Shown here: piece after piece, positions 1 through 38,231 of the stretch
How the letters are laid out: every line of letters starts with the position of its first letter
How positions within the stretch are numbered: the first letter of the stretch is position 1
DNA from: Nitrososphaerota archaeon
Lineage (GTDB): Archaea; Thermoproteota; Nitrososphaeria; Nitrososphaerales; Gagatemarchaeaceae
Assembly (NCBI GenBank): GCA_016200045.1
Contig: JACQFN010000012.1
Coordinates: 1-38,231 of the forward strand
Length of the DNA: 38,231 nt
Reading direction: 5' to 3'
The notes under the pieces: generated by a model
Databases searched by the model: none
What the model saw: the letters and a program-made list of their open reading frames with translations, nothing else
What the model was told of the DNA's origin: nothing
Made by a program: the position numbers and the translations under genes

Positions 1-234
1 CGGTGCTAAGTCTTCTGTTCCAATCGGTTTTGCGTTCCCAGTTGAAAGAAATTCCCATATCGGTCGGAAGGGTTCCATCGGGAAGCTTGCATTTGGCTAC
101 ATGGTCTAGCATGGTCTCAGGATTCTTTTTGAGTTCAGCAAGTCAGTTTCGAGCGTATCAAGGAACTGGGACGCTTGTTCTCTCTTCTCTTTTGTTCCGC
201 GAAACGAACTCTGGTGCGATGTCGGGTCTTCGGG
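1..234 (-). pseudogene. Broken or edge-truncated open frame, unknown product
   Basis: Reading leftwards, one frame is open from about 234 to 142 and has a coding look (...KREQASQFLDTLETD). A second frame is open from about 142 to the window edge (AELKKNPETMLDHVAK...). The two join into one plausible polypeptide if a single base is missing near 142-145. An ATG at 112 could instead start an intact edge-truncated gene in the second frame. I recognise no family. The fragment lies just downstream of the membrane-protein gene ending at 250 and near a transposase-like remnant, so decay is possible, but so is a sequencing indel. Confidence 0.3.
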
Positions 235-249
235 TTATGGTGGTGCAAC

Positions 250-717
250 TCAGGGCATGGGTGAAGTTTTTGGAACTTGCGTCCTCTGTTGAAGCCATGT
301 GTATAGGTCGAATCCACGCTTCCGATTCCAGCGATTTGGAACCACAATCGCGGATGGGTAATCTCCGATTGAGAATGAGACGCGGGTGTTGGTCGAAAAG
401 TCTCCGAAGTTCTTCCTGAACTTTGTCAAGTTCTCAATCTTGTCGTAGCTCTCTCTGAGGTTCACTTTCCAGCCTGTTACCTCAAAATAATCATTGAAGA
501 ATCGAATCTCCTGTAGCGGATTTCGCCTATACCTGTAGATTGACCAGAGGGAGGCAATGGCGAAGAGGCTCGGAGTGCTAAGGACAGTGAACAAGCCTAA
601 GTCTGTTAGGCCGAGGTATATTGCCAATGGTGGGCAGACAATTAATAGAAATACTGAGAACAGATACCAAGTCCTAAGTGTGTGTCTGAAGGTCGGCTGC
701 GGGCCCTTTTCCGACAA
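250..717 (-). CDS. Small membrane protein of unknown function
   Basis: The product has 155 residues with two hydrophobic segments near the N terminus (about 17-40 and 43-62). A basic patch (YRYRRN) follows, then a soluble C-terminal part of about 90 residues with alternating hydrophobic and polar residues. This layout resembles small PH-like membrane proteins, but I do not recognise a family. The start is a TTG at 717. An AT-rich block (AGATAAGAG on the minus strand, near 745-750) lies at the right distance for an archaeal TATA box and a leaderless transcript. Expected to be membrane-anchored with the soluble part on one face. Confidence 0.6.
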   Translation of the reverse strand: MSEKGPQPTFRHTLRTWYLFSVFLLIVCPPLAIYLGLTDLGLFTVLSTPSLFAIASLWSIYRYRRNPLQEIRFFNDYFEVTGWKVNLRESYDKIENLTKFRKNFGDFSTNTRVSFSIGDYPSAIVVPNRWNRKRGFDLYTWLQQRTQVPKTSPMP

Positions 718-754
718 AGCCTCACATCTCGTAAGTCTGCCTTTCTCTTATCTG

Positions 755-975
755 TTAGGTGGTTGCCCGAACGGCCTTCTTGATTAGGTCTTCCATCTGA
801 TTCCATCCAAGCCCAAGTCCAACCCCGCCACCTGTGCAGGCGTCTTTCCGTCTAAGCCCATATGGGGCGAAGGAAGAGTCGCCCGAAACCGCTCCTTGAA
901 TCAACGTCCACTCTCCATCTCATAGGTGTACTTCACGTGGAATTTGGGACACCGGAGCTCTGAGGCTGTGCGGGT
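755..975 (-). pseudogene. Decayed transposase-like C-terminal remnant
   Basis: On the minus strand one frame carries PHMGLDGKTPAQVAG followed by a GIRWK-like segment (about 867-790). This resembles the C-terminal RPHxALxGKTPAE...W..LI signature of many DDE transposases and integrases. The frame then stops, but a one-base shift restores LIKKAVRATT and a TAA at 755-757, which is the expected family ending. Upstream in the same frame there is one in-frame TGA. No terminal inverted repeats are visible. The match to transposases is by eye only, and the part upstream of the TGA (CPKFHVKYTYEMESGR) is not a transposase motif I recognise. No other gene was seen in 718-1005. Confidence 0.45.
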
Positions 976-1005
976 CTAATGCCCGGGCGAAGATCTGTGG
1001 TGCGA

Positions 1006-1914
1006 TTAGGCGCTTACCGTCTTCGTCACATAGATCGGCGTGCCTTCTTCCGGCCTCAACACCAGCTTTGAGAATTCCTGATACAGGCGTTTGGTGACCG
1101 GTCCGACTCCTCCCGAGCCTATCTTGATCCCCCCAATCATACCTACGGCCCTGATCTCCGATTTCGTCCCAGAAAGGAAGACCTCGTCTGCCGTCAGCAG
1201 CTCGAACGGGGTGACGTCCCTCTCGCGGACATCTAGGCCGAGGTCAGAACACAGCGAAATCAGGCGTGCCCTCGTGACCCCGTGGAGAATGCCTGCCGCG
1301 GACGACGGGGTGGAGACAGTTCTGTCCCTGACCAGAAATACGTTGGTGACGCTCGCTTCCGAGACCAGGCCCCTGCTGTCGAGCAGAATGGAATCGTCTA
1401 CCCCCGCATTGTTCGCCTCTATCTTTGCCATTATGCTGTTCAGGTAGTTCAGCGACTTCATCTCGTGAGAAGTCGCCTCCACGGAGTCCCTCCTGACGGA
1501 TGAGATGATCGTCCTAACCACCTTCGGATCCTTCGGCCCCAGAGCCGTGGCCATGGGCTCCGCGATGATGAACAGCGTAGGCTCCTTGCACAGGTCGGGG
1601 TCGACCCCCAGGTCCCCCTCTCCCCGTGTGACCACCAGCCGGATGTACGCGTCCTTCAGGTGGTTCTTTCTGAGCGTCTCAACGACGGCCTCCGAGAGTT
1701 CGTGCTTGGATATGGGTATCTTGAGATGGATTACCTTCGCGCTGTCGTAAAGCCTCTCGATGTGGTCGTCTAGCCGGAACACGCTGCCGGCGTAAGCCCT
1801 TATCCCTTCGAACACACCGTCGCCGTACAGGAGCCCGTGGTCGAACACCGACACCACGGCCTTGGACTTCTCCACGAACTTCCCGTCGAAGTAGACGAAG
1901 AGCTCCTTCTCCAT
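1006..1914 (-). CDS. ilvE: Branched-chain amino acid aminotransferase
   Basis: A fold-type IV PLP enzyme of 302 residues, the usual family length. It interconverts branched-chain amino acids and their 2-oxo acids with glutamate/2-oxoglutarate in the cytosol, the last step of valine, leucine and isoleucine synthesis. Visible family marks are the early FDHGLLYGDGVFEG block, the PLP lysine K153 in HEMKSLNYLNS, and E186 in GLVSEASVTNVF. The ATG at 1914 is preceded by a TATA-like CGTTTTAAC at 1937-1945, so the gene probably has its own leaderless promoter despite lying only 37 bases downstream of aconitase. A D-amino-acid transaminase or aminodeoxychorismate lyase is less likely given the strong BCAT-like motifs. 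Confidence 0.93.
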   Translation of the reverse strand: MEKELFVYFDGKFVEKSKAVVSVFDHGLLYGDGVFEGIRAYAGSVFRLDDHIERLYDSAKVIHLKIPISKHELSEAVVETLRKNHLKDAYIRLVVTRGEGDLGVDPDLCKEPTLFIIAEPMATALGPKDPKVVRTIISSVRRDSVEATSHEMKSLNYLNSIMAKIEANNAGVDDSILLDSRGLVSEASVTNVFLVRDRTVSTPSSAAGILHGVTRARLISLCSDLGLDVRERDVTPFELLTADEVFLSGTKSEIRAVGMIGGIKIGSGGVGPVTKRLYQEFSKLVLRPEEGTPIYVTKTVSA

Positions 1915-1936
1915 GAATTTTCAGGAATTTCCCGCC

Positions 1937-1945
1937 GTTAAAACG
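1937..1945 (-). promoter_or_regulatory. TATA-like box for the aminotransferase
   Basis: CGTTTTAAC on the minus strand, centred about 27 bases before the ATG at 1914, fits a leaderless transcript. It lies in the short gap after the aconitase stop and argues for independent expression. Confidence 0.55.
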
Positions 1946-1951
1946 CTTGCG

Positions 1952-4648
1952 CTAATGCACAGACTTGGCCAGTTTCGAGAAGACGTAGGGGAGGACCCCG
2001 CCCATCTCCAGGTACCTCATCTCCGTTTCGTTTTCGACCCGGATGAGCGCTTGGAACTTCCTGACCCCTTTTTGTCCCGTTGCGGTCGCGTCTGCCCACT
2101 CACCCTGACCTCTCATCCTCGAGAGACCTACGATATCGAAGACCTCGTCCCCGGCCAGCCCCAGACCGGCGGCGCTCTCCCCCTCTCTGAACTGAAGCGG
2201 GACCACCCCCATTGCTACGAGGTTGCTTCTGTGTATCCGCTCATAGGTCTCGGCTATGACCGCCCTGACCCCAAGGAGCTTCGGCGCCTTTGCCGCCCAA
2301 TCCCTTGAACTCCCCGCCCCGTACTGCTTGCCTGCGAGGACAATGAGGGGAACCGATTCCCGCGAATATATTGCAGCCGCGTCGAAGATCGACATGGGCT
2401 TACCGTCCGGGAAGTGCGTAGTGAATCCACCCTCCTTTCCTCCGGAGAGAGCGTTTCGGAGACGGATGTTGTTGAAGCCTCCCCTGACCATGACGCCGTG
2501 GTTGCCTCTCCTGCTCCCGTACGTGCTAAGGTGGGCGAGGTCGACCCCCTCTCCCCTCAGGAGTTCCCCGGCCGGGCTGTCTACTGGGATCGTTCCTGCG
2601 GGCGAGATGTGGTCTGTGGTGACCTTGTCCCCGAGGATCGCCAGAACCCTTGCTCCGATGATGTCTTTGTTGGCAGGTTTGGACTGCCCGGTCTCGAACC
2701 ACGGAGGGTGTTTGATGTATGTCGATCCCTGTTCCCACGCGTAGACCTCTCCCCCAGACACGTTGAGAGAGTCCCACCGGGCGTCCCCCTTCATGGCGTC
2801 CGCATAGCGCTTCGAATAGAGGTCCGGGCTGAGCGACTTCTCAACAGCGGACCGAATGTCTGACATCCGGGGCCAGAGGTCCTTAAGGTAGACGAGCTTC
2901 CCGTCTTTCCCTACCCCGAGCGGGGTGCCGGAGAAGTCGAAGTCCTGCCTCCCGGCAAGCGCGTAGGCGACAACGAGCATCGGTGACATGAGGAACGAGC
3001 CCTTTACGAGGGGGTGGATCCTCCCGTCGAAATTCCGGTTGCCAGACAGCACAGCCACCACGTAAAGGTCTCTCTCCTTGATTTCACTCTCGACCTCAGG
3101 TGCGAGGGGACCGCTGTTTCCGATGCACGTGGTACACCCGTACCCAACGAGGGCGAACCCGAGCGTGTCGAGGTGCCGGAGGAGGCCAGCCTTCTCGAGG
3201 TAGTCCGTGACAACTGTCGACCCAGGGGCCAGACTGGGTTTCACCCAAGGCTTGACCTTGAGTCCTGCTTCTATCGCGTTGCGAGCAATGAGTCCCGCCC
3301 CCACCATGACCGTGGGGTTCGAGGTGTTGGTGCAGCTGGTTATGGCCGCGATCACAATCGCCCCGTCCTGGAGAGGGTGATGGACGGGTCCGTCCTCCTC
3401 AAGCATCAGCTGGCTCCTCTGAGTCCCCGCACTTGCTCCCCCAGAGGGAGGCCGCGCGAGGCGCTGGTCGAGGAGGGCCCTGGCGAAGGACGGCACAGTC
3501 CCCAGGGCATGCCTTTCCTCGGGGTTCCTCGGCCCTGCTATCGAGGGCTCGACCTTGTCCAGATCTATCGTGAGTATTTCGGAGTAAGCGGGCTCGGCCC
3601 CGGACACGAAGAACCCGAACTTCTTCGCGTATCGCCTTGCGAACTCGACGTGCTCGGCCGAACGGGCTGTGCCTGTAAGGTACGCGAGCGTCACATCGTC
3701 GACAGGACAGAACCCGGCCGTGGCGCCGTACTCGGGGGACATGTTCCCTATCGTCGCCCGGTCGGGGACGGAGAGCTGTCCGTACCCCTCCCCGAAGTAT
3801 TCGACGAAGGCACCGACGACGTTCTTCTCCCTCAGCTTCTCCGTGACAGTGAGCACGAGGTCAGTCGGAGTGGCTCCCTCCTTGAGGCTACCGACGAACT
3901 TGACCCCCATCACCTTCGGGATCTGCATATGGTAAGGCTCCCCGAGCATCACCGCCTCGGCCTCTATCCCGCCAACACCCCATCCGAGGCACCCGACCCC
4001 GTTGACCATCGTTGTGTGGGAGTCGGTTCCAACCAAAGTATCGGGGAAAGCCTGCAGAGTCCCCCCGGCGTCCGAAGTGGCGAAGACCTTGGAGAGGTAT
4101 TCCAGGTTGAACTGGTGGCAGATTCCCTTCCCGGGCGGGAAAACTCTCATGTTCCTGAAAGAGGACTGCGCCCACTTCAGGAGTGAGTATCGCTCCGAGT
4201 TACGCTCGTATTCCCTTTCGAGGTTGACCCCGAACGCCATGTCGTTCCCCCAGGCATCGACCTGAATTGAATGGTCGATTACGAGGTCCACGGGCACCTT
4301 TGAATTGACGGCCTTGGGGTCCAGGCCGGCGCTCTTTGCGGCGTCTCTCATCGCAGCTAGGTCGACTATGAGCGGCACTCCGGTGTAGTCCTGCAGAAGG
4401 ACCCGGTACGGCATGAACGGCATCTCCTTCCCGATAGAAGCGGGCCAGTCAGCGAGAGCGGCGAATGCTTCGTCAGCGCCGTGCGTCGTTGTGGAGTGTC
4501 TCGCAGCGTTCTCAATCAGGACCCTGATGGAATAGGGTATTTTTTCGACCTCGTGCCCAAGCCCCTGAAGCCTAAGGACGTTGAAGCCGTTGGCAATCCC
4601 AGACGGAGTCTCCACTTTGTCACGCAGTACTTCAGCGCTGGCTGCCAA
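1952..4648 (-). CDS. acnA: Aconitate hydratase (AcnA/IRP type)
   Basis: This 898-residue protein matches aconitase A in length and order. It isomerises citrate to isocitrate through cis-aconitate in the TCA cycle using a [4Fe-4S] cluster. The cluster cysteines are visible as C439 (SCTNTSNP), C505 and C508 (GCTTCIGNSGPL). Other family blocks are the DSHTTMVNGVG substrate site and the C-terminal swivel domain with YGAGSSRDWAAK. The start is a TTG at 4648, two bases after the stop of the upstream MFS gene, so the pair is probably cotranscribed and translationally coupled. No other start is better placed. Confidence 0.96.
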   Translation of the reverse strand: MAASAEVLRDKVETPSGIANGFNVLRLQGLGHEVEKIPYSIRVLIENAARHSTTTHGADEAFAALADWPASIGKEMPFMPYRVLLQDYTGVPLIVDLAAMRDAAKSAGLDPKAVNSKVPVDLVIDHSIQVDAWGNDMAFGVNLEREYERNSERYSLLKWAQSSFRNMRVFPPGKGICHQFNLEYLSKVFATSDAGGTLQAFPDTLVGTDSHTTMVNGVGCLGWGVGGIEAEAVMLGEPYHMQIPKVMGVKFVGSLKEGATPTDLVLTVTEKLREKNVVGAFVEYFGEGYGQLSVPDRATIGNMSPEYGATAGFCPVDDVTLAYLTGTARSAEHVEFARRYAKKFGFFVSGAEPAYSEILTIDLDKVEPSIAGPRNPEERHALGTVPSFARALLDQRLARPPSGGASAGTQRSQLMLEEDGPVHHPLQDGAIVIAAITSCTNTSNPTVMVGAGLIARNAIEAGLKVKPWVKPSLAPGSTVVTDYLEKAGLLRHLDTLGFALVGYGCTTCIGNSGPLAPEVESEIKERDLYVVAVLSGNRNFDGRIHPLVKGSFLMSPMLVVAYALAGRQDFDFSGTPLGVGKDGKLVYLKDLWPRMSDIRSAVEKSLSPDLYSKRYADAMKGDARWDSLNVSGGEVYAWEQGSTYIKHPPWFETGQSKPANKDIIGARVLAILGDKVTTDHISPAGTIPVDSPAGELLRGEGVDLAHLSTYGSRRGNHGVMVRGGFNNIRLRNALSGGKEGGFTTHFPDGKPMSIFDAAAIYSRESVPLIVLAGKQYGAGSSRDWAAKAPKLLGVRAVIAETYERIHRSNLVAMGVVPLQFREGESAAGLGLAGDEVFDIVGLSRMRGQGEWADATATGQKGVRKFQALIRVENETEMRYLEMGGVLPYVFSKLAKSVH

Positions 4649-4650
4649 TC

Positions 4651-6129
4651 TTAGTCGACTGGGAGCAAACCTTCCGCCCCCGTATTTGAATCTGAGGCGT
4701 TCCCACCAACGCCTTGAGCCTTCACCCTCTCCCCCCTCAGCAGTGAGGGGAGGATTGCGGCAGCGTTGATTATGGCGAGGACCCTGTACACGTTGTCGAG
4801 CCCGTTCGCAAAAGCAGCCTTGTCAGAGACAGTCGCCATACCCGACCCAGCCGAGCCGATTATGCCTGTGATTAGCGAATAGGGTAGGAAGAACGCCAGG
4901 ATCAGGATGACGATGTTGAAGCTCATGGTGAAGCCGACGTTGAAGAAGGTCGCCCTAAGGCCAGAGGCGACACCTCTGCGGTGCGCAGGGACCGACCCCA
5001 TTATCGAGCTGATGTTCGGGGAGACGAAGAGCCCCATCCCCGCTCCTCCAACGACAAGATACGCGACAAGTGTCGCATACGGCGTATCAGGCCCTATCGT
5101 GGAGAGGAGTAGGAGGGACAGGGTCACCACCGCGAGCCCTGCGGTCGTGAAGGGCCTCGTCCCGAACCTGTCCGAAAGCCTCCCGCTCGCCGGGCCGAAC
5201 ACAAGGAAGGCGATGTCGAAGGGGATTATCGAGACTCCCGCCTCGATCGGGGAGAGCCCCTTGACGAGTTGGAGATAGAGGCTCAGGATAAGGATGAAGG
5301 CCCCCCACGCCATTGCGTTGAGGAGTTGCGTGGTGACCCCGCCGGCATACTCCCGGATTCTAAGGAGTCCGACGTCGAGAAGCGGGTAGGGGGTCCTCCG
5401 CTCGTACACAACGAACCCACTCAAGGAGAGGGCCGTGAGTATCCCGAGAGCGGCTACACCCCGAACCTCGGCGATTCCGTACGCCCCGAAAGTTAGCATT
5501 AGCAGTAGACTGGTAATGAATACGGAGAAGAGGCCGAACCCGACCCAGTCCATCGGGACGCCCCTCTCTCTCATGCCGACCTCGTGCAGCCGGCGGCGCG
5601 CCCACAGGGTCCCGAAGATTCCAACTGGTATGTTGATGTAGAATAGGAACCGCCAGTCGAGCACCGAAAGGATGAGCCCACTCAGGGTGAGGCCGAGCAT
5701 TGAACCGGCACGGAAGGCCACCGAATTGATTCCTAAGGCCCTGCCAAGCTCGTTGGAGGGGAACGCATCAGTGACTATCGCCGCGGAATTGGCGAAAAGC
5801 GCAGCGGACCCGACACCTTGGAATATTCTGGAAGCGATGAAGAAGTTGGGCGTGGAAGAGAGGGAGGTGAGGGTCGAACCAATCGTGAAAATCGTGAAAC
5901 CGATCGTGTAGACCCTGACCCTGCCCACGATGTCGCTGACCCTTCCAATGAAAAGCAGAGAGACTGTGCTCCCAATCGTGTATGCCTGCGTGAACCAGAT
6001 CGCCTGTTCGGCGTCGGCGTGGAGCGCGGCCGCCACGGTAGGGAGGCCGATCACGACGATCCTCCCGTCGATGCCGCTCATGAGCACCCCGACCGTCGTG
6101 ACAGTGAGGACGGTCCACTTGTACTGCAA
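4651..6129 (-). CDS. MFS transporter, DHA2 (EmrB/QacA) type
   Basis: A 492-residue integral membrane protein with about 14 hydrophobic helices, as in the drug:H+ antiporter-2 family. The N-terminal half shows the helix-1 to loop pattern (SGIDGRIVVIGLP), the inter-helix 2-3 motif GRVSDIVGRVRVY, and SRIFQGVGSAAL from the family's fourth helix. Members export hydrophobic compounds or metabolites in exchange for protons; the substrate cannot be read from sequence. The gene starts with TTG at 6129 behind a TATA-like GCTAAACC (6156-6163) and directly precedes aconitase with a two-base gap. That link could reflect export of an organic acid, but this is speculative. Confidence 0.88.
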   Translation of the reverse strand: MQYKWTVLTVTTVGVLMSGIDGRIVVIGLPTVAAALHADAEQAIWFTQAYTIGSTVSLLFIGRVSDIVGRVRVYTIGFTIFTIGSTLTSLSSTPNFFIASRIFQGVGSAALFANSAAIVTDAFPSNELGRALGINSVAFRAGSMLGLTLSGLILSVLDWRFLFYINIPVGIFGTLWARRRLHEVGMRERGVPMDWVGFGLFSVFITSLLLMLTFGAYGIAEVRGVAALGILTALSLSGFVVYERRTPYPLLDVGLLRIREYAGGVTTQLLNAMAWGAFILILSLYLQLVKGLSPIEAGVSIIPFDIAFLVFGPASGRLSDRFGTRPFTTAGLAVVTLSLLLLSTIGPDTPYATLVAYLVVGGAGMGLFVSPNISSIMGSVPAHRRGVASGLRATFFNVGFTMSFNIVILILAFFLPYSLITGIIGSAGSGMATVSDKAAFANGLDNVYRVLAIINAAAILPSLLRGERVKAQGVGGNASDSNTGAEGLLPVD

Positions 6130-6155
6130 ACCCAGTTCGACCGCCCCGATGGGTC

Positions 6156-6163
6156 GGTTTAGC
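6156..6163 (-). promoter_or_regulatory. TATA-like box for MFS-aconitase
   Basis: GCTAAACC on the minus strand lies about 30 bases before the TTG at 6129. It would drive the MFS-acnA transcript. Moderate match only. Confidence 0.4.
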
Positions 6164-6215
6164 GTTATCGGAGCCGGGTAAGATTCAACTATCGGAATGA
6201 ACGCGCGGTCCTCAG

Positions 6216-8264
6216 ATGGTCGAAGGAGAGAAGCCGAACTTCTTGGTCACCGAGAAGAGCCCGTACTTGCTCGAGCACGCCATGAATCCGGTAGAATGGA
6301 GGCCCTGGGGTGACGAGGCCTTGAACAAGTCAAAGAACGACGGGAAGCCGATCCTGCTCAGCATCGGCTACTCGACATGCCACTGGTGTCATGTGATGCG
6401 ATCAGAGTCCTTCGAGGACGCAGAAACAGCTCGAATCATCAACAAGAACTTCATCCCCATAAAGGTCGACAGGGAAGAGAGGCCGGAACTGGACTCCTAC
6501 TACATGAGCGCAGTCCAGTCCATGACTGGTGGCGGAGGCTGGCCCTTGACTGTCTTCCTCACCCCCGACCTGAAGCCGTTCTACGGCGGGACGTACTTTC
6601 CTCCCGAGCCGAGGTTCGGGATGCCCGGCTTCAAGCAGGTGCTGGAGTTCGTGGCGAGGATTTGGAGGGAAAGGCGCGACGAAGCGCTTGCGAGCTCCGA
6701 ACAGGTCTCTCAGGCTCTGCTGGAGCAGGGCAAACAAAGCGGGGGGGAGCTCACGAAGGACATCCTCGCAAGCGGGTACACCGCGCTCGCGTCGATTTTC
6801 GACGAAAGGAACGGGGGGTTCGGAGGGGCCCCGAAGTTCCCTCTGCCTCTGTCGACCGACTTCATGCTGCGTTATCATTCCAGGAACGGGACTGAGCTGG
6901 CCCTGAGGGCTGCGACGAAGACCCTGGACGAGATGGCGAGAGGGGGGATAAGGGACCATCTGGGAGGAGGCTTCCACAGGTACGCGACCGACCGTGTTTG
7001 GCTTGTCCCCCATTTCGAGAAGATGCTTTACGACAACGCGTTGTTGGCCAAGGTCTACATCGAGGCATTCCAGGTCACCGGCGCAAGGGAGTACGCGCGG
7101 GTGGCCTCCGAGACGATCGGCTGGATGATCTCGGAGCTTAGAGACGACAAGGGAGGTTTCTATTCCGCGCAGGATGCGGACACAGCCGAGGGGGAGGGAG
7201 TCTACTACACGTGGACCCCGGAAGAAATCGGAAGGATCCTAGGGAGCGACGCCGGGACCTTTTGCTCTCTCTACGGGATTACCAGAGGGGGAAACTTCGA
7301 AGGAAGGACAATCCTCCACGCTGACGCGTCCCAGTCATTGGAGAAGCGAATCGGAGGGTCGGAAGCCGAGGTCTATGCCAAGCTCGAAGGTTGGAAGAGA
7401 AAGCTCTACGAGGCGAGGCTCAAACGGCCCAGGCCCAAGACAGACGAGAAGGTGCTCACTTCCTGGAACGGGCTCGCAATATCGGCTCTGTCTATGTCAG
7501 GCTCAGTGCTAGGCGACGTGGAGCACCTGGAGAAGGCGGCAGAGGCTGCAGAGTTTGTCTTGAAGGTGAACTCCAGGGGAGGGAACCTTCTTCGAAGGTC
7601 CGTCGGAGGGGAGGCTGGACTGGACGGGACCCTGGAAGATTATGCGTTTTTCGTGCAGGGCCTCCTCGACCTCTTTGACGCGACGTCCGACCCAAGGTGG
7701 CTCAAGGAAGCGGAGAGGCTCACGCGCATCATGGTCAGGGTCTTTCATGACAAGAAGGATGGAGGGTTCTATTCATCACAGGAAGAAGCACCCTGGAGAA
7801 GGAAGGAAGACTACGACGGCCCCACCCCTTCAGGAAATTCGGTCGCAGTGAACAACCTCATCAGGTTGGCTGAAGTGATCGGGGACTCGGCCCTGAGGGA
7901 GCTCGCCGCCAATGCTTTGAAGCTGTTCGCCTCCAAGATGGAGGACAACCCGGCTGGACACTCGTGCATGCTGGGGGCGGTCGACCTCCTGGTGAACGGC
8001 CAGAAGGAAGTTGTGATCACCGCGAATGACAGGGAATCCGCGAAGGAAATGACCGCGATCGTTCGCGCCACATTCATGCCCGGGATGGCGACCATCGTGG
8101 CGACGCAGAAGAACGCCGCCGCGCTCGCAAAAGCGACCCCCCTATTGGAGGGGAGGAGCCCAGGCAAGAAACCAGTGGCGTACGTGTGCGAGAACTTCAC
8201 CTGCAAGCTACCGGCCACGACTCCCGACCAGCTCAGGGAACAGCTGAACCCTCGGACGGGCTAG
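6216..8264 (+). CDS. DUF255 thioredoxin-fold protein (YyaL/SPATA20 family)
   Basis: A 682-residue protein, typical of the YyaL/SPATA20 family. It begins with a thioredoxin-like domain containing C55-H-W-C58, with the hallmark [10 protein letters not shown] and [13 protein letters not shown] blocks. An alpha/alpha-barrel region like those of six-hairpin glycosidases and epimerases follows. The biochemical function of the family is not firmly known; a redox or carbohydrate-linked role is usually suggested. The CxxC is intact. The ATG at 6216 sits in an 86-base divergent region facing the MFS gene. A 98-residue unknown gene follows 33 bases downstream with its own TATA-like box. Confidence 0.92.
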
Positions 8265-8265
8265 G

Positions 8266-8274
8266 ATTTTAATC
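8266..8274 (+). promoter_or_regulatory. TATA-like box for the 98-residue unknown
   Basis: ATTTTAATC lies about 28 bases before the ATG at 8298, a classic leaderless spacing. Confidence 0.55.
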
Positions 8275-8297
8275 GGGCTCGCTCGCGCCGTCCACGC

Positions 8298-8594
8298 ATG
8301 GGAGTCTGGGAAATCCGCGGCCTTTTCGGGAACGAGTATGCGATGGAGCAGGCCATAGAAGAGCTGAAGAAACACAAGGGCTTCGAGTGGGAGGTCCTCG
8401 ACAGAAGGAACCTGTCTGTCAGGTTCTCGAGCAGGGACCCTCAGACCGAGTCCATAGTCAGGAGGACGTTCGAGATCAATCACGGATGGGTCGAGTCGGA
8501 AGCCCCCCTGGGAAGGTACGACCAGAAGAGGAAGGAAGAGAGGCAGAAGAAGATGAAGAAGGACGAACTGAAGCGCAAGCGCGCGGCGAAGTGA
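8298..8594 (+). CDS. Small charged protein of unknown function
   Basis: The product has 98 residues. The first 75 look like a compact alpha/beta domain (WEIRGLFGNEYAMEQAIEEL ...). The tail from about 74 on is very rich in Lys, Arg and Glu (KRKEERQKKMKKDELKRKR), is probably helical, and could bind nucleic acid or the ribosome. I do not recognise the family. The start ATG at 8298 is supported by a TATA-like box 28 bases upstream. It ends two bases before the convergent universal-stress-protein gene. Confidence 0.7.
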   Translation: MGVWEIRGLFGNEYAMEQAIEELKKHKGFEWEVLDRRNLSVRFSSRDPQTESIVRRTFEINHGWVESEAPLGRYDQKRKEERQKKMKKDELKRKRAAK

Positions 8595-8596
8595 GG

Positions 8597-9502
8597 CTAC
8601 CGCTCAGTCTGCCCAGAAGCGGGGAGGGTGACGATCACCACGCACGGAGACCTGCTCACGATCCCGTACTCGTCCTTTGTTAGGAAGCTGTAGAAACCTG
8701 TCTCCCTGCTGCTGAACATGACCAAGACGTCGATCCCCCTTTCCCGGACATAGTGGGCGACGTCCCCCCCGACCTCCCTCACGGGGAGGATCTTCGGGTT
8801 GATGAACCTCCCTAGCGTCTTGATCGCGAGGCTAGTGAAGAACGAGAACTCCCTCTCCTCCTTCCTGAGGGAGTGGACCGTGTCAACGGCGTCGAGTGGG
8901 AGCGTAGGAGGAAGCTGGATCACCTTGGCAGCTGTTATCTCGACGTCCGCGACGGAAGCAGAGGAAGTCAGCGCGGCTGCGATAATGTAGGGGTCGGGGT
9001 GTGGTTCCTTCAGGACGGGAATCAGAATTCTTCTCGGGTTCTTCGGGATGGCGACCCCCTCCTGAGGCGTCTCGACGAGGACCACCTTCGACGGCGACGT
9101 GCGGGCAACGTGGTCGGAGACCCGGCCGAAAAGTTCCCGGAAGAGCGGCTCCCTGTGCGCGGACATCACGATCGCCTGCGCTTTTTTTTCTGACGCAGTG
9201 CGGACCACGGCCTGCGCTATCTCCTCCACCCCGGGAGGCTGCGATGAGGGCATAACCTCCACGTACTCGTACTTAACGGCCAGAGTGGAGGCCAGGTCTT
9301 CGATGTCCTTCTTCAGGCGCTCCTCGAAGGCGTGGTCTTCCTCACCCTCGAGGACGTGTGTGATGAATACCCTCGACCCCGAGTACTCGGCTATGTAGAA
9401 GGCGATGAAAACTGCGTTCCATTCCCGCGGCTGGTAAGCGAGCGGGAGCACGAGTGGGGCGTCGCTCCATGACCACTCGACGGGTGCCTCGCTCTCAGGC
9501 AT
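8597..9502 (-). CDS. Tandem universal stress protein (UspA-like) domain protein
   Basis: A soluble protein of 301 residues built from two UspA-like alpha/beta units (about 10-145 and 155-297). Each has a first strand of the type VLPLAYQ or RILIPVL and a last strand of the type SKVVLVE or CVVIVTL. The nucleotide-binding G-x2-G-x9-G-S/T motif is poorly kept, so ATP binding is uncertain. The ATG at 9502 overlaps the last 8 bases of the upstream APC permease, so the two are translationally coupled. In other prokaryotes Usp domains are found fused to or beside amino acid permeases, so this protein is probably a regulatory partner of that transporter. Confidence 0.75.
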   Translation of the reverse strand: MPESEAPVEWSWSDAPLVLPLAYQPREWNAVFIAFYIAEYSGSRVFITHVLEGEEDHAFEERLKKDIEDLASTLAVKYEYVEVMPSSQPPGVEEIAQAVVRTASEKKAQAIVMSAHREPLFRELFGRVSDHVARTSPSKVVLVETPQEGVAIPKNPRRILIPVLKEPHPDPYIIAAALTSSASVADVEITAAKVIQLPPTLPLDAVDTVHSLRKEEREFSFFTSLAIKTLGRFINPKILPVREVGGDVAHYVRERGIDVLVMFSSRETGFYSFLTKDEYGIVSRSPCVVIVTLPASGQTER

Positions 9503-10943
9503 CTGCCTTGCGTCCCTCCACGACCTTGCGATAGATAAGGTAGCCAGCGATTCCGACGACGAACCAGAAGGCCCCGACGAACCTTCCCACTGAAGAGAGG
9601 CCGACGAGGATTATCCAGACTATCGCGGCAGAGACCAGCCCTATGATCGGGATGATGGAGATTTGGTACTCGTTCCCCTGGCGACGGATTGTGAAGTTCA
9701 GGGGCATCTTCCAGCCTTTTCTCTCGGGATCCTTCACTCTCAGGACCATGGCGGCGGCGTTCACGTACATGTACGCGACCAGGGCCCCGAAGTTGTAGAT
9801 GGAGATGATTAGGCTCAGCAGGTCGGTCCCGGGAAGGACGATGCTCGCGAGCAAGAGGATGCTCGCGATGCAGGAGAATAGCACGATCGTTACGTAGGGG
9901 GTCCTGAAGCGGGAGCTGACCCTGGCGAACCCCTTCGGCATCAGGCCAAGCCTTCCCATGGAAAAGGTCACCCTTGAGACGCCGACGACCCCCGTGTTCG
10001 TCGAGATATAGCAGACGAGGGTCCCCATCATGGCGATCCAGACGGCGAAGGCCGGGCCTATGACCGGGAGCGCATTTGCAAGCGGGACCGCAGGGGCCTG
10101 AGACTCGCCCACCACGGTAGCCGGCGGGACGATGCTCACGGACAGGAGCGACAGAGACACGGCCACGACGACCACTGAGGCGATGGCGGCCTTCGTCGCC
10201 TTTGGTATCACCTTAGAAGGGCGCTTTGTCTCCTCTGCAGCCTGCGAGATCGATTCGATGCCGATGAAGGAAGCTGCGGCCAGGGCTACTGCATAGGCGA
10301 AGGATTGATACCCGGGCTGCCCGAAGTTTCCTGACTGAACCGAATGAACGGCTGAGTTGAACCAGGTCGATATCGCCCCAGATGCGACGATCGAGGGGAG
10401 GCCGAAGAGAAGGAAGACCGACACGGTGACGAGGTCTAGCAGCACTATTGCGACGTTGAAACGGGACGAATAGCGTATGCCGATTATGTTCAGGATGACG
10501 AGGAGCAGTATCAACGCGACTGCCGTGAGCTCGTAGTACGGCGCTACCACGAGGAGGTTCCTCCCGGACAGTCCCCGGGTTATCACGCCGAGGTAGCCGA
10601 CCGTCGCAAGGGAGAAGAGCGCGATGTCGACGGTGTAGGCGAGCATCAGGCCCCACCCTGCGATGAAACCGTGCAGCTTCCCGAACGCCTTCATCGAGTA
10701 GTACTGACCTCCCCCGGCAACTGGGTAAGCAGTGGCGAGTTCCGCGTAGCAGAGCCCAGTGCAGACATATGTCGTCGCCGCGATTGCGAATGCCAACGGG
10801 GATGCGACCCCGGCGAAGAACGCGATTACTCCGAGGACTACGTAGATGTCAGCGCCTACGTCGGCGTATCCCATCGAGAAGGAGCCCCAGGCGCCCACTT
10901 CCCTCTTGAGCTCGTGGGAATCCTCCTGTTCTACCTGGTCCAA
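9495..10943 (-). CDS. APC-family amino acid/polyamine permease
   Basis: A 482-residue membrane protein with about 12 hydrophobic helices, typical of the amino acid-polyamine-organocation superfamily. The first helix block (GSFSMGYADVGADIYVVLG) corresponds to the unwound substrate-binding helix of the family, and CYAELATAYPVAGGGQYY is the classic following motif. It should import an amino acid or amine with H+ or Na+; the substrate is not readable. It starts with TTG at 10943, with an in-frame stop two codons upstream and a purine-rich AAGGAGAG before it. TATA-like CGTTAAATC lies at 10989-10997. It is coupled to the Usp-like gene by an 8-base overlap. Confidence 0.9.
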   Translation of the reverse strand: MDQVEQEDSHELKREVGAWGSFSMGYADVGADIYVVLGVIAFFAGVASPLAFAIAATTYVCTGLCYAELATAYPVAGGGQYYSMKAFGKLHGFIAGWGLMLAYTVDIALFSLATVGYLGVITRGLSGRNLLVVAPYYELTAVALILLLVILNIIGIRYSSRFNVAIVLLDLVTVSVFLLFGLPSIVASGAISTWFNSAVHSVQSGNFGQPGYQSFAYAVALAAASFIGIESISQAAEETKRPSKVIPKATKAAIASVVVVAVSLSLLSVSIVPPATVVGESQAPAVPLANALPVIGPAFAVWIAMMGTLVCYISTNTGVVGVSRVTFSMGRLGLMPKGFARVSSRFRTPYVTIVLFSCIASILLLASIVLPGTDLLSLIISIYNFGALVAYMYVNAAAMVLRVKDPERKGWKMPLNFTIRRQGNEYQISIIPIIGLVSAAIVWIILVGLSSVGRFVGAFWFVVGIAGYLIYRKVVEGRKADA

Positions 10944-10988
10944 ACATCACAGCACTCTCCTTGAGAGCCTCGCGCGTTTCCGACCGCC

Positions 10989-10997
10989 GATTTAACG
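10989..10997 (-). promoter_or_regulatory. TATA-like box for the APC-Usp operon
   Basis: CGTTAAATC on the minus strand predicts transcription starting near 10967, leaving a leader of about 25 bases that contains AAGGAGAG. This is one of the few leadered genes in the window. Confidence 0.5.
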
Positions 10998-11089
10998 CTT
11001 GCTAGGTAGAGAGGTGGGTGGCTCTCCCCCAATCGATGGATGGCGAGCTCGGATGGGGACCTTCTCAACATTGAAAATCGCATTGGCGC

Positions 11090-11098
11090 ATTAAATAC
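11090..11098 (+). promoter_or_regulatory. TATA-like box for the HTH-10 regulator
   Basis: ATTAAATAC lies about 34 bases before the ATG at 11128 in the 184-base divergent region shared with the APC operon. Confidence 0.5.
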
Positions 11099-11127
11099 CA
11101 GAGCCAGACCCTAAGCGATTCAGGGAC

Positions 11128-11814
11128 ATGCTCAGCCAAATCACGCTCAAGGTTAGGACAGAAAACAGGCTTCAGGAAGCAGCGACGGGCTTTGGGATGA
11201 GGCTCACCCTCGTGGACTGCAGGCCTTTCAACGAAAAGGGAATGACCCTCCTATTCGAACTCAAAGGAGACTCCAGTGCGAAGAAGAGAGTCTTGGCAGG
11301 CATGAGGAAGATTGAAGGAGTTCGACAAATAATAGCCGGCGAAGGGTCAGGTGACACCTGTCCCCTGCTGGTGGTGACGGACAGGCCCGCCGTGTGTCGA
11401 GCGTTGAATGACTCGGCAATCATCTGCCTTCAATGTCCCCTCAGCTCCACCGAGGAGGCCGCTGCCTGGAAGTTCATTGTGCGAAGATCGAGCGATCTGA
11501 ACCGGGTGCTTTCCTCGATGACGCGAGACGGGGTGGATGCCCGGATCGAAGAAGTATCGCCGATGGAGGAAAGGCCTAGCCTTACCGACAGGCAGAAGGA
11601 AATAATGTGCACGGCTGTTTCGAGAGGGTTCTTCGAGTTCCCCAGGAGAATAAGCCTCACTGAGCTGAGTGACGTGGCGGGGGTCAAGCCATCGACATTG
11701 AGCGAGATCCTGAGAGGAGCCGAGAGGAGAATCATGGAAAGCGCACTCGGACCGTCGGTGTCGGATAGTCGGTGGGTGGGCCTTGAGGAAGACCGCGAGT
11801 CACCTACTCTCTGA
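11128..11814 (+). CDS. HTH-10 (bacterio-opsin activator type) transcription regulator
   Basis: A 228-residue protein. The C-terminal part from about 150 to 205 is an HTH-10 domain: LTDRQKEIMCTAVSRGFFEFPRRIS, then a recognition-helix region VKPSTLSEILRGAERRI. This family is mostly archaeal and includes haloarchaeal Bat and related regulators. The N-terminal 145 residues form an alpha/beta sensor-like domain with several cysteines (for example CRPF, CPLLVV, CLQCPL), which could suit redox or metal sensing, but this is inference. It is divergent from the APC-Usp operon and could control it or itself. The ATG at 11128 fits the upstream TATA-like box. Confidence 0.85.
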   Translation: MLSQITLKVRTENRLQEAATGFGMRLTLVDCRPFNEKGMTLLFELKGDSSAKKRVLAGMRKIEGVRQIIAGEGSGDTCPLLVVTDRPAVCRALNDSAIICLQCPLSSTEEAAAWKFIVRRSSDLNRVLSSMTRDGVDARIEEVSPMEERPSLTDRQKEIMCTAVSRGFFEFPRRISLTELSDVAGVKPSTLSEILRGAERRIMESALGPSVSDSRWVGLEEDRESPTL

Positions 11815-11866
11815 AGTCGTCCCTATCTGGCATCGCCCGGCTGGAGCGCTCGCTCGCGGCCCACCC

Positions 11867-11875
11867 ATAAATATC
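11867..11875 (+). promoter_or_regulatory. TATA-like box for the membrane protein at 11901
   Basis: ATAAATATC is centred 30 bases before the TTG at 11901 and supports that start as leaderless. Confidence 0.55.
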
Positions 11876-11900
11876 GTAGAAACTCTTCTCGGGTTCTCGG

Positions 11901-12521
11901 TTGGACCCTCTGGTCTCCGCCCTGCTCATTCTGGCGGTGGCATTCCTTTCGAACGTCTCGCCGTTCTTCGGAGCATCATACACCCTCTTCGCGACCCTCC
12001 AGTTGATACAGCTCGGGCAGTCCCCGTCCAACTTCCTCCTGGTCGTGGGGTTCTCTGCGGTTGGGGCGACGGCTGCCAAGGTCGTCATGTACTACGGGGC
12101 TTTCGGGTTCCGCGGAGCCCTGACGAGGAACAGGAACGTGCAGCTGATCGGGCGGAACTCGTCGAGGCGTGTTTTCTATCTTGTTCTGTTCGCAACGGCC
12201 CTGCTGCCAGTCCTGCCCCTTGATGACTTCATTTTCATCGGCGCGGGGGCAACCCGAGCCTCCCTCGGCAGGATGTCCGCGGTAACGCTACTGGCGAAGT
12301 CAATCAAGAGCACTTTCGAGATTGCTATCGAGGTCACCATCCTGGGCGACATAGGAGGAGCATTCGGGTTCAACGACACTCAGGCAACGATAGCCCTCGG
12401 AGTTGTCTTTCTGTTGGTAGGGGTTGCGATCTACAAGGTTGATTGGGCTAGTCTGTTTAGGAACAAGAAACTGCTCCTTGACGCTGGGACGGCCGCCGAG
12501 ACCAAGCGGTCGTACAGATAA
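11901..12521 (+). CDS. Polytopic membrane protein, possibly VTT/SNARE-associated type
   Basis: A 206-residue protein with about five hydrophobic segments. The middle section (LLPVLPLDDFIFIGAGATRASLGRMSAVTLLAKSIKS) resembles the re-entrant Pro-rich region followed by a basic helix of DedA/VTT membrane proteins. That assignment is tentative, because the usual glycine pattern is only partly present. Members are proposed lipid scramblases or transporters. The start is TTG at 11901, placed 30 bases from a TATA-like box. It lies between the HTH-10 regulator and the tRNA gene, with a separate promoter from both. Confidence 0.75.
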   Translation: MDPLVSALLILAVAFLSNVSPFFGASYTLFATLQLIQLGQSPSNFLLVVGFSAVGATAAKVVMYYGAFGFRGALTRNRNVQLIGRNSSRRVFYLVLFATALLPVLPLDDFIFIGAGATRASLGRMSAVTLLAKSIKSTFEIAIEVTILGDIGGAFGFNDTQATIALGVVFLLVGVAIYKVDWASLFRNKKLLLDAGTAAETKRSYR

Positions 12522-12522
12522 A

Positions 12523-12532
12523 CCGTTATAGT
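12523..12532 (+). promoter_or_regulatory. TATA-like box for tRNA-Leu
   Basis: CCGTTATAGT lies about 30 bases before the mature 5' end of the tRNA, typical spacing for archaeal tRNA genes. Confidence 0.45.
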
Positions 12533-12557
12533 TTCAATTCAACCGGCAGCGATTTGC

Positions 12558-12642
12558 GCGGGGGTCGCCCAGCCTGGTCAACGGCGCGAGGCTTAGGACC
12601 TCGTCCCTCAGGGGTTCGTGGGTTCGAATCCCACCCCCCGCA
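12558..12642 (+). tRNA. tRNA-Leu (anticodon UAG)
   Basis: An 85-base class II tRNA without intron. The acceptor stem GCGGGGG (12558-12564) pairs with CCCCCGC (12635-12641), with discriminator A at 12642. The anticodon stem CGAGG/CCTCG encloses loop CTTAGGA, giving anticodon TAG, which reads CUA and other CUN leucine codons. A long variable arm (CCCTCAGGG hairpin) is the leucine/serine hallmark, and the T arm is GTGGG-TTCGAAT-CCCAC. CCA is not encoded; the sequence after the discriminator is TCT. Confidence 0.97.
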
Positions 12643-12747
12643 TCTTTGCGGAAGTAATCGCCTGCTCGTTGGCTGCAGGGTCGCCGCGAGAGGTCCCGAC
12701 AGACCTGTTTAACTGATGGCTGGCTCCACGAACTTCTGGGCAGGAGC

Positions 12748-13377
12748 TTGTACAGGCTGGGTCCGGAAGACTACCAGAGCGGCAGGCACATCCGGAAGAT
12801 ACTCCGTCTGGCCCGGGCCTCAAAGGAGGATGTATTCTTTGACCTAGGATGCGGCAGAGGTAGTTTGTGCATCGTCGCCGTCTTAGAGTTCGGAGTGAAG
12901 AAGGCGGTCGGGATCGAGCTTCACAGGGGAAGGGCCGCAAAGGCTGCAGCTTCGGTCAGGGAGCTCGGACTGGCGGACAGAATAGAAATCAGGAACGAGG
13001 ACTTCATGGAGTCAGACCTGGCCGGGGCGACAATCGTCTATTCGGGACTCCAGGAAATTGAAGAGGATGTCGCGCTTCTCGAGAGGGAACTGAGGGCAGG
13101 TTGCAGGGTCGTCAGTCTCTTTCTCCCGTTCGTCGGAATACTGCCCGCAGCTTCAGACTACCCATTCTACATGATGAAATTGCCCTTCAAGAAGACGAGG
13201 GACCCTCTAACCTGGGTCGAGAAGACCCTGTTCAAGAAAGCCTCCGTGGCGGAATTCTATCGGGAGCTGGACAACGACAGGGAGTACAGATACGACAAGC
13301 GGGCCCTCAAGCGCATGATGGAGAATAGGCTCTCAGGTGGAACGGGAGTCCCGACGCCTAAAGTTAAAGTGGTATGA
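12748..13377 (+). CDS. Class I SAM-dependent methyltransferase, aKMT-like
   Basis: A 209-residue Rossmann-fold methyltransferase. Motif I is DLGCGRGSLCIVA and the motif II acidic residue is in KKAVGIEL. The motif IV region reads VYSGLQE, and the whole N-terminal 130 residues resemble archaeal protein-lysine methyltransferases of the aKMT/DOT1-like group (compare VVRRMLEIAKVSxDDxVYDLGCGDGR). It carries an extra C-terminal 70 residues ending in a basic tail. The likely substrates are lysines of chromatin or other proteins, but an RNA substrate cannot be excluded. No in-frame ATG exists; TTG 12748 is chosen, with a TATA-like GTTTAACT at 12707-12714. It follows the tRNA by 105 bases. Confidence 0.8.
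   Translation: MYRLGPEDYQSGRHIRKILRLARASKEDVFFDLGCGRGSLCIVAVLEFGVKKAVGIELHRGRAAKAAASVRELGLADRIEIRNEDFMESDLAGATIVYSGLQEIEEDVALLERELRAGCRVVSLFLPFVGILPAASDYPFYMMKLPFKKTRDPLTWVEKTLFKKASVAEFYRELDNDREYRYDKRALKRMMENRLSGGTGVPTPKVKVV
13363..13371 (+). promoter_or_regulatory. TATA-like box for the TPR adenylate cyclase
   Basis: GTTAAAGTG overlaps the end of the methyltransferase gene and is centred 29 bases before the GTG at 13396. Confidence 0.5.
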
Positions 13378-13395
13378 CTTCAAAGTGGCGCTGAA

Positions 13396-15336
13396 GTGGG
13401 CTCGACGGGGCAGGAAGGAAGGCGCCTGGGCGCAATAATGTTCACCGACCTGGTAGGGTTCTCTGCGATGGCGGGGAAGGATGAGGATGGGACTTTGAGG
13501 ATGCTGGGGGAGCACAGGAGACTGATGGAGGAGGTGTTCGGCAGTTACAACGGAAGGGTGGTGAAGTCCACCGGAGACGGGTTCTTGGTGGAATTCGCGA
13601 GTGCGGTCGAGGCTGTGAATTGCGCGGTCGAGGCACAGAACAAGATGACCTCTGCGAACCGAGGAAAGAAGATTGCCGAAATGATATCGATCAGGATCGG
13701 AATCCATGTGGGAGACGTGGTCCACTCCGGAGGGGACGTCTTGGGCGACGCTGTCAACGTCGCAGCCCGGGTCCAGCCTCTGGCTGACGTAGGAGGCATC
13801 TGCGTTACGAGGCAGGTCTTTGACCAGGTCGTCAGAAAGGTGCCGAACAGGATGGTAAAGATCGGGACGCGCGACCTTAAGAACATCCAGTATCCGGTAG
13901 AGCTCTATAAGGTCGAGGTGGCTTCGAAAACGACAGAACCAGAATTCGCTAATATGGACCCTCGCCGGCTGGCGATCCTGCCCCTGGCGAACATGAGCGG
14001 GGACCCGGAAGACAAGTACTTCGCTGACGGGATGACGGAGGAGCTGATTTCCACAGTGTCTAGGATCGGCGAACTCAGCGTCATCTCTCGCACCTCTGTA
14101 ATGCGGTACAAAGACACCAACCTGCCGATCGGAGAGATAGGCAGGGAGCTGTCCGCGGGGGCAGTGCTCGAAGGGAGCGTGAGGAAGGCGGGCAACAAGG
14201 TCAGGATTACCACGCAGCTTATCGACGCGCGGAACGACCGCCACCTCTGGGCGCAGAGCTACGACAGAGACCTCACTGACGTCTTCGCCATCCAGGGGGA
14301 CATCGCCGAGAGGGTCGCGGAAGCGCTGAAGGTCCAGCTGCTCGGGGAAGTGAAGGAGAGCTTCGCCAGAAAGACGACCGTCGACCCAGATGCGTACACT
14401 GAATACCTCAAGGGGAGATACTACTGGAATGAAAGGACCCCCGATGCCGTCAGGCTGGCTATCGTCCACTTTGAAAAGGCAATCAAGAACGACCACAACT
14501 TCGCCCCGGCTTACTCGGGGTTGGCAGACTGTTACTCCATTCTGGTCGACCTGCAAGCAATGCCTCGGGCCGACGGCCACCACCGTGCGAAGGAGTATGC
14601 GGAGACGTCACTTTCGTTGGATGGGTCGCTCGCCGAGGCCCACGCGTCGTTGGGCCTGATAATGGAAAATACATGGAATTTCAGAAAAGCGGAGAAAGAA
14701 CTGGAAACGGCTCTGGAGCTCAGACCGAACTACGCATATGCGGCCCACTGGCTCTCATTCGTCAAACGCGGGCTGGGTCTGGAAGTGGAGGCGTTTGAAA
14801 TGGAACGGCGCGCGCATGAACTGGATCCCTATTCGCGTCCCATCGCCATCACCTACGGAGCGGTCCTCACGAACCAAGGAAGGGAGGAGGAGGGTATGGG
14901 AGTGCTCGACAGGGTCGTCGAGTTGAACCCTGACTACGCCACCGGGTTCATGATGCGTGCATGGGGGCGTTCATCCCAAAAGGACTTCGACGGGGCCATC
15001 AGGGACGTCGAAACCGCCCTAAGGCTCATGGGGGGGAAGGGTGCGGACAAGATAAACCTGGCGTGGATCTACGCGGTAGCAGGAAAGCCGTCCGAAGCGA
15101 CGAGGATGCTTGACGAAACAATGCAGGAGGAGGGCCCTCTTCTCTCCCCCGCCGAGGTCGCAAGCGCAATGCTGGCCTTGGGTCGCTCCGATGAGGGTTT
15201 CTCGTGGCTGAACAAGGCCGTCGACGAGCAAGATGGCAAGATTTTCTTTTTCGGAATGCATAACTTGGAAAGGCAATTCCTCTCGGACCCGAGATGGCAT
15301 GAAATAGAGAATAGGCTCGCCGAATTCAGAAAATGA
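13396..15336 (+). CDS. Class III adenylate cyclase with TolB-like and TPR regions
   Basis: A 646-residue soluble protein. Residues 10-175 form a class III nucleotidyl cyclase with both metal aspartates (D18 in FTDLVGFS, D61 in STGDGF), the adenine-selecting pair K57 and D114, and the transition-state residues N121 and R125 (GDAVNVAAR). It should therefore be active and make cAMP from ATP. Residues about 190-320 resemble the TolB-like/FlgO domain (LAILPLANMSGDPEDKYFADG). The rest, about 330-640, is a run of TPR-like helices (AYSGLADCY, AHASLGLIME, AAHWLSF...). This layout is common in soil bacteria, so acquisition from bacteria is plausible. GTG 13396 fits the promoter. A second cyclase gene converges on its 3' end. 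Confidence 0.9.
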   Translation: MGSTGQEGRRLGAIMFTDLVGFSAMAGKDEDGTLRMLGEHRRLMEEVFGSYNGRVVKSTGDGFLVEFASAVEAVNCAVEAQNKMTSANRGKKIAEMISIRIGIHVGDVVHSGGDVLGDAVNVAARVQPLADVGGICVTRQVFDQVVRKVPNRMVKIGTRDLKNIQYPVELYKVEVASKTTEPEFANMDPRRLAILPLANMSGDPEDKYFADGMTEELISTVSRIGELSVISRTSVMRYKDTNLPIGEIGRELSAGAVLEGSVRKAGNKVRITTQLIDARNDRHLWAQSYDRDLTDVFAIQGDIAERVAEALKVQLLGEVKESFARKTTVDPDAYTEYLKGRYYWNERTPDAVRLAIVHFEKAIKNDHNFAPAYSGLADCYSILVDLQAMPRADGHHRAKEYAETSLSLDGSLAEAHASLGLIMENTWNFRKAEKELETALELRPNYAYAAHWLSFVKRGLGLEVEAFEMERRAHELDPYSRPIAITYGAVLTNQGREEEGMGVLDRVVELNPDYATGFMMRAWGRSSQKDFDGAIRDVETALRLMGGKGADKINLAWIYAVAGKPSEATRMLDETMQEEGPLLSPAEVASAMLALGRSDEGFSWLNKAVDEQDGKIFFFGMHNLERQFLSDPRWHEIENRLAEFRK

Positions 15337-15357
15337 GCCTTTTCGGGCCTGACTGTC

Positions 15358-16428
15358 CTAGATGACGAGAGGCTTGTTGCCCACCGTAAGGTCTTCGAGG
15401 AGCTGGTAGCTCTTCAGAGCGTCCTTCTCCTCGATCACCACTATCGCGTGCGGACTGGTGGTGATGTACTCGATGAGGTTGATCCCGTTCTTCGCAAGGT
15501 GGGTGGTGATGGTCGCAACGACCCCCGGGAGGCTGAGTACCGAATCGGCCAGGGACACGACTATTTCTGCGAGCCCGCTCATCACGTTGAGGATGTGCTT
15601 CTTTGGAACTGCGGCGTTGAGCTTGTCGAGGTTCTTCGAGTCGGTCACCACCTTGACTGTCTCAATCCCGGCAACGATGTGGAGAGTCTCCCCTCTCGCG
15701 TAGTTCACCTCCCCTGAGAACTTCGCCAGCGCCCTCGGGATTTCAGGGTCGTTGTTCAGGGTGACCACGACTATGTTGTTCTTCAGGGTCAACTTCAGGA
15801 CCAGCTTCCCCATGGACTCCCGCTTCCCGCTCACTTCCTTCGCTTCGTACTTCCTTACGAGGCTCACCGCAGGGTGGGCTGGCTTGTCCGGGGACCTTGA
15901 GACCACGTTGGTCCACGGAAGCCTGACCTTGTAGACGTCGATGGGAAACGCGATGTTCTTCAGGTTCTGCGACTCGAGCCTGACCAGTTCGTACGGGATC
16001 TTGTTGCGCACCTGGTCATAGACTTGCTCAGAGATGCACACATCGCCGCCCTCGGCAAGCGGCTCGATCCTCGACGCGATGTTAACCGCATCCCCATAGA
16101 CGTCCCCCTTCTGATGGACGACGTCGCCGACATGAATCCCGATCCGGAGAAGCAGCTTCTTTCCCGCCCTCTTGTTGTACTCGTGGAGGGTCTTCTGAAT
16201 CTCGATTGCGCACTCAGTCGCGTCGAGAGCGCTGTGGAATTCTATCAGGAAGGCGTCCCCCATCGTCTTGATCTCGTGGCCGTCATGCTTGTTTATGGCC
16301 GGCCTGACAAGCTCCCTGTGTTTCTTCAGGAGCCGCAGAGAGAGGGCCTCGTCCCTTTGGCTCAGGGCGGTGTACCCCACGATGTCGGTAAACATTATTG
16401 CGGCAAGTCTTCTACCTGAATGAGGCAT
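15358..16428 (-). CDS. Class III adenylate cyclase fused to an ACT-type module
   Basis: A 356-residue protein. Residues 5-175 are a class III cyclase with D14 and D58 for metals, K54 and D109 for adenine recognition, and N116 and R120 for transition-state binding, so an active adenylate cyclase is expected. After a linker (about 176-205) comes a module of about 150 residues. Its last 65 residues ([21 protein letters not shown] ... GINLIEY ... AIVVIEE) match an ACT domain of the aspartokinase type, preceded by a less clear ACT-like unit. ACT domains usually bind amino acids or other small ligands, so ligand-controlled cAMP synthesis is inferred. No membrane segment. ATG 16428 lies behind a TATA-like CGTTTTATT (16459-16467). 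It is 21 bases from the convergent cyclase. Confidence 0.88.
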
Positions 16429-16458
16429 GGTCTTTCGAATAGCGCCCTTTAGGTTCGG

Positions 16459-16467
16459 AATAAAACG
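16459..16467 (-). promoter_or_regulatory. TATA-like box for the cyclase-ACT gene
   Basis: CGTTTTATT on the minus strand, centred about 35 bases before ATG 16428, predicts a very short leader. Confidence 0.45.
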
Positions 16468-16567
16468 TTTGCCGAAGGACGGACCCGAAACCGGTCAGAA
16501 CTCAGAAAGTGAACAGACCGATGCCAAGGTCAAATAGGCCATCTAGATGCTCGTAGATGTCAGAGAG

Positions 16568-18268
16568 ATGGAAGGCGCAAAGAAAAAATCGAGCCTAGAG
16601 GAATTGGCAGAAGCGTACTGGGAGGTCCGAATGCGGAACGACCCGCTCTACTCGACGGTCCTCGGTGACCGGCGATTCGACGACAGACTCCCCGACATCA
16701 CCCCGTCAGGAATCTCGCGGGCGATGGATGACTACCGGACGATTCTGGGGGAGTGCGATGAACTCGACGGGGAGGCACTCGCAGCCCCGGAACAGCTGAC
16801 CAGGGCCGCGCTTTCGGTTGAGCTCGGGGGGATGATTGACTTCATCGGCTGTCACCTGGAGTCTTGGACGGTCGACCCTCTGGAAGGTTGGCAAGTCCAG
16901 CTTCAGAACATTGAGTCTTTCCAGCCTGTGAGGAGTCCGGCTGAGGGCCGTTCGCTTGTAATGCGATGGAGCGCTGTGGGTCCCTTGATGGACGCTCACA
17001 TCGAGAACCTGAGGAAGGGGCTCGCGTCTGGCAAGACTGCAGTCGAGGTGGAAGTGAAGAAAGTCTTGGAGGAGACTGATGACCTGCTGGGGAAGCCCGA
17101 AGATGAATGGGCGTTCCTTCGCCCCCTGAGGGAGTCCCACGAAGGCTGGTCGGAGGAAGAGAGGCGGGCATTCCGCGAAGGAGTGAGGTCGGCTACGAAG
17201 GATGCTATTTATCCTGCCTTCGCAAGATACTCCCGATTCCTGAGGACCGAACTGCTTCCAAAGGCCCGGGGGGCCGACAGGCCTGGTCTGATGTACCTTG
17301 AGGGAGGGGTGGAGGCATACGCCCGGTTGATCAACTTCCACACGTCGCTTGACCTCACCCCTGACGAGCTTCACCGGACTGGGATGAGGGAGGTAGCGAA
17401 GATTAATTCGGAGATGGAGAGTCTCGGCGAGAAGGTCTTCGGGGACAGGGACAGAAAGAAGACGATCGACAGGCTTCGGACCGACCGTTCGTTGTATTTC
17501 TCGACCCGAGACGAGGTTGCCGAGAAGGCGGAGCGGGCCCTCAGAAAGGCACAGGAAGCAATCCCAAGGTGGTTCGGGCGCCTCCCGAAGGCCCGATGCG
17601 AGGTCGTCAGAATGGAGGAGCACGAAGAGAAGCATTCAACGATAGCGTACTACCGTCAGCCCGCTGCAGACGGGTCAAGGCCTGGGAGGTACTACATCAA
17701 CACCTCGGCCCCGGAAACCAGGCCGAGATACGAAGCGGAGGTGTTGGCATACCACGAATCCATTCCAGGGCACCACCTGCAGATCGCCATCGCCCAGGAG
17801 CTTGAGGGAATGCCGGCCTTCCGGAAGTACGGCGGCGTCACTGCTTTCGTCGAAGGCTGGGGGCTGTACACCGAGAGACTCTCGGAGGAAATGGGTCTCT
17901 ACACTGACGACCTCGACAGAATCGGGGTGTTGTCGTACGATTCCTGGCGCGCTTGCCGCCTCGTCGTTGACACAGGCATGCACGCGAAGGGTTGGACACG
18001 GGACCAGGCGATCGCCTTCATGCTCGAAAACACGGCGCTGGCGAAGAACAACATCGTGAACGAAGTGGACCGTTACATAGCTTGGCCAGGTCAGGCGCTC
18101 GCCTACAAGACCGGCCAGCTCGAGCTGGTCAGGCTCAGAGGGGAAGCCGAAGCGAGGCCGGGCTCCAGGTTCGACGTGAAGAGGTTCCACGACGACGTAC
18201 TCAAGAACGGCGCCCTCCCTTTGCCGGCGCTTAGGAAGGTCCTAGGTCAACCCGATTCGGCGAGATAG
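16568..18268 (+). CDS. DUF885 family putative metallohydrolase
   Basis: A mainly helical protein of 566 residues from the chosen start, close to the usual DUF885 length. The family is related to zinc metallopeptidases. The motif H396-E-S-I-P-G-H402-H is visible (HExxxGH(H), bases from 17753), followed by a second block (EGWGLYTERLSEEMG) with likely metal-ligand glutamate. No signal peptide is seen, so it probably acts in the cytosol on peptides or esters; the substrate is not known. An ATG at 16547 is also in frame, but the TATA-like CAAATAGG (16531-16538) is too close to it. The ATG at 16568 fits a start of transcription near 16558. Confidence 0.88.
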   Translation: MEGAKKKSSLEELAEAYWEVRMRNDPLYSTVLGDRRFDDRLPDITPSGISRAMDDYRTILGECDELDGEALAAPEQLTRAALSVELGGMIDFIGCHLESWTVDPLEGWQVQLQNIESFQPVRSPAEGRSLVMRWSAVGPLMDAHIENLRKGLASGKTAVEVEVKKVLEETDDLLGKPEDEWAFLRPLRESHEGWSEEERRAFREGVRSATKDAIYPAFARYSRFLRTELLPKARGADRPGLMYLEGGVEAYARLINFHTSLDLTPDELHRTGMREVAKINSEMESLGEKVFGDRDRKKTIDRLRTDRSLYFSTRDEVAEKAERALRKAQEAIPRWFGRLPKARCEVVRMEEHEEKHSTIAYYRQPAADGSRPGRYYINTSAPETRPRYEAEVLAYHESIPGHHLQIAIAQELEGMPAFRKYGGVTAFVEGWGLYTERLSEEMGLYTDDLDRIGVLSYDSWRACRLVVDTGMHAKGWTRDQAIAFMLENTALAKNNIVNEVDRYIAWPGQALAYKTGQLELVRLRGEAEARPGSRFDVKRFHDDVLKNGALPLPALRKVLGQPDSAR

Positions 18269-18304
18269 AGAAGAGCCAGCCCCACCGTTTTCGAGGTTCG
18301 AGAG

Positions 18305-18313
18305 GCTTTAATG
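18305..18313 (+). promoter_or_regulatory. TATA-like box for the small membrane/output module
   Basis: GCTTTAATG is centred 29 bases before the ATG at 18338 and decides that start over the upstream ATG at 18311. Confidence 0.5.
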
Positions 18314-18337
18314 ACCCTCTATGCGGAGCAGGCTCTC

Positions 18338-18622
18338 ATGGACTTACAGATAGCGCTCAACATCCTGGACGGGGCGCTCGTCCTTGGCGTGGCGATTCCG
18401 TCCCTCTTCCTCGCGCGAACGGTCAAGCAACCGAAGCTCAGGCTTCTCGCCGGTCTCCTCTCGGGGTTCCTGCTGATTCACGGCCTCTATCACGCGACCT
18501 TTGTTCTCGGCTCGATGCCAGGGCTCGAGGCATTGGGTGACCTCTCTGGCGTCATAGTCGAGCCCGCGGGGTGGCTGCTTTTCTTCATATTCTCCGTCTT
18601 GCTCTGGAGGTACAGTGAGTAG
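18338..18622 (+). CDS. Small three-helix membrane protein
   Basis: From the ATG at 18338 the product has 94 residues with three hydrophobic segments (about 7-26, 34-54, 66-88) and short loops. A HGLYHATFVLG segment follows the second helix. It resembles in size and layout the small three-helix proteins found next to archaeal HTH regulators, including the one at 31949 in this window; the likeness is by eye. Its stop overlaps the start region of the next gene, so the two are coupled and probably act together at the membrane. An in-frame ATG at 18311 lies inside the TATA-like box and is unlikely. Confidence 0.7.
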   Translation: MDLQIALNILDGALVLGVAIPSLFLARTVKQPKLRLLAGLLSGFLLIHGLYHATFVLGSMPGLEALGDLSGVIVEPAGWLLFFIFSVLLWRYSE

Positions 18623-19247
18623 CATGGCGGAGTTCTCTTACGCGTCTGAGGCCGGCACTGCGGGGGCGTTCGCCGAGCTAATCTCGCTCTTCCTGATCGT
18701 CGGCTCGTTCATCCTAATCTCCTACCTCAACTCCAAGATCAGAAGCCGGCGTACCTTCCAGTTCGAGATGCTCATCTTCATCTCAGTCCTCGCGTTGGCG
18801 GAGATTCCCAGGACGCTCTATTCGCTCGGAATAATCGACATCGATTCCCTTTCTGACGTGGGGCTAGAGCTACACTCCGTCTCAATGCTGTTCCTCTCGC
18901 TGTTCGTCGGGTACAGGATCTACGGGTTCGCCAAGGGGAAGCCTGTTACTGCGGTGAAGGGAAGCTACGAGCACGTCATACTATCGTCTGTCGACGAAGC
19001 CCTGCTCGGGGTGTTCGGAGAGAACACTTCCAGAGCCATGAACTTCTACTTCGACAGGACCCTCGCCCTCGCTGACCCGGCCTCCTACGAAACCGCCCTG
19101 GCGCACGTCTTCGGGAACGGCTCGAAGCTGGTCACTTCGGCCATCCTCGACAACGTCTGCAAGAAGGCCGGGGTCGAAAGGGCCCGAGTGAACACCCTCA
19201 CCGAGGCTTGGAACGAAACCAGGGCCAAGGTCTCGGGGAGGACCTGA
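18615..19247 (+). CDS. Membrane protein with C-terminal archaeal output-like domain
   Basis: A 210-residue protein with three hydrophobic helices (about 20-42, 50-75, 82-105). A soluble C-terminal part of about 95 residues starts at HVILSSVDEALLGVFGENTSRAM. This domain resembles output domains described in archaeal sensory proteins of the NitrOD type, with an SVDExL...GE...A..F/Y pattern; the assignment is tentative. GTG 18615 overlaps the upstream stop; ATG 18624 is an equally good start. The gene overlaps the small three-helix gene upstream, suggesting a two-protein sensor in the membrane. The signal and target are unknown. Confidence 0.72.
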   Translation: MSSMAEFSYASEAGTAGAFAELISLFLIVGSFILISYLNSKIRSRRTFQFEMLIFISVLALAEIPRTLYSLGIIDIDSLSDVGLELHSVSMLFLSLFVGYRIYGFAKGKPVTAVKGSYEHVILSSVDEALLGVFGENTSRAMNFYFDRTLALADPASYETALAHVFGNGSKLVTSAILDNVCKKAGVERARVNTLTEAWNETRAKVSGRT

Positions 19248-19319
19248 GTCGCGGGTCAGGCCCGGAATCGGGCAACGCTTTTAGTCCAACATCCCGGAAG
19301 TTGGCAGCGGTCACGAAGG

Positions 19320-20879
19320 ATGCTTTCAGCCGGCTTCGAAGCAAGAGAATACCAGTCCAAGATCGCGGAGACCGCCGCTTCCACCAACACCCTGGTGGTC
19401 CTTCCCACCGGGCTCGGGAAGACGATGATCGCAGTGATGGTGGCGGCAGTACGCCTGAAAGAGCACCCAGGGTCAAAGGTCGTGGTCCTCGCGCCGACGA
19501 GGCCCCTAGTCCTGCAACATTACGACACCTTCAGGAAGAATCTGGAACTCCCAGAGAGCGCGTTCGCCGTCCTGACCGGGACGGTCGACCCCGGCGAGAG
19601 GGAAGTACTCTGGCTGAAGGCACGGGCAATTTTCGCGACCCCCCAGACCGTCTACAACGACGTCAGACTCGGTAGGGTGACCATGCGCGACGTAGCGCTC
19701 GCCGTATTCGATGAGGCGCACAGGAGTGTGAAGGACTACACGTACACGAAGCTGGCCGAGGCCTACAGGGCCGGAGCCCGCCACCCCCTGATCTTGGGCC
19801 TGACAGCGTCCCCCGGCGGGTCCAAGGAGAGAGTGAACGAGATCAAGAGGAACCTGTTCATCGAAAGGGTCGAGGCCCGGACCGATGACAGCCCTGACGT
19901 GAGGCCCTACGTCGAGCAGACGGCGATCCAGGTGGTCAAGGTCGCGGTCCCCGACGAGTACTACGAGTTGGTGCTGAGGATAAGGGAGCTGTTCAACGAC
20001 AAAGTAAACAAGTTGATGGCAGGGGGGTTCCTGAGGACCAACCGAGTCTCGAAGAAGGCGATACTCGAAGCCCGGGCCTCCATTTCGGCGAGGCTACGCT
20101 CGGCCCAGGCTACAGGGGGCCAGAGAGGGTACATCTTCGGTGCGATAATGAACCAGGCGCAGGCGGTCGTAATACTGCATGCGCTCGAGGTCATCGAGAC
20201 GCAGGGTGCGCCGACCCTGGTGAGGTACCTCGACAGGGTGAAGGAGAGGCCTGACAAGGGGAAGGCAGTTTCGTCCCTCGTCAAGGACCCGAAGTGGCTG
20301 AGGATCGAGGAGGAGGCGGGAAAGGCCAGGGGCGTCGAGCATCCCAAGATGCTCAAGGTGGCGGAGATAGTGTCGGAGCAGTTCAGGAAGAAACCCGACT
20401 CTCGGGTGATCGTGTTCACCCAATACCGGGACACGATCGAGGAGGTCGTGGCGACCCTGCGGAAGGGCGGCCACTCCGCCAGGAGATTTGTGGGACAGTC
20501 AGACCGGGCAGGAGACGAAGGGATGGACCAGGCGGAACAGACAAGGACACTCGAAGAGTTCAGGGCGGGGGGATTCAAGATCCTCGTGAGCAGCAGCATA
20601 GGAGAGGAGGGTCTTCACGTCCCGGACGTCGACCTCGTCGTCTTCTACGAAGCGGTCCCCTCGGAGATACGTTTCATTCAGCGGCGGGGGCGCACCGGGA
20701 GGACCATAGAGGGGCGGGCCGTGATCCTGCTGGCAGAGGGGACCATCGACGAGTCATACTACTACAGCTCTATGCGGAAGGAGACGCGGATGCGGGAACT
20801 GATAGAGGAGTCCCAGAACAAGCCCGTCAGGAAGCGCGCGGGGCGGGCCCCCACGCTACTGGATTTTGTCGGCGACTGA
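19320..20879 (+). CDS. Hef/FANCM-type DEAH helicase lacking a nuclease domain
   Basis: A 519-residue superfamily 2 helicase. Walker A is PTGLGKT (29-35), the DEAH box is 131-134, motif III is LTASPGGS (161-168), and motif VI is IQRRGRTGR near 456-464. A helical insertion between the two RecA domains (about 215-310) is typical of Hef, FANCM and the RIG-I-like group. In euryarchaeal Hef this helicase is followed by an XPF-type nuclease and HhH domains; here the protein stops after the helicase. The C terminus APTLLDFVGD loosely resembles a PCNA-binding PIP box. The likely role is fork or branched-DNA remodelling. ATG 19320; an AT block at 19277-19286 may be the promoter. The next gene is pyruvate kinase, not a nuclease. 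Confidence 0.9.
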   Translation: MLSAGFEAREYQSKIAETAASTNTLVVLPTGLGKTMIAVMVAAVRLKEHPGSKVVVLAPTRPLVLQHYDTFRKNLELPESAFAVLTGTVDPGEREVLWLKARAIFATPQTVYNDVRLGRVTMRDVALAVFDEAHRSVKDYTYTKLAEAYRAGARHPLILGLTASPGGSKERVNEIKRNLFIERVEARTDDSPDVRPYVEQTAIQVVKVAVPDEYYELVLRIRELFNDKVNKLMAGGFLRTNRVSKKAILEARASISARLRSAQATGGQRGYIFGAIMNQAQAVVILHALEVIETQGAPTLVRYLDRVKERPDKGKAVSSLVKDPKWLRIEEEAGKARGVEHPKMLKVAEIVSEQFRKKPDSRVIVFTQYRDTIEEVVATLRKGGHSARRFVGQSDRAGDEGMDQAEQTRTLEEFRAGGFKILVSSSIGEEGLHVPDVDLVVFYEAVPSEIRFIQRRGRTGRTIEGRAVILLAEGTIDESYYYSSMRKETRMRELIEESQNKPVRKRAGRAPTLLDFVGD

Positions 20880-20880
20880 C

Positions 20881-22290
20881 CTAGGCCCTGCTCCCTACTA
20901 CTGAAACCTTGATCAAGTTCGTGGTTCCCTTCATCCCGGGGGTGCCCGAGGTCACCACGATCCTCTCCCCCTTCTTCGCGAGGCCGAGTTCCTTCGCGGC
21001 GGAGTCGGCCCTCTCGAACAGCCAGTCAACGGTCTTCGCCCTCCTTGAGACGAGGGGGATGACCCCCCGGTAGAGCATCATTCGCCGTGCTACCCTGGAC
21101 TCGGTGCAGAGGGCGACTATCGGCTGGCGGGGCCTGTGCATGGCCACCCTTCGAGCCGTTGAGCCAGTCTGCGTCGGGGCGACTATCGCCTTCGCGTTGA
21201 CGTAGTCGGCGAGCCTGCAGGCTGCCCTTCCGATCGACTCCGCGGTGTCCTCCCTTCGGACCGCCTCCGGAGGCTGGGGGGCCGACCTGAGCGAGGCCTC
21301 GGTGGACCGAGAGATCCTGTCGAGCATCTGGACCGACTCCACCGGAAATTTCCCGACCGCAGTTTCATCGGACAGCATGACCGCGTCAGCCCCGTCGAGA
21401 ATGGCGGTGGACACGTCCGTCACTTCCGCCCTTGTCGGGACCGGGAAGTTGACCATGCTCACCAGCATCTGGGTGGCGACTATCACCGGCTTCCCCACCC
21501 TGTTGCAGGCTGCGATGATTTCCTTCTGGATGCGGGGGACGGTTTCGATTGGCACGTTTATCCCCAGGTCTCCTCTTGCGACCATCACCCCGTCCGCCTC
21601 GTCGAGGACTTCGCGGAATTTCCTGACGGCTTCTTTCTGCTCCACCTTCACGACGAGGAAGGCCCCGCGACCGACGAACCTGCGGGCTCCCCTGACGTCG
21701 GCCGCGCTCCGGACGAACGAAAGGGCGACGAAGTCGACCCCTTCGCGGACTCCGAACCTGATGTGCTCGACGTCGTTCGGGGTCGGAACCTTTAGCTTGA
21801 GTCTAACGCCGGGCGCGTTGACCCCCTTCCCGGAGGCGAGGACCCCTCCGTTGAGAACCGTGCACCTGACCCCTTCTTCGAGGCTTCCTTCGACCCTCAG
21901 CCTGATCAGCCCGTCGGCGAGGTGGAGGAGGTCCCCCTTCTTCAGGGAGAGCAGGAGCTCCGGGTAGTTCACGGTCGCGATGTGCTCATTCCCTTCGACG
22001 GAAGAAGGCGTCAGCACGAACGACGACCCCTTCACAAGGTCAGCGGAGCCGTTCTTCATCCTCCCGACCCTCACCTTGGGTCCCGGAAGGTCCTGGAGGA
22101 TCGCGACCATCCGTCCGGCACTTCGAGCTTCGGCCCTGATCGTCCTTATTTCCTCGAGATGGCTCAGTGGGTCGCCGTGCGAGAAATTGATCCTGAAGAC
22201 GTCGACCTCCCTGACGAGTCTGCGAACTATCCTCGGGTTTCGGGTCGCTGGCCCAATGGTCGCGACTATCTTGGTTCTGCGGGTCCGCAC
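20881..22290 (-). CDS. pyk: Pyruvate kinase
   Basis: Converts phosphoenolpyruvate and ADP to pyruvate and ATP, the last step of lower glycolysis. From the chosen start the protein has 469 residues, normal for the family. It opens with TRRTKIVATIGPAT and shows FRINFSHGDP (K+/substrate loop), MVARGDLGINVPIETVP, and the active-site strand KPVIVATQMLVSM; the C-terminal domain is full length. The frame continues to 22428, but that would overlap the divergent ABC gene. GTG 22290 fits both the protein family and the TATA-like AGCTTTAACC at 22317-22326, so the start is placed there. Confidence 0.94.
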   Translation of the reverse strand: MRTRRTKIVATIGPATRNPRIVRRLVREVDVFRINFSHGDPLSHLEEIRTIRAEARSAGRMVAILQDLPGPKVRVGRMKNGSADLVKGSSFVLTPSSVEGNEHIATVNYPELLLSLKKGDLLHLADGLIRLRVEGSLEEGVRCTVLNGGVLASGKGVNAPGVRLKLKVPTPNDVEHIRFGVREGVDFVALSFVRSAADVRGARRFVGRGAFLVVKVEQKEAVRKFREVLDEADGVMVARGDLGINVPIETVPRIQKEIIAACNRVGKPVIVATQMLVSMVNFPVPTRAEVTDVSTAILDGADAVMLSDETAVGKFPVESVQMLDRISRSTEASLRSAPQPPEAVRREDTAESIGRAACRLADYVNAKAIVAPTQTGSTARRVAMHRPRQPIVALCTESRVARRMMLYRGVIPLVSRRAKTVDWLFERADSAAKELGLAKKGERIVVTSGTPGMKGTTNLIKVSVVGSRA

Positions 22291-22316
22291 TGCCGCCGCG
22301 GATTGGTACGGCCGCT

Positions 22317-22326
22317 GGTTAAAGCT
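22317..22326 (-). promoter_or_regulatory. TATA-like box for pyruvate kinase
   Basis: AGCTTTAACC on the minus strand predicts transcription starting close to GTG 22290 and rules out starts further upstream. Confidence 0.55.
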
Positions 22327-22362
22327 GAGTAGGAACTGCCCGAACGTTCCCGAGTGCGGATT

Positions 22363-22371
22363 GCTTATAAC
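22363..22371 (+). promoter_or_regulatory. TATA-like box for the ABC transporter
   Basis: GCTTATAAC is centred 28 bases before ATG 22395; divergent to the pyruvate kinase promoter 40 bases away. Confidence 0.6.
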
Positions 22372-22394
22372 CGCTGGACAGTTCGGCCGTTCAA

Positions 22395-23330
22395 ATGCCC
22401 CCGTCGATGGAGGCCGCGGGACTGACAAAGCGGTATGGCTCCTTCACCGCGCTTTCCGACCTGAATCTCAAACTCGAGGGGACGAAGTGCGTCGGGTTCC
22501 TGGGCCCGAACGGGGCCGGGAAGACCACGACCATGAAGATGTTCACGGGCCTGATCTCGCCCACAGGGGGGAAGGCGATGATAAACGGGGTCGAAATAAG
22601 GGAGGACAAGAAGAAGGCCCTTGGTTCCTGCGCATCGCTCATTGAGACACCCGAGATCTATCCTGCCCTGACCGCCCGCGAAGCGCTCATGATGCTGGCG
22701 GAGCTCAGAGGCGTGCCGAAGGGAGAGAGACTGAAACGCATCGACGAGGCCCTGGGGAGGGTCAAGATGCAGGAGTGGGAGGACAAGAAGGTGGGAAGCT
22801 TCTCGAAGGGGATGAAGCAGAGGGTCAATGTTGCGTCTACGCTGCTCACCGACCCCCAGGTCATAATTCTGGACGAGCCTTCCACGGGGCTCGACCCGCG
22901 CGGGATGAGCGAGGTAAGGGACATCGTAAAGTCCTTGGGGAACAGGCTTGTGTTCATGAGCTCCCATCTGCTAAGCGAAGTCACCGACGTCTGCCACGAA
23001 GTGGCCATGATCGACCACGGAAAGCTGCTGGTCTACGACACGATCTCCAATGTCACTGCGAAGTTTTCGGACGGGGGAGGGATGGTCGAGGTCGGTTTCT
23101 CAAGAGAAGTCGACGACGAGCCGGCGGGAAGAATCAGAAAGATGGAGGGAGTCCTCGAAGTGCGAAAGTCGAACGGAAGGCATCTGATCGTGAAGTTTGC
23201 TGGGGGGCTCGAGGCTCAGGAGAATCTCTTCGAGCAGGTTGCCGGACTCGGGAAGGGAATAGTCAGCTTCAAAGAAACGTCGTCTGGCCTGGAGGAAGCG
23301 TACCTGAAGCTGATCAAGGAGACCGTCTAG
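22395..23330 (+). CDS. ABC transporter ATP-binding protein
   Basis: A 311-residue ATPase of the drug/lipid-export (DrrA/CcmA-like) type. Walker A is GPNGAGKTT, the signature is the variant SFSKGMKQR, Walker B is VIILDEPSTGLDP, and the switch histidine is in SSHLLSEV. The C-terminal 90 residues form the accessory domain common in this group. It energises the membrane partner encoded three bases downstream. The substrate cannot be read; export of lipids, peptides or drugs is typical of the group. ATG 22395 is leaderless behind a clear TATA-like box. Confidence 0.93.
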   Translation: MPPSMEAAGLTKRYGSFTALSDLNLKLEGTKCVGFLGPNGAGKTTTMKMFTGLISPTGGKAMINGVEIREDKKKALGSCASLIETPEIYPALTAREALMMLAELRGVPKGERLKRIDEALGRVKMQEWEDKKVGSFSKGMKQRVNVASTLLTDPQVIILDEPSTGLDPRGMSEVRDIVKSLGNRLVFMSSHLLSEVTDVCHEVAMIDHGKLLVYDTISNVTAKFSDGGGMVEVGFSREVDDEPAGRIRKMEGVLEVRKSNGRHLIVKFAGGLEAQENLFEQVAGLGKGIVSFKETSSGLEEAYLKLIKETV

Positions 23331-23332
23331 CA

Positions 23333-24193
23333 GTGAATCCCGGCCCTTCCGTCGAGACGGCCAGGATCTCGACTATCGCTCAGGTCAGAATAGTCACCAA
23401 GTATGCGTTCCTGAATTATTTCAGATCGAGGAGGTTCTACGTCATGCTGACGATTGTCCTCCTCATGAGCGGGCTCCTCACTTTTGCGGCTGGATACTAC
23501 AGGCCTGCCTTCTTCGGTTTCGGAGTCCCCACCACGGGGAACCCATCGCTCCCGTTCTACACCGCATGGTGGGGGAACTTCGTGTTGCTCGTCACCCTCC
23601 TGTCGGTCGCGTTCTTCGGAGGCGACGCGATCTCGGGGGAATTCCAGAACAAGACGGGGTATTTCCTGGTCCCCAACCCCATCAGGAGGTCAGCTGTCTA
23701 CGCAGGCAAGTGGTTCGCGGCCCTGATCGCGGCGACCACGATGTTGGCGATTTTCGCTTTGATTGCTCTGGGCAACGGCGTGTACTTCTTCGGGACCTCC
23801 GTCCCCTATGAGTTCGCCGAGTCGGTTCTCTTCGCGTGGTTCGACCTCGTGGCAGTCCTTGCGTTCGCCTTCATGTTCAGTTCCCTGTTCAAGAGCAGCG
23901 CGATTTCCGTCTTGATGATCGTGATAATGCTGCTGTTCGTGTTCAACATAGTTGACACCATCCTCACTGCGGTGGCTGGGATAGAGCCGTGGTTCTCCAT
24001 CGTCTACGCTGGATCGATAATCCCAAGCGTGCTCACGGTCCCGTATCCGACGACGTTCACGGCGGGGCAGGGCCCGTTCAGGCAGACGGTCTTCGTCCCG
24101 ACGATTCCCGAGGGCCTTGCAATACTAGCTGCGTACTTTGTGGTCACTGCCTTGGTCGGGCTGTATCTCTTCGAGAAGAAAGAGTTCACCTAG
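23333..24193 (+). CDS. ABC-2 type transporter permease
   Basis: A 286-residue membrane protein with about six helices, for example FYVMLTIVLLMSGLLTF, FVLLVTLLSVAFFGGDAI, MLAIFALIALGNGVYFF, LFAWFDLVAVLAFAFMF, SVLMIVIMLLFVFNIV and LAILAAYFVVTALVGLYLF. The GGDAISGEFQNKTGYFLVPNPI stretch after helix 2 matches the conserved region of ABC-2 permeases. GTG 23333 is two bases after the stop of the ATPase gene; the frame extends further upstream, but only inside that gene. Together they form a two-gene exporter, probably as a dimer of each. Confidence 0.88.
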   Translation: MNPGPSVETARISTIAQVRIVTKYAFLNYFRSRRFYVMLTIVLLMSGLLTFAAGYYRPAFFGFGVPTTGNPSLPFYTAWWGNFVLLVTLLSVAFFGGDAISGEFQNKTGYFLVPNPIRRSAVYAGKWFAALIAATTMLAIFALIALGNGVYFFGTSVPYEFAESVLFAWFDLVAVLAFAFMFSSLFKSSAISVLMIVIMLLFVFNIVDTILTAVAGIEPWFSIVYAGSIIPSVLTVPYPTTFTAGQGPFRQTVFVPTIPEGLAILAAYFVVTALVGLYLFEKKEFT

Positions 24194-24195
24194 AC

Positions 24196-25140
24196 TCAGC
24201 CGCTCGTCAGGAGGAAGTCATTGACCCTCCCCCCTTCAAGGTTCACTATGGCGCCCCGAAGGATTCCGTCCGCGTACTCGCTCCCGGGGTTCAGGCAAAG
24301 GGTACTCCCGATTCTGACGAACCCCCTGGACTCGTGGATGTGCCCGTGAAGCCCTAGGATCGGCTGGTGCTTCTCTATCGCCTCCCTCACCGCCGAACTC
24401 CCGGCGTGGATGAACTTTATCCCGAGGCCTTCCTTCACGTACTCGAAATCGGAACTTACGGCGGGGGCTTTGTCGAGCTCCGTGTCCACGGGAGGGACGT
24501 GCAGGTTGTAGACCGCGGTTTCAGGCCTCTTCAGGTTGGTGACAAGGGACTCGATCATCTCCCCGAGCCGCGACTCGCTGACCTCGCGTGGGCTCTTCCA
24601 GGGAGTGGGGTTCGCGTACCCCAACGTGATCATCTCATACCCGCCTTCGAGTTCCACCGCCCGTCCCTCGGGGTTGACTACGTGTCCTGAGTCTCTCAGA
24701 AGACCGTCGACCCCGGGCCTGTCGTCGTTTCCCGGGGAGATGTAGCATCGGACCTCGGTCCCCGCGAGCCTTGATTCCGCGAGTTCGAGCCATGAGGAAA
24801 GGAGCGAAAGCATGGCGTCGTTGAAGACCCTTTCTTCTCTTGCGGGGTCGGCCGCTGCCTCCTCGATTTCCTTCTTCGATGCGACGAACGAGTACTGGCC
24901 GGCGTCCTGGAGAAGCCTTCTGGTCTCGGCCAGCTTCTCTTTATCCACTGTCTCATCGTGCCCGAAGAGTCTGAGCTCGAACTTTCCGTCGGGGCGTTCT
25001 GTTATCGGGACCAGGACCTTCCCCGTGATGTCCCCCCCGAGAATCAGGGCGTCAGCCTTGTAGACCCTCGACGCGTTGAGGAACTTCCGAAAACACCTGT
25101 CTGAGGCGTGCACGTCGGTGGTGAAGAAAAGCCTTGGCAA
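24196..25140 (-). CDS. Calcineurin-like metallophosphoesterase
   Basis: A 314-residue protein with all five metallophosphoesterase motifs: D9-x-H11 (TTDVHASD), G36-D37 (LILGGDITG), SPGNDD, a histidine in YNLHVPPVD, and LGLHGHIHES near the C terminus. These bind a di-metal centre and hydrolyse phosphoesters. The length and the middle insertion are consistent with the archaeal/bacterial Icc-like group, but the substrate is unknown. TTG 25140 is the start; TATA-like GTTAAATAG lies at 25173-25181. It converges with the ABC permease, only two bases apart. Confidence 0.88.
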   Translation of the reverse strand: MPRLFFTTDVHASDRCFRKFLNASRVYKADALILGGDITGKVLVPITERPDGKFELRLFGHDETVDKEKLAETRRLLQDAGQYSFVASKKEIEEAAADPAREERVFNDAMLSLLSSWLELAESRLAGTEVRCYISPGNDDRPGVDGLLRDSGHVVNPEGRAVELEGGYEMITLGYANPTPWKSPREVSESRLGEMIESLVTNLKRPETAVYNLHVPPVDTELDKAPAVSSDFEYVKEGLGIKFIHAGSSAVREAIEKHQPILGLHGHIHESRGFVRIGSTLCLNPGSEYADGILRGAIVNLEGGRVNDFLLTSG

Positions 25141-25172
25141 TTCTGATTCGAGAGCGGCTTTCAGGTCCGATT

Positions 25173-25181
25173 CTATTTAAC
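25173..25181 (-). promoter_or_regulatory. TATA-like box for the metallophosphoesterase
   Basis: GTTAAATAG on the minus strand, about 37 bases before TTG 25140; lies in the 61-base gap after the glycosidase gene. Confidence 0.5.
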
Positions 25182-25201
25182 GGCGTCCGGTAGGAGGTGA
25201 G

Positions 25202-26437
25202 TTACCTTAGGAATCCGAGGAGGTGTTTCCCCTTCGAAGCGAAAGCGGCGGCCAGGAACATCCCGGCGCTCCACGACTGTCCGTACTGCCCGAGGGCCTC
25301 CCCCGTCTTGCCATGGATCCATTCGTTGAACCCCGTCGTCTCGCCGGGACGGAAGACCGCGTTCCCTTTCGAGAGGCTCTCGAGCTCCCTGTCGGCGCCC
25401 TCGACCCCCATCAGGTACAGGGCCGCGACGTGGGCACCCCCGACGAAAGGCCAGACCCCTCCGTTGTGATAGGAATACGGACCGCTCTGGTGCTGCGGAG
25501 GCAGGACAGAGTCGAACGTCCTGTCGAAACCTGCCCCTTCCGACCGGTAGGGTGGGTCCAAGACCCTGCTTGGATACGGCCGGGTGAGCCCCTTGGACCT
25601 GGCGGACGCGAGGATCGCAAGAGACGTCTTCGCCTCGCTCAGCCCGGAGAGGACACACAGGACGTTGGAAAAGGTGTCGAACCTCGTGTCCATTCGGTAG
25701 AACGAAACGTAGTGCAGGTAGTGCCTCGCGTGGAACCCGGTCAGGCGCCCGTCCTTCAGCGTCAGGGCCAGCCTGGGCCAGTAACCACGGAGCCTGTCCG
25801 GGCTCAGGTCGTCCGGGAGGAACACGTCGTTGAACCGCTGGAGTAGCGAGCCGAAGTCCAGCCTGTAGGGGGATTCCATCCTCCCGCCGGACTCGGAAAG
25901 GAGCCAGTCGATGCATCTTGTCGCGATAAGGAACAGGGTGTTGTTGTAGAGCGTCTTCCCCGTCCTCTGGATGGCCGCGTCCATCCAGTCCGCCCCTTGA
26001 GGCGAGTCTATCAGCCACGTGTTGTTGGCGTCCTGGTGCCTCAGCCACCTGTACGTCTTCCCTGCCACGTCGAGAGGCTTTCGGAGCAGCGACCTGTCGC
26101 GGGTCGCGCTGAAGAGGCTGGCCAAGCCTATCACGTACCAGGACGACGAGTCAGTCGACCCCGAATAGCCGTACTCCGGGGCGTCGGCGGACAGGTCGTA
26201 GAAGTTCGCTATCTGGCCGAGAGGGGAGGCAGTCTTCGCGAAAGTCAGGACGTTCCTCTTGGCGCACTCCAGGAGGGGGTCGTCAGCAAGCAGGTTCGCC
26301 CCGAGAAACGAAATGAAGGAATCCCTCGCCCAGACCTGGTTGTAATAGGCGGAAGAGGCCTTCAGCCCTTCGTCGACGCAGTTCCTGCGAAGGAGGGCGA
26401 CTGCCCGGTCGAATGTGACGGGACCGGTTCGGACCAC
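25202..26437 (-). CDS. Six-hairpin glycosidase (amylo-1,6-glucosidase-like)
   Basis: A 411-residue (alpha/alpha)6-barrel type protein. Early VWARDSFISFLGANLL, middle SSSWYVIGLASLF and ADWMDAA, and late YHNGGVWPFVGG with ETTGFNEW resemble catalytic-region blocks of glycogen-debranching amylo-alpha-1,6-glucosidases and related GH100/GH63-like enzymes. It should act on alpha-glucosides in the cytosol, since no signal peptide is seen. It lacks the N-terminal domain of full debranching enzymes, so it may be a stand-alone catalytic unit. GTG 26437 is five bases after the CoxG-like gene, consistent with cotranscription. Confidence 0.78.
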   Translation of the reverse strand: MVRTGPVTFDRAVALLRRNCVDEGLKASSAYYNQVWARDSFISFLGANLLADDPLLECAKRNVLTFAKTASPLGQIANFYDLSADAPEYGYSGSTDSSSWYVIGLASLFSATRDRSLLRKPLDVAGKTYRWLRHQDANNTWLIDSPQGADWMDAAIQRTGKTLYNNTLFLIATRCIDWLLSESGGRMESPYRLDFGSLLQRFNDVFLPDDLSPDRLRGYWPRLALTLKDGRLTGFHARHYLHYVSFYRMDTRFDTFSNVLCVLSGLSEAKTSLAILASARSKGLTRPYPSRVLDPPYRSEGAGFDRTFDSVLPPQHQSGPYSYHNGGVWPFVGGAHVAALYLMGVEGADRELESLSKGNAVFRPGETTGFNEWIHGKTGEALGQYGQSWSAGMFLAAAFASKGKHLLGFLR

Positions 26438-26442
26438 GCGGC

Positions 26443-26898
26443 TCAGCCTTGGGAGGCGGTCGACTCGATCGCCCTGGTTATCCCTTCGAATATCTCAGCG
26501 ACCTTCTTGGTCGCGAAGCCCCTGAGGAGGGTCGAGCCCAGCCCCGCCATCACCCCGGTGATTTCGGCGTCCGCGGCCCACTTCATCGTGGTCGGGGAGC
26601 TCCCGGCCAGCACAAAAGTACTCTTGATTGCAATGTTGCTCCCGCTCCCCGTAGCCTCAACCTGGAGCTCCGCCTTCGACGGTGGGTCCACCGAAGCGAT
26701 TGACATCTTGGCCTTCAGTTTGCTTGAGACGACGGCCACCCTGACCCTGATCTTCGCCTCCAGGTGGGTCTCGTCGATCACCCTGACGTCTTCCGCGTCT
26801 GGAAGGGTCTTCGCGAGGAACCCGGTGTCGGTGAGGAGCCTGAACACCTTCTCAGAGGTCGCATTGATCGAGTTGGTCCCGTCGAGATGAAGTTGCAC
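26443..26898 (-). CDS. CoxG-like SRPBCC family protein
   Basis: A 151-residue START/SRPBCC-fold protein. It shows family features: an N-terminal strand LDGTNSINATSEKVFRLL, a middle LPDAEDVRVIDETHLEAKIRV, and a glycine-rich end GVMAGLGSTLLRG. CoxG proteins are best known from CO dehydrogenase operons, where they help anchor or mature the enzyme, but many members lie elsewhere. No CO dehydrogenase genes are in this window. Here it lies 33 bases after acyl-CoA dehydrogenase and 5 before the glycosidase. GTG 26898 is the start. A hydrophobic-ligand or membrane role is only an inference. Confidence 0.8.
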   Translation of the reverse strand: MQLHLDGTNSINATSEKVFRLLTDTGFLAKTLPDAEDVRVIDETHLEAKIRVRVAVVSSKLKAKMSIASVDPPSKAELQVEATGSGSNIAIKSTFVLAGSSPTTMKWAADAEITGVMAGLGSTLLRGFATKKVAEIFEGITRAIESTASQG

Positions 26899-26931
26899 GC
26901 TGGCCGCCGGCCGACGCGCCCGCTATAAGGG

Positions 26932-28155
26932 TCACCGGTAGGCTTCGAAGTCTCTGCCGAGAACGGAAGAGGCTATCTTCAGTTCCATTATCTCGTCGGT
27001 CCCCTCGTAGATCCTTGCTACCCTCGTGTCGAGGAAGTGCTTTGCGACCGGAGACATGATCGAGTAGCCGAACCCTCCGAAGACCTGAACGGCCCTGTCC
27101 GCGGCTTCGAAGGCGCAGCGGGAGGCCATGTACTTCGCGATTGCCGAGAGCCTGTCGGACTCCCCCCGGAGGGCCATGTCGTTCGGGTTCCTCTCGTATT
27201 CGTCCTTCTTCATGGCGGCCCTGTAGACGAGCCACCTGCAGGCCTCGAGAGACGATTCGATGAAAGCGACGTGCCTCTGGATGAGCTGATGCTTCCCGAT
27301 GAGCTTCCCGTGCTGGACGCGGGACGTCGCCCTCTCTCGGACCTGGCTTAGGCAGTCCTCCATGACCCCCACGCACCCCGAGCCGATGCCTATCCTGCCG
27401 TTGAGCAGGGCGGAGTAGGCGACGGAGAACCCCTTCCCCTCGGCGCCGAGCAGGTCGGCGGAGTCCACGTGGACCTCGTCGAGAGACAGGAGCGAGGTGT
27501 CCGAAGTGAAGAGCCCTATCTTCTCCTCGAGCCTCATGTCGACCTCGAACCCCTTCTCCTTCGTGTCTACGATGAACGCGCTCGGACCCTTCCCCCCTTC
27601 CTCGGGGTAGGCGAATACTATCATGTTGGTGGCCACTGACCCGTTGGAAATGAGGTACTTCGAGCCTGTGAGGCTGAAACCGTCCCCGTCCTTCCTGTAG
27701 GTCGTCTTCAGGGAAGCCGGGTCAGACCCCGCTTCTGGCTCAGTCAGCCCGTAGGCGAGGATTACCTCCCCCCTCGCTGCGCCGGGGAGGTACCTCTCTT
27801 TGACCTCGTCGCTCCCCCAGTCCTGTATCGTGAGGCTGCCAAGACACTGGTGGACGTCGACGAAGGTGACGACCCCCAGCCCTGCCTGGCCCATCCGCTC
27901 GAGGAAAAGGGACTGCACCAGCTGGCGCGCCCCCCTTCCGCCGTATTTCTTGGAGATCGGAACCCCCATCAGGCCGTGCCTCTTCAGGACCTCGGGGACT
28001 TCCGGGTTGTACTTCCTCTCGATGTACTTCTCGAACTCCGAGGTCATGAGCTCCGTGGCCGCGGCGTCGGCGTCCTCCAGGATCTTCCGCTCGGAGTCCT
28101 CCAGTCCGACCATCGACGACACCTCTTCCACAGACCTGCTGAACTGCCCCTCCAT
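26932..28155 (-). CDS. Acyl-CoA dehydrogenase
   Basis: A 407-residue flavoprotein from the chosen start, normal for the family. It introduces a 2,3-double bond into an acyl-CoA and passes electrons to an ETF. FAD/substrate blocks LTEPEAGSDPASLKT and GSKYLISNG are present, as is the C-terminal AVQVFGGFGYS and RIYEGTDEIM; the glutamate of YEGT is the expected catalytic base in short-chain types. ATG 28155 is chosen over an in-frame upstream start at 28200, because the TATA-like GTTAAAGAG (28177-28185) would lie inside the longer version. First gene of a likely operon with CoxG-like and glycosidase genes. Confidence 0.92.
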   Translation of the reverse strand: MEGQFSRSVEEVSSMVGLEDSERKILEDADAAATELMTSEFEKYIERKYNPEVPEVLKRHGLMGVPISKKYGGRGARQLVQSLFLERMGQAGLGVVTFVDVHQCLGSLTIQDWGSDEVKERYLPGAARGEVILAYGLTEPEAGSDPASLKTTYRKDGDGFSLTGSKYLISNGSVATNMIVFAYPEEGGKGPSAFIVDTKEKGFEVDMRLEEKIGLFTSDTSLLSLDEVHVDSADLLGAEGKGFSVAYSALLNGRIGIGSGCVGVMEDCLSQVRERATSRVQHGKLIGKHQLIQRHVAFIESSLEACRWLVYRAAMKKDEYERNPNDMALRGESDRLSAIAKYMASRCAFEAADRAVQVFGGFGYSIMSPVAKHFLDTRVARIYEGTDEIMELKIASSVLGRDFEAYR

Positions 28156-28176
28156 GATTCCCTCCCCGAGGGGCGG

Positions 28177-28185
28177 CTCTTTAAC
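28177..28185 (-). promoter_or_regulatory. TATA-like box for the acyl-CoA dehydrogenase operon
   Basis: GTTAAAGAG on the minus strand, centred 26 bases before ATG 28155; sets the start of that gene. Confidence 0.55.
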
Positions 28186-28235
28186 CGTCGCGATTCGCAA
28201 GAGCTTTTTCTGGGAGCGGGGGCCCGGAAGTCCGG

Positions 28236-28445
28236 TTGAAGATCGACAAGGCGGGGGACCTGATCTACTGGACGTACTACATGATCGACTGGAAGAAGGT
28301 GGTCCAGGAGCCGTCGGACAGGAGGTGCCAGCAGTGCGGGAAGCCGATGCAGAAGGTCGAAGCGGTCACGGACGCGAAGGGGGCGTCGTACGACGGGTAC
28401 GTCTGCCACGGCGATAAGGTGCTGGTTTGGGTCAGGAGCCGCTAG
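28236..28445 (+). CDS. Small zinc-ribbon-like protein
   Basis: A 69-residue protein with C31-x2-C34 and C57-H58, a plausible four-ligand zinc site. An aromatic N-terminal segment (LIYWTYYMIDWKKV) comes before it. The family is not recognised. TTG 28236 is supported by an AT block (GCTTTTTCT, 28203-28211) about 29 bases upstream. It is divergent from acyl-CoA dehydrogenase and its 3' end overlaps the convergent MazG-like gene by 14 bases. Size and fold suggest a nucleic-acid or protein-binding accessory protein. Confidence 0.65.
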   Translation: MKIDKAGDLIYWTYYMIDWKKVVQEPSDRRCQQCGKPMQKVEAVTDAKGASYDGYVCHGDKVLVWVRSR

Positions 28446-28767
28446 CGGGCCGCTCGGCTTCGTCGCTGAAGCCCTCCCCGTACCTGTGCGGTCTGGAATA
28501 GTTCTTGGCGAGCTTCTTTTCGAAGGCGAGGTCCAGGTCCGCTGCAGGGTCTATGAGCCGGGACGCGTCGAGCACGTAGAAGATGACGTCGATGAGCTCT
28601 TCGATCGTCTCCTCTTTCGGCCTTCCCTTCTTCCACGAGTCTCCCGCCTCCCCGAGCTCTATGAAGGCGAACAGAAGCTTCTTGGGAATCTCAGACGGAG
28701 TGTTGCCGAACCCCTTTGCGGCGACCAGCTCCCCCACCTTCTTCCTCGCTTCCTCGAACGAAGGCAC
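28432..28767 (-). CDS. MazG-like nucleotide pyrophosphohydrolase
   Basis: From GTG 28767 the protein has 111 residues, the size of a single-domain MazG/all-alpha NTP pyrophosphatase. The metal-binding pattern is visible: E37-x2-E40 (FIELGEAG) and E57-x2-D60 (EELIDVIFYVLD). Such enzymes cleave (d)NTPs, often non-canonical, to NMP and pyrophosphate and act in nucleotide-pool cleaning. The frame is open to 28887, but that part overlaps the endonuclease III gene and does not resemble the family. The gene lies 23 bases downstream of endonuclease III in the same direction, which suits a joint role in genome protection. Confidence 0.75.
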   Translation of the reverse strand: MPSFEEARKKVGELVAAKGFGNTPSEIPKKLLFAFIELGEAGDSWKKGRPKEETIEELIDVIFYVLDASRLIDPAADLDLAFEKKLAKNYSRPHRYGEGFSDEAERPASGS

Positions 28768-28790
28768 GGCCCGCGACCCTGCATCCGTGT

Positions 28791-29483
28791 CTATGAACCC
28801 TTCGTCTTCGGAGAGACGACATTCCTGAAGTACGGGCAAGACCTCGAAAGGGTGCAGCTGCCGCAGCGGGGCCCGATGGGCTTGCACTTCGTCTGTCCGA
28901 ACCGGACGAACAGGTCGTTGAGGTCCAGCCAGTAGCGCCTCGGAACGGTCTTCGTCAGGACCTTTTCGGTCTCCTCAGGGGTCTTGGTGGAGGCCAATCC
29001 CAGCCTGTTGGAGATCCTGTGGACGTGGGTGTCGACCGGGATTGCGGGGGTGTTGTAGGCGTACACCAGGACGCAGTTCGCCGTCTTCCTCCCGACGGCA
29101 TGGAGTTTGAGGAGGTCTTCCATGTTGTCGGGCACTTTGCCCCCGAACTCCGCAAGGAGCTGCTTTGAGACCCTGATGATGCTCCTCGTCTTCATGTTGT
29201 AAAAGCCCGAGGGGCGGATCAGCCTCCTCACGGTCGCTGGATTCGCGTTCGCGAGTTCTTCCGGAGAACTGAACCGTGAAAACAGGCTTTCGGTCGCCCT
29301 GGTCGTGTTCTCGTCCCTTGTCCGCTGGGAAAGGATAGTCCCTATCAGGACCTTGAAGGGGTCTCCCCCCTCGGTCTTCTTCAGGTCGGCGAGGGCGGTC
29401 GCCCGCTCGTCCCCCGAACCGTAGACCATCGAACGGATCTCGGAGAGTACTTGCTGAATGCTCAGCTTGCTTCTGATGCCCAA
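28791..29483 (-). CDS. nth: Endonuclease III (DNA glycosylase/AP lyase)
   Basis: A 230-residue base-excision enzyme that removes oxidised pyrimidines and cleaves the AP site. The helix-hairpin-helix with catalytic lysine is [13 protein letters not shown], followed by the aspartate in [14 protein letters not shown]. The [4Fe-4S] motif C-x6-C-x2-C-x5-C is complete ([17 protein letters not shown]). The frame is open to 29564, but family length favours a start at TTG 29483, which overlaps the end of the epimerase gene by 22 bases and implies coupling. An in-frame CTG at 29465 is another possibility. Confidence 0.92.
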
Positions 29484-30394
29484 GGTTCTCTTCTGTGCCA
29501 CTGTGCGATGTCTTCGGCGGTCTTCCCGAGGTCGTACTCGGGCTTGTACCCGAGCTCTGCCCAAGACGCCTGGTCCTCGAACCGCAGGGAGGCTTTGAGT
29601 TGGGCGGATGCGTACTGCGATACCTTCGACCGGGTGAACGCCCCCTCTGTCGCCAACCTCGCGGTGGACCTCTCGGAGGTTAGAACCGCCCTAGCAACGT
29701 CCTCGGCCGTCGAGTCGAACGACTTCACGAGGTAGGTCTTGGTGTGGAGCGAGGAATTCGCAGCCGCCTTCAGCATGGCCTGTGCTATGTCCCTCGGATG
29801 GCTCCAGGACATCGGATGCGAGCGCGGAACCACGACCTTTCCGGATTCGATCATTTGGAGGATCGGCACCACGAAGGTCGGTTCCCTCGCTCCGACGGCC
29901 TTCGCTGCCCTGATTATCACGACCCTTGGCGACGGGCTCCGCCTTGCGAATTCGAGGAGGACCCTCTCAGCGCCTGCCTTTGCGCTCTGGTACTCCCCGT
30001 CAGGCTCGATGGGGGTCTCGGCCCTCACGGAGCGCGCCCCGAACCCGTAGACGTCCACCGTGCTCAGGTGCACTATCGCCTTGACCTGCATCTCCTGGGC
30101 GACTTCAAGGAGGTTCATGACCCCCTCGGTGTTGACCTTCTCGAAGTCCTCTTCTTCTCCGGGCATCGGGGAAGCCATGCTGAATATCGTATCCACTCCT
30201 TCGGCTGCCTCATGAAGCGAATGGTGGTCCAGCAGGTCGGACTCCATGACCTGGACCCCATTGGTGTCGAGAACCTTCAGATGGGCACCTTTCCTGAAGG
30301 TTCCCTTTGAAATCTCGCCCTGCTGGAAGAGATACTCGACCAGGTGCCCTCCAACAAATCCCGTTGCGCCGACAAGAAGGTTCAGGGCCCCCAC
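29462..30394 (-). CDS. NAD-dependent epimerase/dehydratase (extended SDR)
   Basis: A 310-residue extended short-chain dehydrogenase. The nucleotide-binding GATGFVGGH is at the N terminus, the active-site serine is in [10 protein letters not shown], and YQSAK supplies the Tyr-x3-Lys pair. The substrate is unclear; sugar nucleotides or hydroxysteroid-like compounds are typical. The start is placed at GTG 30394 ([12 protein letters not shown]), because the open frame upstream overlaps the preceding gene and has no family likeness. It lies 10 bases after the 100-residue unknown gene and overlaps the endonuclease III start. Confidence 0.85.
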
Positions 30395-30404
30395 GACTCC
30401 TTGG

Positions 30405-30707
30405 CTAAGTCCCCATGTGCTGGTGCCGGTGTTGCTCGCCGGGTTTCGGCTCTGCGTCGAACTCCCCCCTGACCAGCCTGAGCTGCATGTCTTCCTCGAA
30501 TTTTTCGAAATCGTCGACCACAGTCGAGATGGACTTCCTCGCCGAGGGGGTGAACTGAGGAGAAAAATTCTGGCCGCCGAACCTTCCATAGGCCACCCCG
30601 CTGAACTTTACCTTCTTCCCCCCGATCTCGACGAAGCCTTTGATGAGGTTCGCCACCTCCCCTTCGCTCACAAAGTCTATCACAATCCTGTAAGCCGGAA
30701 TGGCCAA
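30405..30707 (-). CDS. Conserved-looking 100-residue unknown protein
   Basis: A 100-residue soluble protein, first in the run with epimerase, endonuclease III and MazG-like genes. It looks like a small alpha/beta fold (IVIDFVSEGEVANLIKGFVEI, then VKFSGVAYGRFGGQNF) and ends in a histidine-rich tail (EQHRHQH), which could bind metal. The family is not recognised. TTG 30707 is positioned 28 bases from the TATA-like GCCAAATAGAG at 30730-30740, giving a leaderless start. Confidence 0.65.
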   Translation of the reverse strand: MAIPAYRIVIDFVSEGEVANLIKGFVEIGGKKVKFSGVAYGRFGGQNFSPQFTPSARKSISTVVDDFEKFEEDMQLRLVRGEFDAEPKPGEQHRHQHMGT

Positions 30708-30729
30708 TCGGGCCCGTGCCCGACGGCCG

Positions 30730-30740
30730 CTCTATTTGGC
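30730..30740 (-). promoter_or_regulatory. TATA-like box for the epimerase-nth-MazG run
   Basis: GCCAAATAGAG on the minus strand, centred 28 bases before TTG 30707. It is the only clear promoter for this four-gene run. Confidence 0.5.
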
Positions 30741-30830
30741 TTAGGCGGTGAGGGCGTGAGGAATGTCTGTCTCCGGGGCCTGACACCCTTTGCCACCTTT
30801 GATTCTCAGCGTCGAAAATTGTCTCAGCAT

Positions 30831-30840
30831 CTTAAATATC
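30831..30840 (+). promoter_or_regulatory. TATA-like box for the membrane protein at 30880
   Basis: CTTAAATATC predicts a start of transcription near 30857, giving a leader of about 23 bases that contains a GAGGT ribosome-binding-site-like motif at 30862-30866. Confidence 0.5.
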
Positions 30841-30879
30841 GTGCGTCTTGGGAGAGATGAACGAGGTAACGACAGAAAA

Positions 30880-31413
30880 ATGCAACCGCCAAAGGGAAAA
30901 TGGATGCCTAGGTTCATTTGGGCTGCGGTAGTCCAGGGACTCTTCGCTGTACTCTGGACGCTCTTCTTAGTCAACCCATGGTACCAGCTGTTCGGGTCTG
31001 TGCCTCCGTCAAGGATGATAGCGCTGGGGAGTGCAGGCTCGTGGTTCACCTTCGGGTACATCCTCTACATCCTAGTCGGAGTCATCGGGGTCGCCGTTAC
31101 GGCCCTGTTCTACTACTACATCGAGGACATACAGGGGAAGGTCTATTCAGGTCTGACAAACGTTCTCGCATGGCTTCACTACGTCCTGATGAACGTGGGA
31201 GTGGCTGCGTCCACGTGGTCGCTCATGTATGCGGGCTATGTCGGAGGCAGCTACCTCGCAGTCCACGGCGTGGCCAACGGCACTGCAATAGGGTACGCCC
31301 ACGTGAACCTGTTGTCTCCTTGGGTCAATCCGATAGGCTATCTTGTGGGGATGGCCACTCTCGGGGTCGTCCTCGGTGGCCTAGGCTACATAATCAGAAG
31401 CAGGACGAAGTAG
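30880..31413 (+). CDS. Polytopic membrane protein of unknown function
   Basis: A 177-residue protein with about five hydrophobic segments (near 10-30, 45-75, 85-105, 115-130, 145-170). Two conserved-looking aromatic/His stretches are present (LAWLHYVLMNVGVAASTWSLMY and YLAVHGVANG). The histidines in helices faintly recall heme-copper oxidase subunit I helices, but the length is far too short and I do not assign it. The ATG at 30880 follows GAGGT by 13 bases. Another ATG at 30857 is out of frame. No close neighbour in the same operon is evident. Confidence 0.72.
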   Translation: MQPPKGKWMPRFIWAAVVQGLFAVLWTLFLVNPWYQLFGSVPPSRMIALGSAGSWFTFGYILYILVGVIGVAVTALFYYYIEDIQGKVYSGLTNVLAWLHYVLMNVGVAASTWSLMYAGYVGGSYLAVHGVANGTAIGYAHVNLLSPWVNPIGYLVGMATLGVVLGGLGYIIRSRTK

Positions 31414-31457
31414 GTGCCTGCTCCTGACCCCTTTTCTAAAGCACCGCTCCTAATCCT

Positions 31458-31466
31458 CAAATAAGC
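31458..31466 (+). promoter_or_regulatory. TATA-like box for the winged-helix gene
   Basis: CAAATAAGC predicts a start near 31486, exactly where a GTG opens a short frame different from that of the regulator. Confidence 0.4.
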
Positions 31467-31559
31467 TATCTCGCGGTTGAGACTCGTGAACCTACGCTTC
31501 ACGTTTCCTGGCGGCGGCAGAGCCTGCAGATAAGCGACCCGACCGAAGTCCAGGCGCTG

Positions 31560-31886
31560 GTGCAGGGCCTGGCGGACGAATATTCGCGCAAGATCCTGCT
31601 GTCGACCATCCCGACTTCGAAGTCCGTGGACGACATCAGCCGCGAGAACGACATCCCCCTCAGCACATGCTATCGGAGGGTCCACGAGCTTCTAGATTCT
31701 CAGATCATAGTCGTGGACAAGATCATCGTGACCGGCGACGGGAAGAAATACGAGCTGCTGAGGGCCGCATACAGGTCGGTGACGGTCAGCTTCGAAGACG
31801 GGATGATGAAGGTCGAGGCGGTGATAAACGAGGACGTCGCGGAGAAGCTGAGAAGGCTCTGGCTTACGATGAAGGTGACGAAGTGA
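31560..31886 (+). CDS. Winged-helix (ArsR-like) transcription regulator
   Basis: A 108-residue DNA-binding protein from the first usable start. Its winged helix runs from DEYSRKILLSTIPTSKSVDDIS to a recognition helix IPLSTCYRRVHELLDSQIIVV and a beta wing (DKIIVTGDGKKYELL). Sequence resembling the domain's first helix extends upstream in the same frame to about 31524 (SLQISDPTEVQALVQGL). However, no ATG, GTG or TTG exists in that frame before 31560. The true N terminus is thus unclear (see findings). A small three-helix membrane protein follows 62 bases downstream. Confidence 0.8.
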   Translation: MQGLADEYSRKILLSTIPTSKSVDDISRENDIPLSTCYRRVHELLDSQIIVVDKIIVTGDGKKYELLRAAYRSVTVSFEDGMMKVEAVINEDVAEKLRRLWLTMKVTK

Positions 31887-31913
31887 TTGCCACAGTTGAG
31901 AATCGAGCCCCAT

Positions 31914-31922
31914 GCTTTAATC
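31914..31922 (+). promoter_or_regulatory. TATA-like box for the small membrane protein at 31949
   Basis: GCTTTAATC is centred 31 bases before ATG 31949. Confidence 0.5.
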
Positions 31923-31948
31923 GTCCCGGGAGGGGGTGGACGGCAAGG

Positions 31949-32221
31949 ATGGATCTGATCTACCTAGACGCAGCGCAGGGGCTTATCCTGGCGTTCGGGG
32001 GCACGGTCGTTTTCTACGCAGTGAGGGCCTTCCTGAGGACCAAGAGCCGCGCGATGCTGATGCTCGGGCTTGGCTTCGCTTTCGTAACGGCGGGCGCAGT
32101 CATGGCCGGCGTCCTGTTCAACACAAATGGGGACCTGGTCGCGGCAGAAACGGCGCAGGCCGCGAGCCAGGCCGTGGGATTCCTCATCATAGTCTACTCG
32201 TTCACAGGCACGAAGGACTAG
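31949..32221 (+). CDS. Small three-helix membrane protein, DUF7521-like
   Basis: A 90-residue protein with three hydrophobic helices (about 8-26, 36-55, 68-86). A basic turn follows helix 1 (RAFLRTKSRAML), and the pattern FAFVTAGAVMAGVLF...VGFLIIVYSF resembles small archaeal membrane proteins of the DUF7521 kind, which often sit beside HTH regulators. That fits the winged-helix gene immediately upstream. It may tether or modulate the regulator at the membrane; this is inference. The open frame continues far upstream, but ATG 31949 is preferred for its TATA-like box. Confidence 0.75.
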   Translation: MDLIYLDAAQGLILAFGGTVVFYAVRAFLRTKSRAMLMLGLGFAFVTAGAVMAGVLFNTNGDLVAAETAQAASQAVGFLIIVYSFTGTKD

Positions 32222-32253
32222 CGTCCCTGCATGCAGGGAAGGGTACTGGAAAC

Positions 32254-32577
32254 CTATCTCAGCATCTCTGCCTGGATGATTTCGGAGAGCTTCTGGAAGT
32301 ACAGCCTCGTCGCGGTTGGCATGTCGGGAAGGTTGCGGTCTATCGCCTCCAGGACGTACTTCACCGCCCTCTTCGAAGTCTTGAATTCGAACTTCATCGG
32401 GAGTATCGGGTCCTGGACCACGTCGATCGAGTCGACCAAGTGTGAAGGGGCTTCCGTCTTGGCGTCGTCAGCCACCTTGTTGTACCACCCAGCCAGCACC
32501 TCTGGGTCCAGCCCGAGCTTGACGTCCTCTATCTGTTTCAGCAGGCGGTTGAGGACTAACATTTCTTCGTTTGCCAA
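32254..32577 (-). CDS. Soluble 107-residue protein of unknown function
   Basis: An acidic, helical-looking 107-residue protein with a regular leucine pattern at the N terminus (LVLNRLLKQIEDVKLGLDPEVL) and at the C terminus (ATRLYFQKLSEIIQAEML). This could mediate dimerisation. No family is recognised, and no catalytic or metal motif is seen. TTG 32577 is the longest start; ATG 32562 (MLVLNR...) is an alternative. An AT block (CGCTTAATC, about 32613-32621) is a possible promoter. Confidence 0.6.
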   Translation of the reverse strand: MANEEMLVLNRLLKQIEDVKLGLDPEVLAGWYNKVADDAKTEAPSHLVDSIDVVQDPILPMKFEFKTSKRAVKYVLEAIDRNLPDMPTATRLYFQKLSEIIQAEMLR

Positions 32578-32655
32578 CGCCCTTCGCCATGATGAGGGAG
32601 GTCAGGACTCGATTAAGCGGTGGTGTGTAAAGTAGTTGAGTTCGTGGGTTGGCCG

Positions 32656-33069
32656 CTAGCTGCAGCGCATCTGGAAGACCTCGGTCTTCTCGTACTCGGC
32701 CTCCCAGAGATGGGTGCTGTTCCTTCCCCTGTGAACCGTCAGTAGGGTGTAACCTTCCGGGGCCTCGTTGTAAGCCCTGGCCAGAATGGAGGTCGCCGGC
32801 TCGGTGTCTTCGTCGAAGTTCACGACGAGGTGCTGCCTGAACTTCTCGATTCCCTTCATGTAGTCGGAGAGGCAGAGGGTCTTCCCCTGCAGCTTCGCGG
32901 ATGTCAGAAGCTTGACCTCGTCCCCGCAGGCTTCGCACTTCACCTTCTTCATCCCGTCGCTGAGGCAGACCCTCCCTACCCCGACTACCATCGGGAACGT
33001 TCCCGGCGTGCTCTCGGCTTCTCCGCAGATGGCGCACTTCGCGGGAGCGCGGTTGGAGAGGTGTTGCAC
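32656..33069 (-). CDS. Protein with duplicated CxxC...CLSD zinc-binding unit
   Basis: A 137-residue protein. Two similar units follow each other: C12-x2-C15-G-E ... C35-L-S-D-G-M-K, and C45-x2-C48-G-D ... C66-L-S-D-Y-M-K. Each offers three cysteines plus a possible aspartate ligand and probably binds one zinc. The remaining 65 residues form an alpha/beta region (QHLVVNFDEDTEPATSILARAY ... GYTLLTVHRG) without a motif I know. GTG 33069 is leaderless behind CCTTAAATT (33093-33101). A role in protein or nucleic-acid binding is likely but unproven. Confidence 0.72.
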   Translation of the reverse strand: MQHLSNRAPAKCAICGEAESTPGTFPMVVGVGRVCLSDGMKKVKCEACGDEVKLLTSAKLQGKTLCLSDYMKGIEKFRQHLVVNFDEDTEPATSILARAYNEAPEGYTLLTVHRGRNSTHLWEAEYEKTEVFQMRCS

Positions 33070-33092
33070 CGAACCTAGAACTTCAGCGAACC

Positions 33093-33101
33093 AATTTAAG
33101 G
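33093..33101 (-). promoter_or_regulatory. TATA-like box for the duplicated zinc protein
   Basis: CCTTAAATT on the minus strand, centred 28 bases before GTG 33069. Confidence 0.55.
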
Positions 33102-33183
33102 TTGCCCCGGGTCTACCGGTCGTCTACCGCCGAGGCAGTCGAAAAAGCATAGTCCTTTGCAGGATTGAGTCCTGAACTCGAAT

Positions 33184-33966
33184 TCAGACCAGCGGAACGA
33201 TGTCGTCCACGTTGTCAATGGCGGCCAGCACCTTGACTCCCCTGGGTTCAGTGTCGACCCCCGAGCGGACCAGCACGGAGTCTATCCCGGCCCCCCGAGC
33301 ACCTTCTAGGTCCGTCTCCACCTGGTCTCCTATCATCACAGCCTCAGCTTTCGCGCACCCTCCGCGCTCGAGCGCGAGCCTGAACATCAGCGGGGACGGC
33401 TTTCCAATTACAACGGCTCTTCTACCCGTCGCGAACTCGATGGCCTTGACTATCGGTCCGGTCGCAATGGCGGGGCCCGTCCGATACATGTACAGCCTGG
33501 CGGTGTGCGTAGCTATCAGCGACGACCCCTCCATCACAAGCCTGGATGCCTGGTCCAGCTTGCCGTAGGTCAGGCTCCTGTCCAGCCCTACTACGACGAA
33601 ATCCGCCTTGTCCCCGCGAGTCCTGGTGTGCCCTGCGCGCCTCATCTCCGAATCCAGCCCCTTTTCCCCGACAAGGAAGTACGAGACCGTCCCGTGCTTC
33701 TTCCTGAGGTACTCGGCGGTCAGGAGCCCGCTGGTCAGTATCTCGTCCCTGGTGACAGGGATGTCGAAGTCGACTAGCCGTCGATGGACCGTGCTCACCG
33801 AGTCGGTCGAATTGTTCGTAAGGACGAAGAGCTTCTTCCCCTTCTCCCTGAGGGAGCGCACCGCCCTACTCCCGCCGATCTTCGTCCTCGTCTCCTTGCC
33901 CTTGTAGAATACCCCGTCCAGGTCAAAGAGGAACAGCCTCTTTTTCCCGAGAAGCGAGTCACGCAA
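33184..33966 (-). CDS. HAD-IIA (NagD-like) phosphatase
   Basis: A 260-residue haloacid dehalogenase superfamily hydrolase of subclass IIA. Motif I is FDLDGVFYKG (D15 nucleophile, D17 acid/base) and motif II is LTNNST. A mid-protein alpha/beta cap is present, motif III lysine is in VIGKPSP, and motif IV is MIGDQVETD. These enzymes dephosphorylate sugar phosphates, nucleotides or phosphoglycolate; the exact substrate is not clear from sequence. TTG 33966 is leaderless with TTCAAATATCC at 33987-33997. It is divergent from the aldehyde dehydrogenase gene. Confidence 0.9.
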   Translation of the reverse strand: MRDSLLGKKRLFLFDLDGVFYKGKETRTKIGGSRAVRSLREKGKKLFVLTNNSTDSVSTVHRRLVDFDIPVTRDEILTSGLLTAEYLRKKHGTVSYFLVGEKGLDSEMRRAGHTRTRGDKADFVVVGLDRSLTYGKLDQASRLVMEGSSLIATHTARLYMYRTGPAIATGPIVKAIEFATGRRAVVIGKPSPLMFRLALERGGCAKAEAVMIGDQVETDLEGARGAGIDSVLVRSGVDTEPRGVKVLAAIDNVDDIVPLV

Positions 33967-33986
33967 ACACTTTCACATAAGGAGCG

Positions 33987-33997
33987 GGATATTTGAA
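33987..33997 (-). promoter_or_regulatory. TATA-like box for the HAD phosphatase
   Basis: TTCAAATATCC on the minus strand, centred 26 bases before TTG 33966. Confidence 0.55.
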
Positions 33998-34073
33998 GCG
34001 TGGCCATCGGCCGTCATCGTGCTGAACCTGGCCTTGCCAAGGGAGACAGGGCCTCGTCGTGGATCCGGGAAGT

Positions 34074-34080
34074 CTTAAAC
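34074..34080 (+). promoter_or_regulatory. TATA-like box for aldehyde dehydrogenase
   Basis: CTTAAAC predicts transcription starting at about 34103, just before TTG 34107. It lies inside the longer open frame and argues against the start at 34059. Confidence 0.5.
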
Positions 34081-34106
34081 AGAAGGAAAAGGCGTCCGTT
34101 CTCAAA

Positions 34107-35576
34107 TTGAATGTGAAGATGCTCGTAGGCGGGGAGTGGACAGACTCCGCGGGCGGAGAGACGTTCGAAGTGAAGAACCCGGCGAATGGGGAGGTCGTGG
34201 GTACAGTCCCGAAGGGGACGAGGGAGGACGCGAAGAGGGCGATCGACTCGTCAAAGGAGGCGTTCGGGAAGTGGTCGGAGGTCGCGCCAATCGAGAGGTC
34301 TCGAATACTCCTGAAGGTCTCCGAGACAATCAGGGCCGGCGCGCAAGACCTCGCCATCAGCCTCGTCCTGGAGCAGGGTAAGCCGATGGGGGAGGCAAGG
34401 AGCGAGGTCAATTCCTTCGCCAGCACCTTCGAGTACTACGCGGGGCTGATCGGGAGGGAGCGCGGCGCGCAGACTCCGTTCTCCACGGGGGAGGGGTTCT
34501 TCATTGTCACGAAGAGGCCCGTCGGGGTCGTAGGAGCGATCCTTCCGTGGAACTTTCCGGTTTCGCTCATGGGGTGGAAGGTAGCTCCGGGGCTGGCGGC
34601 CGGGAACACTTTCGTGGTCAAGCCCGCTAGCACCACGCCTCTGACCGACCTAATGGCGGCAAGGCTCCTCCTCAAGGCGGGAGTCATCCCGGGAGCGGTA
34701 AACATCGTGACCGGGCCCGGTGGGGTCGTCGGGGAGGAGATCCTCGACAACCCGAAGGTCTCCAAGATAGCTTTCACCGGAGAGACCGCGACAGGGAAGA
34801 GGATAATGGAGAGTTCGGCCAAGAGCATCAAGAGGCTCACCCTAGAGTTGGGGGGGTCGGACCCGATGATAGTGTGCGACGACGCGGACCTGGAGCTCGC
34901 CGTGGAAGGCGCGGCCTGGGGAAGGTTCAGGAACTGCGGGCAATCCTGCACTTCAGTCAAGCGGCTTTTTCTGTTCGAGTCGATTGCTGATGCATTCGTG
35001 AAGAGGCTCGCGGATAAGACGAGGGCGATTCGAATAGGGGACGGGCTGGAGAAGGGGACGCACATGGGCCCGGTGCATACAGCCGAGCAGAGGGCGAAGG
35101 TCGAGGGGATGGTCGAAGATGCCGAGAACTCGGGGGCCAGGCCGGTGGTGAAGGGGCAGGTTCCGAAGGAGGGCGCCCTCGCAAAGGGGAACTTCTACTC
35201 CCCGACGCTCTTGGAGAATGTGTCTTACGACTCGAAGATGGCGAAGGAGGAATGCTTCGGGCCGGCGCTCCCGATATTCGTGGTCAAGGATCTGGAGGAG
35301 GCTCTGGAAAGAGCGAACGACACCCCGTACGGGCTCGGCTCTTCGGTGTGGACGAAGGACCTGGAGCGCGCGTACCACGCAGCGGAGCGAATCGAGGCCG
35401 GGACGACATGGGTGAACTCCCCGCCAATCTCGAGGGCCGAGGTCCCGTTCGGGGGCTTCAAGCAGAGTGGTTTCGGGAGGGAGCTCGGAGTCGAGGGGCT
35501 GGATCACTATTACGAGACGAAGAGCATCCAGGTCCTGGAATACGGCAAGGGGAAGAAGTGGCACTTCCCGATTTGA
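34107..35576 (+). CDS. Aldehyde dehydrogenase (NAD(P)+-dependent)
   Basis: A 489-residue enzyme from TTG 34107, oxidising an aldehyde to its acid. The oxyanion asparagine is in PWNFPVSLMGWK, the general-base glutamate is E247 (LELGGSDP), and the catalytic cysteine is C281 (CGQSCTSVKR); their 34-residue spacing is the family norm. The C terminus EVPFGGFKQSGFGRE is typical of succinate-semialdehyde/lactaldehyde-type members. The exact substrate is uncertain. Starts at GTG 34113 or ATG 34119 are also possible. Divergent from the HAD gene, with an isolated rps10 downstream. Confidence 0.94.
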   Translation: MNVKMLVGGEWTDSAGGETFEVKNPANGEVVGTVPKGTREDAKRAIDSSKEAFGKWSEVAPIERSRILLKVSETIRAGAQDLAISLVLEQGKPMGEARSEVNSFASTFEYYAGLIGRERGAQTPFSTGEGFFIVTKRPVGVVGAILPWNFPVSLMGWKVAPGLAAGNTFVVKPASTTPLTDLMAARLLLKAGVIPGAVNIVTGPGGVVGEEILDNPKVSKIAFTGETATGKRIMESSAKSIKRLTLELGGSDPMIVCDDADLELAVEGAAWGRFRNCGQSCTSVKRLFLFESIADAFVKRLADKTRAIRIGDGLEKGTHMGPVHTAEQRAKVEGMVEDAENSGARPVVKGQVPKEGALAKGNFYSPTLLENVSYDSKMAKEECFGPALPIFVVKDLEEALERANDTPYGLGSSVWTKDLERAYHAAERIEAGTTWVNSPPISRAEVPFGGFKQSGFGRELGVEGLDHYYETKSIQVLEYGKGKKWHFPI

Positions 35577-35590
35577 ATTTGGGCCAAACC

Positions 35591-35599
35591 CCTAAATAC
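35591..35599 (+). promoter_or_regulatory. TATA-like box for rps10
   Basis: CCTAAATAC is centred 30 bases before ATG 35625, so rps10 has its own promoter. Confidence 0.6.
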
Positions 35600-35624
35600 G
35601 GTCGGGCGGCGCGGATTCCAGAAA

Positions 35625-35936
35625 ATGCCGCAGTTCGCCAGGATCAAACTCACGAGCACCAACCTGCCCGAGCTGGAGAAGGTGGCCAAGGACATCCGCG
35701 ACATCGCGGACAAGACGGGGGTCAAGGTCAAGGGGCCGCAGCCGCTCCCGACGAAGAGGCTCAGGATCACCACTAGGAAGGCACCAACCGGGGAGGGGAG
35801 CCACACATTCGACCACTGGCAGCTGAGGGTCCATAGGAGGATACTCGACGTGCAGCCCGACGACAGGACCATGAGACAGATAACCAAGCTTCGGATTCCG
35901 GAAGACGTGAAGATAGAGCTGATTCTTACCGCTTAG
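35625..35936 (+). CDS. rps10: Small ribosomal subunit protein uS10
   Basis: The 103-residue archaeal uS10, a 30S head protein. The family pattern is clear: ARIKLTSTNLPELEKVAKDI, TGVKVKGPQPLPTKRL, the long loop TRKAPTGEGSHTFDHWQLRVHRRILD, and IPEDVKIEL at the end. Complete and intact. In many archaea rps10 lies downstream of the EF-1A gene; here it stands between aldehyde dehydrogenase and an epimerase with its own TATA-like box. Its stop TAG shares bases with the TAA of the convergent epimerase (35933-35936). Confidence 0.97.
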   Translation: MPQFARIKLTSTNLPELEKVAKDIRDIADKTGVKVKGPQPLPTKRLRITTRKAPTGEGSHTFDHWQLRVHRRILDVQPDDRTMRQITKLRIPEDVKIELILTA

Positions 35937-36826
35937 GCCCCGGACCTCACCCATTCGATCGTCCGCGAAAGTCCTTCCTCCAGCGTGAGCTCGTGGCTGT
36001 AACCAAGGAGGCTCTTCATCTTGTCCGTCGTGGGATAGCTGATCTGAGGCTCCTTCTCGAGCTCGCTCCTCGGAGGGGCGAGGGTCAGCTCTGAGCTGGA
36101 ACCTGTAAGGCGCCTGACGGTCTCGGCCAGCTCGCGCACCGAGACCGCCCGTTCCCCGCCGAAGTTGAACGCCTGACCCACCGCCTTTTCACTGGTGAGG
36201 ATGGACATGGCCAGCTTCGCGTAGTTCACAGCGTGAGACGGGGAGGTCGTGTCCCTCCCTTCGTTGAAGAGCGTCAGGGGCTCGTTCTTCAGGCAAGCCC
36301 GTATGAAGCGTATCGTGGCACTCGATGGCTGGTCGAACTCCCCGAAGAGAAGCCAGCTCCTCGTGATGGAAACAGGGAGCCCCTTCGTCCTGTGGAAGCT
36401 CATCGCGAGGTTCTCGCAGATCACCTTCGAGTAATCGTAAGGCACTCTGGGGTCGAAGGGGGAGTCCTCTGAGACCGGGTTCGTCTTCGGGGCGCCGAAG
36501 ACGTTTGCCGAGGAGGCGCAGATGATCCTCTTCACCTCCTTGCGCCTGGCGAGTTCCAGCACGTTCAGGGTCCCGACGCAGTTCACTTCGAAGCACATCC
36601 GCGGGTCTTCGATGGTCTTCTTGATCTCGGTGATAGCCGCCAGGTGTATGACTGCGTCGAAGTCCGCCTCGGCGAGCGTCTTGAAGACAAAGTCCTTGTC
36701 CAGAAGGTTCCCCGACAGGTCCCACCCCGAAAGGTCGGTGGGCACGGTGGACATCCCGTGCTCCTCGAGGTATGAGACGAGGTTCCGGCCTACCATCCCC
36801 GACGCGCCGGTCACCAGTACCTTCAA
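35933..36826 (-). CDS. NAD-dependent sugar-nucleotide epimerase/dehydratase
   Basis: A 297-residue extended SDR like UDP-glucose 4-epimerase or dTDP-sugar dehydratases. NAD-binding GASGMVGRN, the DAVIHLAAITE block, active-site ICASSANVFG and YDYSK (Tyr-x3-Lys) are all present. SITRSWLLFGEFDQ and AFNFGGERAVSVRELAETV match the substrate-side elements of sugar-nucleotide enzymes. It probably supplies a modified sugar for glycans or glycoproteins. TTG 36826 is leaderless with GTTAAAATAG at 36848-36857. It overlaps rps10 tail-to-tail by four bases. Confidence 0.9.
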   Translation of the reverse strand: MKVLVTGASGMVGRNLVSYLEEHGMSTVPTDLSGWDLSGNLLDKDFVFKTLAEADFDAVIHLAAITEIKKTIEDPRMCFEVNCVGTLNVLELARRKEVKRIICASSANVFGAPKTNPVSEDSPFDPRVPYDYSKVICENLAMSFHRTKGLPVSITRSWLLFGEFDQPSSATIRFIRACLKNEPLTLFNEGRDTTSPSHAVNYAKLAMSILTSEKAVGQAFNFGGERAVSVRELAETVRRLTGSSSELTLAPPRSELEKEPQISYPTTDKMKSLLGYSHELTLEEGLSRTIEWVRSGA

Positions 36827-36847
36827 CGGACAGGCACTCTGCGGTCG

Positions 36848-36857
36848 CTATTTTAAC
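36848..36857 (-). promoter_or_regulatory. TATA-like box for the epimerase at 36826
   Basis: GTTAAAATAG on the minus strand, centred 26 bases before TTG 36826. Confidence 0.6.
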
Positions 36858-36981
36858 AGAGCCCAGTGGAGCCAGCCGGAGTCGCTTCAAGAATGATGCT
36901 GGAAGTGGGTACGTGTGCGAGTTCAACTCTCCACTGAACCGAACCTGAACCCTGGACGTCTACGGTTTCGTCAATCCACGC

Positions 36982-37566
36982 CTATCCCGACGATGTCGAC
37001 GATACCATCCATGCGGTCGACTGGGACTGAGGGTGCGATGTGGTCGATGCAGTCCACACGGTTGACTGGTATTGTGAAGTGGCTGCTCGGTTCCACGTTT
37101 CCATGAATTCCGAAATACTCACCCCATTGAAATCCCAACTACTCGATCCCGCGGGGACGTAGCGCAGTGAATATACCAACCCGCCGATGACGACGAAGAT
37201 GCCATTGGGACCGATTCCATAGTAACAGTGTGCTCCGTCGAAGGGCAAAGCGGTTGTGCCCGAGAGGGTGTACGGGGTACCAAGGGCAAGAATGTAGGTC
37301 GAACCGATCCTCATCTGGGGGAATCCCGCAACGGTGTCGTTGACGTAATCCCCTAGGCTCGTGTTGGCCACGCCTCCCCATTGGCTGATCAGTAGCATGC
37401 TGCCAGTCGGGATGTCTCCGATCAAGGAATAATTGACCTTGAATCCAAAGTTGGTGTACACAACGGACCCTTCCCCGCCCGTGGTGACGTTCGCTATGCC
37501 TACAATCTTGCCCAGTACCATGTAGTGAGCATACTTCGCGACCTCGGAGCCCATCCAGTCCGCCAC
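36982..37566 (-). CDS. Probable exported protein of unknown function
   Basis: From GTG 37566 the frame gives 194 residues. The core (YMVLGKIVGIANVT ... FKVNYSLIGDIPTGSMLLISQ ... GSTYILALGT ... GIFVVIGG) looks like a beta-rich extracellular domain. Several N-x-S/T sequons (NVT, NYS, NTS, NDT) suit archaeal N-glycosylation. The last 31 residues are Ser/Thr/Gln-rich and hold two degenerate 15-residue repeats (QYQSTVWTAST..., QSQSTAWMVSS...). The same frame is open further upstream and encodes a hydrophobic signal-like segment that has no canonical start, so the annotated start is probably not the true one. Confidence 0.6.
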   Translation of the reverse strand: MADWMGSEVAKYAHYMVLGKIVGIANVTTGGEGSVVYTNFGFKVNYSLIGDIPTGSMLLISQWGGVANTSLGDYVNDTVAGFPQMRIGSTYILALGTPYTLSGTTALPFDGAHCYYGIGPNGIFVVIGGLVYSLRYVPAGSSSWDFNGVSISEFMETWNRAATSQYQSTVWTASTTSHPQSQSTAWMVSSTSSG

Positions 37567-37760
37567 TTGCCCCTTGTTGTCTACACGTGCACCCGGAGGG
37601 ATCTGAAGAGGTCCTCGGAGACTATTGAACGTGCCTGACCGGCATGTAGCACTCTCCGTTCCCGAGAAGAAGGTGAAGAGTCCAACTCCGACGGTGACCA
37701 GAGCCGTGCTGGCAATTACCCAGCGTCTGTGTCGGTTGAGTTGAGGTTACTGGCCCTCAT
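37567..37760 (-). other. Frame-broken signal-peptide region of the exported protein
   Basis: In the frame of the exported protein this stretch encodes NRHRRWVIASTALVTVG plus more hydrophobic residues ending SGTESATC, a good signal-peptide shape. It begins right after a TAA with no ATG, GTG or TTG. An ATG at 37760 begins MRASNLN in another frame. One missing base in the direct repeat CTCAACTCAAC (about 37735-37745) would join them. ACTTAAGGC-like DNA at 37789-37797 is correctly placed as a TATA box for ATG 37760. This points to a one-base frameshift or sequencing error. Confidence 0.5.
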
Positions 37761-37797
37761 CCTAGCTAGGCCAGAGGGACGCTCCCACACTTAAGGC

Positions 37798-37980
37798 CCT
37801 CGCACCGAGTCCTAAGACATGTTTGCGCCCTTTCGGAGTTCAGTCGCTTTTATCATGACGAAGCTGTAATCCGACTCTGAACGACCTTGGAGAGAAACAT
37901 TGCGGGCCCGACCGGACCTGCACGGTATACCGAGCCGGAAATAGACCCGAACTCAAACACTTCAAGGTACCGATCATGCT
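37798..37980. other. Intergenic stretch with no recognised feature
   Basis: No coding frame with protein-like composition is seen here. One AT-rich block (CGCTTTTATC, 37849-37858) could be a promoter, but the ATG after it opens only a four-codon frame. No tRNA or repeat was recognised. Confidence 0.4.
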
Positions 37981-38231
37981 CTAAATCAGCGTCGAGAACT
38001 CGTCGTAGACGTTCTTCCTATGCCCGACGAAGAGTATGATGATATGGTTTAGATGTCTGTCTATTTCATAGATGATCCGGTAGTCTCCGGCACGGCTCTT
38101 CCAAAATCGAGAGGGCTTGAGCTGCTCACCTATCTCGGGCGCGCGCGAAAGCTCTTGCATAGATTCGAGGACCCTGGTCCTGATGGAGGGCTGGAGCTTC
38201 CTCACTGCCCTAGCTGCCCTCGGACGCAGCA
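37981..38231 (-). CDS. RelE/ParE-like toxin, N terminus beyond the window
   Basis: The frame runs off the right edge, so at least the first few residues are missing; 83 codons plus the stop are visible. The sequence RAARAVRKLQPSIRTRVLESM, then GDYRIIYEIDR and HIIILFVGHRKNVYDEF, is typical of the RelE/ParE superfamily. These act as ribosome-dependent mRNA interferases or gyrase poisons. The basic and Tyr/Arg residues in the YRIIYEI strand and the HRKNVY end are present, closest to RelE. Its antitoxin gene should lie upstream, outside the window. An internal GTG at 38205 is less likely as start, since family sequence precedes it. Confidence 0.85.
   Translation of the reverse strand, partial: LRPRAARAVRKLQPSIRTRVLESMQELSRAPEIGEQLKPSRFWKSRAGDYRIIYEIDRHLNHIIILFVGHRKNVYDEFSTLI

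Follow-up and report, generated by a model that had tools for sequence, protein, structure and literature searches.

Within the window (the whole stretch of 38,231 nucleotides of DNA, from a soil and groundwater archaeon, that was analysed here), a gene on the reverse strand joins an N-terminal class III cyclase domain to a C-terminal module that resembles the regulatory part of aspartokinases (Table 1). The gene lies tail to tail with a cyclase–TPR gene (13396–15336, forward strand) and head to head with a DUF885 gene (16547–18268, forward strand), and thus most simply stands on its own. The cyclase–TPR gene encodes a second class III cyclase, and its end is 21 bases from that of the cyclase–ACT gene. 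A scan for sigma-70 promoters found nothing, which is the expected result in an archaeon. Elsewhere in the window (19320–20879, forward strand) lies a gene for a Hef-like helicase of 519 amino acids, which scored 596 bits against a cut-off of 610 and matched only positions 15–508 of the 781-position Hef nuclease profile, and thus apparently lacks the nuclease part.

Table 1. Features of the cyclase–ACT gene and its upstream region, in window positions
Feature	Positions	Strand	Basis
Cyclase–ACT fusion gene, 356 amino acids	15358–16428	-	ORF with ATG start; profile matches; orthologues in seven other genomes
TATA-like TTTTATT (candidate)	16459–16465	-	Read by eye; about 34 nt upstream of the ATG
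Class III cyclase domain, residues 6–172	15913–16413	-	PF00211; 3mr7 and Ma1120 alignments; Foldseek
D15, first metal-binding aspartate	16384–16386	-	3mr7/Ma1120 alignment; invariant in 8/8 fusions
K54, adenine-specifying lysine	16267–16269	-	Matches the Lys altered in the KDA-to-EGY mutant of Ma1120; invariant in 8/8 fusions
D58, second metal-binding aspartate	16255–16257	-	3mr7/Ma1120 alignment; invariant in 8/8 fusions
D109, adenine-specifying aspartate	16102–16104	-	Matches the Asp altered in the KDA-to-EGY mutant of Ma1120; invariant in 8/8 fusions
N116 (codon 16081–16083) and R120 (codon 16069–16071), transition-state residues	16069–16083	-	Alignment; invariant in 8/8 fusions
Variable linker, residues 173–187	15868–15912	-	Low pLDDT; dN over residues 173–207
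Relic of the last helix of an HTH-like domain, residues 188–198 (11 residues)	15835–15867	-	Stand-alone profile; block score
ACT unit 1, about residues 208–281	15586–15807	-	Predicted strands and helices; Foldseek to aspartokinases; TIGR00656
ACT unit 2, about residues 282–349, canonical PGV...NGIN motif	15382–15585	-	PF13840 match; predicted fold; G302 and N317

The N-terminal half passed the threshold of the class III cyclase family, residues 10–153 matching Pfam Guanylate_cyc (PF00211) with 81.2 bits against a cut-off of 21.9. A Foldseek search of the PDB with the model of the fusion protein returned class III cyclases as well as, for the C-terminal half, regulatory subunits of aspartokinases. 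The alignment to 3mr7 and Ma1120 showed all six canonical residues of adenylyl cyclases, none of which varied among the eight fusion proteins found in this work; the catalytic roles given to them in Table 1 are those generally assigned to these positions in class III cyclases. The fusion protein would therefore be expected to be an active cyclase that produces cAMP.

For the C-terminal half, Pfam ACT_7 (PF13840) matched residues 290–346 with 29.0 bits, a marginal call against the cut-off of 27. The aspartate kinase family TIGR00656 covered residues 203–345, corresponding to both aspartokinase ACT units, with a score far below its whole-protein cut-off. The alignments to TIGR00656, NF005159 and TIGR00657 ran from approximately residue 200 to 346, the entire aspartokinase regulatory part, at low scores of 22–24 bits. 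When a profile of the ACT module was compared with solved sequences, aspartokinase 3l76 came first (E 1.8e-5). An AlphaFold model, with an alignment of the fusions and their homologues as input, predicted a strand (210–225), a helix (229–240), two strands (249–253 and 257–263) and a helix (264–273) for the first unit, and a strand (279–293), a helix (303–313), two strands (318–324 and 327–333) and a helix (334–349) for the second. The beta-alpha-beta-beta-alpha order thus occurs twice within residues 210–349, as in two tandem ACT units, with the last strand of unit 2 not resolved in the model. Because the mean pLDDT of the full-length model was a modest 64.7 (approximately 25 in blocks around residues 180–200 and 85–92 in the better ACT blocks), the model does not appear to fix how the domains are arranged. 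A stand-alone homologue of the ACT module, modelled separately (pLDDT 79.8), gave the same aspartokinase matches. The ligand-loop motif PG...N(I/V)N was present in unit 2 and absent from unit 1.

Taken together, the Guanylate_cyc and ACT_7 matches, the predicted fold and the Foldseek search bear out the proposal of an earlier note on this DNA that a cyclase is coupled directly to an ACT module. That note had described approximately 150 residues ending in one aspartokinase-type ACT domain and had named the predicted structure as the place to look for the fold. The ACT fold was indeed there by both AlphaFold and Foldseek; a single ACT domain at the end was not, the module being a tandem pair of about residues 208–349.

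Among the fusion orthologues, dN was 0.11–0.16 for the cyclase half, 0.12–0.21 for the ACT half and 0.55–0.88 for the linker region (residues 173–207), with a partly saturated dS of 0.8 to 2. Judged by these rates, purifying selection acts on both halves and not on the linker. The dN of the ACT half is close to that of the cyclase half, indicating that the ACT half is kept for function nearly as strictly.

We analysed the distribution of the ACT module in 46 MAGs of varying completeness from the family of Ca. Gagatemarchaeum in the Nitrososphaerales, which is Group I.1c, the Gagatemarchaeaceae (PMC10640624). The genus of the window may be the Subgagatemarchaeum of that paper. The module was found in 14 of these genomes (E below 1e-20), always in one copy, as a cyclase fusion in eight and as a stand-alone protein in six; no genome had both forms. 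Seven of the fusion-bearing genomes belong to the genus of the window (G000, G002, G005, G007, G012, G015 and G026) and one to a second genus (G125). No other cyclase fusion was detected in overlapping sample sets from the order (400 genomes), the class (400) and the phylum (398), which came to 1,417 look-ups altogether, with sequences read for some of the matches only. The further matches in these samples lay in frames of about 200–300 amino acids, except for a spurious frame of 607 amino acids in G428, which was set aside as a further fusion: by eye, its N-terminal part is a CarA-like gene read antisense, leaving a stand-alone protein. A GTDB pattern scan, whose reach is the relatives of this particular ACT module, gave relatives in Nitrososphaerales MAGs of the JOPF series and in a groundwater Thaumarchaeota MAG and, as regards the stand-alone form, in Candidatus Gagatemarchaeum stordalenia and a Bathyarchaeota MAG. 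Viral contigs and plasmids yielded no relatives.

The genome of the window has ten class III cyclase genes, one of which is the fusion, carrying the only ACT module of the genome. Eight of the other nine were read, and all were cyclase–TPR-like and free of ACT. Across the genus, the number of cyclase matches ranged from 0 to 15 per genome, with 7–15 in its fusion-bearing members. The view of the earlier note that cyclase plus ACT is not a standard architecture agrees with our search of the open-licence literature, which returned unrelated papers only and no described fusion of this kind; domain-architecture databases lay outside its scope. As far as searched, we could not find this architecture described.

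The stand-alone ACT proteins (223–250 amino acids) suggested how the fusion may have arisen. In these proteins a helical domain precedes the ACT pair. This N-terminal domain has four helices and resembles an HTH in its predicted helices and style of sequence, but none of the Pfam models for HTH domains matched it, and DUF7523 (PF24367) did so weakly. A profile built from stand-alone proteins only matched the window protein with 207 bits over residues 188–349, its first residue falling in the final helix of the HTH-like domain. The start was the same in most of the other fusions shown and later in G007. In seven of the eight fusions, VSLVRKYE-type sequences gave the corresponding block, DAIISAIRRYP, its highest score anywhere in the protein, the score being a ranking rather than a formal test. 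The distance from this relic to the KLT anchor was 27 residues in the fusions, with 29 in G005 and 26 in G007; two apparent values of 23 came from anchor matches placed four residues too early. The fusions thus retain what is left of that helix, equally far from the ACT module, and the cyclase domain seems to have taken the place of the HTH-like head. The fusions formed one group in 88% of the bootstrap trees for the ACT half and in 98% of those for the cyclase half, several inner branches of the trees being poorly supported; both trees are compatible with a single origin and fit a fusion that arose once. The simplest account would be a single event that fused a cyclase domain to the HTH-like domain within its last helix.

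The earlier note had also pointed to an APC permease and a branched-chain aminotransferase nearby. Neither gene was present at any of the seven other fusion loci, which have no conserved neighbour in common and differ in context each time; the two genes are therefore not evidence on the ligand. The stand-alone ACT genes of G052, G046, G143 and G148, from three families, are divergent to genes for the alpha and beta subunits of a 2-oxoacid dehydrogenase E1, named pyruvate dehydrogenase by TIGR03181 and NF006667, whereas those of G011, G024, G027 and G162 are not. The divergent arrangement in three families suggests that the stand-alone proteins are local regulators of the adjoining E1 operon. 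Related archaeal 2-oxoacid dehydrogenase enzymes can use branched-chain 2-oxo acids. The Gagatemarchaeaceae import and degrade branched-chain amino acids (PMC10640624). These facts point weakly towards branched-chain compounds, either amino acids or 2-oxo acids, as ligands of the stand-alone proteins, and would extend to the fusion by homology only. The E1 operon was also considered as a partner of the fusion and rejected, as the E1 gene of the g1 genomes is more distant, has alpha and beta in one frame and lies away from cyclase–ACT. As a separate observation, E1 alpha and E1 beta appear fused in one open frame of about 720–880 amino acids in the window's genome and nine relatives of its genus (L089–L098), and are separate genes in the other genera examined.

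On balance, we favour with reasonable but far from full confidence the explanation that the gene product is a soluble, homodimeric class III adenylyl cyclase with an ACT receptor for small molecules, which arose once by domain swap. The receptor would be the C-terminal aspartokinase-like tandem module, and the cyclase domain of a TPR-type cyclase would have taken the place of the N-terminal HTH-like domain in a single event, so that what was likely a one-component regulator became a sensor that produces cAMP. The ligand, in all likelihood an amino acid (branched-chain or of the aspartate family) or a related 2-oxo acid, would bind between the ACT units of the dimer and shift the packing of the two cyclase domains, so that cAMP goes up or down. 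Class III cyclases act as dimers, and the ACT pairs of aspartokinases dimerise with the effector at the interface; dimer geometry set by a ligand would thus be a natural mechanism. What the computation itself shows is a conserved fusion with its catalytic residues, an ACT fold, a helix relic that marks the domain swap, and trees that allow one origin. Cyclase activity, the formation of dimers, the ligand, the direction in which it acts and the receiver of cAMP are what we infer here. The receiver may perhaps be the one protein of the genome with a cyclic-nucleotide-binding domain over the Pfam cut-off, which has about 140 amino acids and no other recognised domain. This stand-alone domain, a candidate receiver at G000:C19:40647-40892 (L082 around 1501-1824), has no attached HTH. 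At least one copy of such a protein was found in 25 of the 31 genomes of the genus, and none was seen in the fusion-bearing G026 (88% complete). A cAMP circuit would be plausible. The fuller scenario, in which an amino-acid-responsive one-component regulator became an amino-acid-to-cAMP sensor by exchange of its HTH-like head for a cyclase and is read by the single-domain cyclic-nucleotide-binding protein in a cyclase-rich archaeal lineage, is put forward tentatively, as it is somewhat more likely to fail than to hold.

The ACT half might instead be a module for dimerisation or protein docking only, which keeps the two cyclase subunits in a dimer or contacts a partner and senses no small molecule. 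Such a role would suit the general knowledge that class III cyclases need dimers and that ACT pairs dimerise, as well as a unit 1 without the usual PG motif; we nevertheless think it unlikely, since the ACT half is nearly as constrained as the cyclase half and the canonical ligand-loop motif of unit 2 is preserved, with G302 in every one of the eight fusions and N317 in seven. Slightly less probable still is a module whose ligand is not an amino acid but, for example, a 2-oxo acid, a nucleotide or a metal, with cAMP reporting the energy or carbon state. The E1 genes adjoining stand-alone homologues fit this reading, and some ACT-like domains are generally known to bind ligands that are not amino acids, but the nearest solved matches are amino-acid-binding aspartokinases. 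That the fusion is an artefact, either an assembly join or a pseudogene merging two reading frames, has a negligible chance of being true and is refuted by the existence of orthologues: eight genomes carry it, drawn from several sample sets and including one that is a single contig, with frames open throughout and purifying selection on both halves.

The fusion bears on a poorly known subject, namely how archaea make cAMP and what they use it for. A 2021 study reported that class III accounts for very few of the predicted archaeal cyclases and that an unknown class is probably at work in most archaea (PMC8646023). In the present lineage a genome can give as many as 15 cyclase hits, and one of these is coupled to a sensor of the metabolic-feedback type. 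The fusion offers a small, predicted soluble and testable protein with which to ask whether cAMP in archaea is driven by nutrient state. With the relic at its join, it is also an example of how what was likely a one-component regulator became a second-messenger enzyme.

Compared with known systems, the fusion has the same catalytic domain and six canonical residues as 3mr7 of Silicibacter pomeroyi, its best solved match, and Ma1120 of Mycobacterium avium. The cyclase–TPR proteins of the same genome, the nearest of which is 64% identical to the fusion over the cyclase domain, have TPR repeats as their regulatory part in place of the C-terminal tandem ACT module. The regulatory domains of aspartokinases (2dt9, 2zho, 3ab2, 3tvi, 3c1n and 3l76) share the tandem ACT fold and order of the fusion, with fold matches at E of about 1e-8 and a weak profile match. 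However, the fusion has no kinase domain, is only 14–18% identical to aspartokinases in the fold alignments and, unlike the aspartokinase regulatory type, lacks the PG motif in ACT unit 1. In the stand-alone HTH-like ACT proteins, which occur in Nitrososphaerales and Bathyarchaeota, the ACT module is 37–49% identical to that of the fusion with the same spacing to the helix relic; where these proteins have their N-terminal four-helix domain, the fusion has the cyclase and keeps only the last helix as a relic.

Follow-up and report, generated by a model that had tools for sequence, protein, structure and literature searches.

A near-obligate pair of three-helix membrane proteins in Nitrososphaeria as a candidate two-piece receptor with exchangeable outputs

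The window, by which we mean the whole stretch of 38,231 nucleotides analysed here, comes from a Nitrososphaerota genome of 1.54 Mb in 25 contigs. It carries two consecutive genes on the + strand, P1 (18338..18622) and P2 (18624..19247). P1 encodes a protein of 94 aa with three predicted membrane helices and forms the first half of the pair. P2 encodes 207 aa, in which a three-helix membrane half (P2N, 18663..18941, +; family profile match E 6.4e-29) is fused to an output-like, presumably cytoplasmic C-terminal domain (P2C, 18954..19241, +; approximately residues 111-206). A preliminary description, made from the sequence alone, had claimed a 94-residue three-helix protein overlapping a gene for a three-helix protein with a C-terminal domain; both open reading frames are confirmed and hydropathy agrees with this layout. 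Whether the genes overlap, as claimed, is decided by where P2 starts: from GTG 18615 (210 aa) it shares 8 bases with the end of P1, whereas ATG 18624 (207 aa) lies 1 base past the P1 stop. P1 has an alternative start as well, an in-frame ATG at 18311 that yields 103 aa instead of the 94 aa from ATG 18338. A promoter common to both genes is plausible from a TATA-like element, CTTTAATG (18306..18313, +), read by eye approximately 25-30 bases 5' of the P1 start. In both proteins the three helices are joined by basic inner loops and acidic outer loops, and hydropathy places the N-terminus outside and the C-terminus inside, with no extracytoplasmic domain in the pair.

The genes flanking the pair, a DUF885 gene upstream and a helicase gene downstream, are related to neither P1 nor P2. 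Further upstream, two genes encoding adenylate/guanylate cyclase domains run towards each other (13396-15336, +, and 15358-16428, -), one with TPR repeats and one with a C-terminal ACT-like domain. Neither P1 nor P2 has a match reaching the cut-off in Pfam or NCBIfam, and the Pfam scan of both proteins returned no HisKA/HATPase and no REC domain. For the membrane halves, Pfam gave scattered matches below cut-off (TMEM164, SirB, DUF7649, LysE, cytochrome b561 and others), which were set aside as noise.

The C-terminal domain had been compared to archaeal output domains, and profile searches bear this out for the family. One P2C relative exceeds the cut-off of 27 bits for NitrOD5 (PF11537) at 31.7 bits (L028), and two others reach 21.2 (L012) and 16.1 bits (L018). 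An iterated profile links the P2C copies of the window and L028, and a profile of P2C relatives matches PDB 2p9x, which we take to be a NitrOD5 protein, over nearly its full length (E 2e-4). At the level of sequence profiles, the P2C family thus reaches NitrOD5 and resembles the archaeal 'death domain-like' output domains through intermediates. Since the window's own copy has no match in Pfam and stays below the PF11537 cut-off, we call it NitrOD5-like and not a member of NitrOD5. An unrelated enzyme found no support as the identity of P2C, the remaining matches of its profile among solved structures, an rRNA methyltransferase included, being partial.

NitrOD5-type domains are described by Galperin et al. 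2018 (PMC5847659) as stand-alone or following a REC domain; in the window P2C is instead fused to a membrane half, and in relatives it is a separate gene. P2C is the gene next to P2N in G096, G252 and G574 and at the first pairs of G275 and G171, with a spacing of -4 to +3 bases. In the window P2N runs into P2C without a stop, the sole P2N-P2C fusion among the 7 P2C-linked pairs, and this fusion is known from one assembly. A second candidate fusion, in G189 (L085 3880-4404), was rejected, its third helix lying in another frame through a frame artefact or gene decay. Three further genomes (G203, G209 and G257) contain the P2C domain with no match to P1 or P2N.

Family profiles built from relatives for P2N (A1) and P1 (A2) were each run over 300 genomes of the class. 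The P2N profile gave 42 matches in 29 genomes and the P1 profile 42 matches in 31 genomes (the window's P1 at E 1.1e-23), with both present in 27. The distribution is thus patchy, at 29-31/300 genomes. Across the phylum, P2N matches occur in 8/349 genomes, two of which (G414 and G574) lie outside the class. Named loci bearing the pair belong to Nitrososphaeraceae, Nitrosopumilus, Nitrosarchaeum and other thaumarchaeal records. Of 42 P2N matches, 38 have P1 immediately upstream (two of the 38 from one G189 region), and adjacency is likewise kept in 37/42 P1 matches. The four P2N matches lacking an upstream P1 comprise one at a contig edge, one partial match and two partial matches with stop codons. 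In relatives the boundary between the genes ranges from an overlap of a few bases through direct contact to fusion; ten loci from six assemblies encode P1 and P2N as a single chain of 194 to 225 aa. P1-P2N adjacency exceeds chance and the pair is near-obligate. The proposal of an obligate pair is therefore upheld by an almost universal adjacency in the neighbourhood survey together with ten natural fusions, while the wording of a 'one-piece' sensor fails, as two genes share the membrane part between them and the output alone is fused to the second. A literature search covering few subscription papers found no paper naming such a pair. The profile-profile comparison of P1 and P2N gives a probability of 8% (E 0.004), no more than a hint that the halves share an ancestor.

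Folding was restricted to fusions and P2N rows, since the joint alignment of fused and single proteins had set P1 rows on the P2N half. The model of the natural P1-P2N fusion L048 is compact (pLDDT 75, pTM 0.63), and a single compact bundle formed by P1 and P2N appears plausible from it. Among the best 50 matches listed, this model resembles seven-helix receptors with Z 13.8 to 11.9, including sensory rhodopsin II (2ksy; 189 residues aligned, 3.7 A, Z 12.9); the structure-comparison tool cautions that helical bundles often give Z values below ~13. The likeness may be only a common arrangement, and Foldseek with the same model returned no match at E<=0.001. Microbial rhodopsins have seven helices and a retinal-binding lysine in the last helix, whereas P1-P2N has six helices and no Lys in the last P2N helix. 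A model of the window's P2 (pTM 0.40) drew long-helix matches in the structure search and was not used.

Both membrane halves carry conserved histidines. A motif in P1 helix 2 has His at its first position in 31/40 members (Gln in 9/40) and at its second in 35/40; in the window it is H48-x3-H52 at the end of the helix (18479..18493, +). The P2N family has an invariant His (44/44), H84 in the window (18873-18875, +), and an invariant Arg (43/43). Hydropathy places the conserved His of both families at outer helix ends. The small size of the pair and its lack of a recognised ligand domain would suit a simple membrane anchor, in which six helices tether the output domain or some neighbouring protein to the membrane and sense nothing; a single helix would suffice for this, however, and the invariant His and Arg of P2N would be left unexplained, so we regard an anchor as very improbable.

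P1 shares with the ethylene-receptor domain ETR1_N three helices and the pattern F-x3-[C/H]-G-x2-H in helix 2, but it has His in place of Cys, lacks the GAF and kinase parts, and is paired with a second three-helix subunit. In sequence alignment, P1 H48/H52 fall on ETR1 Cys65/His69. Some P1 members have an Asp in helix 1, in uncertain register relative to ETR1 Asp25. The copper ligands of ETR1 are Asp25, Cys65 and His69 (PMC12643061). The ETR1_N model (PF25487) was taken up as a lead after its match list had been inspected and P1 genes were seen to recur there. Over the 300 genomes it gives 82 matches at E<=0.1, two of them over the cut-off, and 7/82 are P1 genes (ranks 3, 4, 16, 39, 57, 65 and 70), all below cut-off, the best at 23.4 bits (L046) against 27. 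The window's P1 has no match to this model. The share of P1 genes is far above chance (4e-10 for 42 P1 matches, even if just 20,000 candidate proteins are assumed, with small-membrane-protein composition not fully controlled), and the model also matches weakly, below cut-off, in 6/14 control genomes. In the other direction, a P1 profile run against 3297 ORFs and the ETR1 sequence gave ETR1 an E of 0.011, among P2N members (0.18 with a second profile), and the archaeal ETR1_N protein L095 scored E 0.33 and 0.54 against two P1 profiles. A plasmid search for ETR1_N relatives gave no match. The copper link of the pair is, from these sequence comparisons, a lead only.

The two genes over the ETR1_N cut-off, L095 (G242) and L096 (G188), come from the same order as the pair and, read by eye, are histidine kinases that keep C-G-I-T-H. 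They appear to be ethylene-receptor-like sensors in archaea, although the G242 domain and its kinase occupy different frames.

Gene neighbourhoods were compared by clustering the ORFs around the pairs into recurrent families and counting these within 2 kb of 54 paired loci; three P2N matches without P1 (L049, L055 and L056) were excluded, and the loci are not independent, L071 and L168 sharing one contig and several loci one assembly. Two families recur. C1 comprises cupredoxins, plastocyanin-like proteins and multicopper oxidases; C2 consists of TrmB- or HTH_20-type winged-helix proteins, most of which score below or near those cut-offs. Both lie near 27 pairs, C2 alone near 8 and C1 alone near 2; P2C is found at 7 pairs and none of the three at 10. 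In total, C1 occurs at 29/54 pairs, C2 at 35/54 and either or both at 37/54, and P2C together with C1 or C2 at 0/54. As a yardstick, 19 cupredoxin matches in 1.7 Mb (G171) would put a random place within 2 kb of one in ~5% of cases. A frequent order is a divergent cupredoxin gene, P1, P2N and then a convergent C2 regulator. In G414 (L161, 4782-7184), two KaiC-type ATPase genes surround P1-P2N, one of them overlapping the end of P2N. The neighbours of the pair (C1/C2, P2C or KaiC) therefore exchange between loci. The window's contig has no cupredoxin match, and there is none near the pair in the window's genome.

These neighbourhoods could also be read as those of a membrane helper for exported copper proteins, with the pair carrying copper to cupredoxins and multicopper oxidases or assisting their assembly, and the winged-helix gene merely controlling the cluster. 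The cupredoxin or multicopper-oxidase genes near more than half of the pairs speak for such a helper, as do the conserved polar His at the outer face. Nevertheless, the 7/54 pairs with a NitrOD5-like domain, the window's included, have no cupredoxin, one pair stands with KaiC ATPases, and a soluble helical domain on the inner end suits signalling better than copper delivery; we consider a helper rather unlikely. Alternatively, the pair may be a receptor for another input, namely a gas or small hydrophobic molecule, the membrane redox state or a non-copper metal. Copper serves only as a cofactor for a gas in ethylene receptors (PMC12643061), and the window's pair has neither a copper gene nearby nor an extracytoplasmic domain, but copper-protein neighbours are widespread in relatives, and this kind of input seems to us unlikely.

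AmoA was found in 18 of 32 genomes searched. It was absent from the tested genomes with P2C-linked pairs (G000, G096, G252, G275, G171 and G189; G574 was outside the test). The C1/C2 linkage nevertheless extends beyond ammonia oxidisers, since G171 and G275, both AmoA-negative, each have a second pair close to C2 and a cupredoxin-type gene (L158, 31.8 bits; L159, 23.4 bits, sub-threshold and not counted as C1). In G226, C1 and C2 occur without an AmoA match, perhaps through incompleteness.

The window does contain a C2-type winged-helix gene (31560..31886, +; match 31539-31874; HTH_20 26 bits, cut-off 27), the only such match in the genome, 12.6 kb from P1-P2. It is directly followed by a gene for a small membrane protein of 90 aa, Q (31949..32221, +). 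Q resembles, we presume, the haloarchaeal DUF7521 pattern, and it has no match to the P1 and P2N profiles. In six other genomes of the same genus searched for both genes (G096, G252, G146, G169, G175 and G199), 76 to 95 bases separate the regulator from Q; the P1-P2N pair is absent from four of these, and in G096 a cupredoxin match lies ~0.8 kb from Q. Because G275 has regulator, Q, P1 and P2N in one same-strand row, with a divergent cupredoxin-type gene, the window carries apart two pieces (regulator with Q, and P1-P2) that form one gene row elsewhere, with no order of descent implied. Just upstream of the winged-helix gene, at 30790-31413 (+), is a gene for a 207-aa membrane protein with a heme-copper oxidase subunit I match of 21.4 bits (cut-off 34.8).

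Taken together, near-obligate adjacency, natural fusions, conserved outer His, the P2N-P2C fusion and C1/C2-rich neighbourhoods suggest that the pair likely has a receptor role. We propose, with a probability of about one half, that it is an undescribed two-piece receptor with an outward metal site and exchangeable outputs, the output being fused in the window. P1 and P2N would form the halves of one six-helix membrane receptor with N-termini outside and C-termini inside, and the H-x3-H of P1 helix 2 with the invariant His of P2N helix 3 would build an outward-facing metal site. By analogy with ethylene receptors, this putative site would most simply take copper or a ligand bound to copper. 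Occupancy of the site might move the helices and pass a signal to the attached output. That output would be a winged-helix regulator at loci with cupredoxin genes, a KaiC ATPase at another and, in the window, the NitrOD5-like helical domain, which may act on a further partner. Against a receptor, and against copper, we count the sub-cut-off ETR1_N scores, Gln at the first His position, the pairs with none of the three neighbours, the lack of a cupredoxin on the window's contig, the patchy distribution and a fusion known from a single assembly. A more specific version is distinctly tentative: a split, His-ligated relative of ethylene receptors, with two three-helix subunits forming an outward receptor for copper or a copper ligand and plug-in outputs (winged-helix, NitrOD5-like or KaiC), in ammonia oxidisers and AmoA-less relatives.

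Nitrification by ammonia-oxidising archaea runs on copper enzymes. For copper limitation in Nitrososphaera viennensis, the available sections of one study point to a CopRS-like two-component system and to an ArsR-type gene as candidate regulators and name no established copper receptor (PMC7785015). The pair would similarly serve copper-dependent control near copper proteins but has no kinase or receiver domain, in contrast to a CopRS-like system. A conserved, receptor-like pair that neighbours cupredoxin genes and carries a motif where ETR1 has copper ligands is a directly testable candidate. If the proposal is true, NitrOD5-type domains would gain a membrane input, and one membrane scaffold would swap its outputs.
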